A stretch of DNA of 50,822 nt. Origin: an uncultured Bacteroidia bacterium (GTDB taxonomy: Bacteria; Bacteroidota; Bacteroidia; JANWVE01). A program made the translations under genes and the position numbers. The first letter of the stretch is position 1, and each line of letters begins with the position of its first letter. Positions 1 through 50,822 of the stretch are shown here, piece by piece. The stretch covers positions 1 to 50,822 of the forward strand of contig CALIZB010000030.1 in NCBI GenBank assembly GCA_938028625.1, written 5' to 3'. The notes beneath the pieces are model-generated. The model worked only from the letters and a program-made list of their open reading frames with translations, did not search any database and was not told the DNA's origin.

Positions 1-337
1 CATCAAGATATCCCATATTAGTCGTTTTGAATGCACCTGTAGTAGTTGGATAATTAGTTGAAGATGTAAAACCTGTTACATATACCTCTCCACTTGCACC
101 CATAACAATATCATGTACTGTTTCATCATCATTTCCTCCAATGAAAGTAGAATATATCAGTGCGTTTCCTGAAGAATTAAGTTTTGTTACAAAACTATCA
201 AAACTAGCATCTTTTGTTACTTGAAATGCACCTGTGATAATATCATAGTCGGGGGATTTTGTTCCACCTGCCACATAAGCACTACCACTACCGTCTATGG
301 CTATTCCATAACCTCCATCTTCATTAACTCCTCCAAT
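1..337 (-). pseudogene. SBBP repeats, out-of-frame continuation, partial at left edge
   Basis: Read on the minus strand from 337, this frame stays open to the window edge and encodes canonical SBBP repeats: IGGVNEDGGYGIAIDGSGSA, then SFVTKLNSSGNALIYSTFIGG, then VTGFTSSTNYPTTTGAFKTT. The repeat unit begins YST-aromatic-IGG. Removing the single base at 338 joins this frame to the upstream one as YSTYIGGVNEDGG, matching the next unit (YSTFIGG). The 3' end of the gene, which could carry a T9SS sorting domain, is outside the window. Confidence 0.75.
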
Positions 338-1139
338 AGTAAGTGGAATACACCAATGGGTCTATAATCAGGTCTTTGGTATGGTCATAGTTGCCTATGG
401 CAAAGGTGTAAACATCGCCTTGTTTTACAAATTTGCTTTGTATGGTAGCATTAGCTTGGTAAGTGTGTAATTCGGCAAGTTCTACTTCGCCAAAGCGGAT
501 AGAGTAAACAATCTTTCCATCTTTTACAAAGTCATTGTACTGTCCGCGTAGCTTAAACTTTATTTGGCTAGGGTCTGCGCCTGCATGTACTACATAATCA
601 TAGCGCAGGTAGTCTTTGTCAAAGTAGTAGCGTATGTCTATATCATTGTACACATTTTTTACAACAGCTTCCTTGTACAAGCCTACATGGGTGGCATGTT
701 TGGTTTCATCATTACCTATGAAGTAATTATAGTATCCTTCTTGCTGTTTTTTACCTTCTTTTTGCGGTTCAGCGTTGTGGTTTTGCAACTCATACAACAC
801 GCGGTGTCCGAGTAAAATACTGTTTTCCATGTCTTGACGTTTGTTTTGGTGCGCTACGCTATGGTTGGTGAGCTTGCCGAAACCACTCAACGAGTGATTT
901 TCTGTACGCTCTACCTTGTAAAAGGTATAGTTCACACCATACTTAGTAATCCATGCATCTAATCCGCCCATTAGGCACAGATACAGTACATCAGAATGCC
1001 ATTGCCCGAGATTTTCAATGAAAAATTTGCGGTCTGCTTTACTTAATGCATTATCATGCACATTTTCATTAACTTGCGCTTGTATAATTGCAGGCAAAAA
1101 GATAAACAGAACTAACCATGAGAAATGCTTTGTATTCAT
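324..1139 (-). CDS. SBBP-repeat surface protein, N-terminal part (frameshifted)
   Basis: The 271-residue frame has a signal peptide (about residues 1-22, ending IIQAQ) and then the conserved N-terminal domain that precedes SBBP beta-propeller repeats in Bacteroidota surface proteins (FFIENLGQW near residue 39, RYDYVVHAGADPSQIKFK, LIIDPLVYSTYY at the end). Such proteins are exported and are often T9SS cargo; their function is generally unknown. The frame stops just where the first SBBP repeat should begin. The repeats continue in another frame at 1-337, so this is the 5' part of one broken gene. Translation would make a truncated protein with no propeller. A weak TAATTTTA box lies upstream at 1160-1167. 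The family call is strong; whether the break is biological or an assembly error is open. Confidence 0.8.
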   Translation of the reverse strand: MNTKHFSWLVLFIFLPAIIQAQVNENVHDNALSKADRKFFIENLGQWHSDVLYLCLMGGLDAWITKYGVNYTFYKVERTENHSLSGFGKLTNHSVAHQNKRQDMENSILLGHRVLYELQNHNAEPQKEGKKQQEGYYNYFIGNDETKHATHVGLYKEAVVKNVYNDIDIRYYFDKDYLRYDYVVHAGADPSQIKFKLRGQYNDFVKDGKIVYSIRFGEVELAELHTYQANATIQSKFVKQGDVYTFAIGNYDHTKDLIIDPLVYSTYYWRS

Positions 1140-1284
1140 AGTAGATTAAATTTTAAGGATAAAATTAAGTTAAAAGATACAGCATTAGACAAGTAATTTA
1201 TTCAAAAACACACTTTGTTTTGTGAATTATCTATTTTATTTTATGAAAGAGACAAAATATTCATTTTAGATTATAGGGCACTTT

Positions 1285-1320
1285 AATAAAAATACAGTGA
1301 TTGCTACAAAGCAACCACTG
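1285..1320 (-). terminator. Rho-independent terminator after the 1427-1990 gene
   Basis: On the minus strand a 10-bp stem (one G-U pair; arms 1311-1320 and 1295-1304, loop of 6) is followed by UAUUUUUAUU. It lies about 107 nt past the stop of the secreted-protein gene. The rest of 1140-1426 holds no recognisable gene. Confidence 0.6.
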
Positions 1321-1426
1321 CATGACGTTATGTTTATGGAAATGTTATTATACTACAAATTTATGTACCGTACTAATACCAGTGTTTTTTTTTAGGAATT
1401 ACAAACATCAGTAGGAAGAATTACAA

Positions 1427-1990
1427 TTACCAGTCAGAAAGAGCTTCACGTGTTTCAGGCGAGTAAATGACAAAATAAGACCGTATTGGATTGTTTATTC
1501 TTGCATATTCTTCCGTAAAAATACTTTTGTCAGACCATGTATTCATGTAATATTCAATATAGTTGCCTTCTTTGGTTTCAAAAGTATATTTAGTTTGTTT
1601 GTATTGGGTTGTACCTGTGTACATGTTTAATTTGCTGGTTTCCGCACCATATTTAGACTGTAAAAAGCCGAGAATTACTTGTGCATCTCCTTCTTTTTCA
1701 TCTACAAGGGTTACTTTTACCTTACAAAGTTTATTTGCTTTGTAAAAATAAACCGTGTGCATAATCTTTACTCCTTCTATGGTTTTAGGGTCTTTTTTGT
1801 CTTCATAACCTTCAAAAAGCACATTGGCTTCGTATTCTGTTCTCCAGTAGTCTTTTTGTCCTAATTCATTGGGAGTACTTCCCCAGAATTTGCCGCGATA
1901 GGCTTCTATCTTGTTTTTATTAGCACTTGTTTGTGAGAAAGTATAAAAATGTACATTGAAAAATATAATCAAAATGAGTAGGTATTTCAT
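1427..1990 (-). CDS. Small secreted protein, unknown function (paralogue A)
   Basis: The 187-residue protein has a clear signal peptide (MKYLLILIIFFNVHFYTFSQ) if translation starts at the ATG at 1990. The longer frame from 2035 adds 15 polar residues before the signal peptide and is unlikely. The mature part is mixed alpha/beta with YRGKFWGSTPNEL near its start, then VYFYKANKLCKVKVTL and QVILGFLQSKYG. The same order of motifs appears in the next gene upstream (AWGSSVMEI; YAYNASGKLTRIHIFL; VMKDAVDSRFG), so the two look like distant paralogues. It starts 57 nt after the stop of that gene, with no clear promoter between, so they are probably cotranscribed. I do not recognise a named family. A periplasmic or outer-membrane location is inferred from the signal peptide only. 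Confidence 0.7.
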   Translation of the reverse strand: MKYLLILIIFFNVHFYTFSQTSANKNKIEAYRGKFWGSTPNELGQKDYWRTEYEANVLFEGYEDKKDPKTIEGVKIMHTVYFYKANKLCKVKVTLVDEKEGDAQVILGFLQSKYGAETSKLNMYTGTTQYKQTKYTFETKEGNYIEYYMNTWSDKSIFTEEYARINNPIRSYFVIYSPETREALSDW

Positions 1991-2047
1991 AATATTGCGA
2001 GAAGTAAGTATTAAGTTTTTATTTTTGTATAACATAGGTTTTTTACG

Positions 2048-2683
2048 TTAAAATCCCCCGCTGGTTTTGTCTTCGTGTTCAGACATCAAAGATTTTGAAT
2101 AAATAGTGATATTGGAAAGTGCATACGGAATGAAAGCAGCATTATTTCCTGAACCCCATTTTACCATTTGATAGACAACTTCTGTGTCTTCGTCTGCTTT
2201 GTAATAAAATCTTCTAATAGTACGTTGGCCGTCTTGGTCATTGATATCTTCTTTTTCTTCTTTGTAGGGCTTGCCAAAGCGGCTGTCTACAGCATCTTTC
2301 ATTACCTGTGAATAAGCATCATTTTTAAGAAATATATGTATGCGTGTCAATTTTCCGCTGGCGTTATAGGCATATACTATGGCTTGTAAAGGTATTTTTT
2401 GTAGCTCCAAACGCTCATTGACATCTATGTAATACCCGAAGTTTGGTAAAGGCTGAAAAGTAGTAGAGTCTTTACCGTCTTTAAGCTGAAGATTATAAAA
2501 TGAATCCAATTGGTCATTAGCTACGTTTTTACTGACTAAGGCTTTCCTGTTTTTGATTTCCATTACAGAACTACCCCAGGCGTGTGTCCTGAATTTGAAT
2601 ACTTTTTGCTGTGCGGATACTTTATTTTGAATGCCTACTAACAGTACTATCAATAGTATGAAAACATGACTATTCCTATACAT
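2048..2683 (-). CDS. Small secreted protein, unknown function (paralogue B)
   Basis: The 211-residue protein has a signal peptide (MYRNSHVFILLIVLLVGIQNKVSAQQ, cleavage likely after SAQ). The mature protein opens with FKFRTHAWGSSVMEIKNRKA, which resembles the YRGKFWGS opening of its downstream neighbour. A central YNASGKLTRIHIFLKNDAYS strand pair is followed by DSRFGKPYKEEKED. There is no enzyme motif, lipobox or transmembrane helix after the signal. It is the promoter-proximal gene of a likely two-gene unit: an exact TACTTTTG box lies 16 nt upstream of its ATG with a TTTG element 20 nt further out. The tail is hydrophilic (SEHEDKTSGGF). Function unknown. Confidence 0.7.
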   Translation of the reverse strand: MYRNSHVFILLIVLLVGIQNKVSAQQKVFKFRTHAWGSSVMEIKNRKALVSKNVANDQLDSFYNLQLKDGKDSTTFQPLPNFGYYIDVNERLELQKIPLQAIVYAYNASGKLTRIHIFLKNDAYSQVMKDAVDSRFGKPYKEEKEDINDQDGQRTIRRFYYKADEDTEVVYQMVKWGSGNNAAFIPYALSNITIYSKSLMSEHEDKTSGGF

Positions 2684-2699
2684 AAATTTTATTTTTTGA

Positions 2700-2731
2700 C
2701 AAAAGTAATGAATTTTGACTATAATGGCAAA
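2700..2731 (-). promoter_or_regulatory. Bacteroidota-type promoter for the secreted-protein pair
   Basis: On the minus strand: TTTG (2728-2731), 20 nt, TACTTTTG (2700-2707), then 16 nt to the ATG at 2683. It fits the TTTG-N19-21-TANNTTTG consensus. Confidence 0.6.
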
Positions 2732-2800
2732 TTTTTATTTACAAATTTACGCTTTTTCGTTCATTAAAGACATATTTCGTGCCAATTTCAAAGAATGTAC

Positions 2801-2808
2801 TATTTTTG
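2801..2808 (+). promoter_or_regulatory. -7 box TATTTTTG of the sugar phosphotransferase gene
   Basis: The exact TANNTTTG match ends 8 nt before the ATG at 2817, so the transcript start would fall at or just before that codon. No good -33 TTTG was seen. It argues against a start at 2715, which lies upstream of this box. Confidence 0.5.
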
Positions 2809-2816
2809 CAATTCTG

Positions 2817-4214
2817 ATGAAACGGATTGGGCAACATTTAGTATTTTTTATTTCAGATTTTTCAGCAAGTTTTTTAGGTTGGATTTTATTTTATTATTTA
2901 AGAAGGCATTATATTGAAGCCAAAGACTTTGGTGTTTCTTTTCAGATTATTGTTCCTGCAATACTGGTATCCCTGTGCTGGTGTATGCTGTATGCGTACA
3001 CGGGACTATACAAAACCCTATTCCGAAAATCCAGATTAAGTGAAACAATTAAATTAGCCAAAATAACCCTTATCGGAGTCGCTATCATTTTTTTTGCAGT
3101 ACTTATAGATGACCCTGTAGATACTACTACTCGTTTTCGTTTCACTTATTTTGTGTATTTTTTAGTACAATTCAGTTTAGTTGCTTTATTTCGTTTAGTC
3201 ATTAATACTATTGCCAAGTATCTTGTATTAACTGGAAAGGTGCATTTCAATACCTTATTAGTAGGGAGCGGAAAGCAAGCATTAGATTTATACCTTGAAT
3301 TACGAAAAAATCCTAACGATTTAGGACAGCGCTTCGTGGGTTTTATTTCTGACGGAGAACAGGAAAACCCTGAACTGAAAAAATACCTGCCGCATCTAGG
3401 AAGTTTAGAGAATATAGAACATATTGTCCGACAAAACAATATTCAAGATATTATTATAGCTGCGGAACATACTCATGCCAAAGATTTGTTAAGCGTACTA
3501 AATACTCTGAGGAGTATGCGCATTTCTATAAAACTCAACCCAGACCGCTATGATATTATTGCAGGATATGTAAAAACCACAGAGCTACTTGGTACTCCCC
3601 TTGTAGAGATACAACAAAGTCTTATTCCTTCATGGGAAAAAAACAGCAAAAGATTAGTGGATATAATAGTTTCTTTATCTGTCTTGATATTGTTCTCTTG
3701 GTTATATTTTATTCTCATGCTTGCGGTAAAATTAAATTCCAAAGGTCCTGTTTTTTACAAACAAGAACGTATCGGTAGAAATGGTGTTCCATTCAAAATT
3801 ATCAAATTTCGCTCTATGTATGTAGATGCAGAAAAATATGGACCCGCCCTTTCCAAAGACAATGACCCCCGCATTACCAAAATTGGAAAGTTTTTGCGCA
3901 AATACAGATTAGACGAGATTCCTCAGTTCTGGAATGTACTGGTAGGAGATATGAGTCTGGTAGGACCCCGCCCTGAAAGAAAGCACTTTATTGAACAAAT
4001 TGTACAGAAAGCTCCCGAGTATCATCTTTTGCATCAGGTACGTCCAGGTATTACCTCGTGGGGACAAGTTAAGTTTGGATATGCTGAGAATGTAGACGAA
4101 ATGTTGCAAAGGCTTAAATATGACCTGCTGTACATTGAAAATATGTCTTTGGCTATGGATTTGAAAATTATTCTCTATACTATAAAAACCATTCTCAAAG
4201 CAGAAGGCAAATGA
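2817..4214 (+). CDS. Polyprenyl-phosphate sugar-1-phosphotransferase
   Basis: Initiating enzyme for exopolysaccharide or O-antigen: it moves a sugar-1-phosphate from a nucleotide sugar to undecaprenyl phosphate at the inner membrane. The N-terminus has four hydrophobic helices (about residues 1-135 from the 2817 start), then a CoA-binding-like Rossmann domain (TLLVGSGKQALDLYLEL), another helix (about 280-305), and the C-terminal bacterial sugar transferase domain with KIIKFRSMYVDAE, KYRLDEIPQFWNVL and GDMSLVGPRPE; the Asp-Glu pair in RLDEIPQ is the catalytic pair of the PglC/WbaP superfamily. The ATG at 2817 (465 residues) is preferred over 2715 because the -7 box sits between them. No glycosyltransferase cluster flanks it, and the sugar used cannot be read from the sequence. 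Confidence 0.9.
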   Translation: MKRIGQHLVFFISDFSASFLGWILFYYLRRHYIEAKDFGVSFQIIVPAILVSLCWCMLYAYTGLYKTLFRKSRLSETIKLAKITLIGVAIIFFAVLIDDPVDTTTRFRFTYFVYFLVQFSLVALFRLVINTIAKYLVLTGKVHFNTLLVGSGKQALDLYLELRKNPNDLGQRFVGFISDGEQENPELKKYLPHLGSLENIEHIVRQNNIQDIIIAAEHTHAKDLLSVLNTLRSMRISIKLNPDRYDIIAGYVKTTELLGTPLVEIQQSLIPSWEKNSKRLVDIIVSLSVLILFSWLYFILMLAVKLNSKGPVFYKQERIGRNGVPFKIIKFRSMYVDAEKYGPALSKDNDPRITKIGKFLRKYRLDEIPQFWNVLVGDMSLVGPRPERKHFIEQIVQKAPEYHLLHQVRPGITSWGQVKFGYAENVDEMLQRLKYDLLYIENMSLAMDLKIILYTIKTILKAEGK

Positions 4215-4356
4215 TAAAGTTCCTGTTCACCCTCAGATTTGATGCTGTAACCAATTTTGTTGTTTGAGTATAAAAATAATTTGCATTTACTGTCATACTA
4301 TAAAAATAACAAAAATGAGATAATCTGAAAAGTACTGTGTTCAGTTTTACATTAAA

Positions 4357-4388
4357 AAAACAGGTTCTCGGAATAAAGAACCTGTTTT
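4357..4388. terminator. Bidirectional terminator between convergent genes
   Basis: A perfect 11-bp stem (4357-4367 with 4378-4388, 10-nt loop) has A-rich sequence on its left and T's on its right, so it can stop transcription from both sides. The rest of 4215-4418 shows nothing else recognisable. Confidence 0.75.
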
Positions 4389-4418
4389 CATTATTATTTT
4401 GAAAATCAGTAAAAAGGA

Positions 4419-7322
4419 TTAGTGAATTACTGAAACTTTTTTAGTGATATTGATAGGATTGCCTTTGTTATCTGCACCAACTAATCTTACAAGATAAATA
4501 CCTGTGGGGATATCTGTTACATTGAATTGAATATTGTTGTTTCCTGCATGTGCATTATAAGGCGTAACTTTAACGACTTTGCCATCTAATCCTATCATTT
4601 GTATAGCCAAATTAGCAGGGTTTTTAGCAGAAAAAGCAAGGTTCAGATTGTCATAAACAGGGTTAGGATACACATTCAGTTCAACTTTGTTTTCTTCTGT
4701 ATTGTTTTTGCCCACACTGTTAATTTTACTGGTTGTTTTATACCAACCACGACCATGCGTACCAAGATATAGGTAATCAGTTTCACCTGTAAATACAAAC
4801 TGCGCAACGTTGTTTGCTCCAATAGTAGTATAAGCACTGTAGTAACGGGGTTTCATGGATAAAACAGGTACACGAGGTAACCCATTAGGACGAGTATTTC
4901 CATTGAAATCATTGAGAGATACCCAATTCATGCCACCATCTTCGGAAGCAAATACACCAAGTTCACTACCTACAAACACCTGATTAGTGTTATATCTATT
5001 TACCTCAACACAATACGCAGGGATTTGAGGGAAACCATTCGTACCACCTGGGGCATTAAGTTGAGTAGCACCACTACCAACAGTGGCAAGAGTAACTCTT
5101 GTAGCAGCGTCTGTAATTTTAACAATATAAGGCGCACTGCTACCTGGTTGCCATGAACCCAAAGTAATGTATAGCTCCTGTGGGTTTTTAGGATTAGCGG
5201 CTACGCCTGTAATGTATCTTCCTGACGCATTGAATATTCTGGTAATAGAGTTAGAAATTTTAACAGAGTCACCTGAATAGAAGTGTTTTATTCTGTATAC
5301 ATTACCCCCAACTGTACCTACATATAGAACGCTGTCAGCATCTACAGGGATAGAAAAACACGAAGCATTCGCAATAGCCTTAGGACCAGAGAGAGGAGTT
5401 ACTCGTGTCCATTTAGGTGTTTTACCAAGGTTAAATGTATTACCGTCTGTAATCCATAAACCTTTTGTTGTGCCAATGATGGTATAAGCAGAGTCTCCAT
5501 TATATTGATGAGGTTCGTGGCAGATAAAATCCCATTTGAAGCCACATCCATCATCAGGCAATCCATCAGGACCAGGATTACTTCCTGTTTTATTATCTAT
5601 TTTTAAGTCATAAAAACTGCCTGCGGAGATATTACCATTAGCAGGGTTAATGGCAAAGCGGTACAAAGCACCAAAATAAGAAGTAACCAACCCTGTTATA
5701 GGTTTTTTCTTGGAAATATACTGGTCAAAACCATCACCTCCTATTATCTCAGTAGCTTTATTGGCGGCATTGTTGCCTCCGTCAGAACGGAAGTTGGAAC
5801 CATTGTCCTGTGTTCCCCCAAGTACAGAACCGTCTGGGGCTACGTCCATATCATAGAACTGGAAACTGACAAAATTTTCGGGTACATACTTGAAATTGTA
5901 ACCTCTGTTGTTAGAGCGGAATATACCTCCGTCACAACCTACAAACATTTGATTAGGGTTAGAAGGATTGAATGTTACTATGTGTTGGTCGGCATGAATA
6001 TATTCATATTTGAAACCGAAGGATTTGGGGTTGTTCCAATATTGGTTAGGTATACTCCATTGAGATATTTTTTCCCAACCTCTGATAATATTCCATCGCC
6101 ATAAGTCTATCCCGCCTACAAAAAGTATTTCGGTACTGTCTTGTTGTTTTGGACTTACTTCAAAAGAAACATCATAAAACCCCTGATTGTTAGGTCCCAT
6201 AAGGTCAAAACCGGGAGACGAAGTAGGACCTATTTGTTGCCAAGTACTTGCCGCACCATTTCCTCTGTTAATGTGTCTGTATACTCCAGTGTGGTCCCAA
6301 GTGCTGTTAGATATAGTAATCGCATAAACTGTTTTTTTATCATCAGAGAGCGCTATCTCTGTTCTACCTGAACCTGTGGTATTGGGCAAGTTTGTTTCGT
6401 ATATTTGACCTGTATTATAATTCAGCTTGTTTAATTTACACACAGAACCCGAGTACCGTACAGTAAAGTACAATACAGAATCCCCTTTTTTGTATTCAAT
6501 ATCAGGTACAACTACGATTTGAGATGATGTGATAGGAAGTCTTACTGTCATTCTTTTCCAAGTAGCCCCTGCATCACCAGAGCGAAGTAAACCTCTATTA
6601 GTAGCCGCATAAATTACACCTGCACTGTCAGGGTGGCATAATACTCTGTGTACTGCGTAAGCGCCATACCATGGGTCAGTAGTTACTGCTGTATTCGGAT
6701 TGGTAGAAGGAAGCCACTCAAAATTAAGCCCGTCCGTAGATTTGTACAGTCCGTTACCCCTATACATAGACTCATCAGGCTTACCCCCACCTATGCTGTT
6801 ATCAAAACGATACTCACCTGTGGCATAATAGTATATCTTGTTAATAGGGTCTTTGGCTATCCAAGTAATAGCGTGATTAGAATTTTCTTCAGGTACATGT
6901 ACAGGATACCAGTTATCACCACTGTTATCACTGCGGTACAAGCCACCGGATACAGACCCTCCGTATACACGGTTTGGATTATCAGGGTCTACCATAATAC
7001 CACGCACGCGCCCTGCCATGTTGGTAGGACCTATATTTTCCCAATTCACATTAAATGCATTTGTTTTATTCATGCGGCTATACGCATTCATCTGCTCGTT
7101 AGCACGCTGATAAGCACCATGAGGTATCTCTCCTGTTACTTCATTGTTACGGATTTGTTTCCAAAACTCAATAGCACCGTCTATTCTTTGTAGTTTTTTT
7201 AATTTATTTCGTTTTTTCTCAACAAATTGGGTGTTTTCTCTTACTGTATTAAAATAAAAGAAACCTCCCACCAAGAGCAATGCCAAACTGGATATGACTA
7301 TATTTTTGCTGTACTGCTTCAT
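4419..7322 (-). CDS. BNR/VPS10-like beta-propeller protein with T9SS sorting domain
   Basis: A 967-residue exported protein. The N-terminus has a hydrophobic segment (about residues 9-26) that could be a signal peptide or an anchor. The body carries repeated BNR/Asp-box and VPS10-like propeller motifs, for example NRVYGGSVSGGLYRSDNSGDNW, GLLRSGDAGATWKRM, GIFRSNNRGYNF and LGVFASEDGGMNWVSL. The last about 90 residues are a type A T9SS sorting domain (VYPNP at 884-888, then GLDGKVV and the closing IPTGIYLVRLVG...KKVSV pattern), which directs passage through the outer membrane and attachment or release at the surface. Asp-box propellers occur in sialidases and in many non-enzymatic proteins; no sialidase active site was identified, so a catalytic role is not claimed. 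Upstream, TTTG-N20-TAACTTTA is a plausible promoter. Confidence 0.85.
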   Translation of the reverse strand: MKQYSKNIVISSLALLLVGGFFYFNTVRENTQFVEKKRNKLKKLQRIDGAIEFWKQIRNNEVTGEIPHGAYQRANEQMNAYSRMNKTNAFNVNWENIGPTNMAGRVRGIMVDPDNPNRVYGGSVSGGLYRSDNSGDNWYPVHVPEENSNHAITWIAKDPINKIYYYATGEYRFDNSIGGGKPDESMYRGNGLYKSTDGLNFEWLPSTNPNTAVTTDPWYGAYAVHRVLCHPDSAGVIYAATNRGLLRSGDAGATWKRMTVRLPITSSQIVVVPDIEYKKGDSVLYFTVRYSGSVCKLNKLNYNTGQIYETNLPNTTGSGRTEIALSDDKKTVYAITISNSTWDHTGVYRHINRGNGAASTWQQIGPTSSPGFDLMGPNNQGFYDVSFEVSPKQQDSTEILFVGGIDLWRWNIIRGWEKISQWSIPNQYWNNPKSFGFKYEYIHADQHIVTFNPSNPNQMFVGCDGGIFRSNNRGYNFKYVPENFVSFQFYDMDVAPDGSVLGGTQDNGSNFRSDGGNNAANKATEIIGGDGFDQYISKKKPITGLVTSYFGALYRFAINPANGNISAGSFYDLKIDNKTGSNPGPDGLPDDGCGFKWDFICHEPHQYNGDSAYTIIGTTKGLWITDGNTFNLGKTPKWTRVTPLSGPKAIANASCFSIPVDADSVLYVGTVGGNVYRIKHFYSGDSVKISNSITRIFNASGRYITGVAANPKNPQELYITLGSWQPGSSAPYIVKITDAATRVTLATVGSGATQLNAPGGTNGFPQIPAYCVEVNRYNTNQVFVGSELGVFASEDGGMNWVSLNDFNGNTRPNGLPRVPVLSMKPRYYSAYTTIGANNVAQFVFTGETDYLYLGTHGRGWYKTTSKINSVGKNNTEENKVELNVYPNPVYDNLNLAFSAKNPANLAIQMIGLDGKVVKVTPYNAHAGNNNIQFNVTDIPTGIYLVRLVGADNKGNPINITKKVSVIH

Positions 7323-7351
7323 AATGATAAATTGTATATTTTAATCGGTTG

Positions 7352-7383
7352 TAAAGTTAAGTACTTACTCAATAAAAAACAAA
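7352..7383 (-). promoter_or_regulatory. Probable promoter of the T9SS cargo gene
   Basis: On the minus strand: TTTG (7380-7383), 20 nt, TAACTTTA (7352-7359, one mismatch to TANNTTTG), about 29 nt before the ATG at 7322. Confidence 0.45.
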
Positions 7384-7440
7384 TTTGCGTAAATAAAGTT
7401 TTAATAGTAAGGTAAAAAAAGTTTATATATTAATTGACCT

Positions 7441-9090
7441 TTACTTTTTAGGTGTTCGGGAGTACATATAAAAGCCCCATTTTTTTTGTAATATGATACA
7501 GTCAGGGCAGTACTCTTCTAATTCTTTGGCATTATTAGATTTAGACACAACATATACAGGTTTATCTATATCTCCTTTAAGTAACCATTCCTGATTACGT
7601 GCATTCTCAGGATAGTCTATGGGACGCTTTCCATAAAAATAATGTGCATAACTTTTATATTTCCATGTATGCAGATAGGCATTTTTATTAGATTTTTCTA
7701 TAAAAAACTGTACAGGAGGACCTTGTGAATACTGCTGTATTCTTGGAACAAAAAAATAATTGACTAAATTTAACCATATTAACATAGTAACAGCCCCTAT
7801 ACTTATTCCGATAGCCATGTTTTTTTTTCGGTAATAATAGAGTGAAAGTCCGAAACCTGTTAAAAATACTATTCCTACTAATCCTAATAGCCAATGCCAA
7901 GATACAGGAGCAAGCACGTTTTGTTTTCCAAAATCATCTTTAATTAAAGATTGAATAAATTCAGTCTGTGTAGCAATAAAAGGCACAAAAGTAGTGGCAA
8001 CCCCGAAAATAAAATACCCAAAACTGTATATGAGATAAAAATCCCATTTTAATCGCACACTCGCAGACGCATATACCCGGTAAATAAGCTGTGCCGCAGC
8101 ATACGCACCAGGAAAGTATAATAAAGAAGAATAATGTACAATTTTAGTTTTGACAATAGAAAACAAAATCATCACTACCCAAAAAAGTGCATTCATATAT
8201 GAATGCAGTATTTTTTCATTACTTTCCACAGGTTTGGTAAACTGTCCCCTAAAAGCAAAAGCAGATAAAGGAAAACAACCTAACAAAAACACCACAAAAT
8301 GATAGAAAAAAGGTTGTCCGTGTCCTGCATCTTCTGTTTTAAATAGCCGTATCTGATACTCTATAAACTGTATGAGTACTTTTGTGCCATGCGCCTGAAT
8401 TTCCAACACTATCCAGATGCTGACTACTGCACTCATGGTTACCAAAAGAACTAATATATTTACAAAAGGAATTCTAAAATTTAGCTGATAAAGCCTGACT
8501 ACAACAAAAACTAATACAGGTATCAGAAAACCCACAGGTCCTTTGGTCAGCACTGCTAATCCTAAAAATATACCTGTATACACTGCCCTTTTGATATTGG
8601 TTTTATTTTCTTGCTCCATGCAAATTATCTGATATATAGCACAGAATATGAAATAATTGAATACAGGGTCTATAATACCAGATTTGAAGTATACAGAAGG
8701 CAGTATAGAACCCATAAACATAGCTGTCCAGAAAAAGCCAAACGCTTTGTCCCTCTGTTTAGTACCTAAAACGTATAACGTTAAGAGGGTAATTACTCCA
8801 AAAATAGCATTAGGCAAGCGTGCGGCAAACTCATTGATACCGAATATTTTCATGCACAAAACTTGCATCCATATAAATAAAGGTGGCTTCTCCCAAAAAG
8901 GCTTAAAATCTATCTGTACTTGAAAATAATTTTGACTAACAATCATTTCTCTTGCACATTCTGCAAAATTTATCTCGTCCCAATCAAACAAATAGCTGTT
9001 ACCAAGAAAAGGCATATACGCTAAAAGTGCCATTATAAGAATAATCAGCACATCTCTTGGGTAAATTTGCCTGAACTTTAAATGTAACAC
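7441..9090 (-). CDS. GT39/ArnT-like membrane glycosyltransferase
   Basis: A 549-residue polytopic membrane protein of the dolichyl-phosphate-mannose/ArnT type (GT-C fold), which uses a lipid-linked sugar on the periplasmic side. The first helix (VLIILIMALLAYMPFL) is followed by the conserved acidic loop FDWDEINFAECAREM, then FWEKPPLFIWMQ and FAARLPNAIFGVI, all typical of PMT/ArnT proteins. About 11 hydrophobic segments follow, and the last about 110 residues form a soluble domain. The acceptor could be lipid A, protein or another glycan. The start is uncertain: the longest frame opens with GTG at 9090, but a TGCATTTG box (9090-9097, one mismatch) overlaps it; GTG at 9051 or ATG at 9033 are alternatives. 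Convergent or divergent partners suggest no operon. Confidence 0.85.
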   Translation of the reverse strand: MLHLKFRQIYPRDVLIILIMALLAYMPFLGNSYLFDWDEINFAECAREMIVSQNYFQVQIDFKPFWEKPPLFIWMQVLCMKIFGINEFAARLPNAIFGVITLLTLYVLGTKQRDKAFGFFWTAMFMGSILPSVYFKSGIIDPVFNYFIFCAIYQIICMEQENKTNIKRAVYTGIFLGLAVLTKGPVGFLIPVLVFVVVRLYQLNFRIPFVNILVLLVTMSAVVSIWIVLEIQAHGTKVLIQFIEYQIRLFKTEDAGHGQPFFYHFVVFLLGCFPLSAFAFRGQFTKPVESNEKILHSYMNALFWVVMILFSIVKTKIVHYSSLLYFPGAYAAAQLIYRVYASASVRLKWDFYLIYSFGYFIFGVATTFVPFIATQTEFIQSLIKDDFGKQNVLAPVSWHWLLGLVGIVFLTGFGLSLYYYRKKNMAIGISIGAVTMLIWLNLVNYFFVPRIQQYSQGPPVQFFIEKSNKNAYLHTWKYKSYAHYFYGKRPIDYPENARNQEWLLKGDIDKPVYVVSKSNNAKELEEYCPDCIILQKKWGFYMYSRTPKK

Positions 9091-9242
9091 AAATGCAAGG
9101 ATATTTTACCTGACAATGATGCAAAGTTGAAACAAAAAAATGATTTTAACAAAAAAACTATTACGCCAAATTTAACAATAGATTAAAATACCATATAAAT
9201 TGAAAAAAACAATAATAATTAACTAACCATTGATTGAGATGT

Positions 9243-10628
9243 TCAAATTTGTATTCCTATAATACACATATCATCGGTTTGAGGGTTATTACCTTGCCAT
9301 TGGGTAAGCGTTTCTTCAATAATATACTTTTGTATTCTCATAGGTTGGTAAAAATTCTGATGTAAAAGTTGTTTCAAATTATTTTTTCCAAATTTTTTAT
9401 CCCTCTCACCACCAAATTGGTCTGTAATACCATCAGTAAAAAGATAAATTCTATCACCTTTGTTTAAGGTGAATTCTTTTTTATGAAAGTTTTTATTTTG
9501 CCAGTCTTCATCGTAACCAATAAAAATTTTATCACCTTGTATTTCCTCTAATTGTTCTATAGTATCTTCCCTCATAACCCACAAAGGTCTATTAGCACCT
9601 GAGAATTCTACTGAAAACGTTTTTGTATCAATACTCAATAAAGAAATATCCATGCCGTCCTTGATATAAGTTTCATTTTGATGAGGATTAAGCGTATAAA
9701 TGACTTTTTCTCTTACAGAAGTTAAGGCTTTACTAGGGTCTAAAATTTGCTGTTCTTTGATAACTTGGTTAAGAAAATTGTTATTGATCATGGTCATAAA
9801 CGCACCAGGTACGCCATGTCCTGTACAATCGCCTACCGCAATAACTATTTTCTCGTCATGCTGAGCAAACCAATAAAAATCACCAGAAACAATATCCTTA
9901 GGTTTGTACAAAATAAAAACATCTTGAAAATTTTTACGTATTACCTCTTCGTTAGGTAAAATACTCATCTGAATACGTTTTGCATAGGTAATACTCTCAG
10001 TAATAGACTTATTTTTGTCTTCAATGTCTATTTTTTGTTGTTGTATGGTCAAGGTATTACGAAAAAATTCAATGTTACTATGATAATTGTTATCCGCAAT
10101 AAAAATCATTAAAAGTAAAATAGAAAGTGTCGCAAAACCTCCTCCACCTAAAATTTCTACTATGGTATATGTGTTAAGAATATACGTTGTACAAAAAACA
10201 CTTATAGTAGATAAAGAATATAAAAGGTTATGGCTTCGGTTAATATGAAAAGTTTGATACGTGATTGCCGTAGTAAAGGTAAATCCTGTAAAATAAGTTG
10301 GAAAACTCTGTTTATCAATAATTGCGAACATATACGCTAATGCAGAAGTAATAGAAAAAAAAATGATATGTTGTTTTTGTTGATAAGTAAGTTTATTTCT
10401 AAATAAGTAACCGAAAAGAAAGCTAAGCCCTCCAATAATTCTTATAGGAAGTATTTTTAACCACACATTGTAAGCAAACAAATAATCAAAGAAAATCCAT
10501 ATAAACCATATAATAAAACCTACGAATAGAATTATAGTTGTGATTTTATTCTGTTTTGTAGCGGTTAGTGCCTCTATTTCTTTGTCAGTATTTTGAGTAA
10601 AAATTTTTTTTATTTTATTTGTTTTCAT
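9243..10628 (-). CDS. Membrane-bound SpoIIE-type serine phosphatase
   Basis: A 461-residue signalling protein. The N-terminal half has six or so hydrophobic helices (about residues 25-195), then a short coiled coil (TIQQQKIDIEDKNKSITESI), then a PP2C/SpoIIE phosphatase domain with the usual motifs: VSGDFYWF, AVGDCTGHGVPGAFMTMI, FSGANRPLWV, DRIYLFTDGITDQFGG and TDDMCIIGI at the C-terminus. The Asp residues of these motifs bind the metals. Such proteins usually dephosphorylate anti-sigma-antagonist or other STAS-type proteins; none is encoded nearby. The start is taken as ATG 10628 rather than 10760 because an exact TAACTTTG box at 10656-10663 lies between them and the extra 44 residues are asparagine-rich and unlike the family. 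Confidence 0.88.
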   Translation of the reverse strand: MKTNKIKKIFTQNTDKEIEALTATKQNKITTIILFVGFIIWFIWIFFDYLFAYNVWLKILPIRIIGGLSFLFGYLFRNKLTYQQKQHIIFFSITSALAYMFAIIDKQSFPTYFTGFTFTTAITYQTFHINRSHNLLYSLSTISVFCTTYILNTYTIVEILGGGGFATLSILLLMIFIADNNYHSNIEFFRNTLTIQQQKIDIEDKNKSITESITYAKRIQMSILPNEEVIRKNFQDVFILYKPKDIVSGDFYWFAQHDEKIVIAVGDCTGHGVPGAFMTMINNNFLNQVIKEQQILDPSKALTSVREKVIYTLNPHQNETYIKDGMDISLLSIDTKTFSVEFSGANRPLWVMREDTIEQLEEIQGDKIFIGYDEDWQNKNFHKKEFTLNKGDRIYLFTDGITDQFGGERDKKFGKNNLKQLLHQNFYQPMRIQKYIIEETLTQWQGNNPQTDDMCIIGIQI

Positions 10629-10655
10629 AGAACATCTAAAAACTGAAACAGTATA

Positions 10656-10663
10656 CAAAGTTA
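10656..10663 (-). promoter_or_regulatory. -7 box TAACTTTG of the phosphatase gene
   Basis: Exact TANNTTTG on the minus strand, 27 nt before the ATG at 10628. No clear TTTG was seen at the -33 distance. Confidence 0.45.
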
Positions 10664-10837
10664 AAAAATCACTTATAATTTTCTGATTATAATTGGGTGA
10701 ATTAGTCAAATTCTTTATTAGAAAATTGATATGATCATGTGAGTTGTTTTTAATGGGCAACTTCTTTTACTACACACATAATAGGCTTTTTAAAGAATAT
10801 TATATCATTGATGTTCATTCTTACGTAATTTTACTGT

Positions 10838-11998
10838 ATGAATAAAATATTGATTACCTGTGCAAATAAAATAACGCCTTATTTAGTACAGGAAGTAGAA
10901 AGTTTAGGTTTTGAAATAACCGCTGAATATCCGTCTGCAGTAGAAATACAGGGGACTTTTCATGATACGTATACCTTAAATCTGTATTTGAGAACAGCTA
11001 ATAGAGTTTTGTACTGGTTAAAAGATTTTGTGGCTTTTAATGCAGAAGATTTGTATGCAAAAGTATTAGAAATGCCTTGGGAAAAATATCTTAACCCTGA
11101 GAGTTATTTAACAGTAGATTCTATTGTGGATAATCCTACTATTGCAAACACTCTGTATCCTAATGTAAAATGTAAAGATGCTATCGTAGACCGAATAATG
11201 CAAAAAACAGGAAAGCGACCTAACTCTGGTCCTGAACCGAAAGGGGCTATGATATTTTTGTATTGGAAAAATAATGATGCGAGCATTTATTTAGATACTT
11301 CAGGAGAAGTTTTATCCAAACATGGATACCGAAGACAGCCTTTTCAAGCACCTTTGCAAGAAAACCTTGCGGCATCTATCATTTATGCTACACAATGGGA
11401 CAAAAACACGCACTTCATAAATCCTATGACAGGTAGTGGCACATTAGCTATTGAAGCGGCAATGATGGCATTAAACAAACCTCCAGGTATTCTGCGTAAT
11501 AATTTTGCTTTTATGCACTATAACGAATTTGACAAAAAAATATGGTCAGCAGTGCGTAGAAAAGCCAATACAGGTATTGAGAAAAAATTAGACATTCAGA
11601 TTATTGCTACAGACATAAACCCAAAAGCCATACAAGCGGCACAAGCAAATGCAGAAACCGCAGGCGTAAGTCAATATATTCAATTTAAAGTGTGTGATTT
11701 CAGAGAAACACCCATTCCGCAGGATAAAAAAGGCGTTATTATACTTAACCCTGAATATGGCATGCGTCTGGGGAAGGAAGATGAACTAAAAGCTATTTAT
11801 CAAGGTATTGGAGATTTTTTCAAACAAGAGTGTAAAGGCTATACAGGATATATTTTTACAGGAAATGATTTACTTGCAAAACATGTAGGCTTACACGCAA
11901 ACAAAAAAATTTCTTTTTACAATGCCAAAATAGAGTGCAAACTTATGAAATATGAACTTTATGAAGGTACAAAAAAAGCACCCAAGAATAATACCTGA
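10838..11998 (+). CDS. THUMP-domain 23S rRNA guanine-N2 methyltransferase, RlmL-like
   Basis: A 386-residue class I SAM-dependent RNA methyltransferase. An N-terminal ferredoxin-like/THUMP region (about residues 1-155) is followed by a Rossmann methyltransferase domain. FINPMTGSGTLAIEAAMMA (about 190-208) is the SAM-binding motif I, IIATDINPKAIQAA the acidic loop, and LNPEYGMRLG (about 305-314) the catalytic motif IV. The E. coli homologue RlmL modifies G2445 of 23S rRNA. The second proline of the usual NPPY is Glu here. The weak upstream box (TAATTTTA) is a poor match to the promoter consensus. It converges on the glutamate dehydrogenase gene, and the shared terminator overlaps its stop codon. 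Confidence 0.87.
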   Translation: MNKILITCANKITPYLVQEVESLGFEITAEYPSAVEIQGTFHDTYTLNLYLRTANRVLYWLKDFVAFNAEDLYAKVLEMPWEKYLNPESYLTVDSIVDNPTIANTLYPNVKCKDAIVDRIMQKTGKRPNSGPEPKGAMIFLYWKNNDASIYLDTSGEVLSKHGYRRQPFQAPLQENLAASIIYATQWDKNTHFINPMTGSGTLAIEAAMMALNKPPGILRNNFAFMHYNEFDKKIWSAVRRKANTGIEKKLDIQIIATDINPKAIQAAQANAETAGVSQYIQFKVCDFRETPIPQDKKGVIILNPEYGMRLGKEDELKAIYQGIGDFFKQECKGYTGYIFTGNDLLAKHVGLHANKKISFYNAKIECKLMKYELYEGTKKAPKNNT

Positions 11999-12009
11999 GT
12001 GCTGTTTTT
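11971..12009. terminator. Terminator shared by convergent genes, inside the 3' end of the methyltransferase gene
   Basis: Arms 11977-11983 and 11997-12003 pair over 7 bp on the minus strand (one G-U), followed there by seven U's (11971-11977). On the plus strand the same hairpin has one mismatch and is followed by GTTTTT. The right arm covers the methyltransferase stop codon. Confidence 0.6.
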
Positions 12010-12029
12010 AGGTACACCTTTTTTTAGTA

Positions 12030-13313
12030 CTATAAGTTACCGCGTAACTTTAATCCTTGTGCTACTTTGTCAATAGCATAGATATATGCGGCTATGCGCA
12101 TAGTAGTTTTGTATTTAGTACGGATTTTATAGATACGTTCAAAGGCAGACTCCATAGCGGCATCCATACGTTGGTTAACTTCAGCTTCTGTCCAATATAA
12201 ACCTTGTCTATTTTGTACCCATTCATAGTAAGATACACATACGCCACCTGCATTAGCAAGAATATCAGGAACAACCATAATCTCTTTGGAAGCTAAGATA
12301 TCATCAGCATCAGCGGAGGTAGGTCCGTTTGCACCTTCTACAATTACTTTGGCTTTGATGTTATTAGCATTTACGTGTGTAATCTGGTCTTCACGTGCCG
12401 CAGGAACAAGAACGTCTACATCAAGTTCTAAAAGTTCTTCATTTGTAATTTCTTTACAGCCCGTAAATCCTTTAAGAGATTTTTTATTATTTTCCGCATA
12501 ACGAATAGCACCTGCTATATCAATACCATGCTCGTTATAGTATCCTCCCGAAGCATCACTAATGGCTACTACACGAAGTCCTTTTTGGGCAAGCAGTTTA
12601 GCAGAGATAGAACCCACATTACCAAATCCTTGAATAGCACAGGTGGCTTTTTTAGGTTCAATGTCCAAAGTTTTGAGTGCGGCAAGTGTAGCTACCATAA
12701 CGCCTCTTCCCGTAGCTTCTACTCTACCTTCTGAACCTCCAATAAGCACGGGTTTTCCTGTAATAACCGCGGGTGTGTATCCGCCTTTAATCTGGCTGTA
12801 CTCGTCTACTATCCAAGCCATTTCCTGACCGCTTGTACCCATATCAGGTGCGGGAATATCTTGGTCAGGACCTATAATATCCGCAATAGCTTTGGCATAG
12901 CCGCGGGTAAGGCGCTCTAATTCTCCTTTGGACAACTCTTTTGGATTTACACAAATACCACCTTTACCCCCCCCATAAGGCACACCAATAACAGCACATT
13001 TCCATGTCATCCATGCGGCAAGGGCTTTTACTTCGTCCAAGTGTACGTCCGGGGCATAACGGATACCCCCTTTGGCAGGACCGAGAATAGTACTGTGTTG
13101 TACCCGAAAACCTTCAAAAACTTTTAACTCGCCATTATCCATGACCACAGGAATATTGACAATCAACTGTTTCTGAGGAGATTTGAGTACATTATAAGTA
13201 GCTTTATCTAACTCTAAATGTTTTGCGGCAATATCAAACCGCTTCATCATGGATTCAAATGGGCTTAATTCTGTACCATGACTTTGTTGTGAATTTTTTT
13301 CTTTTTTTGCCAT
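12030..13313 (-). CDS. gdhA: Glutamate dehydrogenase (Glu/Leu/Phe/Val dehydrogenase family)
   Basis: A 427-residue enzyme that interconverts glutamate and 2-oxoglutarate plus ammonia in the cytoplasm. The family lysines are present: K81 in LGPAKGGIRY, K105 in WMTWKCAVIG and the catalytic K117 in PYGGGKGGI. The dinucleotide site is CAIQGFGNVGS, and APDMGTSGQEMAWI and VVPDILANAGGV follow the family pattern. Length and motifs fit the NAD-type RocG/GudB branch better than the 450-residue NADPH-type E. coli enzyme, but cofactor preference is an inference. The first about 15 residues are polar and rich in Lys and Gln. It is a single-gene unit with TTTG-N19-TAATTTTG upstream and a strong terminator downstream. 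Confidence 0.92.
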   Translation of the reverse strand: MAKKEKNSQQSHGTELSPFESMMKRFDIAAKHLELDKATYNVLKSPQKQLIVNIPVVMDNGELKVFEGFRVQHSTILGPAKGGIRYAPDVHLDEVKALAAWMTWKCAVIGVPYGGGKGGICVNPKELSKGELERLTRGYAKAIADIIGPDQDIPAPDMGTSGQEMAWIVDEYSQIKGGYTPAVITGKPVLIGGSEGRVEATGRGVMVATLAALKTLDIEPKKATCAIQGFGNVGSISAKLLAQKGLRVVAISDASGGYYNEHGIDIAGAIRYAENNKKSLKGFTGCKEITNEELLELDVDVLVPAAREDQITHVNANNIKAKVIVEGANGPTSADADDILASKEIMVVPDILANAGGVCVSYYEWVQNRQGLYWTEAEVNQRMDAAMESAFERIYKIRTKYKTTMRIAAYIYAIDKVAQGLKLRGNL

Positions 13314-13336
13314 AGATGGTTTTATAAATCAACACT

Positions 13337-13367
13337 CAAAATTAGGTGTACTTTGATAAAATACAAA
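13337..13367 (-). promoter_or_regulatory. Promoter of the glutamate dehydrogenase gene
   Basis: On the minus strand: TTTG (13364-13367), exactly 19 nt, TAATTTTG (13337-13344), 23 nt before the ATG at 13313. One of the best consensus matches in the window. Confidence 0.68.
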
Positions 13368-13476
13368 ATATTTTACTCTTTTTGAGCGGATTCTTATAAC
13401 TGACAGTACTATTACGTTTTTACATGCTATAAACTAAAATATTTATACCCGTCTGCGAACTAACCTGTACTATTCT

Positions 13477-13484
13477 TATGTTTG
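13477..13484 (+). promoter_or_regulatory. -7 box TATGTTTG of the MMPL gene
   Basis: Exact TANNTTTG 12 nt before the ATG at 13497; the -33 element is not obvious. Confidence 0.45.
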
Positions 13485-13496
13485 TAGTCTTGTTTT

Positions 13497-15761
13497 ATGC
13501 AGATAAATAAAAAATTCTACTTTTTTGAACGTTGGTACTTGCTTGTGATAGCTGTATTTATCATTTTATTTGCTGTAAGTATATACGGCATGACGTTTTT
13601 ACGTTTTAATTACAAATTTGATATTTTTTTCCCAAAGGGAGATGCTAATCTTGCTTTTTATGAAAATTACAAAAAACAATACGGACCTGATGATAACATA
13701 GTTTCTATTGCTATTGAAAATAACGGAAAACCTATTTGGGACACTCAATTTCTGACCGTTTGCGATACACTTGCCAATCAGTTCCGCAAACTAAAACATG
13801 TCAAGGAAGTGTTTTGTATCACCCAGGCAAAACGCATACAAAGAGGTATATTAGGCTATGAACCTATTCCTGTTTTACCTTATTACAACATTAAAGATTA
13901 CAAACCTTATTCAGAAAATCTAAAAAATGAGCTTTTTATCAAAAACACGCTTATCAGTGACGATGAAAAATCTGTGGCTATTCGTTTAGTGTATGACCCT
14001 GCTATTATAGATAATAATGAAAAAGATATATTAGACGCTCAAATACAAGATATTTTACACAAAAACAAGATAAAACAATTTTGGATTACAGGCGTACCGC
14101 ATATACGCACACAATACGTGAATATAGTACAGAGAGAAATGGCAATTTTTATGACGGCTTCTATTATTATCACCATTATTGTCTTGATATTCACCTTTTA
14201 TAGTTTTTGGGGCGTTTTTATACCGTTATTGTGTGTAGTACTTGCTTTATTAGCCACTTTGGGACTAATAGGCTTCACAACAAGAGATTTAGGCGTAATG
14301 ACTAACCTTATTCCTGTAATTATGTTCATGGTAGGTGTTTCGGATAGCATTCATATTATTAGCCATTACAAAGAATATCTACAAAAAGGAGAGAGTAAAA
14401 AAGATGCTATTGCACATTCACTTAAAGCCATTGGTATCTCTACCTTCATTACAGGATTTACTACGGCGGTAGGTTTTGCTTCTTTGGCTGTATCTAATAT
14501 GCTTCCTATACGAGAATTTGGGCTTTTTACAGCTTTCGGAGTAATGATAGCTTGGCTGAATGCTTTAATTCTTACGCCATGTGTTTTATATCTTATTCCT
14601 CCTATGAAACCCTCTCGTTGGGAACAAAAACAAAAAGACTGGAAACCTTTTATTCAAAGCATTATTCGGATTACAGAAAAATATCCTGTACGGGTAATAG
14701 TGATGTTTGCCGTCATTGGCGCAGTAGCTCTGTATGGCACAAATACCATTAAACAGAATGCCTTTTTATTAGATGATATAAATGATAAAAACAAAATAAA
14801 ACAAGAGTTACGCTATTTTGAACAACATTATCAAGGTTTGCGACCCGTAGAAATTGCCATTACAGCCAAGGGTAAAGAAAATTTTAATAGTCCTATTTTT
14901 TTAGCAGAATTGGATACTTTTCAGACTTTTATAGAGTCGCATACGCATACGCAAGCGCTCTCTGCGGCAACTCTACAAAAATACATTCATCAAATTATAG
15001 AGTATGGAGACTCTACGGCTTACACTATCCCTGATACAAGAAATGAAGTAAAAAAAATATACAAACTAGCCAACAAAGCAGGTAGTCAAAATCCGTTTAA
15101 ATTATGTATGATAGACAGCACACAAGGCAGAATTACTGCTAAAATGAAAGATTTAGGCATGATGAAAGTAGCTGAAATCAATGAGAAAATTGAGAATTTT
15201 TACAGAACAAAAATAGATACTTCTCTATTTAGCTATAAACAAACGGGTTCGGCTATGCTTGTAGACCAAAATAATACTTATTTAGTCAGTAATTTATTTA
15301 CAAGTTTATTGTTATCTACAGGTGCAGTAGCTTTACTCATGGGGCTTCTGTTCCGTTCTTTCCGAATTATTTTGATTACTTTTATTCCTAATGTATTTCC
15401 TTTATTAGTTGCAGGGGCATGGATGGGATTTTCAGGCATTAACCTTAAAGCCTCAACTTCTATTATATTCAGCATCGCATTTGGTATAGCCGTAGATGAC
15501 ACTATCCATGTTTTGGCAAGATACCGTATAGAACGCAAAAGAGGACTTTCTAATATAGATGCGGTAAATACAACTATGCTTTCTACGGGCAGGGCAGTAA
15601 TTATTGCTTCTGTGGTGCTTATCCTGGGATTTTCTGTACTTATTCTCTCAGATTTTGGCGGAACATATTACACGGGATTATTTATGGTAGTGACTATTGT
15701 ATCTGCCATTTTTGCTGAATTATTTTTAACTCCGTTCCTGCTTAAAAAACTGATGAAGTAA
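13497..15761 (+). CDS. MMPL/RND-family exporter
   Basis: A 754-residue inner-membrane protein with the duplicated RND topology: one helix, a soluble periplasmic domain, five helices, then the same again (about residues 15-35, 215-365, 395-415, 600-750). The proton-relay TM4-like motifs are present in both halves: GVSDSIHIISHYKEY and IAVDDTIHVLARYR. This size and the absence of an adaptor or outer-membrane gene nearby suit the MMPL/Patched-like group, which often moves lipids, sterols or hopanoids rather than drugs. The substrate cannot be told from sequence. Its end converges on a small membrane-protein gene with a 45-nt gap and no clear hairpin. Confidence 0.87.
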   Translation: MQINKKFYFFERWYLLVIAVFIILFAVSIYGMTFLRFNYKFDIFFPKGDANLAFYENYKKQYGPDDNIVSIAIENNGKPIWDTQFLTVCDTLANQFRKLKHVKEVFCITQAKRIQRGILGYEPIPVLPYYNIKDYKPYSENLKNELFIKNTLISDDEKSVAIRLVYDPAIIDNNEKDILDAQIQDILHKNKIKQFWITGVPHIRTQYVNIVQREMAIFMTASIIITIIVLIFTFYSFWGVFIPLLCVVLALLATLGLIGFTTRDLGVMTNLIPVIMFMVGVSDSIHIISHYKEYLQKGESKKDAIAHSLKAIGISTFITGFTTAVGFASLAVSNMLPIREFGLFTAFGVMIAWLNALILTPCVLYLIPPMKPSRWEQKQKDWKPFIQSIIRITEKYPVRVIVMFAVIGAVALYGTNTIKQNAFLLDDINDKNKIKQELRYFEQHYQGLRPVEIAITAKGKENFNSPIFLAELDTFQTFIESHTHTQALSAATLQKYIHQIIEYGDSTAYTIPDTRNEVKKIYKLANKAGSQNPFKLCMIDSTQGRITAKMKDLGMMKVAEINEKIENFYRTKIDTSLFSYKQTGSAMLVDQNNTYLVSNLFTSLLLSTGAVALLMGLLFRSFRIILITFIPNVFPLLVAGAWMGFSGINLKASTSIIFSIAFGIAVDDTIHVLARYRIERKRGLSNIDAVNTTMLSTGRAVIIASVVLILGFSVLILSDFGGTYYTGLFMVVTIVSAIFAELFLTPFLLKKLMK

Positions 15762-15806
15762 AAGATGGGTACAGGGAAAAAAATTATTGCGTTATACTCT
15801 ACATTT

Positions 15807-16433
15807 TTATCTGACTATCTGATAGATAACAAAGAGCAGGCTTTGCCCTCCGATAATAAACATCAGCCAGGGTGTATTACTGATTTTGATTTCTTCCAGT
15901 TCGTTTTTTTCCTTGGCTAATTCTTCAGCTATTTTCTTTTCATCAAAATTGCTTTCTATCAATAAATTAGATTTTTTGTATATCATTTCTGCCACGGGAA
16001 AAAGTTGTATAAACAAAATAACCGCTTTTTTAATCAGCCAAGGGAGGTCATGGATTTGCTGTGTCATGGCAGTAAGGTGCTTTTGCACTATGACTATGGT
16101 TATTTCTCCAGAATGATGCTTTTTTAAGTATTTTAAGATGTATTCCCAAATATAAGGTTCATATTCTATCAAAAGATATTGTAGTACTTTTTGTATGGCT
16201 ATGTTTATTCCAATAATTATCGCAGGAATACATAATACGGCTATACCCAAAAGGAACAAAAACAACCATATTGTATTAGTTATTCCTAACCAATAAATGT
16301 CAGTCATGGGCTTCCAGAGTAGTTCAAGAAGCATGTAACCGTCAAGGCAAACAGCACACAGTACAGAAACTCCTGTGTACAGTATCAGCGTTTTTATGCC
16401 TACTTTTGCCGCAGAAAGCCATGTTTTAATCAC
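15807..16433 (-). CDS. Membrane protein of unknown function, three helices
   Basis: About 208 residues from the GTG at 16433. Two hydrophobic helices lie near the N-terminus (GIKTLILYTGVSVLCAVC and TIWLFLFLLGIAVLCIPAII), a long soluble middle holds a charged stretch (NFDEKKIAEELAKEKNELEE), and a helix closes the protein (WLMFIIGGQSLLFVIYQIV). No family was recognised. The longest frame opens with TTG at 16466, but an exact TATTTTTG box (16464-16471) covers that codon, so a downstream start is needed; GTG at 16433 is the first candidate. Confidence that it is a gene is good; the start is uncertain. Confidence 0.65.
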   Translation of the reverse strand: MIKTWLSAAKVGIKTLILYTGVSVLCAVCLDGYMLLELLWKPMTDIYWLGITNTIWLFLFLLGIAVLCIPAIIIGINIAIQKVLQYLLIEYEPYIWEYILKYLKKHHSGEITIVIVQKHLTAMTQQIHDLPWLIKKAVILFIQLFPVAEMIYKKSNLLIESNFDEKKIAEELAKEKNELEEIKISNTPWLMFIIGGQSLLFVIYQIVR

Positions 16434-16463
16434 ATTATTTTTATAGTAAGAAAAATAAAGATA

Positions 16464-16471
16464 CAAAAATA
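16464..16471 (-). promoter_or_regulatory. -7 box TATTTTTG of the three-helix membrane-protein gene
   Basis: Exact TANNTTTG on the minus strand, 30 nt before the GTG at 16433 and overlapping the alternative TTG start at 16466. Confidence 0.4.
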
Positions 16472-16661
16472 AAAAAAATCTGCTTCTATCCTGAAATGCA
16501 TTTGAATACGTATGAACTCACAAAAACACTTTCAAAAGACAGATTTTTAACCCTGTATTTAGCTTTTTGTAAAAGGTATGATATTATTTTGTAGCATTGT
16601 ATGCTATAAATGGCATATCGTTTGCAAAACATGCTACATTATCTATAATTATTCCAACATT

Positions 16662-17777
16662 ATGAAAAAAGTAGTCTTTATTTTAGCTTTTACATGGACT
16701 TTGATAAGTTTTTCCCAAATTATCAACAATAATCCACAAGGGTTATGTAGTATTGTAGTATCTACACCTAACAATGAACCTATTACTGTACTGATAGATA
16801 ATACAGTTCAAAATCCAATGCCCCAAGCCAGTATTACCTTAGATGGTATGCCTGCGGGTACACACAATATTAAAATCAACCGTTATTCAGGTATGATGTC
16901 TTATACCATTATAGACAAAACCCTTTTGCTTTATCCTAATACCCGTGTAACCTATTTGGTACAGATGAATAGTTTATATCAGTATGATTTAGTTCCCACA
17001 GGTACACAACCTTGGTCTACTGCACCTGTTTTTACGCCTCCTATTCAAGGTTACAATGGACCTTATGGTTGTCCTGCCCCTACCTTAAACGCGCAAGATT
17101 TTAATGCACTTAAACAGACTATTCAAAACCAATCTTTTGCCAATACGCAAATGAGTATTGCTAAACAAGCCGTTTCACAACATTGCTTACTCTCTGACCA
17201 AGTAGCAGAATTAGCAAGATTATTCACTTTTGATAGTGATAGATTAGAGATTGCCAAGTATTGCTATACTCATACCTGTGACCAAGGTAGATATTTTGTA
17301 GTGCATAATGTATTTAGTTTTTCCAGTTCAAAAGAAGAACTAACCCGATACATTGAACAAACAGGAAGCGGGCAGTTTAATCCCAACCAAATGCAAAACT
17401 GGAACAACAATAACTGGGGCAACAACTGGAACAATAATAATAACAATACGCCTATACCCGGTTACAACGGACCTTATGGCTGTCCTGCACCTACATTAGA
17501 TAACACGGCTTTTGCCCAAGCAAAACAAAGTATAGCGGCTAACAGTTTTGATAGCACTCGTTTAACTGTAGCTAAACAAGTAATTAGAAATAATTGTATG
17601 TTAGCTTCACAAATAGCTGAAATTATGCGTTTATTCAGTTTTGAAAGTAGTAAATTAGATATTGCTAAATTTGCATACAGCTACACTTGTGATAAAGGTA
17701 GGTATTATGTAGTGAACTCTGAATTAAAAAATACTAGTTCTGTACAAGAATTAGCTAATTATATTCAAGGCAGATAA
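16662..17777 (+). CDS. Secreted protein with two tandem DUF4476 domains
   Basis: A 371-residue exported protein starting at ATG 16662 (MKKVVFILAFTWTLISFSQ signal peptide). The longer frame from 16578 adds a cysteine-rich 28 residues before the signal and is unlikely. After an N-terminal beta-rich region of about 100 residues come two copies of a DUF4476-type helical domain of about 95 residues, each opening with YNGPYGCPAPTL and containing an LxxQxAEIxRLF-F(D/E)S-L-IAK-Y-Y-TCDxGRYYVV pattern. Four conserved cysteines per copy may pair in the periplasm. A linker of about 25 residues, almost only Asn, Trp and Gly, joins the copies. Function unknown. A strong terminator follows. Confidence 0.82.
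   Translation: MKKVVFILAFTWTLISFSQIINNNPQGLCSIVVSTPNNEPITVLIDNTVQNPMPQASITLDGMPAGTHNIKINRYSGMMSYTIIDKTLLLYPNTRVTYLVQMNSLYQYDLVPTGTQPWSTAPVFTPPIQGYNGPYGCPAPTLNAQDFNALKQTIQNQSFANTQMSIAKQAVSQHCLLSDQVAELARLFTFDSDRLEIAKYCYTHTCDQGRYFVVHNVFSFSSSKEELTRYIEQTGSGQFNPNQMQNWNNNNWGNNWNNNNNNTPIPGYNGPYGCPAPTLDNTAFAQAKQSIAANSFDSTRLTVAKQVIRNNCMLASQIAEIMRLFSFESSKLDIAKFAYSYTCDKGRYYVVNSELKNTSSVQELANYIQGR
17049..17498 (+). repeat. Direct repeat copies opening the two DUF4476 domains
   Basis: Segments 17049-17087 and 17460-17498 are 39 nt each and differ at four third-codon positions only, all synonymous. They mark the duplication unit within the gene. Confidence 0.75.
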
Positions 17778-17800
17778 ACAATACAACAGCATATATCAAG

Positions 17801-17831
17801 TAAGAGAGAGTTTTATCTCTCTTATTTTTTT
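17801..17831 (+). terminator. Rho-independent terminator of the DUF4476 gene
   Basis: A perfect 9-bp stem (17801-17809 with 17816-17824, 6-nt loop) is followed by seven T's (17825-17831). The T-run touches the stop codon of the convergent aminotransferase gene. Confidence 0.85.
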
Positions 17832-18979
17832 CAAAGTTTAGAGAGTTTTTCCACAGCTTTGTACAAGGTTTCTTCTCTTTTAGCAAAACAAAATCTAAGT
17901 AATTTATCTTGTTGTTTATTCTGATAAAAAACAGACACAGGAATAGCCGCAACACCTATATTTTTAGTCAGTTCAATTGCAAATTCGGTATCAGGTTTGT
18001 CAGAAATATTTTCATAAGAAACTAACTGAAAATAGCTACCTAAACAAGGTAAAAGTTTGAATTTTGTATGTTTCTCAATAAGATTTCTGAACATATCCCG
18101 TTTTTGTTGATAAAAGTTTGCAATATGAATGTAATGTACAGAATTTTTAAGGTACTCTGCATAAGCCACTTGCAAAGGTGTAGGAGAAGCAAACGTTACA
18201 AATTGATGTATTTTTCGGAACTCTTTGGTCAGTTCAGGCGGAGCAACACAATACCCTGTTTTCCAGCCCGTAGCATGAAACGTTTTACCAAAAGAATATA
18301 TCGCAAAACTTCTTTCTCTCAATTCAGGGTAACGCAATACACTATGATGAGTTTGGTTGTCATAAATAAGGTGTTCATACACTTCGTCACTAATAAGATA
18401 AAAGTTTTTATCTTGTACTAACTGAATTAAGTTTTGAATATCTTTTTCAGTTAATACTGCCCCTGTGGGGTTATGCGGCGTGTTTATCATAATAGCAATT
18501 GTTTTGTCTGTGATAGCGGACTTTACTTTTTCCCAATCAGGTGCAAAATCTGGGGGCATAAGCGGAATACTGATGGCTTTTCCGCCTGCTAATTCAATAG
18601 CAGGCACATAACAATCATACGCAGGGTCAAAAATAATCACTTCATCATTAGGCTTGACAATAGCCTGAATAGCATCAAAAATAGCTTCTGTGCCACCTGA
18701 AGTAATGGTAATCTCGGTATCAGGATTAACAGATATATTGTAAGTATGGTATATTTTCTTTGCAATTTCTTCTCGCAAAGGCATGTACCCTGGCATAGGT
18801 GCGTATTGATTATAGCCATTTTTCATAGCTTTATGCACTAATTCAACAAGATGAGCGTCTATATCAAAATCAGGAAAGCCCTGAGAAAGGTTAATCGCTT
18901 TATGCTCATTAGCCAAAGCACTCATAACAGTAAAAATAGTAGTACCTACATTTGGTAGTTTACTAAAAACAGAATTCAT
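17831..18979 (-). CDS. Methionine-type aminotransferase (class I, PLP)
   Basis: A 382-residue cytoplasmic fold-type I aminotransferase. INLSQGFPDFD near residue 30, YAPMPGYMPLREEIA, TSGGTEAIFDAI, NTPHNPTGAVL, LISDEVYEHLIYD and the PLP-lysine motif SFGKTFHATGWKTGY (Lys near 232) match the YbdL/methionine aminotransferase branch closely, also related to kynurenine aminotransferase. It would transaminate methionine or aromatic amino acids with 2-oxo acids, for example in methionine salvage. The start is taken at ATG 18979; an exact TATTTTTG box ends 4 nt before it, so the TTG at 18982 is too close to the promoter. Confidence 0.88.
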   Translation of the reverse strand: MNSVFSKLPNVGTTIFTVMSALANEHKAINLSQGFPDFDIDAHLVELVHKAMKNGYNQYAPMPGYMPLREEIAKKIYHTYNISVNPDTEITITSGGTEAIFDAIQAIVKPNDEVIIFDPAYDCYVPAIELAGGKAISIPLMPPDFAPDWEKVKSAITDKTIAIMINTPHNPTGAVLTEKDIQNLIQLVQDKNFYLISDEVYEHLIYDNQTHHSVLRYPELRERSFAIYSFGKTFHATGWKTGYCVAPPELTKEFRKIHQFVTFASPTPLQVAYAEYLKNSVHYIHIANFYQQKRDMFRNLIEKHTKFKLLPCLGSYFQLVSYENISDKPDTEFAIELTKNIGVAAIPVSVFYQNKQQDKLLRFCFAKREETLYKAVEKLSKL

Positions 18980-18983
18980 CAAA

Positions 18984-19015
18984 CAAAAATAAAGAAATTT
19001 TCATTTTTGAGACAA
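18984..19015 (-). promoter_or_regulatory. Promoter of the aminotransferase gene, leaderless type
   Basis: On the minus strand: TTG (19013-19015), 21 nt, TATTTTTG (18984-18991), then 4 nt to the ATG at 18979. Confidence 0.6.
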
Positions 19016-19057
19016 TAAAGCCTTGTTGAATAGAAACTATTCTTTTACCCATTTAAG

Positions 19058-19088
19058 TTGATTATAAGAACTTTGTTTTTTACTTTTG
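19058..19088 (+). promoter_or_regulatory. Promoter of the thioesterase gene, leaderless type
   Basis: TTG (19058-19060), 20 nt, TACTTTTG (19081-19088), then only 3 nt to the ATG at 19092. The box overlaps the alternative TTG start at 19086, which it rules out. Confidence 0.62.
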
Positions 19089-19091
19089 TGC

Positions 19092-19517
19092 ATGTCCCGC
19101 ATTAAAATAGATTTACCTGAGCATTTTTTATTTGAATGTTATTTTGTAATCCCAATTTCTATGATAAACTATGGGGGACATCTCGGTAATGATAGTGTTT
19201 TATCTATTGCACAAGAGGCACGTATACAATTTTTTATGCACTACGGATATTCTGAAATGAACCTTGAAGGTACAGGGATTATTATGAATGACGCGGCTAT
19301 ACAATATAAGTCGGAAGGATTTCATGGAAATGTACTTGAAATAGCCGTACAACCTGTTAATTTTCATAATTTTGGCTTTGACCTTGTCTATAAAATATAC
19401 AACCAAACTACAAAAAAAGACCTTGCTTATGTAAAAACAGGTATACTCTGCTTTGATTACACCAAACGAAAAATAGCTCCATTACCTTCAAGAATTTTAC
19501 AAGTTTGGAACACATAG
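19092..19517 (+). CDS. Acyl-CoA thioesterase, 4HBT hotdog family
   Basis: A 141-residue single-hotdog protein. The first strand and the loop MINYGGHLGNDSVLSIAQEARIQF match the 4-hydroxybenzoyl-CoA thioesterase pattern: an N-x-x-x-H-x-x-N/D-N loop leading into the long central helix with a conserved acidic residue (QEAR). A second strand group (YKSEGFHGNVLEIAVQPVNF, FDLVYKIYNQTTKKDLAYVKTGILCFDY) completes the fold. It would hydrolyse acyl-CoA thioesters in the cytoplasm; chain length and physiological substrate are unknown. The neighbouring gene on the other strand is an aminotransferase and gives no pathway hint. Confidence 0.82.
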   Translation: MSRIKIDLPEHFLFECYFVIPISMINYGGHLGNDSVLSIAQEARIQFFMHYGYSEMNLEGTGIIMNDAAIQYKSEGFHGNVLEIAVQPVNFHNFGFDLVYKIYNQTTKKDLAYVKTGILCFDYTKRKIAPLPSRILQVWNT

Positions 19518-19618
19518 ATTATAAAAAAATCACATGAAAATTTTGTAAATTTCAAAAATGTGTATAACTTGCTTCAAAATTCACTAAAAACAACCTATAT
19601 AATAAAAAGGTAAAAGCC

Positions 19619-21766
19619 ATGAAATACATATCTGTTTTATTTCTTATTGTTGCTTTAGCAAATATAAGTCTCAGCCAGTCATTACAAGATGCAGATTCAT
19701 TAAATTACAGGGACCATGCCTACGCATTAGCTATTCCTGCTTATTGTGCATTTTTGAAAAAAGAATCCTCTAATGCAGAAGCATGGAAAAAACTCGGAGA
19801 TTGTTATCGCTACAATATGAATTATGACTCCGCGATTGTTGCCTACGAAAAAGCATTATCTATTGACCCTGATGCAGGTATGAAAACCTTGCGTTTTTAT
19901 TATGCACTGATGCTTAAATCCAAAGGAGAATACCAGAAATCTACTAAATACTTTGAAGAGTTCTTAAATTCTGGTTTTGAAAGCTATGGTTATAATGGAA
20001 AAATTATTTACAGCAAACAACAATTAGAAGACAGGGCAAGATTAGAAATAGAAGGCAACAAAATGGCAATGGAGATGATGAAAAACAAAGAAAAATTAGA
20101 GAAAAAAGTAATTCTCAAAAATCTTGGCACTTCATTAAACTCTCCCAACTCTGACTTTGCCCCTATGTATTATGAAGACACTTCTGTAATTGTATTTACT
20201 TCCAGCCGTGTAGGCACAAAAGATGGTGCGAAAGTAAACGGTAAAATCATGAAAAAATATGTAGGTAATGATGAACCTTTCTCTGACATTCATGAGGCTA
20301 CTATGAAAAAAGATTTAACTTTTGCAGAAGTAAGCGCAAAACAGTTTTTTTCCATGAACTCCAAAATGAATGACGGCACTACCGCTATGACCGCTGACGG
20401 AAAAACATTGTATATTACTATTTGTAATGGTGGAAATGGTTCTATTGATGATTGTCATATCTATAAATCTACTCGTAAAGATACCACAAGCGACTGGGGC
20501 AAACCTGAACTAGTAAAAGAAATTGTATCTGCTTTTGATAAAAAAGGCAGACCCTTAGGCTATGATACTCAACCTTGTTTAACTGCAGATGGACAAACAC
20601 TCTATTTTGCCTCTGATAGACCTGGTTCTTATGGTGAATTAGATATTTATTATTCTACTTGGCAAGGCGATAAATGGAGTACTCCTAAAAATGTAGGACC
20701 TGTAATAAACACCATCAAAAATGACCAATTCCCTAGCTACGACAGCAATGAAGGCGTACTTTATTTTGCGTCAGCAGGCCATCTTGGTTTTGGAGGGTTA
20801 GATATTTTCAAATCCAAAGGAAGTCAAGAACAGTGGAGTAAACCCGAGAATATGGGCTATCCTATCAATAGTCCCGCAGAAGATATTTGCTACATTGTAA
20901 ACCCCAAAAATCCGCGTACAGGTTTTATGGTATCTAACCGCACTACGCCTGATAGTTATGGAAATATGCCCGTAGGTAAAACAGATATTTACTACTACAT
21001 TTACACCGTAGAACCTTATGAAGTTACCTTAGTTACTTCTGTAACCAATACCAAAGACAACACACCTATTGGCGGTGTAGGAGGAAGTATAAAAACCAAA
21101 TCAGGTATTGACCTGGGTACAGTAAGTACAGATGCCAGCGGTACAAGCAAAATAGATATTAGTAAATTCTTAAATGAGAAAAAAGTAGTTCCTGGTGATG
21201 TAATTGTTGTTCAGGTAAATGGTATAGACGGATTTAATAAACCCAACCCTGATATGAGAGAAATCACCATCGGACAAGATAAAAAACAGGATTTAAGAAC
21301 AGAGTTTATCATGACACCCATAGAAAAAGTTATACCTAAACAAACCCTCGTTTTACACAACATTTATTTTGATTATGACAAATTTAATTTGAGAGATGAT
21401 GCCATCAAAACATTAGATGAGGTAGTAGAAATAATGAAGCAGTTCCCTAATGTTACCCTTATTGTAGCAGGGCATACAGACGCTAACGGTCCAGACCAGT
21501 ATAATAACATTCTTGGTCAAAACCGTGCAAAATCCGCTATTAAATACTTAACCGAAAAAGGAATAGACGCTAAACGCTTGATAAACCGTACCTATGGAGA
21601 AGCTATGCCTATAGCTGAAAATGAAAAAGAAGGTAAAGATAACCCTGACGGACGCGCTATGAACCGCCGTGTAGAGTTTATTATTCAGGGAGATAATTAC
21701 GACAAAGAGCGTTACGAAATTTATAGCAGTAACAAAGGAACTATTACCGAAGGTAAAATCAAATAA
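19619..21766 (+). CDS. PorE-like OmpA-family protein (TPR, PD40 propeller, OmpA)
   Basis: A 715-residue envelope protein with a signal peptide (MKYISVLFLIVALANISLSQ). In order: TPR repeats (about residues 30-120), a WD40-like PD40 propeller (about 150-425; motifs such as FTSSRVGTKDGA, LYFASDRPGSYGELDIY, LYFASAGHLGFGGLDIFKS), a carboxypeptidase-regulatory-like domain (about 460-550), and a C-terminal OmpA peptidoglycan-binding domain (IYFDYDKFNLRDDAI, VAGHTDANGPDQYN, NRRVEFII). This is the architecture of PorE (PG1058), a periplasmic part of the type IX secretion system, though paralogues with other roles exist in Bacteroidota. No lipobox is visible, so peptidoglycan binding rather than lipid anchoring is expected. 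It probably has its own transcription unit and ends at a strong terminator. Confidence 0.85.
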   Translation: MKYISVLFLIVALANISLSQSLQDADSLNYRDHAYALAIPAYCAFLKKESSNAEAWKKLGDCYRYNMNYDSAIVAYEKALSIDPDAGMKTLRFYYALMLKSKGEYQKSTKYFEEFLNSGFESYGYNGKIIYSKQQLEDRARLEIEGNKMAMEMMKNKEKLEKKVILKNLGTSLNSPNSDFAPMYYEDTSVIVFTSSRVGTKDGAKVNGKIMKKYVGNDEPFSDIHEATMKKDLTFAEVSAKQFFSMNSKMNDGTTAMTADGKTLYITICNGGNGSIDDCHIYKSTRKDTTSDWGKPELVKEIVSAFDKKGRPLGYDTQPCLTADGQTLYFASDRPGSYGELDIYYSTWQGDKWSTPKNVGPVINTIKNDQFPSYDSNEGVLYFASAGHLGFGGLDIFKSKGSQEQWSKPENMGYPINSPAEDICYIVNPKNPRTGFMVSNRTTPDSYGNMPVGKTDIYYYIYTVEPYEVTLVTSVTNTKDNTPIGGVGGSIKTKSGIDLGTVSTDASGTSKIDISKFLNEKKVVPGDVIVVQVNGIDGFNKPNPDMREITIGQDKKQDLRTEFIMTPIEKVIPKQTLVLHNIYFDYDKFNLRDDAIKTLDEVVEIMKQFPNVTLIVAGHTDANGPDQYNNILGQNRAKSAIKYLTEKGIDAKRLINRTYGEAMPIAENEKEGKDNPDGRAMNRRVEFIIQGDNYDKERYEIYSSNKGTITEGKIK

Positions 21767-21792
21767 AATTGACCTCATACTCTTATATATTC

Positions 21793-21825
21793 AAAAACAG
21801 CATGTTTTTTTAGCATGCTGTTTTT
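21793..21825 (+). terminator. Rho-independent terminator of the PorE-like gene
   Basis: A perfect 12-bp stem (21793-21804 with 21814-21825, 9-nt loop) ends in five T's. It sits 27 nt past the stop codon. Confidence 0.85.
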
Positions 21826-22068
21826 ATTTAACGTTTAACGTTCCACATAACAAAAATATTTCTGACCAAAATTTTGTTTTTATATCCTAGAACATGAACA
21901 TTTATACTGCCTGCTTAGCCTTGCATAACATAAAAAATAACTGTGTAGCACAATCAAAAACACTTTTTCGTCATAATGTCAGAATTTTTTGAGATATTTG
22001 TGTGTTCTTTCACTAAAATTGTCAGAAAAATCTATTGGTATTGAATTTGAAAAAATACTTTTTAATTT
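21826..22068 (+). promoter_or_regulatory. Long ftsH upstream region with TGTCAGAA repeats
   Basis: The 302-nt gap between the PorE-like gene and ftsH contains, after the terminator, no open gene. It holds two copies of TGTCAGAA (21977-21984, 22020-22027); a third (22070-22077) overlaps the ftsH start. No exact TANNTTTG was found, so the ftsH promoter is not identified. Confidence 0.3.
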
Positions 22069-23979
22069 ATGTCAGAAAATACACCTAATCCTCAGAAAAA
22101 CAAAAAATCAGGCAGAACTATATACTGGGTATATGGCATTATCATCATGGTACTAGTTGTAGTACAGCTTACTATGTTTAACAACAGTTCTTCCAGCCGT
22201 GAAATTTCCTATCAGACGTTCAGCGATGAATTAGTGCCGCAGGGACTTGTAGAAAGAGTAGTCATTGTCAATAATGATATGGTAGAAGTATACCTTACCC
22301 CCAAAGCAGTGCAACTGGAAAAATACCGCAAGTATGCCACACATACAAATTTTATGGGTGAGTCTACTGCCAATATGCACTTTAAAATTGTTTCGGCAGA
22401 GAAATTTGAAGAATATCTTAAAGACAAAAAAATTGCCTATAAAACCGAAAGTAGAGGTCAGTGGGTAAATACACTGGTTTCATGGCTTATTTTTATAGGT
22501 ATTACGGTTGCACTGTGGTTTCTGCTCTTCCGCAGAGTAGGCGGCGGTGGCAGTGGACAGATATTCAATATCGGTAAAAACAAAGCTACCCTGTTTGACC
22601 AGGAAAATCAGGTAAAGATTACTTTTGCTGATGTGGCAGGTTTGGACGAAGCCAAAGAAGAAGTGCAAGAAATAGTAGAGTTTCTTAAAAATCCCAAAAA
22701 ATTTACACGCTTGGGTGGTAAAATTCCCAAAGGAGCGCTATTAGTAGGTCCTCCAGGAACAGGAAAAACCTTATTAGCCAAAGCCGTAGCAGGTGAAGCA
22801 CAAGTTCCTTTTTTCAGTTTAAGCGGTTCTGATTTTGTAGAGATGTTTGTAGGCGTAGGTGCAGCGCGTGTACGAGATTTATTCAAAACTGCCAAAGAAA
22901 AAGCACCTTGTATCATTTTTATTGATGAAATTGATGCCGTAGGTCGCGCACGCGGACGGAATCAGATTCTTGGTGGCAATGATGAAAGAGAAAGCACACT
23001 CAATCAACTTCTGGTAGAAATGGACGGTTTTGGTACAGATTCAGGAATTATTATCATGGCAGCAACCAACCGTGCTGATGTATTAGATACTGCTTTGCTT
23101 AGACCCGGACGTTTTGACAGGCAAATTCCCGTAGAACTTCCTGACATCAAAGGCAGAAAAGCTATTTTTGAAGTACATCTCAAAAAAATAAAGTATGACC
23201 CCAGTCTTGACGTAGATTTTCTCGCCGCACAAACTCCTGGTTTCTCAGGTGCAGATATTGCCAATATCTGTAATGAAGCCGCTCTTTTTGCCGCACGCAA
23301 AGACAAAGAAATTGTAGATAAACAAGACTTTTTAGACGCTATTGACCGCATTATCGGTGGTTTAGAAAAGAAAAACAAAGTAATTTCTCCCGAAGAGAAA
23401 AAAGTAATTGCTTACCATGAAGCAGGACACGCACTTGTGAGTTGGTTTAAACCGTATGCTAATCCGTTGGTAAAAGTAACTATTGTGCCGCGCGGTAACG
23501 CCTTGGGTGCAGCATGGTATCTGCCCGAAGAAAAAGTCATTATGACTACCGAGCAAATTACCGATGAACTTTGTGCTATCATGGGAGGACGTGCTTCCGA
23601 AGAAATTATTTTTGGCAGGGTATCCACAGGCGCTTTGAGTGATTTGGAACGTGTAACCAAACGTGCTTACGCTATGGTTGCTATGTACGGCTTAAACAAA
23701 AGAATAGGTAATATCAGTTTTTATGACTCTACAGGACAATCTGAATATGCTTTTCAAAAACCTTACAGCGAAAAAACTGCACAAATTATAGATGAAGAAG
23801 TAAAAGCTATCGCCGAAGATGCTTACACAGAAGCTAAACGCTTAATTAAAGAACATATTGACGGTCTGCATACTATTGCTAAACAGTTGTTAGAGAAAGA
23901 AGTAATTTTCAAGGAAGACGTAGAACGCATTCTCGGTCCTCGTCCTAAACCTGAAAATTATACCGCTGTAGTATCTTAA
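22069..23979 (+). CDS. ftsH: ATP-dependent zinc metalloprotease FtsH
   Basis: A 636-residue inner-membrane AAA+ protease that removes misfolded and regulatory membrane and cytosolic proteins. Two N-terminal helices (about residues 22-38 and 128-150) flank a small periplasmic domain. The AAA domain has Walker A GPPGTGKT (227-234), Walker B IIFIDEID and the arginine-finger region [10 protein letters not shown]. The protease domain has the zinc motif HEAGH (450-454). After it the C-terminal helix bundle ends with [14 protein letters not shown]. Length fits the family. It sits before hisS with 38 nt between, but hisS has its own promoter. Confidence 0.97.
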
Positions 23980-23983
23980 TTTT

Positions 23984-24012
23984 TTGTCTATAAACCTTAT
24001 CTTGTATTTTTG
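23984..24012 (+). promoter_or_regulatory. Promoter of hisS, leaderless type
   Basis: TTG (23984-23986), 18 nt, TATTTTTG (24005-24012), then 5 nt to the ATG at 24018. The TTG lies just after the ftsH stop codon. Confidence 0.6.
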
Positions 24013-24017
24013 CTGTT

Positions 24018-25379
24018 ATGAACAAACCCGCTATTCCGAAAGGAACAAGAGATTTTTTACCTGTCCAAATGGCAGGACGTAAGTATATCTTTTCTGTATT
24101 ACAACAAACTTTTGAAAAATATGGTTTTTTGCCTTTGGAAACCCCCGCAATGGAATTACAAGAAACTTTACGCGGTAAATATGGTGAAGAAGGCAACCAA
24201 CTGATATTCAATGTACTAAATTCAGGAGATTTTCTTAAAGAAGTAGATACTGCTCAACCCTTACAATCCTCAAAAATACTTAGACACATTTCCAAAAAAG
24301 CCCTTCGGTATGATTTAACAGTTCCCCTTGCACGCGTAGTAGCTATGTATCCTAACGAGATTATTTTACCTTTTCGTAGATACCAAATGCAACCCGTATG
24401 GCGTGCAGATAGTCCTCAAAAAGGGCGATACCAAGAGTTTTATCAGTGTGATGTAGATATTATAGGTACTCCCAGCTTGACATCAGAAGCCGAACTCCTT
24501 ACCATGATACAAGACGTGTTTGATACGCTCAGATTACCTGATATTATCATAAAAATCAATCATAGGCAATTATTAAGCGGTATTGTAGAACAACTTTCCC
24601 TGCAGGATAAAGAAACTGATGTACTTGTAGCCATAGACAAATGGGATAAAATTGGCACAGATGGTGTACTCAAAGAACTTACCCAACGGGAAATCAACCC
24701 CGAAAAGGCAAAAGAACTGATAAACATGCTTTCGCTCAAAGGAGATACCATTATGGTTTTACAGGAACTAGCCCAAAAATTAAATCATTCTCCCAAAGCA
24801 CAACAAGGCATCCAGGATTTGCAAAAAATACTCAATTACCTATCAGCCATGAACTACAGCACTGAAAGAATACAGGTTGATATTACTTTGGCACGTGGTT
24901 TATCTTATTACACGGGAACAATTATTGAAGTAAAAGCTAATAACGTTCAAATGGGTTCTATACTTGGTGGGGGAAGATATGATAACTTAATAGGCATGTT
25001 TTCAGGAAGAGATATTACTGCTGTGGGCATCTCCTTCGGTGTAGACAGAATTTATGATGTACTTAAAGAAAAACAACTTTTGCCTACAAATGCGTACAAT
25101 TCCCGCGTATTAGTAACTCAATTTCATGAAAATTTATTGGAAAACAGTTTGATGGTACTAAGCACATTAAGAAAAGCAGGTATTGCCACAGAACTCTACC
25201 CTGAACCCAAAAAAATAGGCAAACAGTTTGAATACGCAGATAAAAAAGGTATTCCTTATGTAGTTATTGTAGGTGAAGATGAAGTTAAAACAGGTATTTA
25301 TAGCTTAAAGGAACTCAAAACAGGCGTACAACAGTCTTTTTCATTACAAGAGATAATAAACCACTTAAAAAATTCTTGA
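24018..25379 (+). CDS. hisS: Histidyl-tRNA synthetase
   Basis: A 453-residue class II aminoacyl-tRNA synthetase that charges tRNA-His. Motif 1 region (IPKGTRDFLPVQMAGRKYIF), motif 2 (LRYDLTVPLARVVAMYPNEI with RRYQMQPVWRADSPQKGRYQEF), the histidine-specific RGLSYYTGTIIEV and GGGRYDNLIG, and motif 3 (AVGISFGVDRIYDVL) are all present. The C-terminal about 90 residues are the anticodon-binding domain (RVLVTQFHE...IPYVVIVGEDEVKTG). The first residues MNKPAIPKGTRDF match the family start. Convergent with the flavoprotein gene downstream. Confidence 0.97.
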   Translation: MNKPAIPKGTRDFLPVQMAGRKYIFSVLQQTFEKYGFLPLETPAMELQETLRGKYGEEGNQLIFNVLNSGDFLKEVDTAQPLQSSKILRHISKKALRYDLTVPLARVVAMYPNEIILPFRRYQMQPVWRADSPQKGRYQEFYQCDVDIIGTPSLTSEAELLTMIQDVFDTLRLPDIIIKINHRQLLSGIVEQLSLQDKETDVLVAIDKWDKIGTDGVLKELTQREINPEKAKELINMLSLKGDTIMVLQELAQKLNHSPKAQQGIQDLQKILNYLSAMNYSTERIQVDITLARGLSYYTGTIIEVKANNVQMGSILGGGRYDNLIGMFSGRDITAVGISFGVDRIYDVLKEKQLLPTNAYNSRVLVTQFHENLLENSLMVLSTLRKAGIATELYPEPKKIGKQFEYADKKGIPYVVIVGEDEVKTGIYSLKELKTGVQQSFSLQEIINHLKNS

Positions 25380-25423
25380 ATCTAAATACATCTCATTTTT
25401 TACAGACAATTTATATCTTAAAT

Positions 25424-25466
25424 CAAGGTCATTTCGGTACAAACTTCGCTTTACTCAATAACCTTG
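25424..25466. terminator. Possible terminator between hisS and the flavoprotein gene
   Basis: A 10-bp inverted repeat (25424-25433 with 25457-25466) pairs fully on the minus strand with one G-U and has one mismatch on the plus strand. The 23-nt loop is long and no good T-run follows, so the call is weak. Confidence 0.3.
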
Positions 25467-25481
25467 TTTATGCCTTATTTC

Positions 25482-26603
25482 TTATTTACTCAATCCGATA
25501 ATTTCTTTGAACACTCTCGGAATATTCTTTTTTAAGGTTGCTTTGAGGGTGGTGTAGGACTGTTGTCCCAAAATCAAATCCACAAGTACCTGACGAATAA
25601 AAGCACTGCGCCTTGCCATAAATACCATAGCATTAGTAAACCACGTTTTGTAAAACTTTGGAAATATAGAGGCTGATTTTTGTAATTCTTGAATAATAGG
25701 CTGACACCTTTCGTAATACTGCTGTACATCATTTTCTATAATAGCTTGTGCGAGTATCTCCGCAGATTTGAACGCATAAAAAATACCTTCTCCTGTAATA
25801 GCATCTGTAAAACCTCCTGCATCACCGATTAAAGCCCAATTTTTACCTTGAATATGTTCTCTCTTCCATTCCCAAATAATAGGAATAGTAGCAGAATAAT
25901 ACCGCTTTGGATTAACCGTATAATTCGGATAATATGTGCTTAAAAATTCTTTTACAGTGTTGTAAGCCAATTCTTTGGAAAAACTACCTGCTAATGAAAA
26001 AAAGCCCACAGAACTATGGTCTTGACGAGGAAACACCCACAAGTAGCCTGTGCGTTTCTTATAAAACTTAATCACAGCTTCGTTTTCATTTAGTCCGTCT
26101 ATGTAATAACCTATTCCTGAATAACGATTTTTAAGAAACGGTGGCGCCCCCAAAAACCTCCTACTGATGCCTTGCGCCCCATCTGCACCTATGATAAAAT
26201 CAAAAAAATGTATGCTTGTATCTGTATAAACTTCAAATTTGTTCTCTTTTCTCTCTATTTTCTTAACTTCGTCAGCTATCCATTGCACACCTGCATCTTT
26301 ACATTTTTGTAGCATATATTCACTTAACGTTTTTCGGGATACAATTTGCAATGGATGCATACAAGCAACTTTTACCTCACGATTATTCGGCGCAATAAAC
26401 TTAAAATCATGTACAGTTCTGGCAAAAACGGGCAAATCTTTTAATATCTCAAAATGTTCAAATGCTTTGCTCGTTACTCCCCCTCCACAAGGTTTTTCAA
26501 AGGGAATCTGATGGTCAAATACTATACATTCAATACCTGCTTTTTTGAGCAGATACGCCGCATACAATCCCGCAGGTCCTCCGCCTATAATGCCATATTT
26601 CAT
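25482..26603 (-). CDS. Geranylgeranyl-reductase-like FAD oxidoreductase
   Basis: A 373-residue flavoprotein. The N-terminal FAD-binding motif is GIIGGGPAGLYAAYLLKKAG (residues 4-23), followed by CGGGVTSKAFEHF, typical of the geranylgeranyl reductase/digeranylgeranylglycerophospholipid reductase family. A second FAD motif is ALIGDAGGFTDAITGEGIFYAF. Family members reduce isoprenoid double bonds (menaquinone side chains, lipids) or hydroxylate aromatics. The substrate is not identifiable. The start is ATG 26603: the exact TACTTTTG box (26613-26620) lies between it and the tentative 26615 start, and MKYGIIGGGPAG fits the family. Confidence 0.85.
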   Translation of the reverse strand: MKYGIIGGGPAGLYAAYLLKKAGIECIVFDHQIPFEKPCGGGVTSKAFEHFEILKDLPVFARTVHDFKFIAPNNREVKVACMHPLQIVSRKTLSEYMLQKCKDAGVQWIADEVKKIERKENKFEVYTDTSIHFFDFIIGADGAQGISRRFLGAPPFLKNRYSGIGYYIDGLNENEAVIKFYKKRTGYLWVFPRQDHSSVGFFSLAGSFSKELAYNTVKEFLSTYYPNYTVNPKRYYSATIPIIWEWKREHIQGKNWALIGDAGGFTDAITGEGIFYAFKSAEILAQAIIENDVQQYYERCQPIIQELQKSASIFPKFYKTWFTNAMVFMARRSAFIRQVLVDLILGQQSYTTLKATLKKNIPRVFKEIIGLSK

Positions 26604-26612
26604 ATTTAGGTA

Positions 26613-26620
26613 CAAAAGTA
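26613..26620 (-). promoter_or_regulatory. -7 box TACTTTTG of the flavoprotein gene
   Basis: Exact TANNTTTG on the minus strand, 9 nt before the ATG at 26603. It is separated by 44 nt from the oppositely directed box at 26665-26672. Confidence 0.5.
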
Positions 26621-26664
26621 CATTCTTAAAAAGAAAACCTCTCCCATAGTTCCCTTTTTTTTAT

Positions 26665-26672
26665 TACTTTTG
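26665..26672 (+). promoter_or_regulatory. -7 box TACTTTTG of the PstS-like gene, leaderless type
   Basis: Exact TANNTTTG, then GCTGAT-ATG context with 5 nt to the start at 26678. No clear -33 TTG. Confidence 0.52.
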
Positions 26673-26677
26673 CTGAT

Positions 26678-27535
26678 ATGTTTTTGAAAATCATAAAAAT
26701 TGTGTTTCTTTTTCTTGTAACGGTTGTTATAAACCCTGTTTTTGCACAAGAAGCACACATTTATATTTCAGGTTCAGAAACCATGAAAAAAATGATGATA
26801 CGTCTTTCCGAAGCCTATATGAAAAAAAATCCCACGTTAATTATTGATGTAAAAGGCGGACATTCAGAAAAAGGTTTAGAAGACCTAAAAGCTAATCGTG
26901 TAGATATCTGTGCTACTACCAAACCTCCCGTAACTACTATTGCCGAAGAAATGAATAGTTTTTATGAAGAACCTCTTATTAAAAAAGTAATAGCTACAGA
27001 AGCACTTGCGGTTTTTGTGAATAAAAAAAATCCTGTAAAACAACTTACTTGCGAACAATTAGCCGATATTTTTTCAGGTAAAATTACCAACTGGAAACAA
27101 CTCGGAGGAAAAAACGCACCTATCAAAGCCTACCGTATGCCTGATTTATCTGGAACCGCACAAACTTTTCAAGCCGCACTTATGCTTAATAAAAAATATG
27201 CAGAAAACTTACCTATCAAAAATACCTCGCAAGAAATGGTTGCTTCCGTAGAAAATGATGTATATGCTATTGCTTATGGTAAATTAAACCATGCTACTAA
27301 AAACACATTTGTTTTACCTTTACAAGATTGTGATAACGTATCTTTGGATAAAACTTTTTATGAAGCTAATCCAGAGAATATCAATGCTAAAAAGTATGTT
27401 TTTGCGAGAGAACTGTATCTCATGACACATAAAAAAACCAAACCCGAAGTAAAAGCATTTTTAGACTGGGTGCTTACACCAGAAGCACAAAGTTTAATCA
27501 GTGAAATGGGATTTATTCCTATAAAAAGTAAATAA
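26678..27535 (+). CDS. PstS-like periplasmic phosphate-binding protein
   Basis: A 285-residue secreted solute-binding protein with signal peptide (IVFLFLVTVVINPVFAQ). IYISGSETMKKMMIRLSEAY, DVKGGHSEKGLEDLKANRVDI, ALAVFVNKKNPVKQLTCEQLADIFSGKITNWKQLGG and YRMPDLSGTAQTFQ match PstS-family phosphate binders: the GSxT loop and the SGT loop hold the anion. No pst permease or ATPase gene is nearby, so its partner is elsewhere or it serves another role; several Bacteroidota carry such stand-alone PstS homologues. The gap to queE is 32 nt, and a shared transcript is possible. Confidence 0.84.
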   Translation: MFLKIIKIVFLFLVTVVINPVFAQEAHIYISGSETMKKMMIRLSEAYMKKNPTLIIDVKGGHSEKGLEDLKANRVDICATTKPPVTTIAEEMNSFYEEPLIKKVIATEALAVFVNKKNPVKQLTCEQLADIFSGKITNWKQLGGKNAPIKAYRMPDLSGTAQTFQAALMLNKKYAENLPIKNTSQEMVASVENDVYAIAYGKLNHATKNTFVLPLQDCDNVSLDKTFYEANPENINAKKYVFARELYLMTHKKTKPEVKAFLDWVLTPEAQSLISEMGFIPIKSK

Positions 27536-27567
27536 AAATTTATTCTTTCTTGTAGATACATTGAAGC

Positions 27568-28146
27568 ATGGAATTAAAAGTAAATGAAATATTTTATACT
27601 TTACAAGGTGAAGGGGCAAGAGTAGGTTGTCCTTCAATATTTATTCGTTTAAGCCATTGTGATAAAACTTGTTCTTTTTGTGATACAGAATTTGAAAGTG
27701 GAAATACATTATCTATTGAACAAATTTACACAGATATACAACAATATCCTTGCAAATGGATAGTTTGGACAGGTGGCGAACCTACTTTACAACTTACTGA
27801 TGAAATTGTAGAATTTTTCAAACAAAAAAGCTATTTTCAAGCTATTGAAACCCACGGCGGTAATAAAGTTCCAAAAGGTATAGATTATATTGCGGTTAGC
27901 CCAAAAGTGGCAGAACATGTACTTGTACAAAACTTTCCTGATGGCGTGCAGGAACTGCGTTATGTGCGCCATGTAGGGCAAGCTATCCCACAACCTAAAA
28001 TTAAAGCAGAACAGTATTTTATCTCACCTCAATTTAATGGAGATATGCCTGTATATGAAAATCTTGCTTATTGTATTGAACTTGTCAAAAAACACCCGCA
28101 ATGGCGTTTATCGGTTCAGATGCACAAATTTCTTAAAATACGATAG
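27568..28146 (+). CDS. queE: 7-carboxy-7-deazaguanine synthase QueE
   Basis: A 192-residue radical SAM enzyme that turns 6-carboxy-tetrahydropterin into 7-carboxy-7-deazaguanine in the queuosine/7-deazapurine pathway. NEIFYTLQGEGARVGCPSIFIRL and the iron-sulfur cysteines C31, C35 and C38 (CDKTCSFCDTE) are typical, as is WIVWTGGEPTLQ (the GGE SAM-binding motif). The C-terminal VQMHKFLKIR is the family ending. queC, queD and tgt are not in the window. It lies 24 nt before rlmD, another RNA-modification gene, which has its own -7 box. Confidence 0.93.
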   Translation: MELKVNEIFYTLQGEGARVGCPSIFIRLSHCDKTCSFCDTEFESGNTLSIEQIYTDIQQYPCKWIVWTGGEPTLQLTDEIVEFFKQKSYFQAIETHGGNKVPKGIDYIAVSPKVAEHVLVQNFPDGVQELRYVRHVGQAIPQPKIKAEQYFISPQFNGDMPVYENLAYCIELVKKHPQWRLSVQMHKFLKIR

Positions 28147-28154
28147 AAATAAAC

Positions 28155-28162
28155 TACTTTTG
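28155..28162 (+). promoter_or_regulatory. -7 box TACTTTTG of rlmD
   Basis: Exact TANNTTTG between queE and rlmD, 8 nt before the ATG at 28171. Confidence 0.5.
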
Positions 28163-28170
28163 TACGTTTC

Positions 28171-29583
28171 ATGAAAATTAAAAAGCAAGATATTTTTGAA
28201 AAGGTCACTATTACAAGAATGACCGTAGAGGGTACAGGTTTGGTACATATTGGTAAAATTCCTGTTTTTGTAAAAGGAAATGTAGCCCCTGGTGATACAG
28301 TAGATATTCGTATTACCAAAGTGCGCAAGAATGCTTGTGAAGCCATAGTAACCGAATTTCATACTTTATCTTCACATCATATTCAGCCAAGATGCTTGCA
28401 TGCAGGCGTATGCGGTGGTTGTAAATGGCAACATATTCAATATGAGGTACAGCTCGCGCAAAAACAACACTTTGTACAACATGCTTTTGAAAAAACTATC
28501 CCAAATTTTCATTTTGGCATTTCACCAATTATAGCCGCACCACAGCCTTATTATTATCGCAATAAAATGGAATTCACGTTTTGCACGGATAAATGGCTTA
28601 CCACTGACGAACTTGCTGATAAAAATTTGATTACAAACAAAAATGCTCTCGGACTGCATGTCCCACAACGCTTTGATAAAGTATTAGATTTACAAGAATG
28701 CCACTTATTAGATGAAAAAAACACACAAATACTTTACACTGTAAAAGAATACGCAAAACAAAGTAAAAAACCTTTTTATGATATTAAAAACCATACAGGA
28801 TTTTGGCGCAATCTTATCTTGCGCAAATCTTATACCACTGATGATTTTATGCTTATTCTTATTATAGCCGAAAATGATGTAAAAGCTATTCATGAAGCTA
28901 TGGCATATTTTCAAAAACAGTTCCCTTTTATCACTTCTTGGATATATATTGTCAATACAAAATTAAATGACTATTATCAAGACTTGGAATATCATGTTTT
29001 TTCAGGAAATCCTTACATAGAAGAAAATTTTGATGGTATTGTATTCCGTATAAGTCCGCTTTCTTTTTTTCAGACAAATACGCTACAAGCAAAAATACTC
29101 TATCAAACAGCAGTACAAATAGCACAAATACAATCTGAACACATTGTTTATGACCTTTATACAGGTACAGGTACTATTGCGAATTATGTAGCTAAAAAAG
29201 CAAAAAAAGTGATAGGAATTGAATTAGTAGATGCCGCAACCAAAGATGCTTTACAAAATGCACAGATTAACCAAAATGAGAATATCCAGTTTTTTGCAGG
29301 AGATATGAAAAATATCCTTACACCTGCTTTTGTACAGCATCATGGCAAACCTGATGTACTTATCACAGACCCGCCCCGTGCAGGTATGCACGCAGAGGTA
29401 ATACGTACCATTATTCAAGTTCAGCCTGAAACAATTGTTTACGTAAGTTGCAATCCTGAAACACAAGCAAGAGATATAGCTTTGCTTTTACCTTATTATG
29501 ACCTTGTAAGTTTACAACCTGTGGATATGTTTCCTCAGACTGCTCACGTAGAATGTGTAGCTAAATTAGTCCGAAAAAAATGA
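28171..29583 (+). CDS. rlmD: 23S rRNA (uracil-C5)-methyltransferase RlmD
   Basis: A 470-residue RNA methyltransferase making m5U in 23S rRNA (U1939 in E. coli). An N-terminal TRAM domain (about residues 1-60) is followed by iron-sulfur cysteines C75, C81 and C84 (CLHAGVCGGCKW), with the fourth likely in DLQECHLLD. The SAM site is VYDLYTGTGTIANYVA, then ITDPPRAGMH, and the catalytic cysteine is in YVSCNPETQARD. The closing PQTAHVECVAKLVRK is the family end. Bacteroidota often carry one RlmD/RlmCD-like protein that may act on more than one uridine; the exact target is inferred. It converges on asnB with 19 nt between. Confidence 0.93.
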   Translation: MKIKKQDIFEKVTITRMTVEGTGLVHIGKIPVFVKGNVAPGDTVDIRITKVRKNACEAIVTEFHTLSSHHIQPRCLHAGVCGGCKWQHIQYEVQLAQKQHFVQHAFEKTIPNFHFGISPIIAAPQPYYYRNKMEFTFCTDKWLTTDELADKNLITNKNALGLHVPQRFDKVLDLQECHLLDEKNTQILYTVKEYAKQSKKPFYDIKNHTGFWRNLILRKSYTTDDFMLILIIAENDVKAIHEAMAYFQKQFPFITSWIYIVNTKLNDYYQDLEYHVFSGNPYIEENFDGIVFRISPLSFFQTNTLQAKILYQTAVQIAQIQSEHIVYDLYTGTGTIANYVAKKAKKVIGIELVDAATKDALQNAQINQNENIQFFAGDMKNILTPAFVQHHGKPDVLITDPPRAGMHAEVIRTIIQVQPETIVYVSCNPETQARDIALLLPYYDLVSLQPVDMFPQTAHVECVAKLVRKK

Positions 29584-29602
29584 CGTGCAATCACTTTGTT
29601 TT

Positions 29603-31498
29603 TTATCTGATGTATTTTTTATACCAGTAATTAAAAACCAGAACTGCCCATAAAGTCCAGTCTTCTTTTCCGTTTTTACCTTGCTCAATAGTATGATATA
29701 AATTTTGTAAAGCATTAAAGTCAAATATACCTTGTTCAAGTATCCAGTCTTTGTCCAATAGTTCTTTATGAATATAAGATTTGAGTTCTTTGGTGAAAAA
29801 ATCGCGTAGAGGTACTTCAAAACCTTGTTTTTTACGGTGATACAGTTCAGGAGGAAGAATATTTCGGAAAGTATCTTGTACTATGCGTTTTCTATAATTT
29901 CCATAAATTTTACTTTCAGAAGGCAACTGAAATGCAAAATCTACTACTCTGTAATCTAAAAAAGGGGTACGTACTTCTAGGCTATTTGCCATAGACATCA
30001 AATCTACTTTGGTCAGCATATCCCCCTGTAAAGTAAGGTGCATATCCGCATACAAAACGTCCTGAATACCCGTGTGCGCATGTATGTAGTGCATATATTC
30101 CTGTGTGATTTCGTGCCTGTTTTGAGGATGAAACGAAGATTGAAGCAAGGCATTCCTCTCTGTATCCGTAAGTACACTGCACCAGTGCCAATAGCGTTCT
30201 GCAATATCTTGATTTAACCCCTTGCTATACTTCTGAATCTGCCATATTTTTCGGGTAAAACGGCTGTTACGGTTAGCAGGAATATGTTTCAAAACAGGAT
30301 TAAAAGTTTTGAGTAAAAAGTTTAACCTTGTTTTTTGACGAGCTTTATATTCTCCAAGATGTTTCATATAACCGCCCATTACTTCATCTGCGCCATCACC
30401 AGAAAGGGCTACGGTTACTTTTTTACGCGTATATTTTGAGAGAATGTAAAAATTGAGTGCAGACGCATCAGCAAAAGGTTCATCAAGATAATCTAATACA
30501 TTGAACACATTATCCAACAAATCCTGATAAGATACCTTGAATACGGTATGTTCTGTACCGCATTTTTTTGCTACAGCCAGAGCATATTCGGTTTCGTCAT
30601 AAACAGGATTATCAAATCCTATAGAAAAAGTAAGCAGATGTTTCTGATGTTTTGCCGCCAATGCTGTAATTACGGACGAGTCTATACCTCCACTTAAAAA
30701 AACTCCGAGAGGCACATCAGCAATAAGGCGTTTTTGTACCGCATCTTCTAAAAGCTGTGCAAGATATTGCTGTTGTTGTGCATAATCTTGTTTAGATACG
30801 TGTATATTTGTAAAATCAGGTTTAGGAACAGTATAGTACGGGTGTTGCTCAACCTGATTTACATCAGGATTTATTATAGCATAGTGTCCTGATTTGAATT
30901 TGAAACAGTTTTTAAGAACACTAGTATTAGGTGGAAAGTAATTAAGTTGAAAATATGCCCATAGATGCCTGTAATTGATTTCTCGCGGAATACCTAATGC
31001 AATGAGTGCTTTAAGTTCTGAACTAAATAAAATTTTATCTGTATCCTGATATATCCAAAGAGGTTTTACCCCAAATCTATCACGGGCAAAGATAAGTTCA
31101 TTTTTTTGTGTATCATAAAAAGCAAAAGCAAAAAAGCCGTTGAGTTTAGGAATAGCGTTTTCTTTGTACAAAATGAGCAAATGCAGTAAAACTTCGGTAT
31201 CAGAATGGGTTTTAAAGGAAATTCCTTGCTGAATAAGTTCCTGTTTTAGTTCTTGAAAATTAAATATTTCACCGTTAAAAACTATCACATAACGTTTATC
31301 TGTACTCCAAAAAGGCTGATGTGCTTTTTCTGAGGTATCTATGATAGATAATCTTGTTTGTCCAAGTATCACAGGATAACTATAAAACAGTCCTTGTGCA
31401 TCAGGTCCTCGCGAGCGAAGAGTATACAAAGCCTCATGAAATTTTTCTTCTTTTATGGTATCTTCGGTAAAAAAACACGCACCAAGTATTCCACACAT
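29603..31498 (-). CDS. asnB: Asparagine synthase (glutamine-hydrolysing)
   Basis: A 631-residue two-domain enzyme. Cys2 (MCGILGAC) is the glutaminase nucleophile after Met removal; RSRGPDAQG, NGEIFNFQEL and DTEVLLHLL complete the class II amidotransferase domain. The synthetase domain has the ATP pyrophosphatase loop FLSGGIDSSV, GFDNPVYDE, DEPFADASALNFY and SGDGADEVMGGY. This AsnB branch makes asparagine or, when linked to polysaccharide genes, amidates sugars or other products. It starts 3 nt after the rpiB stop, so the two form an operon from the rpiB promoter. Confidence 0.92.
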   Translation of the reverse strand: MCGILGACFFTEDTIKEEKFHEALYTLRSRGPDAQGLFYSYPVILGQTRLSIIDTSEKAHQPFWSTDKRYVIVFNGEIFNFQELKQELIQQGISFKTHSDTEVLLHLLILYKENAIPKLNGFFAFAFYDTQKNELIFARDRFGVKPLWIYQDTDKILFSSELKALIALGIPREINYRHLWAYFQLNYFPPNTSVLKNCFKFKSGHYAIINPDVNQVEQHPYYTVPKPDFTNIHVSKQDYAQQQQYLAQLLEDAVQKRLIADVPLGVFLSGGIDSSVITALAAKHQKHLLTFSIGFDNPVYDETEYALAVAKKCGTEHTVFKVSYQDLLDNVFNVLDYLDEPFADASALNFYILSKYTRKKVTVALSGDGADEVMGGYMKHLGEYKARQKTRLNFLLKTFNPVLKHIPANRNSRFTRKIWQIQKYSKGLNQDIAERYWHWCSVLTDTERNALLQSSFHPQNRHEITQEYMHYIHAHTGIQDVLYADMHLTLQGDMLTKVDLMSMANSLEVRTPFLDYRVVDFAFQLPSESKIYGNYRKRIVQDTFRNILPPELYHRKKQGFEVPLRDFFTKELKSYIHKELLDKDWILEQGIFDFNALQNLYHTIEQGKNGKEDWTLWAVLVFNYWYKKYIR

Positions 31499-31501
31499 AG
31501 T

Positions 31502-31927
31502 TTAGCCTATATCAATTTTACAAACTCTGTTTTGATGTCTTCCCCCTTCAAAAGAGGCATTCATATAGCTTTGAAGGATATTTTTTGCCTCTTCAAAAGA
31601 AATAAACCTCGCAGGTAAACAAAGTACATTAGCGTCATTATGTTGTTTGGCAAGTACTGCAATTTCAGGTTTCCATACCAAAGCGGCACGAATACCTTTA
31701 TGTTTGTTAGCTGTCATACAAACGCCATTCCCACTTCCACAAATAAGAATACCAAATTCATAATCAGGGAGTTGCTCACATAAAGGGTGTACCACATCAG
31801 GATAGTCCATAGAGTCTTTGGAATGCGTACCAAGGTCAGTGAATTGTATATTCTTGGCAAAAAAAGTTTTGAGTTGCTCTTTGAGTTCAACACCTGCATG
31901 GTCCGAAGCAATAATTACTTTTCTCAT
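31502..31927 (-). CDS. rpiB: Ribose-5-phosphate isomerase B
   Basis: A 141-residue RpiB/LacAB-family isomerase interconverting ribose-5-phosphate and ribulose-5-phosphate in the pentose phosphate pathway. VIIASDHAGVELKEQLK at the start (the DHAG loop), DYPDVVHPLCEQL, and the active-site segment GILICGSGNGVCMTANKHKGIRAALV are all conserved; the cysteine in ICGSGNG is the catalytic base. SFEGGRHQNRVCKID is the usual end. First gene of an rpiB-asnB pair; the TAACTTTG box ends 4 nt before the ATG, so the transcript is probably leaderless. Confidence 0.94.
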   Translation of the reverse strand: MRKVIIASDHAGVELKEQLKTFFAKNIQFTDLGTHSKDSMDYPDVVHPLCEQLPDYEFGILICGSGNGVCMTANKHKGIRAALVWKPEIAVLAKQHNDANVLCLPARFISFEEAKNILQSYMNASFEGGRHQNRVCKIDIG

Positions 31928-31931
31928 GGCA

Positions 31932-31939
31932 CAAAGTTA
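31932..31939 (-). promoter_or_regulatory. -7 box TAACTTTG of rpiB-asnB, leaderless type
   Basis: Exact TANNTTTG on the minus strand, 4 nt before the ATG at 31927. Confidence 0.55.
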
Positions 31940-32001
31940 GAAATTTCTAGATTTTGATTTCGGAATTATCAATCATTAGTTATCAATTATGAATTATGAT
32001 T

Positions 32002-32009
32002 TATTTTTG
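32002..32009 (+). promoter_or_regulatory. -7 box TATTTTTG of the acetyltransferase gene, leaderless type
   Basis: Exact TANNTTTG followed by CAGAT and the ATG at 32015 (5 nt). Confidence 0.55.
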
Positions 32010-32014
32010 CAGAT

Positions 32015-32593
32015 ATGGAAAAAAAATACTTTGCACACGAATCCGCGTACATAGATGAAGGTTGTGTGATTGGCGAGGGAACAAAAATATGGCATTTTTC
32101 CCACATTATGCCTAACTGTATCATAGGTAAAAACTGTAATATTGGTCAAAATGTAGTAGTTTCACCTGATGTAATTTTAGGAAATAATGTAAAAGTTCAA
32201 AATAATGTGTCCATATACACAGGAGTTATTTGTGAAGATGATGTTTTTTTAGGTCCTTCTATGGTGTTTACTAATGTCATCAATCCGCGTTCTGCTGTAA
32301 ACAGAAAAAGCGAGTACAAAAAAACATTGGTTAAAAAAGGCACAAGTATAGGAGCAAATGCAACTATTGTATGTGGAATAACTTTACATGAGTATTGTTT
32401 TATAGGTGCAGGTGCGGTAGTTACCAAAGATGTACCTGCCTTTGCTTTGGTAGTCGGTAATCCTTCTCGTCAGATAGGCTGGATAAGTAAATACGGACAC
32501 AGATTAGAATTTAATGCAGAAAACATAGCAGTATGCCCCGAAAGTCACGAAAAATACAGATTAGAAAACAATCAAGTACGTGTTGCAGAATAA
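32015..32593 (+). CDS. WlbB/WbpD-like sugar N-acetyltransferase
   Basis: A 192-residue left-handed beta-helix acyltransferase. Hexapeptide repeats run through about residues 8-150 (CVIGEGTKIWHFSHIMPN, CIIGKNCNIGQNVVV, VILGNNVKVQNNVSIYTGV). MVFTNVINPRSAVNRKSEYK and VVTKDVPAFALVVGNPSRQI match the UDP-2-acetamido-3-amino-2,3-dideoxyglucuronate N-acetyltransferases (WbpD/WlbB) that make di-N-acetylated uronic acids for O-antigen. In Bacteroidota such genes are usually in O-antigen clusters; here it stands alone. Other amino-sugar substrates remain possible. The closing FNAENIAVCPESHEKYRLEN is also typical of this group. Confidence 0.87.
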   Translation: MEKKYFAHESAYIDEGCVIGEGTKIWHFSHIMPNCIIGKNCNIGQNVVVSPDVILGNNVKVQNNVSIYTGVICEDDVFLGPSMVFTNVINPRSAVNRKSEYKKTLVKKGTSIGANATIVCGITLHEYCFIGAGAVVTKDVPAFALVVGNPSRQIGWISKYGHRLEFNAENIAVCPESHEKYRLENNQVRVAE

Positions 32594-32690
32594 TTGAAGG
32601 TTTAGTTTAAGGGATTTTGATTTAGGATTTATCAATTAGGGCTTGAAGGTATTTTAAAGAAAATTTTTACATTATGAATGACAAGCCATG

Positions 32691-32720
32691 TTGTAATTTG
32701 GTCAAATTATGATACATTTG
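32691..32720 (+). promoter_or_regulatory. Promoter of the aldo/keto reductase gene
   Basis: TTG (32691-32693), 19 nt, TACATTTG (32713-32720), then 21 nt to the ATG at 32742. Confidence 0.58.
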
Positions 32721-32741
32721 TGCTTGTAACATTCGTCAATT

Positions 32742-33755
32742 ATGAGATATAAATTATTTGGAAACACAGGATTAAGAGTATCCGAACTATGCTTGGGTAC
32801 TATGACTTTTGGCACAGAATGGGGCTGGGGCGCAGATTACAAACAATCCAAAGCTCAATTTGAAGCCTTTGTAAAAGCAGGAGGTAACTTTATAGATACC
32901 GCTAATCGCTATACCGAAGGAACATCAGAAAAATGGCTAGGAGAATTTATTGCATGGGATAGGGATAAATTTGTTATATCAACAAAATACACTTTGTATG
33001 ACCGCATGCATGATGTAAATTTTTCAGGCAATCATCGCAAAAACATGATGCGCTCTGTACAAGGTAGTCTAAAGCGTTTGAATACAGATTATATAGACAT
33101 TTTTTGGGTGCATGTATGGGATAATACTACTCCGATTGAAGAAATTATGCGTGGATTAGATGATTTAGTAAGCAGAGGAGTGGTACATTATATTGGTATT
33201 TCGGATACACCTGCTTGGATTGTTTCTCGTGCCAATATGTTGGCTGAACTGCGTGGCTGGACAAGTTTTGCAGGTATTCAGATAGAATATTCTTTGCTTC
33301 AGCGTACAGGAGAACGCGAACTCTTACCTATGGCAAAAGCACTCAATATGGCTACTACGGCATGGTCGCCCCTTGCAGGAGGAGTATTAACAGGTAAATA
33401 TCTTAAAGGAGAACAAGGCAGAATAATAGAAAATAGTAGCAAACGCAGTGAAAAAAGCAATGCTATTACACAAGAAGTAGTAAATATAGCCGAGGAACTT
33501 GGTGTTTTACCCTCACAGGTAGCGCTGAATTGGTTAAGACAAAGGAATCAGTTGATTATTCCGATAGTAGGCGGTAGAACTGAACAGCATTTACAAGAGA
33601 GTTTAGGCTGTCTGTCTTTTACCTTGTCCGAAGCCCATATTCAGCGTTTAGATGAAATTAGTAAGCCGGAGCTTGGTTTTCCTCATGAGTTTTTAGCTTC
33701 TAACAACGTAAAAGATATTATGTCTGGGGGTACGCATACATGGTTAGACAAATAA
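32742..33755 (+). CDS. Aldo/keto reductase
   Basis: A 337-residue TIM-barrel NADPH-dependent oxidoreductase. The start MRYKLFGNTGLRVSELCLGTMTFG is typical. The catalytic tetrad is visible: Asp and Tyr in FIDTANRYTEG, Lys in FVISTKYTLYD and His in FWVHVWDNTTPIEE. GIQIEYSLLQRTGERELLPM and the C-terminal IPIVGGRTEQHLQESLG (cofactor 2'-phosphate region) also fit. It belongs to the YajO/Gfo-like general AKR group acting on aldehydes or small sugars; the natural substrate is unknown. No terminator hairpin was found after it. Confidence 0.9.
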   Translation: MRYKLFGNTGLRVSELCLGTMTFGTEWGWGADYKQSKAQFEAFVKAGGNFIDTANRYTEGTSEKWLGEFIAWDRDKFVISTKYTLYDRMHDVNFSGNHRKNMMRSVQGSLKRLNTDYIDIFWVHVWDNTTPIEEIMRGLDDLVSRGVVHYIGISDTPAWIVSRANMLAELRGWTSFAGIQIEYSLLQRTGERELLPMAKALNMATTAWSPLAGGVLTGKYLKGEQGRIIENSSKRSEKSNAITQEVVNIAEELGVLPSQVALNWLRQRNQLIIPIVGGRTEQHLQESLGCLSFTLSEAHIQRLDEISKPELGFPHEFLASNNVKDIMSGGTHTWLDK

Positions 33756-33860
33756 AATTTATATTTTACTTACTTGTCTTATAATGTATTGAAAATCAAA
33801 CATTTGTATATTTAAGTTTTACAGATTGCAAAAAAAATACTATGCAATCAAAAAAACTAT

Positions 33861-33868
33861 TATTTTTG
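33861..33868 (+). promoter_or_regulatory. -7 box TATTTTTG of the DUF349 gene
   Basis: Exact TANNTTTG 22 nt before the ATG at 33891; a TTG (33836-33838) lies 22 nt upstream. An ATG at 33879 meets a stop after one codon, supporting 33891 as the start. Confidence 0.48.
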
Positions 33869-33890
33869 CATTCTCATAATGTGTTGAGAC

Positions 33891-35684
33891 ATGCAAGAGG
33901 ACAACAAAACTACTGTGGAAATAGAAACTTTTGAAGAATTAAAAGAACTCAAACTCGCTATTATTGCCGAGGCACAAAAACACGTGCAACCTGCTGACTG
34001 GAAAGAAGGTTCAGATAAATTTAAGGAACTGCGCAAAAAATGGGCAGAAATTTCTGAAAATGCCAAAGTTGTTGTAGAAGAGGAAGATGCTAAGTTAAAT
34101 GAAAGATTTAACAAAATCTATGATACTTTCTACAAAAACAGAGATGAATACTATGCAGGAATAGAACAAGAAAAAGCCAATAATGCGAAACGCAAACACG
34201 CTCTTATAGATGAACTTAAAGAAATTATTCATCAAGGAAAAGCCATAGACTCTATTCAGAGAGTAAAAAAAATACAGGAAGAATTTAAGGAAATAGGCGC
34301 TACTCCTATAAGCGAAACTGAAAACCTGCAAAAAAGTTTTCAGGCATTGCTAGACCAGATTTATGCAGAAGTAAAACTGTATTACGAACTCAAAGACATA
34401 GATAGAAAAAAAAATCTTGAAGAAAAAATTTCCTTATGCGAACAAGCAGAAGCACTTATTCACGAAACAGATGTAAAATTGGCTATTCAGCGTGTACGCA
34501 CTCTATACAATGCATGGAAAGAAATTGGTCATGTGCCTCAAGAGCACACAGAAACAATATGGGAACGTTTTAAGAAAGCCACAGATGCCATAAATGCACG
34601 GTACAATGAATACTTACAGACTGTACAAAAAGAACAACAAGAAAATTTATCCAAAAAAGAAGCCCTTTGTACAGAAATACAAACTTTTGTAGACGGTATT
34701 AACATACAGAACAAATCCACAAACTGGAAAGAATATCAGGCAAAAATAGAAGCTTTTGAGCAACAGTGGGAAGCTATCGGATATGTACCCAAAGAACAAA
34801 GTGATGAGATATGGAAAAAATACAGGGGAATTATCGGTCAGTTTTATGGTAAACAAAAAGAGTTCTTTAAACTCAGACAGCAGGAAAGAGAAAATGCTAT
34901 TCAGCAAAAAATGGCACTTATTGAAGCCGTAGAAGCTCTCAAAGACAGTACAGAATGGGATAAAACTACTGCCGCCCTTAAAAAATATCAGGAAGAATGG
35001 AAAAACACAGGATTTTTGAATGAAAAAGAAGGCAAACCTCTATGGGAAAGATTCAGAGCAGCATGCGATTATTTCTTTAACCAGCGCAAGGCTTTTTATG
35101 AACAGGCAGAAGAGGAAAGAAACAAAAACTTAGAGGAAAAAGAACGCATCTGTGCAGAAATTGAGAGTTTTATAGAACAAGAACCTAATGAAGAAAACAC
35201 AAATAAGGTTAAAGAATATCAAAAAGCATGGAAAACACTCGGAGAAGTTCCTATAAAAGAAAAAAATAAAATATGGAATCGCTTTACCCAAGCCTGCGAT
35301 GCTTATTTTGACCATCTCAGAAGTTTTAACAAAAAAGGATTTGTAAAAACTAAAAATCAAAACAAGCATAATCAAAATTATCAACAGAATGATAGTAACG
35401 ATGAAGGTAAAATAAATAAAAAACTCAAAGCCCTGCAACAAGAAAAAGAACAGTTGGAAAACAACCTCTCTTTCTTTGCCAAAGGTAAATCTGGGGACAG
35501 TTTGAGAAACACAGTTCAAACTCAAATTGATAAAATAAACGCACACATTGAGTCCCTAAAAGCAGAACTTAAAGCTATCAGAAAAGCTAAAAAAGATGCT
35601 GAAAACAACATTCGGACTGAAAACAACGCAGAAAACACCATAGTTGAAAATACAGAAATCCAGGAAGAAACCAAAACAGATTAG
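33891..35684 (+). CDS. DUF349-repeat protein, six copies
   Basis: A 597-residue, very charged helical protein with no signal peptide. It has six tandem DUF349-type repeats of about 75 residues, each with a W-x5-6-G-x-(V)P and (I/L)W-x-(R/K)(F/Y) core: FKELRKKWAEI, IQEEFKEIGATP, YNAWKEIGHVPQE, FEQQWEAIGYVPKE, YQEEWKNTGFLNE and YQKAWKTLGEVPIKE. The last about 110 residues are a coiled coil (LKALQQEKEQLENNLSFF) and an acidic tail. DUF349 proteins are widespread in Bacteroidota and of unknown function. It is a single-gene unit ended by a strong terminator that is merged with the next promoter. Confidence 0.85.
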   Translation: MQEDNKTTVEIETFEELKELKLAIIAEAQKHVQPADWKEGSDKFKELRKKWAEISENAKVVVEEEDAKLNERFNKIYDTFYKNRDEYYAGIEQEKANNAKRKHALIDELKEIIHQGKAIDSIQRVKKIQEEFKEIGATPISETENLQKSFQALLDQIYAEVKLYYELKDIDRKKNLEEKISLCEQAEALIHETDVKLAIQRVRTLYNAWKEIGHVPQEHTETIWERFKKATDAINARYNEYLQTVQKEQQENLSKKEALCTEIQTFVDGINIQNKSTNWKEYQAKIEAFEQQWEAIGYVPKEQSDEIWKKYRGIIGQFYGKQKEFFKLRQQERENAIQQKMALIEAVEALKDSTEWDKTTAALKKYQEEWKNTGFLNEKEGKPLWERFRAACDYFFNQRKAFYEQAEEERNKNLEEKERICAEIESFIEQEPNEENTNKVKEYQKAWKTLGEVPIKEKNKIWNRFTQACDAYFDHLRSFNKKGFVKTKNQNKHNQNYQQNDSNDEGKINKKLKALQQEKEQLENNLSFFAKGKSGDSLRNTVQTQIDKINAHIESLKAELKAIRKAKKDAENNIRTENNAENTIVENTEIQEETKTD

Positions 35685-35709
35685 ATTTCTCACAAATTTT
35701 ATATTTTAC

Positions 35710-35743
35710 ATCAGTGTTTGGTAAAAACAAACACTGATTTTTT
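35710..35743 (+). terminator. Terminator of the DUF349 gene, overlapping the dcd promoter
   Basis: A perfect 11-bp stem (35710-35720 with 35728-35738, 7-nt loop) is followed by TTTTTT (35738-35743). The TTTG of the left arm can also serve as the -33 element of dcd. Confidence 0.82.
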
Positions 35744-35750
35744 ATTTTTG
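35717..35750 (+). promoter_or_regulatory. Promoter of dcd, leaderless type
   Basis: TTTG (35717-35720), 22 nt, TATTTTTG (35743-35750), then 5 nt to the ATG at 35756. The spacing between elements is slightly long. Confidence 0.52.
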
Positions 35751-35755
35751 CGGAT

Positions 35756-36295
35756 ATGATTTTAACCGATATCCAGATTCTTAAAGAAATAGAAAACGGA
35801 AATATCAAAATAGAACCTTTTGATAAAACTTGTTTAGGAACAAATAGTTATGATGTACATTTAAGCAAACATTTGGCTACTTACAAAGATGAAATTTTAG
35901 ATGCTAAAAAACATAATCTTATCATACATTTTGAAATTCCTGAAGAGGGATACATTCTTTTACCTAATCGTTTGTATTTAGGTTCAACTTTGGAATATAC
36001 AGAAACATTTAATGCTGTTCCTTTTTTAGAAGGTAAAAGTTCTGTGGGACGCTTGGGTATAGATATTCATGCCACCGCAGGAAAAGGCGATATTGGTTTT
36101 TGTAACCATTGGACATTGGAAATATCTGTTTCTCAACCTGTACGCGTGTACGCAGGTATGCCTATAGGACAATTGATTTACTTTGAAGCCAAAGGAGAAG
36201 TTATGAATTATTATCATAAAAAGCCCTCAGCTAAATATAATGAACGCTCTCCTTTACCCAAAGAGTCTATGATGTGGAAGAATTTTGTAAAGTAA
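35756..36295 (+). CDS. dcd: dCTP deaminase
   Basis: A 179-residue trimeric enzyme of the dUTPase-like fold that deaminates dCTP to dUTP, feeding dTTP synthesis. MILTDIQILKEIENGNIKIEPF and LGTNSYDVHLSKHLATY are the standard start, and LEGKSSVGRLGIDIHATAGKGDIGF plus HWTLEISVSQPVRVYAGMPIGQLIYF hold the nucleotide site and the catalytic glutamate (TLE). The closing SAKYNERSPLPKESMMWKNFV is the family end. Nothing suggests a special defence version. It is followed after 8 nt by the 3' end of the convergent CARF gene with no hairpin between. Confidence 0.94.
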   Translation: MILTDIQILKEIENGNIKIEPFDKTCLGTNSYDVHLSKHLATYKDEILDAKKHNLIIHFEIPEEGYILLPNRLYLGSTLEYTETFNAVPFLEGKSSVGRLGIDIHATAGKGDIGFCNHWTLEISVSQPVRVYAGMPIGQLIYFEAKGEVMNYYHKKPSAKYNERSPLPKESMMWKNFVK

Positions 36296-36303
36296 AACTA
36301 AAT

Positions 36304-37509
36304 TCATTTTAGTTTTGGAAATTTTATTTTATCTTCTACTTCAAATGTCTCTTCAATAAATGAAATAAAATCTTGGCAAGTGTCTTTTTTTATAGGAGCT
36401 TGCCCATGTGCTAAACGAGAGTAGTTTCGTACAAATAATAGTTTTTTGAATTTATCTTGTTTTTCAAAGAAAGTTTTTGCTCTCTTATTTTTAGCTTTTT
36501 CATCAAGAACCTTAAAAGCATCAAATAATCCTAATTCTACTTTTTGTTGACTTTTTGAAATTGCCGCGTACTTTTTCTTCAAAGTATCAGGTAAAAAATC
36601 CAAACTTACAGCATCAGTTTTTATTTGAAATTCTTTTTCAAATTCTATCTGGGCAATCATTTCAACAAGTCTGTATAATCTTGATACAGCATCATCATAT
36701 TTTCCTTCATCAAATCGCCTTTTTGCATTTGATAATAAATCAACTAGGTCTATTTCGCTTAACTTTGATTCTTCACTCCCCTCTTTGAGCTTGTGCAAAT
36801 CAGTTTTATGCTCTTCAATTAATTTTTTTAACCCATGTTCAACTGCAATTTTAAGGTCAATTAAATTTAGTTTTTCAGATGCTTGCTTAAAATTAAATCT
36901 ATCCCATTGACCATAAGCCTCTGATAAAACCATATAAAAGTTTATCTTTTCTTTATATGTAGGATGTATGTTCGTACTTTCTAATAAGCTATAAGCACTA
37001 TCAAACTGATAATGATTAAATAACTCTTTAAAGAACTTTATCTTCTGTTGAGTAAAAATTGCACTAGGAGATAACAGATAAGGACGTTCTGTACCTGACA
37101 TTACTCGCCCTTGGACATCACGCGATCCAGCAACATAACTTAGTGTTTTTATTTCTCGGGCAATTGAAGCACTAACTAACGCGGCAGACATAGATTTTGT
37201 TCCACTTGTATAATCCGCAACAATCTCCTCAGGAGTATAGCCCTTTTTAATAATCTCATCAATGTAGTCTGAATACTCTTGATACAATATCTCAACATCA
37301 TTAACTTCATTAAGTTGTTTGACTATAACATCATTATCATCTCTATTTTTGGATAATTTTGTTAATATGTTATTTAATGTTTTTTCGCTCTCTGCTGAAT
37401 ATATGAAAAACAGTAAATTGGGATTTTGCTGACGAATAGAAAAAACTATTCCGTCATCTACTCCTGAACCTGTTCCAATAGTGATTATCATTGCTTTTTT
37501 CATGTTCAT
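36304..37509 (-). CDS. CARF-HEPN protein, Cas02710 (TIGR02710) type, stand-alone
   Basis: A 401-residue protein of the CRISPR-associated Cas02710 family. The N-terminal CARF Rossmann domain (about residues 1-150) has IITIGTGSG (8-16) and the ligand-loop motif DYTSGTKSMSAAL (99-111). The middle is helical. The C-terminal HEPN domain (about 260-390) contains RRFDEGKYDDAVSRLYRLVE and the ribonuclease signature R361-x6-H368 (RNYSRLAH). CARF domains bind cyclic oligoadenylate made by type III CRISPR complexes, and HEPN domains cut RNA, so it is a predicted cOA-activated RNase like Csm6/Csx1. No cas gene or CRISPR array occurs in the window. It has its own TATATTTG box upstream. ATG at 37509 or 37503 could be the start. 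Confidence 0.85.
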   Translation of the reverse strand: MNMKKAMIITIGTGSGVDDGIVFSIRQQNPNLLFFIYSAESEKTLNNILTKLSKNRDDNDVIVKQLNEVNDVEILYQEYSDYIDEIIKKGYTPEEIVADYTSGTKSMSAALVSASIAREIKTLSYVAGSRDVQGRVMSGTERPYLLSPSAIFTQQKIKFFKELFNHYQFDSAYSLLESTNIHPTYKEKINFYMVLSEAYGQWDRFNFKQASEKLNLIDLKIAVEHGLKKLIEEHKTDLHKLKEGSEESKLSEIDLVDLLSNAKRRFDEGKYDDAVSRLYRLVEMIAQIEFEKEFQIKTDAVSLDFLPDTLKKKYAAISKSQQKVELGLFDAFKVLDEKAKNKRAKTFFEKQDKFKKLLFVRNYSRLAHGQAPIKKDTCQDFISFIEETFEVEDKIKFPKLK

Positions 37510-37532
37510 TTATGAATATCGGATTAGTAGTA

Positions 37533-37540
37533 CAAATATA
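37533..37540 (-). promoter_or_regulatory. -7 box TATATTTG of the CARF-HEPN gene
   Basis: Exact TANNTTTG on the minus strand, 23 nt before the ATG at 37509. No clear -33 TTTG. It is back to back with the POT promoter in a 157-nt divergent region. Confidence 0.42.
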
Positions 37541-37597
37541 TTCCATATTTTTATTAAGTAAGAAATTGAATGTACAAATGAACAGAAATTCAAAAAA

Positions 37598-37629
37598 TTT
37601 GTTTAGTAGCATTTGTTTATTTAGTTTTG
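37598..37629 (+). promoter_or_regulatory. Promoter of the POT transporter gene
   Basis: TTTG (37598-37601), 20 nt, TAGTTTTG (37622-37629), then 37 nt to the ATG at 37667. Near-ideal match. Confidence 0.62.
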
Positions 37630-37666
37630 AACTTCGCAAATCATCAAATTTAACCTAATATTTATT

Positions 37667-39610
37667 ATGAGTTCAAGTACAAAACACCCCAGAGGACTGT
37701 ATTTGCTGTTTTTCACCGAAATGTGGGAACGTTTCAGCTACTATGGTATGCGTGCCATTTTTACCTTGTATATGGCAAAAGCGCTTTTGTTTGATAAAGC
37801 ATTAAGTTCCAGTATTTATGGAAGTTATACAGGATTAGTTTATTTAACACCGCTTATTGGGGGTTATGTGGCAGACAGATACTGGGGTAACAGGCGTTCT
37901 ATTCTGTTTGGTGGTATTCTTATGGCAATAGGACAACTTTTAATGTTTGCCAGCGGAAGTGTGTACAGTAGCAGTACTACCACAGCCTCTTCTTTAATGT
38001 TTTTAGGACTTGGTTTTTTAATATTCGGTAATGGATTTTTCAAGCCTAATATTTCTACTATGGTAGGGCAATTGTATCCTGCTAATGACAAACGAGTAGA
38101 TAGTGCTTTTACCATATTTTATATGGGCATCAATTTGGGGGCGTTTTTTGCACCTTTGGTATGCGGAGGCTTAGGAGATACAGGTAATCCCTCTGACTTC
38201 AAATGGGGATTTCTCGCCGCAGGTACAGGTATGATTATCAGTATATTATCTTTTTATTTTTTCAAAGATAAGTATATTATTACTCCCGAAGGTCTGCCTA
38301 TTGGGGATAAGCCTAAAAAAGAACTTAAAACAGAAAGCACTCCCGCACCTAAAATCAATACCAAAGAAATTCTTAAATGGTTGGGCATTGAAGTACTGGT
38401 ATGGATATTCTGCAAAGGTGTATTAGGATTTGATATTATTGGTGCGTTTATTTACTCGCTGGGTTTTGTGGCCCCTGCTTATGTGATTTCAGATAAAAGT
38501 CTGAACAAAATAGAAAGACACAGAATATGGGTAATTTACATTGCCGCATTCTTTGTAATTTTCTTTTGGGCGGCTTTTGAACAAGCAGGCGCATCTTTAA
38601 CGTTCTTTGCCGAAGAACAAACTAATAGACAATTAGGGAGTATAACCATACCTACCAGCTATTTTCAGAGTATCAATGCAGTAGCTATAGTTATTTTTGC
38701 ACCTGTTTTTGCTATCATATGGACAGAATTGGCTAAAAGAAACAAAGAACCTAATTCCCCTTTGAAGCAGGCTATAGGTTTGTTTTTACTTGCTGTAGGG
38801 TATCTTATTATTGCTTTTGGTGTAAAAGGTATATCCCCTGAAACCAAAGTAAGCATGCTTTGGCTGATTACATTGTATTTACTACATACCTTTGGGGAAT
38901 TATGTTTATCTCCTATCGGTTTATCTATGGTAGTAAAACTTGCACCTGTCCGTTTTGCATCTTTGTTAATGGGAATTTGGTTTTTGTCTACCGCAATGGC
39001 AAATAAATTTGCAGGTGATTTAAGTGCTTTATACCCTGATGAAATTAAACAGGAAGGCAATATCAGTGCGGTTTCTTATACATTCAAGCAAGATACCATT
39101 CAAAAAAGCATTTCTCGTATAGATAGCAGTTATGTTAAATTACTGCCCAAAGAAAGTGCAGTTTGGAAACTTACTCGCAGTAATGATAGTTACAAAGCCC
39201 CCGAAACAAGTGCATTTGAACAGTTCTTAATTAATCTTGGATTAAGGAAAGCACCACAAAAACCTAAAGACTCTTTACTTGCTATCACTCAACTTCCTAA
39301 TCCAAATGGGTATAAACTCTCAGAATATCATACAAAATTGATAGGTTTAAGCAGTAAAGATATTTATAGAACCTATTTTAGTGAAGACGGTAAAACAGCT
39401 TATTTGCTCAAAGCTAAAAAAGATAATACGGTTGAAATTCAGTATTGGAACTTATCTCCGAAAAAACCACACTTTATAGGATTTGAAATAACCAACCTAT
39501 ACAGTTTCTTTATGATATTTGTAGGTATGGCAGGTATGGCTTCCGTGATATTGTTTGTTATATCTAAAAAATTATACAACATGATGCACGAAGAAGTAAA
39601 GGATAAATAA
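37667..39610 (+). CDS. POT-family proton/oligopeptide transporter
   Basis: A 647-residue inner-membrane di/tripeptide importer of the MFS. The proton-site motif ExxERF is in FTEMWERFSYYGMRA (residues about 17-31). The two PTR2 signatures are GGYVADRYWGNRRSILFGG and FTIFYMGINLGAFFAPLVCGG. Further helices are spread over about residues 50-455. Between FAGDLSALYPDE (about 450) and the last helix (LYSFFMIFVGMAGMASVILFV, about 611-631) lies a soluble insert of about 150 residues with no hydrophobic segment, longer than in E. coli DtpA (500 residues). Such inserts occur in other Bacteroidota POT proteins; their role is unknown. Confidence 0.9.
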   Translation: MSSSTKHPRGLYLLFFTEMWERFSYYGMRAIFTLYMAKALLFDKALSSSIYGSYTGLVYLTPLIGGYVADRYWGNRRSILFGGILMAIGQLLMFASGSVYSSSTTTASSLMFLGLGFLIFGNGFFKPNISTMVGQLYPANDKRVDSAFTIFYMGINLGAFFAPLVCGGLGDTGNPSDFKWGFLAAGTGMIISILSFYFFKDKYIITPEGLPIGDKPKKELKTESTPAPKINTKEILKWLGIEVLVWIFCKGVLGFDIIGAFIYSLGFVAPAYVISDKSLNKIERHRIWVIYIAAFFVIFFWAAFEQAGASLTFFAEEQTNRQLGSITIPTSYFQSINAVAIVIFAPVFAIIWTELAKRNKEPNSPLKQAIGLFLLAVGYLIIAFGVKGISPETKVSMLWLITLYLLHTFGELCLSPIGLSMVVKLAPVRFASLLMGIWFLSTAMANKFAGDLSALYPDEIKQEGNISAVSYTFKQDTIQKSISRIDSSYVKLLPKESAVWKLTRSNDSYKAPETSAFEQFLINLGLRKAPQKPKDSLLAITQLPNPNGYKLSEYHTKLIGLSSKDIYRTYFSEDGKTAYLLKAKKDNTVEIQYWNLSPKKPHFIGFEITNLYSFFMIFVGMAGMASVILFVISKKLYNMMHEEVKDK

Positions 39611-39634
39611 TTGTAACTCCTGAAATTACTTAAT

Positions 39635-39668
39635 ATCCCTGACCGTTAAACAGTCAGGGATGTTTTTT
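39635..39668 (+). terminator. Rho-independent terminator of the POT gene
   Basis: A perfect 9-bp GC-containing stem (39635-39643 with 39653-39661, 9-nt loop), then GTTTTTT. It overlaps the stop codon of the convergent membrane-protein gene. Confidence 0.82.
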
Positions 39669-40350
39669 ATGGTGTAATAAAATTTGTATCAATTTTATCG
39701 CTTGGGGTTTCATTTTCATTTTTTTCAGGAATATGTGTATCTTTTTTCATTTTAATAGCAAGAATAACCGCAGATACTAATGCTGTAAATACTCCGAGAG
39801 TGTTTACATAAAAACTATATTGAAGTATAATACCAAGTGCTTTTACGCCACTGTCGCTGAATTTTTGCACTATATAGATTTGGCATGCTAATAAAAAAAA
39901 CAGGGTTAAATTAACATTGATATACAAACACTTAAAATTATTTTTAACTGCCATCAGTATAGGAATAATGTATAGTAACCCGTATGCTATCAGGACTATC
40001 ATGGAAGTTGTTTTATCTTCTAATTTTACATTATTGCTTTGAAATACACTGTATGCCATATAAAAAAACGTCAGCATAAGTAAGCCACTGCTTATGGGTA
40101 CAAAACGCATATTCTTTTCATTGAGAAGTATTCCTGCCCATACCCATAAAGCACAGAGAATAGCTGTTACTATTGTAATTACTTTGAGATTTTGAATAAG
40201 TTTTATGATATCAGTAGCAAAAAATAGGGCAAGTCCTTCAATTTTTATCCATGTAAGGATACAACTTATGAGTGTGAGCAAAATACCACCCGAAAATACT
40301 TTTACGGGGATATTGGAAAAATATATTTTTTTAATCTGTTCGTTTATCAT
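39667..40350 (-). CDS. Six-helix membrane protein, unknown function
   Basis: A 227-residue polytopic protein. About six hydrophobic segments can be seen: GGILLTLISCILTWI, VITIVTAILCALWVWAGIL, ISSGLLMLTFFYMAYSVF, SMIVLIAYGLLYIIPILMAV, VNLTLFFLLACQIYIV and YVNTLGVFTALVSAVILAIKM. The C-terminal about 25 residues are charged and probably cytoplasmic (KKDTHIPEKNENETPSDKID). No conserved motif or family was recognised. It starts 4 nt after an exact TACTTTTG box directly behind the terminator of the upstream TPR gene, so it is its own transcription unit. Confidence 0.68.
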   Translation of the reverse strand: MINEQIKKIYFSNIPVKVFSGGILLTLISCILTWIKIEGLALFFATDIIKLIQNLKVITIVTAILCALWVWAGILLNEKNMRFVPISSGLLMLTFFYMAYSVFQSNNVKLEDKTTSMIVLIAYGLLYIIPILMAVKNNFKCLYINVNLTLFFLLACQIYIVQKFSDSGVKALGIILQYSFYVNTLGVFTALVSAVILAIKMKKDTHIPEKNENETPSDKIDTNFITP

Positions 40351-40354
40351 AACA

Positions 40355-40362
40355 CAAAAGTA
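40355..40362 (-). promoter_or_regulatory. -7 box TACTTTTG of the six-helix protein gene, leaderless type
   Basis: Exact TANNTTTG on the minus strand, 4 nt before the ATG at 40350. A second TACTTTTG (40379-40386) lies in the loop of the preceding terminator. Confidence 0.52.
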
Positions 40363-40365
40363 ATG

Positions 40366-40400
40366 AAAAACAGCAAGACAAAAGTATTTTACCTTGCTGT
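40366..40400 (-). terminator. Terminator of the TPR-protein gene
   Basis: On the minus strand an 8-bp stem (40393-40400 with 40370-40377, 15-nt loop) is followed by five U's. It lies 25 nt past the stop codon. Confidence 0.72.
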
Positions 40401-40424
40401 GTAAAAAAGAGAAAAATATATGTT

Positions 40425-42047
40425 CTAGCCTTTTTTCTTCAATTGTTCTACGGCGTCTTTTACTTCTTTGTTATTGGGGTCAAACTCTAATGCTTTTTGA
40501 TACATTTCAATAGCTTTTTTATTATCATCATTTTGCAGGTAGTAATAACCCAGATAAGAATACGCGTTAGCATTATCTTTTTTATAGATGTCTTTTGAAG
40601 CGTCAGGAATAGCTATAAACTGCTCATAGAAAGGTTTGGCAAGCCATTTTTTTTGTTTAGGGTCTTTAATGTCTTTATTGACGTCCTGCTCTATAATACT
40701 ATTACAGTATGCTCTCCATAGAGGACCCTGTGGGGAGGAAGGCGCAAGTTCCATTACTTTCATATAGGCAGTATCGGCTTTGCCATACATTTTTTCAAAG
40801 TAATAGCATCTACCAAGATAGATATAGTCATTTACGCTAGGTTTAAGATTTTGAATTTTATATTCATACTCCGCAATGGCTTCTTTGTATTTTTTCATAA
40901 AGAAGTAAGAAGTTGCCATATCTCCGCGTATTTCTTGTTTTTTAGGGTCTAATTCCAATACTTTTTTATAGTTTTCGATGGCAAGCGAGTCTTTTTTCTG
41001 TTTGGAAAGACATCGTGCAAGGTATTCGTAATCAGAAGCAAGTATGGTATCATTAGCTTTTTTTACTTTAAACATCTGATTGAGATATTTTTCACCATTT
41101 TCATATTCTTTGAGTTCAAAAGCGGCATAACCTGCCAATCTGTTTATCAGGAATACAGAGTTATCAATCCCGTTTGCAGTGGCAGTGATTTTTTTAAGAC
41201 TTTCAAAATCTTTCATTAGGTACATCAGACGAGCGTACTGTTTATAGAAATCCATGGTAGGTTCTGCCATAGAGAGATATTTGTCATAGTACTCTTTGGA
41301 CTTATTGTATTTACGAGCTTGGTAATATAAATCTCCGAGTTCTTTGTAGCTTGTGGCATTATTGGGAGCAAGTTCTATCGCTTTAAGGTAAGCGGCTTCG
41401 GCAGCATCAAAACTTTTACCTTGTTTGTATAGGCGGGCTTTGTGAATATGATAATGTCCTTTTTTAGGTTGATTTTTATCATTTAGTTCAGCGTCATCGT
41501 AGGCTTTAAGGGCATTTGTACCGTCATTCATAGCACGGTAGGCATCACCTTTGAGAATATAAGTATGAATATTTTTAGGGTCTAATTTCAAGGATTGTTC
41601 TATTAGGGTTAGAGCATATTTAGCATCTTTGGCAGTGTGGTGTATGTATACTTCTGCGCACTCATTAAGTACATTTACATCTTTATTAGCAGTTATAGAA
41701 AGTGCTTTATCTGTATTTTTTCTTGCTTCTGCAAGATTACTGCCTTCTGCATTTACTTTGGCTAATCCGATATAGTTCCAGGCACTGTTGGAAACTTTTT
41801 CTGTACCCATAGCAAAATAGATACGCGCAGAGTCTAATTTTTCACATTCAAGATACAGTTCTCCCAGTCTATAATAAGCTTCGGCATTAGAGGGACTACT
41901 TTCAATGATTTTTTTAAATAATTTTGATGCAGAATTATATTTGTGTGCATGCCATAAGGAAGTAGCCTCATCTATAGATTGTGCATGTATGCATAAACTG
42001 AAGATACTAATAAGATAAATTATTCCAATTTTTTTGAACGAGTTCAT
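40425..42047 (-). CDS. Secreted tetratricopeptide-repeat protein
   Basis: A 540-residue exported TPR protein. The signal peptide is MNSFKKIGIIYLISIFSLCIHAQ if translation starts at ATG 42047. The mature part is about a dozen 34-residue TPR units, such as AEAYYRLGELYLECEKLDSARIYF, ATSYKELGDLYYQARKYNKSKEYY and ANAYSYLGYYYLQNDDNKKAIEMYQKALEFDPN, forming a protein-binding superhelix. No other domain is seen. It probably acts as a periplasmic scaffold; partners are unknown. The start at 42065 (TTG) is rejected because the TAATTTTG box lies between it and 42047. Confidence 0.83.
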   Translation of the reverse strand: MNSFKKIGIIYLISIFSLCIHAQSIDEATSLWHAHKYNSASKLFKKIIESSPSNAEAYYRLGELYLECEKLDSARIYFAMGTEKVSNSAWNYIGLAKVNAEGSNLAEARKNTDKALSITANKDVNVLNECAEVYIHHTAKDAKYALTLIEQSLKLDPKNIHTYILKGDAYRAMNDGTNALKAYDDAELNDKNQPKKGHYHIHKARLYKQGKSFDAAEAAYLKAIELAPNNATSYKELGDLYYQARKYNKSKEYYDKYLSMAEPTMDFYKQYARLMYLMKDFESLKKITATANGIDNSVFLINRLAGYAAFELKEYENGEKYLNQMFKVKKANDTILASDYEYLARCLSKQKKDSLAIENYKKVLELDPKKQEIRGDMATSYFFMKKYKEAIAEYEYKIQNLKPSVNDYIYLGRCYYFEKMYGKADTAYMKVMELAPSSPQGPLWRAYCNSIIEQDVNKDIKDPKQKKWLAKPFYEQFIAIPDASKDIYKKDNANAYSYLGYYYLQNDDNKKAIEMYQKALEFDPNNKEVKDAVEQLKKKG

Positions 42048-42052
42048 AACTG

Positions 42053-42085
42053 CAAAATTAAACAAAAAGAGATTAAATAACTCAA
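42053..42085 (-). promoter_or_regulatory. Promoter of the TPR gene, leaderless type
   Basis: On the minus strand: TTG (42083-42085), 22 nt, TAATTTTG (42053-42060), then 5 nt to the ATG at 42047. Confidence 0.52.
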
Positions 42086-42135
42086 TATACTAATTTTATA
42101 CCATTTCTGAAGAGAATGGTAAGTATTCCGCCGTA

Positions 42136-43035
42136 TTACATATCAGGGGCAAATTTCCATCTTTTGTGCGACCATAACCACGTATGAGGCTCAGCATGAA
42201 TGCCTTTTTCTAATTGTTTTGCATATAGTTCAGTGATATACAGGGTTTCTTGTTTTTTATCTGTAATTTTTTCAGGAGGAGTATATAAGTGTATGATTTC
42301 CATTTGGTAATAGTGTCTTTTTATTTTACGGACTGTTCCATAATACACAGGTACACCCGCACCCATAGATAACCACGCTAATCCACTAAAAAAAGGGGTT
42401 GGGCGATTAAGAAACTGTAAAACACATTCTTTATCTATTTCTATGGGTCTTTGGTCTGCCACAGAACCTAATAGTACTTTTTGCTCTTTCTGTTTTAATT
42501 TTTTTAATACAGACAGTGGTTGTTCTGACGAATACATTGTACCACCAAATTTCATTCGCATAGAGTTTATCATTTTTTCTACATATTTATTGCGGAGAGG
42601 CTTATAAAAGCCTATTGGGTAGATATTTTTATCTTTAAAGTATGCACCAAATATTAAGCACACCCATTCCCAATTATTTTGATGAGATAAAGCTATAATC
42701 ACATTTTTATCTTGTTTAATAATTTCTTTCAGAGCTTCGTTTTCTACAATCTGAAAATGTTTAAGTATCTGTTTTTCAGACATAGAAAAGCCTTTAATTG
42801 TTTCCATTACCAAATCCGCAAGGTGTTTGTAAAAGTTTTTGATAATTTTATTCTGTTCATTTTTTGTCAGATGAGGAAAAGTACGCTCAATATGTTCTTT
42901 TACTACTTTTTTTCTGTATCCAATACCATAAAAAAGGGAAACATACAATACAAAACTGTAAAGGTCAAGTATCCACCAGGGCATACGGCTTATTAAAAAA
43001 AGGTATATTCTTAATAACAGATATACAGCACGCAT
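42136..43035 (-). CDS. LpxL/HtrB-type lipid A acyltransferase
   Basis: A 299-residue inner-membrane acyltransferase of the lysophospholipid acyltransferase superfamily. An N-terminal hydrophobic helix (AVYLLLRIYLFLISRMPWWIL) anchors it. The catalytic H-x4-E motif is in ALSHQNNWEW, followed by FYKPLRNKYVEKMINSMRMKFGG and LLGSVADQRP, both typical of LpxL. It would add a secondary acyl chain to lipid A; chain specificity is unknown. The end HAEPHTWLWSHKRWKFAPD is the conserved LpxL ending (WxWxHRRWK). The start is the ATG at 43035, 10 nt after an exact TACTTTTG box; TTG at 43041 would be only 4 nt after it. Confidence 0.9.
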   Translation of the reverse strand: MRAVYLLLRIYLFLISRMPWWILDLYSFVLYVSLFYGIGYRKKVVKEHIERTFPHLTKNEQNKIIKNFYKHLADLVMETIKGFSMSEKQILKHFQIVENEALKEIIKQDKNVIIALSHQNNWEWVCLIFGAYFKDKNIYPIGFYKPLRNKYVEKMINSMRMKFGGTMYSSEQPLSVLKKLKQKEQKVLLGSVADQRPIEIDKECVLQFLNRPTPFFSGLAWLSMGAGVPVYYGTVRKIKRHYYQMEIIHLYTPPEKITDKKQETLYITELYAKQLEKGIHAEPHTWLWSHKRWKFAPDM

Positions 43036-43045
43036 AAACAACAGG

Positions 43046-43053
43046 CAAAAGTA
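43046..43053 (-). promoter_or_regulatory. -7 box TACTTTTG of the lipid A acyltransferase gene
   Basis: Exact TANNTTTG on the minus strand, 10 nt before the ATG at 43035. Confidence 0.48.
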
Positions 43054-43164
43054 AGCAAAAGCATAGTTTAATCAGTATATAAAAAGATAACAAAATTTTT
43101 ATTATTGATTTTCAATGACTTACAAAAAAATGCAACTTTTTATTAAAAAATTACAACCTAACAT

Positions 43165-43195
43165 TTTGTATTTTAAAAAACTTATTTTAATTTTG
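43165..43195 (+). promoter_or_regulatory. Consensus promoter of the Sel1-repeat gene
   Basis: TTTG (43165-43168), exactly 19 nt, TAATTTTG (43188-43195). The predicted leader is about 50 nt, the longest clear one in this window. Confidence 0.68.
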
Positions 43196-43251
43196 TAATG
43201 TGTTCAAATAAAAACACAAACTAACAAGTTAATCATTAATTGTAAAAGCGT

Positions 43252-46143
43252 ATGAAAGCATTCATCATCAAAGGATTGGTCTTACTGACTTGCTGTATTC
43301 TGCAAGCTCAGACGTTTGATGCCATGAAAAAAAGTGCAGAAGCAGGAGATGCTAACGCACAACTGGCAGTAGGTAATGCGTATTATCTGGGTACGTATAA
43401 CAACACAGATGTTTTACAGGATTTTGCTCAGGCAGTATTTTGGTACACCAAATCTGCGGAACAAGGTAACATAAAAGCACAGATTCAGTTAGCGGATTGT
43501 TATCAAAAAGGCAATGGTGTTCCTGCTGATGCAGTTACGGCTGTAGCTTGGTTAAGCAAAGCCGCTTACAAAGGCGATAAAGATGCTCAATTTGCTCTTG
43601 GTAATGCCTATGCGAAAGGACAAGGTGCGGCACAAAATGATAGCACTGCTTTGTACTGGTATGCCAAAGCCGCATCACAAGACCACACAGAAGCTCAGAT
43701 GGCAGTAGCTGAGATGTACGAAAAAGGTAAAGGAACAAGACAAAGTTATGCGCAAGCCGCTTTTTGGTACAACAAATTAGCTGAAAAAAACTATGCTCCT
43801 GCACAGGTTAAACTAGGTACGTACTACAAAGACGGTATGGGCGTAAAAACAGATTATACCCAGGCTATCGGTTGGCTGACTAAAGCGGCTAATCAAGGTA
43901 ATTCTGATGCTTTTGTTTTACTGGGTATGTGTTATGAAGCACCAGGTTCACAGCAGGATTATAATAAAGCTATTCATTATTACGAAAAAGCCGCAGAAGC
44001 TAAAAATGCCACTGCGTTCTATCAGTTAGGTAATTTTTATTACAAAGGGGTTACAGGAAGTCCTGAATACAATAAAGCGGCAGAGTATTATACCAAAGCA
44101 GGAGACGCAGGAGATGCACGCGCTTATATGATACTTTCTGAAATGTATATGGAAGGCAAAGGGGTAACCAAAGATGAAGCCAAAGGCGTGAGTTGGGCAA
44201 TAAAAGCGGCAGATAAAGGCGATTTGAACGCACAGAAAAAAGTTGCAGTATATTATATGAAAGGTCAGGGAGTATTACAAGATTTTGCCAAAGCCGTAGA
44301 TTATTATACCAAAGCCGCTAATCAGAATGATGCAGAGTCACAGTTTATGGTCGCCCGTGCCGCAGAAGAAGGCATAGGAGATTTACAGGATTATGTAAAG
44401 GCAGTGTTCTGGTACCAGAAAGCCGCAGAAAATAACTATGCACAAGCACAGGTAAAACTTGGAAAATGTTATGAAATGGGTCAGGGTACTACCAAAGAAC
44501 CTATTCAGGCAGTATATTGGTACACCAAAGCCGCGGGACAAAACTATGCGGAAGGTCAGTATGAACTTGGCAGATGCTATCAGGAAGGTATCGGAGTAAC
44601 CAAAGACTATTCCCAAGCCGCAACGTGGTATGCCAAAGCCGTAGCACAACAAAATACTAATGCACAAGCCGCTTACGGACTTTTACATGAAAAAGGTTGG
44701 GGGGTTACACAAGACTATAACAAAGCATTCAGTTTATACTCCGAAGCCGCTAAAAAAGGACATCCTATGGCACAGAATAATCTCGGTATGCTGTATGAAA
44801 CAGGAAACGGCACAGAAAAAAATCTTGCCAAAGCCTTTGAATGGTATCAAAAGTCTGCGGAACAGAACTATACCGAAGGTATGTATAACCTGGCCTCCTG
44901 CTATGAAGATGCCAAAGGAACAGCTAAAGATATGACCAAAGCTGCTGACTGGTATGGCAAGTCCGCCCGCGCTGGATATGCACCTGCACAAGATAAATAT
45001 GGTTTGTGTTTAGCTGACGGTAAAGGCGTAGATAAAGACGAGAAAAAAGCAGTAGAGTTTTTTAACATGGCCTCTGACCAAGACTATGCACCTTCACAAG
45101 TTAATCTTGGGGATATGTATGCAAGTGGTAGAGGAGTAAGTCTGGATTATGCTAAGGCACTGAACTTTTATCTTAAAGCGTCTGATAAAAATAATCCCAA
45201 AGGACAACTACAAGCAGGTAAATGCTACATCAATGGACAAGGCACTCGCGTAGATAGTGTAAGAGGAGTAGAGTTACTCATTAAAGCCGCTGACCAGAAT
45301 ATAACCGAAGCTCAATTTCATGTAGGATATGCTTATGAGCATGGCATGGGCATAGCCAAAGACCAAAAGAAAGCTGTATTTTATTACAACCGTGCCGCAG
45401 AACAAGGTTTTGCTCGCGCACAGTATGCTATGGGTTATAATTATCTTAATGGTCTAGGAGTAGATAAAAACCCACAAGTGGCTACTTCATGGTTGAATAA
45501 AGCCGCAGAACAAGGTGAAATCTCCGCTCAAATACTACTTGCTAATTGTTATATGACAGGAGTAGGTGTTCCTGTTAATGAACAACAAGGCGTATATTGG
45601 TATAGCAAAGCCGCTGATGCAGGTAATCCTGAAGCAGAATATCAGTTAGGTATGTGTTACAAGTTAGGTAAAGGAACAAAAAAAGAAATGAGCACCGCCG
45701 CAGAGTGGTTTCAAAAGTCTGCTAATCAGGGAAATGCTAACGCACAAGCTCAACTCGGATTATGCTATTACAAAGGTGAGGGTGTCCCTCAGAATTATAC
45801 CAAAGCTATCGAACTCCTCCAAAAAGCCGCCGATAATGATAACGTGGAAGCGCAGTCTTGCCTTGGCGAAGCCTATACCTTAGGATATGGCACCAAAGTT
45901 AACCTTGACAAAGGAACAAATTATCTTACCCGTGCCGCCGAAAAAGAAGATTTCAAAGCACAGTACCTTCTTGGAATAATGTATCTCAATGTGGGATATT
46001 ATTCAAAAACCAAGCAGAAACAAGACAAGTCTAAGGCTAAAAAATACCTTAGCATGGCACACACCAATCCTAACACGCCAACTGACGTCAAAATAGAAAT
46101 CAAACGCTATTGGGACGACAACGGTCTGGCGAGAATACGCTAA
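43252..46143 (+). CDS. Secreted Sel1-repeat protein with about 25 repeats
   Basis: A 963-residue exported solenoid. The signal peptide is FIIKGLVLLTCCILQAQ. I count 25 Sel1-like repeats of about 36 residues, each with an AQxxLGxxYxxG core followed by G-V-x-(K/Q)-D-x-x-K-A-x-x-W-Y-x-K-A-A. Repeat 6 (VLLGMCYEAPGSQQ) and repeat 10 (FMVARAAEEG) are degenerate. The C-terminal about 40 residues are basic and then acidic, outside the solenoid. Sel1 solenoids bind other proteins, often at the cell envelope; no catalytic domain is present. No clue to the partner lies next door. It ends at a terminator facing mfd. Confidence 0.88.
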   Translation: MKAFIIKGLVLLTCCILQAQTFDAMKKSAEAGDANAQLAVGNAYYLGTYNNTDVLQDFAQAVFWYTKSAEQGNIKAQIQLADCYQKGNGVPADAVTAVAWLSKAAYKGDKDAQFALGNAYAKGQGAAQNDSTALYWYAKAASQDHTEAQMAVAEMYEKGKGTRQSYAQAAFWYNKLAEKNYAPAQVKLGTYYKDGMGVKTDYTQAIGWLTKAANQGNSDAFVLLGMCYEAPGSQQDYNKAIHYYEKAAEAKNATAFYQLGNFYYKGVTGSPEYNKAAEYYTKAGDAGDARAYMILSEMYMEGKGVTKDEAKGVSWAIKAADKGDLNAQKKVAVYYMKGQGVLQDFAKAVDYYTKAANQNDAESQFMVARAAEEGIGDLQDYVKAVFWYQKAAENNYAQAQVKLGKCYEMGQGTTKEPIQAVYWYTKAAGQNYAEGQYELGRCYQEGIGVTKDYSQAATWYAKAVAQQNTNAQAAYGLLHEKGWGVTQDYNKAFSLYSEAAKKGHPMAQNNLGMLYETGNGTEKNLAKAFEWYQKSAEQNYTEGMYNLASCYEDAKGTAKDMTKAADWYGKSARAGYAPAQDKYGLCLADGKGVDKDEKKAVEFFNMASDQDYAPSQVNLGDMYASGRGVSLDYAKALNFYLKASDKNNPKGQLQAGKCYINGQGTRVDSVRGVELLIKAADQNITEAQFHVGYAYEHGMGIAKDQKKAVFYYNRAAEQGFARAQYAMGYNYLNGLGVDKNPQVATSWLNKAAEQGEISAQILLANCYMTGVGVPVNEQQGVYWYSKAADAGNPEAEYQLGMCYKLGKGTKKEMSTAAEWFQKSANQGNANAQAQLGLCYYKGEGVPQNYTKAIELLQKAADNDNVEAQSCLGEAYTLGYGTKVNLDKGTNYLTRAAEKEDFKAQYLLGIMYLNVGYYSKTKQKQDKSKAKKYLSMAHTNPNTPTDVKIEIKRYWDDNGLARIR

Positions 46144-46155
46144 ACAATTAATGAT

Positions 46156-46181
46156 ACGGGAGATGCAATGCTCCCGTTTTT
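46156..46181 (+). terminator. Rho-independent terminator of the Sel1 gene
   Basis: A 7-bp GC-rich stem (46156-46162 with 46171-46177, 8-nt loop) followed by T's up to 46181. On the minus strand no U-run follows, so it acts mainly on the plus strand. Confidence 0.75.
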
Positions 46182-46207
46182 ACTTTTAAACACTATACAA
46201 ACGGATA

Positions 46208-49200
46208 TTACGCCTTTGAGGTAAGGCTGTAAATGTACGAAATAATAGTATTTAACTTTTCTGACACACCTGCTACAGTATTTATTCCTTGCACAGACAA
46301 GATAAGTTGTTCTTTCACTTGTTTTAAGCTATGGGTTTTTCCGTTTTTTGCTACATATTCTAATAATCTGCTAAAAGCATCACTTTTAAAGAAAGATACG
46401 TTTTTATCTGAAACAAAATACAGTTTAAGTTGTTTGTTCTTAAAACTGATTTTTTCCAATGCCATTTGCTTTCCTAACCATTTAAGCGTCATGCTCTGAA
46501 TCAGATTTTCTACCATATCAGGCAAATCTCCAAAACGGTCTTGCAACTGTGTTCTGAACGCTTGTAAATCTTTTTCATTGTCAATTTTAGAAAGTTCTGT
46601 GTACAGGTTCATACGTAAAGCAATATTATTCACGTAATATTCAGGAATACGAAGTTCCTCATCAGTTTCAATAACACATTCGGATACTGTAAAAGCATTC
46701 TGTTCTTTTTCTGAGAAGACGTGGGAAAAACTTTCCTTTTTAAGTTCCTGAATAGCTTCATGAAGTATTTGCTGATAAGTTTCAAAGCCCATTTCGTTAA
46801 TAAATCCGCTTTGGTCTGCACCGAGCAAATCTCCTGAACCGCGTATTTCCAAATCCTTTAATGCAATGGAAAAACCCGCTCCCAAGTCTGAAAATTCTTC
46901 CAGAAGTTCTAATCTTTTACGCTGTTCTGTGGGTAGTGCGGTTAAAGAAGGTGCTAACAGATAACAAAAGGCTTTTTTATTAGAACGCCCTACTCGCCCG
47001 CGCATCTGGTGCAAATCACTTAATCCGAATAAATGAGCATTGTGTATGATGATGGTATTTGCATTAGGAATATCCAAACCTGCTTCTATGATAGTGGTAG
47101 AAACGAGTACATCTGCCTGATGTTCAATAAATTTTGTCATTACTTCTTCTAATTTTCCGCCTTGCATCTGTCCATGTCCTACAATAACCCGCGCATGAGG
47201 TACTAAACTCTGTATAAGATTGGCAATACTGTAAATATCTTCTATGCGATTATGTACAAAATACACCTGTCCATTACGTTCAAGTTCGTACTCTATGGCA
47301 TTTTTAATAGTTTCTTCATTAAAGCTCAGCACCTCGGTATGTACAGGTTGCCTATTAGGAGGCATAGTTTTAATGGTACTCAAATCTCTTGCGCCCATAA
47401 GCGAAAAATATAAAGTACGCGGAATAGGCGTTGCGGTAAGAGTAAGTGTATCTATATTTTCTTTCATAGCACGGAGTTTTTCTTTTACGCCTACCCCAAA
47501 TTTTTGTTCTTCATCAATAATCAATAAACCTAAATCTTTGAATTGTACATCTTTGGAAACCAATCTATGTGTACCTATTACAATGTCTGCTTTACCATTT
47601 TTTATCATTTCTAATGTTTCTTTGATTTCCTTCGGACTTCTAAAACGATTTAATACACGAATATTTACTCCAAAATTCTTTAAGCGTTCTTGAAAAGTAT
47701 GGTAATGCTGTGTAGCCAGTACCGTAGTAGGTACAAGTACGGCCACCTGTTTGCCATTAACTACTGCTTTAAAGGCAGCGCGAACAGCCAACTCAGTTTT
47801 TCCACAGCCTACATCACCACAGAGTAACCTATCCATAGGTTTAGGTGACTCCATATCTTTTTTTATTTCTTCCCATGCTGTTATTTGGTCAGGCGTGTCT
47901 TCGTACATAAAATTAGCTTCTAATTCGTAATTCAAATAGTTATCAGGAGCGCAGGCTGTACCTTGTTGTAATTTTCGTTTAGCGTATAAAGTTAAAAGGT
48001 CAAAAGCAAGTTCTTTTACACGTTTTTTAGTTTTTTCTTTGGTTTTTTTCCATACCGAAGAACCTAATTTGTGCATTCTAGGAACACTCCCTTCCTTGCC
48101 CGCATATTTGGATACTTTGTGCAAACTATGCACACTTACGTACAACACATCGCCGCCTTCATAAAAAAGTTTCATACACTCCTGTTTTTTACCTGCTAAT
48201 TCCAGCGTTTCTAAACCACCGAACTTAGCTATACCATGGTCAATATGAACTACATAATCCCCAGGTTTAAGTTCCTTAAATTCCTGAATGGTAAGCGCTT
48301 CACTTTTTTTGAACGATTTAGGTTCTTTGTAACGATAGTATTTTTCAAAAATCTGATGGTCAGTGTAACAGACAATTTTGTGGGTGTGGTCAATAAATCC
48401 TGCCGATAATCCAAAATTAAGTGGGGTGTACTGTACCTGTACGCCTTTGTCCTCAAAAATTTCCTGAATTCGGGTAATTTGTTTTTCGCTCTCTGCACAG
48501 ACAAAAGCTTTGTATCCTGCTTTTTCGTATTGCTGAATGTGTTTGATAAAATTATCAAAATTTCGCATAAAAGCAGGTAAAACTTGACTTTCTATATGTG
48601 TTACATACTCTGTTTTGAGATAAGGTTTACTTCCACATTCTACAATTTTGTGATGCTCCGTAAGTTGTTGTATAAATTCCTTTCCTGTAATAAAAGCCTG
48701 TTCAGGAATATAGTTTACTTGTATTTCAGGGTTTTGTTGGCTTTCAAAAAAGGTTTTTACAGAAGCGTCAAAACATTTGGTAATAATTTGTTCTGAAAAG
48801 GCTAAATCTTTGACAAAAAATACGGTATCTTGGGGTAAAAATTCTATCAACGAAACATGCGAATTTTCTTGATACTGTGTCTGAACATTAGGCAATAGGG
48901 TAATTTCTGAAAGATTTTCTACGGAAAGTTGGGTTTCAGGATTAAATGTACGTAGAGAACGTACTTCCTCACCCCATAATTCAATACGGTAAGGCAAATG
49001 GGCTGTATACGAAAACACATCAATAATGCCCCCGCGCACCGCAAATTGACCTGCTTCATAAACAATATCTACCTGTTCAAAATGATATTCGCGGAGAATT
49101 TCCACTAAAAAATCTATGTCCAAAGCATGACTGACCTGAACCTGAATTTTGTTTTTTTCCAACAGTTCTTCTCGGATAACTTTTTCTGCTATAGCTTCAG

Positions 49201-49561
49201 GATAAGTAACTATAACAAATGGTTTTTGCTGTGCAACATGATGTAAAATCTCTGTTTTTTGCAGAATATTTGTGTTCTCCACAAAAGCCTGCTGATACTG
49301 ATAAGGTTTTTTATAGGACGATTGTAAAAAAAGTGCACTAATTCCGATATTGGAGAGATTATTATGCATAAAAAGTGCTTCTTCCTTATCCTGGGCAAGA
49401 TAAAGAATATGAGATATTCCTTTTTCATGAACAACAGCTACAGAAATACTGTCTAAACTGCCTGAAAGACCTGATAACTGAATATTTTTGTACAGACGGA
49501 TATTGGTATACCATTCATTCAGCCATTTTGTATTCAGATACCCTTCGGATAATTTATTCAT
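46208..49561 (-). CDS. mfd: Transcription-repair coupling factor Mfd
   Basis: A 1117-residue DNA translocase that frees RNA polymerase stalled at lesions and recruits UvrA. The N-terminal UvrB-like part includes EAGQFAVRGGIIDVFSYT and PYRIELWGEEVRSLRTFNPETQ. The CarD-like RNA polymerase-binding domain begins ELKPGDYVVHIDHGIAKFGG. The helicase has Walker A GDVGCGKTE (582-590), DEEQKFGVG, TATPIPRTLYFSL, and motif VI QMRGRVGRS. A C-terminal TRCF domain ends the protein. ATG 49561 is taken as start because the TATTTTTG box ends 5 nt before it; the 49588 start lies upstream of that promoter. Confidence 0.96.
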   Translation of the reverse strand: MNKLSEGYLNTKWLNEWYTNIRLYKNIQLSGLSGSLDSISVAVVHEKGISHILYLAQDKEEALFMHNNLSNIGISALFLQSSYKKPYQYQQAFVENTNILQKTEILHHVAQQKPFVIVTYPEAIAEKVIREELLEKNKIQVQVSHALDIDFLVEILREYHFEQVDIVYEAGQFAVRGGIIDVFSYTAHLPYRIELWGEEVRSLRTFNPETQLSVENLSEITLLPNVQTQYQENSHVSLIEFLPQDTVFFVKDLAFSEQIITKCFDASVKTFFESQQNPEIQVNYIPEQAFITGKEFIQQLTEHHKIVECGSKPYLKTEYVTHIESQVLPAFMRNFDNFIKHIQQYEKAGYKAFVCAESEKQITRIQEIFEDKGVQVQYTPLNFGLSAGFIDHTHKIVCYTDHQIFEKYYRYKEPKSFKKSEALTIQEFKELKPGDYVVHIDHGIAKFGGLETLELAGKKQECMKLFYEGGDVLYVSVHSLHKVSKYAGKEGSVPRMHKLGSSVWKKTKEKTKKRVKELAFDLLTLYAKRKLQQGTACAPDNYLNYELEANFMYEDTPDQITAWEEIKKDMESPKPMDRLLCGDVGCGKTELAVRAAFKAVVNGKQVAVLVPTTVLATQHYHTFQERLKNFGVNIRVLNRFRSPKEIKETLEMIKNGKADIVIGTHRLVSKDVQFKDLGLLIIDEEQKFGVGVKEKLRAMKENIDTLTLTATPIPRTLYFSLMGARDLSTIKTMPPNRQPVHTEVLSFNEETIKNAIEYELERNGQVYFVHNRIEDIYSIANLIQSLVPHARVIVGHGQMQGGKLEEVMTKFIEHQADVLVSTTIIEAGLDIPNANTIIIHNAHLFGLSDLHQMRGRVGRSNKKAFCYLLAPSLTALPTEQRKRLELLEEFSDLGAGFSIALKDLEIRGSGDLLGADQSGFINEMGFETYQQILHEAIQELKKESFSHVFSEKEQNAFTVSECVIETDEELRIPEYYVNNIALRMNLYTELSKIDNEKDLQAFRTQLQDRFGDLPDMVENLIQSMTLKWLGKQMALEKISFKNKQLKLYFVSDKNVSFFKSDAFSRLLEYVAKNGKTHSLKQVKEQLILSVQGINTVAGVSEKLNTIISYIYSLTSKA

Positions 49562-49566
49562 TGGCA

Positions 49567-49574
49567 CAAAAATA
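49567..49574 (-). promoter_or_regulatory. -7 box TATTTTTG of mfd, leaderless type
   Basis: Exact TANNTTTG on the minus strand, 5 nt before the ATG at 49561. No clear -33 TTG at the usual distance. Confidence 0.52.
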
Positions 49575-49627
49575 CGATTTACCTGCAATATAATACTTTA
49601 TATACACGTAAAAGCAACTTTTTAATA

Positions 49628-50822
49628 CTATACTTCTTCCCACTCAAAAACCGAAAGATTTTTACTGTTTAGGTCAAATACCATTCCCACTAGGTAGATT
49701 TCTTTACCTTGATTCATGTATTTTTCATAGTATTTTCTCGTTTTTATCTGTTGTAATGGACTTTCATTATGGTGTGCCATTTTGAACTCAAATACATAGA
49801 GTTTTTCCCTCAATTGCAAGGTTAAATCTATTCTGCCGATATTTGTATGGTCTTCTATGGTACAATTTAAGCCAAGTCCCTTGAAAAACGCATAAATCAC
49901 AGAACCGTAAAAACCTTCATAATTTTTTATATGCTCACTGTATTGATAGCTTATGCCTGCAAACAAACTCTTGAATAATTTTTCTAACTCTATAAAATTG
50001 CTCTCCCGTAATGCTTTTGAAACATGTACGCTGAGCGAAACAGAGTTATTCCCAAAATAATTTCTGAAAATAACCGAGTTGAGCGACCTTTCTACTTCAA
50101 AATTAGGATAGTACAACTGATAAAAAATACAGTTATCTTCATCAGAAAATTGATTTTTTATAGTCAGATAACCTGTTTGCCATAATACTGATTCTATCGG
50201 TAAATCCTGAATATCAAACGTAGAAAGCAAACTCTCATCTACGGTTATATTTTCTAATTCAGGTAAGTAATAATCTTTTTCTTGTATCAGTTTTACTAAA
50301 AACGTAGGCGTACCACTCTCAAACCAATATGGCTTGTATTTCTTACTATTCAAAAATTTAAGCACATCAAACGGATTGTAGACTTTGGGTTCGTCAGTAT
50401 CCCAACCATACCCATTATACCACCGTTTTACTTCATCTAAATCTACATCATCTAAATACTCTGCAAAGTAATGTAATAAATCCTCATGCGTGTAGCCGCA
50501 TACGTTAGCAAATTCTCGCTCTAAGGTAATATCATGCAGGTTATTCAAACCGCTGAATATGCTCGTTTTAGTAAATTTACTTACACCTGTTAAAAAGGCA
50601 AACTGTACAGATTCATCACTCGCTTTAATCACAGAGTAAAAACCTTTCAAAATTTCACGGTTTGTGGTTGCGGTGGAAACGTCTGTAATACAATCTAAAA
50701 TAGGTTTATCGTATTCATCTATTAAAATCACTACTTTTTGTTTGTGCTTTTCTACCAGAGCGAGAATTATATCCCTGAAAATATTCGGCAGTTCATCTTC
50801 CGTGGAAACGCTTAACTGATAT
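49628..50822 (-). CDS. AAA-ATPase-like / PD-(D/E)XK nuclease-domain protein, partial at right edge
   Basis: At least 397 residues are visible; the frame is open to the window edge, so the N-terminus, which should hold the Walker A motif, is missing. The ATG at 50731 is internal: the upstream codons read QLSVSTEDELPNIFRDIILA and join VVILIDEYDKPILD, the Walker B/sensor segment typical of the AAA-ATPase_like family. The middle carries FAFLTGVSKFTKTSIFSGLNNL and GYTHEDLLHYF. The C-terminal DUF1703-like nuclease domain has GRIDLTLQLREKLYVFEFKM, with the D...ExK core of PD-(D/E)XK enzymes. Bacteroidota genomes carry many near-identical copies; the role is unproven, with mobile-element or defence links proposed. 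Confidence 0.85.
   Translation of the reverse strand, partial: YQLSVSTEDELPNIFRDIILALVEKHKQKVVILIDEYDKPILDCITDVSTATTNREILKGFYSVIKASDESVQFAFLTGVSKFTKTSIFSGLNNLHDITLEREFANVCGYTHEDLLHYFAEYLDDVDLDEVKRWYNGYGWDTDEPKVYNPFDVLKFLNSKKYKPYWFESGTPTFLVKLIQEKDYYLPELENITVDESLLSTFDIQDLPIESVLWQTGYLTIKNQFSDEDNCIFYQLYYPNFEVERSLNSVIFRNYFGNNSVSLSVHVSKALRESNFIELEKLFKSLFAGISYQYSEHIKNYEGFYGSVIYAFFKGLGLNCTIEDHTNIGRIDLTLQLREKLYVFEFKMAHHNESPLQQIKTRKYYEKYMNQGKEIYLVGMVFDLNSKNLSVFEWEEV

Follow-up and report, generated by a model that had tools for sequence, protein, structure and literature searches.

A putative CARF-HEPN ribonuclease gene of the TIGR02710 family found away from the type III CRISPR loci of a Bacteroidia genome

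CARF-HEPN proteins of the Csx1/Csm6 family are antiviral enzymes that cut RNA once type III CRISPR systems have sent out a small alarm molecule. A gene of this kind was found at positions 36304-37509 (minus strand) of a 50,822-nucleotide stretch of Bacteroidia DNA (the window), and its location raises the question of where the signal for the protein would come from. Genes of the family usually lie inside a type III locus or next to one, a placement that does not define the function; here no cas gene lies nearby, and no CRISPR-like repeat was found in the window. A preliminary description of the DNA had offered two answers: an orphan effector whose signal comes from a remote type III locus, or part of a CRISPR-independent alarm system using another nucleotide signal.

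Domains and ligand pocket of the protein

The gene encodes a protein of 401 residues in an intact minus-strand frame, and the plus-strand frame across the same positions contains many stops. The protein matches the NCBIfam model TIGR02710 with 193 bits against a cut-off of 83.9 (E 6.9e-57) and the PADLOC model CARF1--CARF_HEPN with an E of 2.4e-93. Three domains were identified. The N-terminal CARF domain spans residues 1 to about 148 (37066-37509, minus) and shows alternating beta and alpha elements in an AlphaFold2 model, while the Pfam CARF model (Cas_Csm6_CARF, residues 60-120) scores just below threshold (25.5 against 27.5). It is followed by a 6H linker domain at about residues 149-250 (36760-37065, minus; PF22205 Csm6_6H, residues 153-237, E 4e-13, score 49.7 against a cut-off of 27.6) and by the C-terminal HEPN RNase domain at about residues 251-401 (36307-36759, minus; PF09670, residues 255-390, E 6.9e-29, score 101 against a cut-off of 27). 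The motifs reported earlier were located exactly in the translated minus-strand protein, with GTGSG at residues 12-16 and the ligand motif DYTSGTKS at residues 99-106 (37192-37215, minus) in the CARF domain, and the active-site motif R361-x6-H368 (RNYSRLAH; 36406-36429, minus) in the HEPN domain.

The mean pLDDT of the AlphaFold2 model is 94.4 and, when it was searched with Foldseek, the best PDB fold matches were the Thermus thermophilus Csm6 structures, led by the cA4-bound form 8JH1 (E 7.8e-16). The model thus has the CARF-6H-HEPN fold of the TIGR02710/Csx1-Csm6 effectors. Judged by every sequence feature that could be tested, the protein is a member of this family; it is an ordinary member in an uncommon genomic position, with the usual operon placement alone missing.

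The residues expected to bind the ligand and to cut RNA were found to be invariant when the protein was aligned with 68 relatives. R361 and H368 are kept in 69/69 aligned family members and K105 in 71/71 aligned sequences, so the loss of the R-x6-H pair in close homologues, which had been named as evidence against an RNase sensor, did not occur. In the alignment, R361 and H368 are equivalent to R361 and H368 of TTHB144 and to R415 and H422 of TTHB152, both from T. thermophilus. K105 corresponds to K94 of TTHB144 and K137 of TTHB152, T13 to T10 of TTHB144, and Y125 to Y161 of TTHB152. TTHB144 is a cA4-activated, self-limiting HEPN RNase in which K94A removes activation by cA4 and H368A removes RNase activity, and its CARF domain degrades cA4 at a slow rate (PMC6599890). 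T11 of TTHB144 is replaced by G14 in the window protein, so the rate of self-degradation may differ. Our best guess is that the ligand is cA4, since it is the ligand of the closest members that have been characterised and the commonest messenger among type III loci (PMC11229360); this assignment is made by homology to the characterised Thermus proteins, with which the window protein shares 18-27% identity.

The same pocket residues allow another reading, in which the CARF domain mainly binds and degrades cyclic oligoadenylate, thereby damping the genome's two type III systems, and the HEPN domain is secondary. K105 and Y125 match K137 and Y161 of TTHB152, the TTHB144 CARF domain degrades cA4, and an orphan CARF protein, Csx15, serves as a sponge for cA4 (PMC13148439). 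We consider such a ring nuclease or messenger sponge very unlikely, since the invariant HEPN motif argues for an active RNase and the ring-nuclease rate of TTHB144 is slow.

Genomic position and the type III loci of the genome

As described before, the gene stands alone between two genes that lie outside the system. It is convergent with dcd (dCTP deaminase-like; 35756-36295, plus; PF22769, E 1.1e-34), their stop codons being 8 bp apart, and divergent from a POT/PTR2 peptide transporter gene (37667-39610, plus; PF00854, E 4.3e-63) across a gap of 157 bp. A 227-residue predicted membrane-like protein with no Pfam match (39667-40350, minus) adjoins the transporter. Within the gap, about 24 bp upstream of the ATG, lies TATATTTG (37533-37540, minus), a candidate for the Bacteroidota -7 promoter motif TAnnTTTG, although a single site of this pattern is weak evidence. 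The pattern occurs 114 times in window positions 1-50822 against 83 expected (0/100 shuffles), and this enrichment is consistent with a -7 element of the Bacteroidota type. A sigma-70 promoter scan gave matches no more often than chance and an Rfam scan of the window gave no match. The claim that the gene has its own promoter is therefore plausible from this box, but not proven.

The window, contig C30, belongs to an assembly of 2.9 Mb in 170 contigs that is 99% complete. In such a draft, misassembly or mis-binning might have placed a gene from a type III operon on this contig, and dcd and the transporter gene are indeed split between contigs in each of the two same-genus genomes, so that no empty site can be defined there. 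We regard this explanation as extremely improbable: both flanks match the same-genus genomes at 72-78% nucleotide identity, the gene has a GC content (30.6%) and GC3 (20.6%) slightly below but close to those of its neighbours, and no cas gene adjoins it. Furthermore, a homologue from Bacteroidetes bacterium UBA2322 is a second case without a cas gene on its visible side.

The remark that no CRISPR locus was in view holds for the contig but not for the genome. Searches with Cas10 and RAMP models located a III-A locus on contig C20 and a III-B locus on contigs C14 and C71, which ends the impression that type III systems are missing, on which the initial appeal of the gene had rested. The III-A locus encodes Cas6, Cas10/Csm1, Csm2, Csm3, Csm4, Csm5 and a Csm6-like CARF-HEPN protein, together with an array of at least 8 repeats. 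The III-B locus encodes Cmr1, Cas10/Cmr2, Cmr3, a CARF7-family effector, Cmr4, Cmr5 and Cmr6, with two repeats at the contig end, and its two contigs overlap exactly over 141 bp. Csm3, Csm4, Cmr5 and Cmr6 were named by position and RAMP matches, without a library scan of their own.

Both Cas10 proteins carry the GGDD cyclase motif, so the genome that holds the window gene also encodes two Cas10s that, judged by this motif, are competent to make the messenger. The III-A Cas10 (12484-14838, minus, of locus L009 = G000:C20:28000-45314) has LLHRIAK where HD nucleases have HD, which suggests that its DNase was lost and its cyclase retained, and the Cmr2 protein begins without an HD domain, both as judged from the sequences. 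Being HD-deficient with GGDD, both systems should depend on messenger-activated effectors.

Each locus has an effector of its own. The III-A Csm6-like protein (L009 7726-9126, minus) is very divergent, with a sub-threshold PF09670 match, GGIDAI in place of SGTKSM and the R-x6-H motif kept; PF09670 matches in the genome are limited to this protein and the window protein. The CARF7-family effector (L011 1394-2773, plus; also L168, L169, L170 and L171) was observed between cmr3 and cmr4 in 5/5 III-B loci seen, which come from the window's genome, one same-genus genome and UBA2322. PADLOC labels it CARF-RelE, but by eye its C-terminus resembles a PD-(D/E)xK nuclease, with no Pfam match.

Relatives, ancestry and the proposed mechanism

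A scan of 84,980 species genomes gave 382 relatives, and the best 80 loci were inspected; no relatives were found in the phage and viral collections. The neighbours of homologues, which the preliminary description had suggested surveying for conserved CRISPR-free surroundings, turned out mostly to be type III loci: complex genes of this type are present in the available stretch at 56 of the best 80. Another 11 contain cas1, cas2 or cas6, and 13 contain no cas gene, mostly because the contig ends close by; most of these 13 were accordingly set aside as evidence for orphans. Only one of them, L084, is free of recognised cas genes over about 10 kb on either side; its homologue (10004-11239, plus) belongs to a Candidatus Calescibacterium genome with one Cas10. 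One group of relatives, L031-L034 (e.g. L031 3510-5045), has a longer N-terminus; here the R-x6-H motif of the HEPN domain is gone, but the GGTKTM motif of the CARF domain remains. These genes are found at a distance from recognised cas genes, and their genomes do have Cas10.

In a survey of 396 genomes of the phylum, with Cas10 scored by a palm domain above the cut-off, the homologue was found in 12, including the window's own genome, and all 12 have Cas10, compared with 75/396 overall (Fisher p = 1e-9, which overstates independence as the genomes are related). In the maximum-likelihood tree the window protein pairs with the UBA2322 protein with full support (67% identity), and this pair sits within a clade of Ignavibacteria and Bacteroidetes proteins from III-A/D operons. 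As the protein is nested in an operon-encoded clade, its gene most likely left a III-A/D operon, that is, by the tree it descends from an operon-encoded type III effector that was later relocated. The codons of the pair give a dN of 0.22, a dS of 1.86 and a dN/dS of about 0.12, with dS near saturation, and are consistent with purifying selection since the split from UBA2322.

The orphan position and the absence of the gene from the two same-genus genomes would also fit a decaying, non-functional remnant of a type III operon that has been lost. This is highly improbable because the 401-residue frame is intact, all catalytic and pocket residues are kept and the dN/dS is low, with dS near saturation.

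The UBA2322 homologue (L068) has no cas gene in 9.9 kb on its upstream side, and its contig ends 195 bp past its stop, so its off-operon status is visible upstream only. A GmrSD-type (type IV restriction) gene (L068 7924-9885, plus) lies directly upstream in the same direction. In the UBA2322 genome there are three III-B loci, in all of which a CARF7 effector separates cmr3 from cmr4, and the Cas10 hits are III-B only. III-B is the only subtype common to both genomes and may therefore be a slightly better guess for the partner, though weakly so.

This homologue also bears on the CRISPR-independent alarm system, in which the orphan would be deaf to type III systems and re-wired to another nucleotide signal, of the CBASS type, the mCpol/Panoptes type or from an unknown cyclase. 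No cas gene is near the window gene on its contig of 50.8 kb, its closest relative is likewise off-operon on the visible side, beside the GmrSD-type gene, and such a change has a precedent in the orphan CARF protein VC1899. Other observations make this unlikely. A search of the genome with PF18144 (SMODS), the sole CBASS cyclase family tested, gave no match at E 0.1, and a search with PF18182 for stand-alone mCpol gave only sub-threshold matches, both at the Cas10 genes. The motif that contacts cA4 is intact, with K105 in place, homologues in the phylum survey occur only in Cas10-bearing genomes, and UBA2322 has its three III-B loci. The alarm-system half of the preliminary description thus fared poorly, while its other half, the orphan effector that draws its signal from a type III locus elsewhere, gained support from the III-A and III-B loci on other contigs, the co-occurrence with Cas10 and the operon ancestry.

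We therefore favour, as the probable function, an off-operon effector of the Csx1/Csm6 type (TIGR02710) that is served in trans by one of the cell's own type III complexes. The III-A complex encoded on C20 or the III-B complex encoded on C14/C71 would recognise foreign RNA, and its Cas10 would then make cyclic oligoadenylate, most likely cA4. The diffusing messenger would bind the CARF pocket of a presumed dimer (T13, T101 and K105), and the bound CARF domain would switch on the HEPN sites (R361 and H368), which would cut RNA non-specifically and so slow the infection. The CARF domain may also slowly degrade the messenger and reset the enzyme, making the protein self-limiting. Against this explanation, both same-genus genomes lack the gene yet have type III systems, and a third effector is not obviously needed because each type III locus has its own.

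Sharing of effectors between type III loci was proposed on statistical grounds (PMC11229360), and effectors have been coupled experimentally to a foreign type III complex (PMC7969007). It is conceivable, though rather doubtful, that the clade of the window and UBA2322 proteins is an effector line that came out of a III-A/D operon to become a shared chromosomal effector that several type III complexes, in this genome III-A and III-B, would activate in trans. If this were true, the shared effector would serve as a reserve against phages that block a locus or the effector encoded there. For tests of effector sharing, naturally off-operon effectors that keep their sensing and catalytic residues are useful, and this genome offers such a case, with two HD-deficient, cyclase-positive Cas10 systems and, elsewhere on the chromosome, a third CARF effector. 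Such effectors escape surveys that are restricted to the few kb next to CRISPR loci.

Comparison with known systems

Orphan CARF proteins such as VC1899 and PfCsx15 were known before this gene, as was the proposal of effector sharing. Both are encoded away from CRISPR loci like the window protein but belong to different families, and VC1899 has lost the cA4 site and cA4 control, whereas the window protein keeps the pocket residues. The operon-encoded Ignavibacteria and Bacteroidetes relatives (e.g. L069, L071, L072, L073 and L076) belong to the same clade at 40-44% identity; they are found among cas10-csm genes, usually with cas1, and the window gene is not. The UBA2322 homologue resembles the window protein in sequence, in the lack of a cas gene on its visible side and in the presence of III-B in the genome, but it differs in neighbourhood.

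The best fold match is TTHB152, the T. thermophilus Csm6 (PDB 5FSH and 8JH1; TM up to 0.75), with the equivalent pairs K137/K105, Y161/Y125, R415/R361 and H422/H368. It is unlike the window protein in its identity of about 18%, its longer N-terminus and a gene that adjoins csm5. TTHB144 of T. thermophilus HB8 belongs to the same TIGR02710 family and has the same length (401 residues), with K94/K105, T10/T13, R361 and H368 equivalent. It differs in that identity is about 26%, T11 is G14 here and its gene adjoins cas1 within a type III region.
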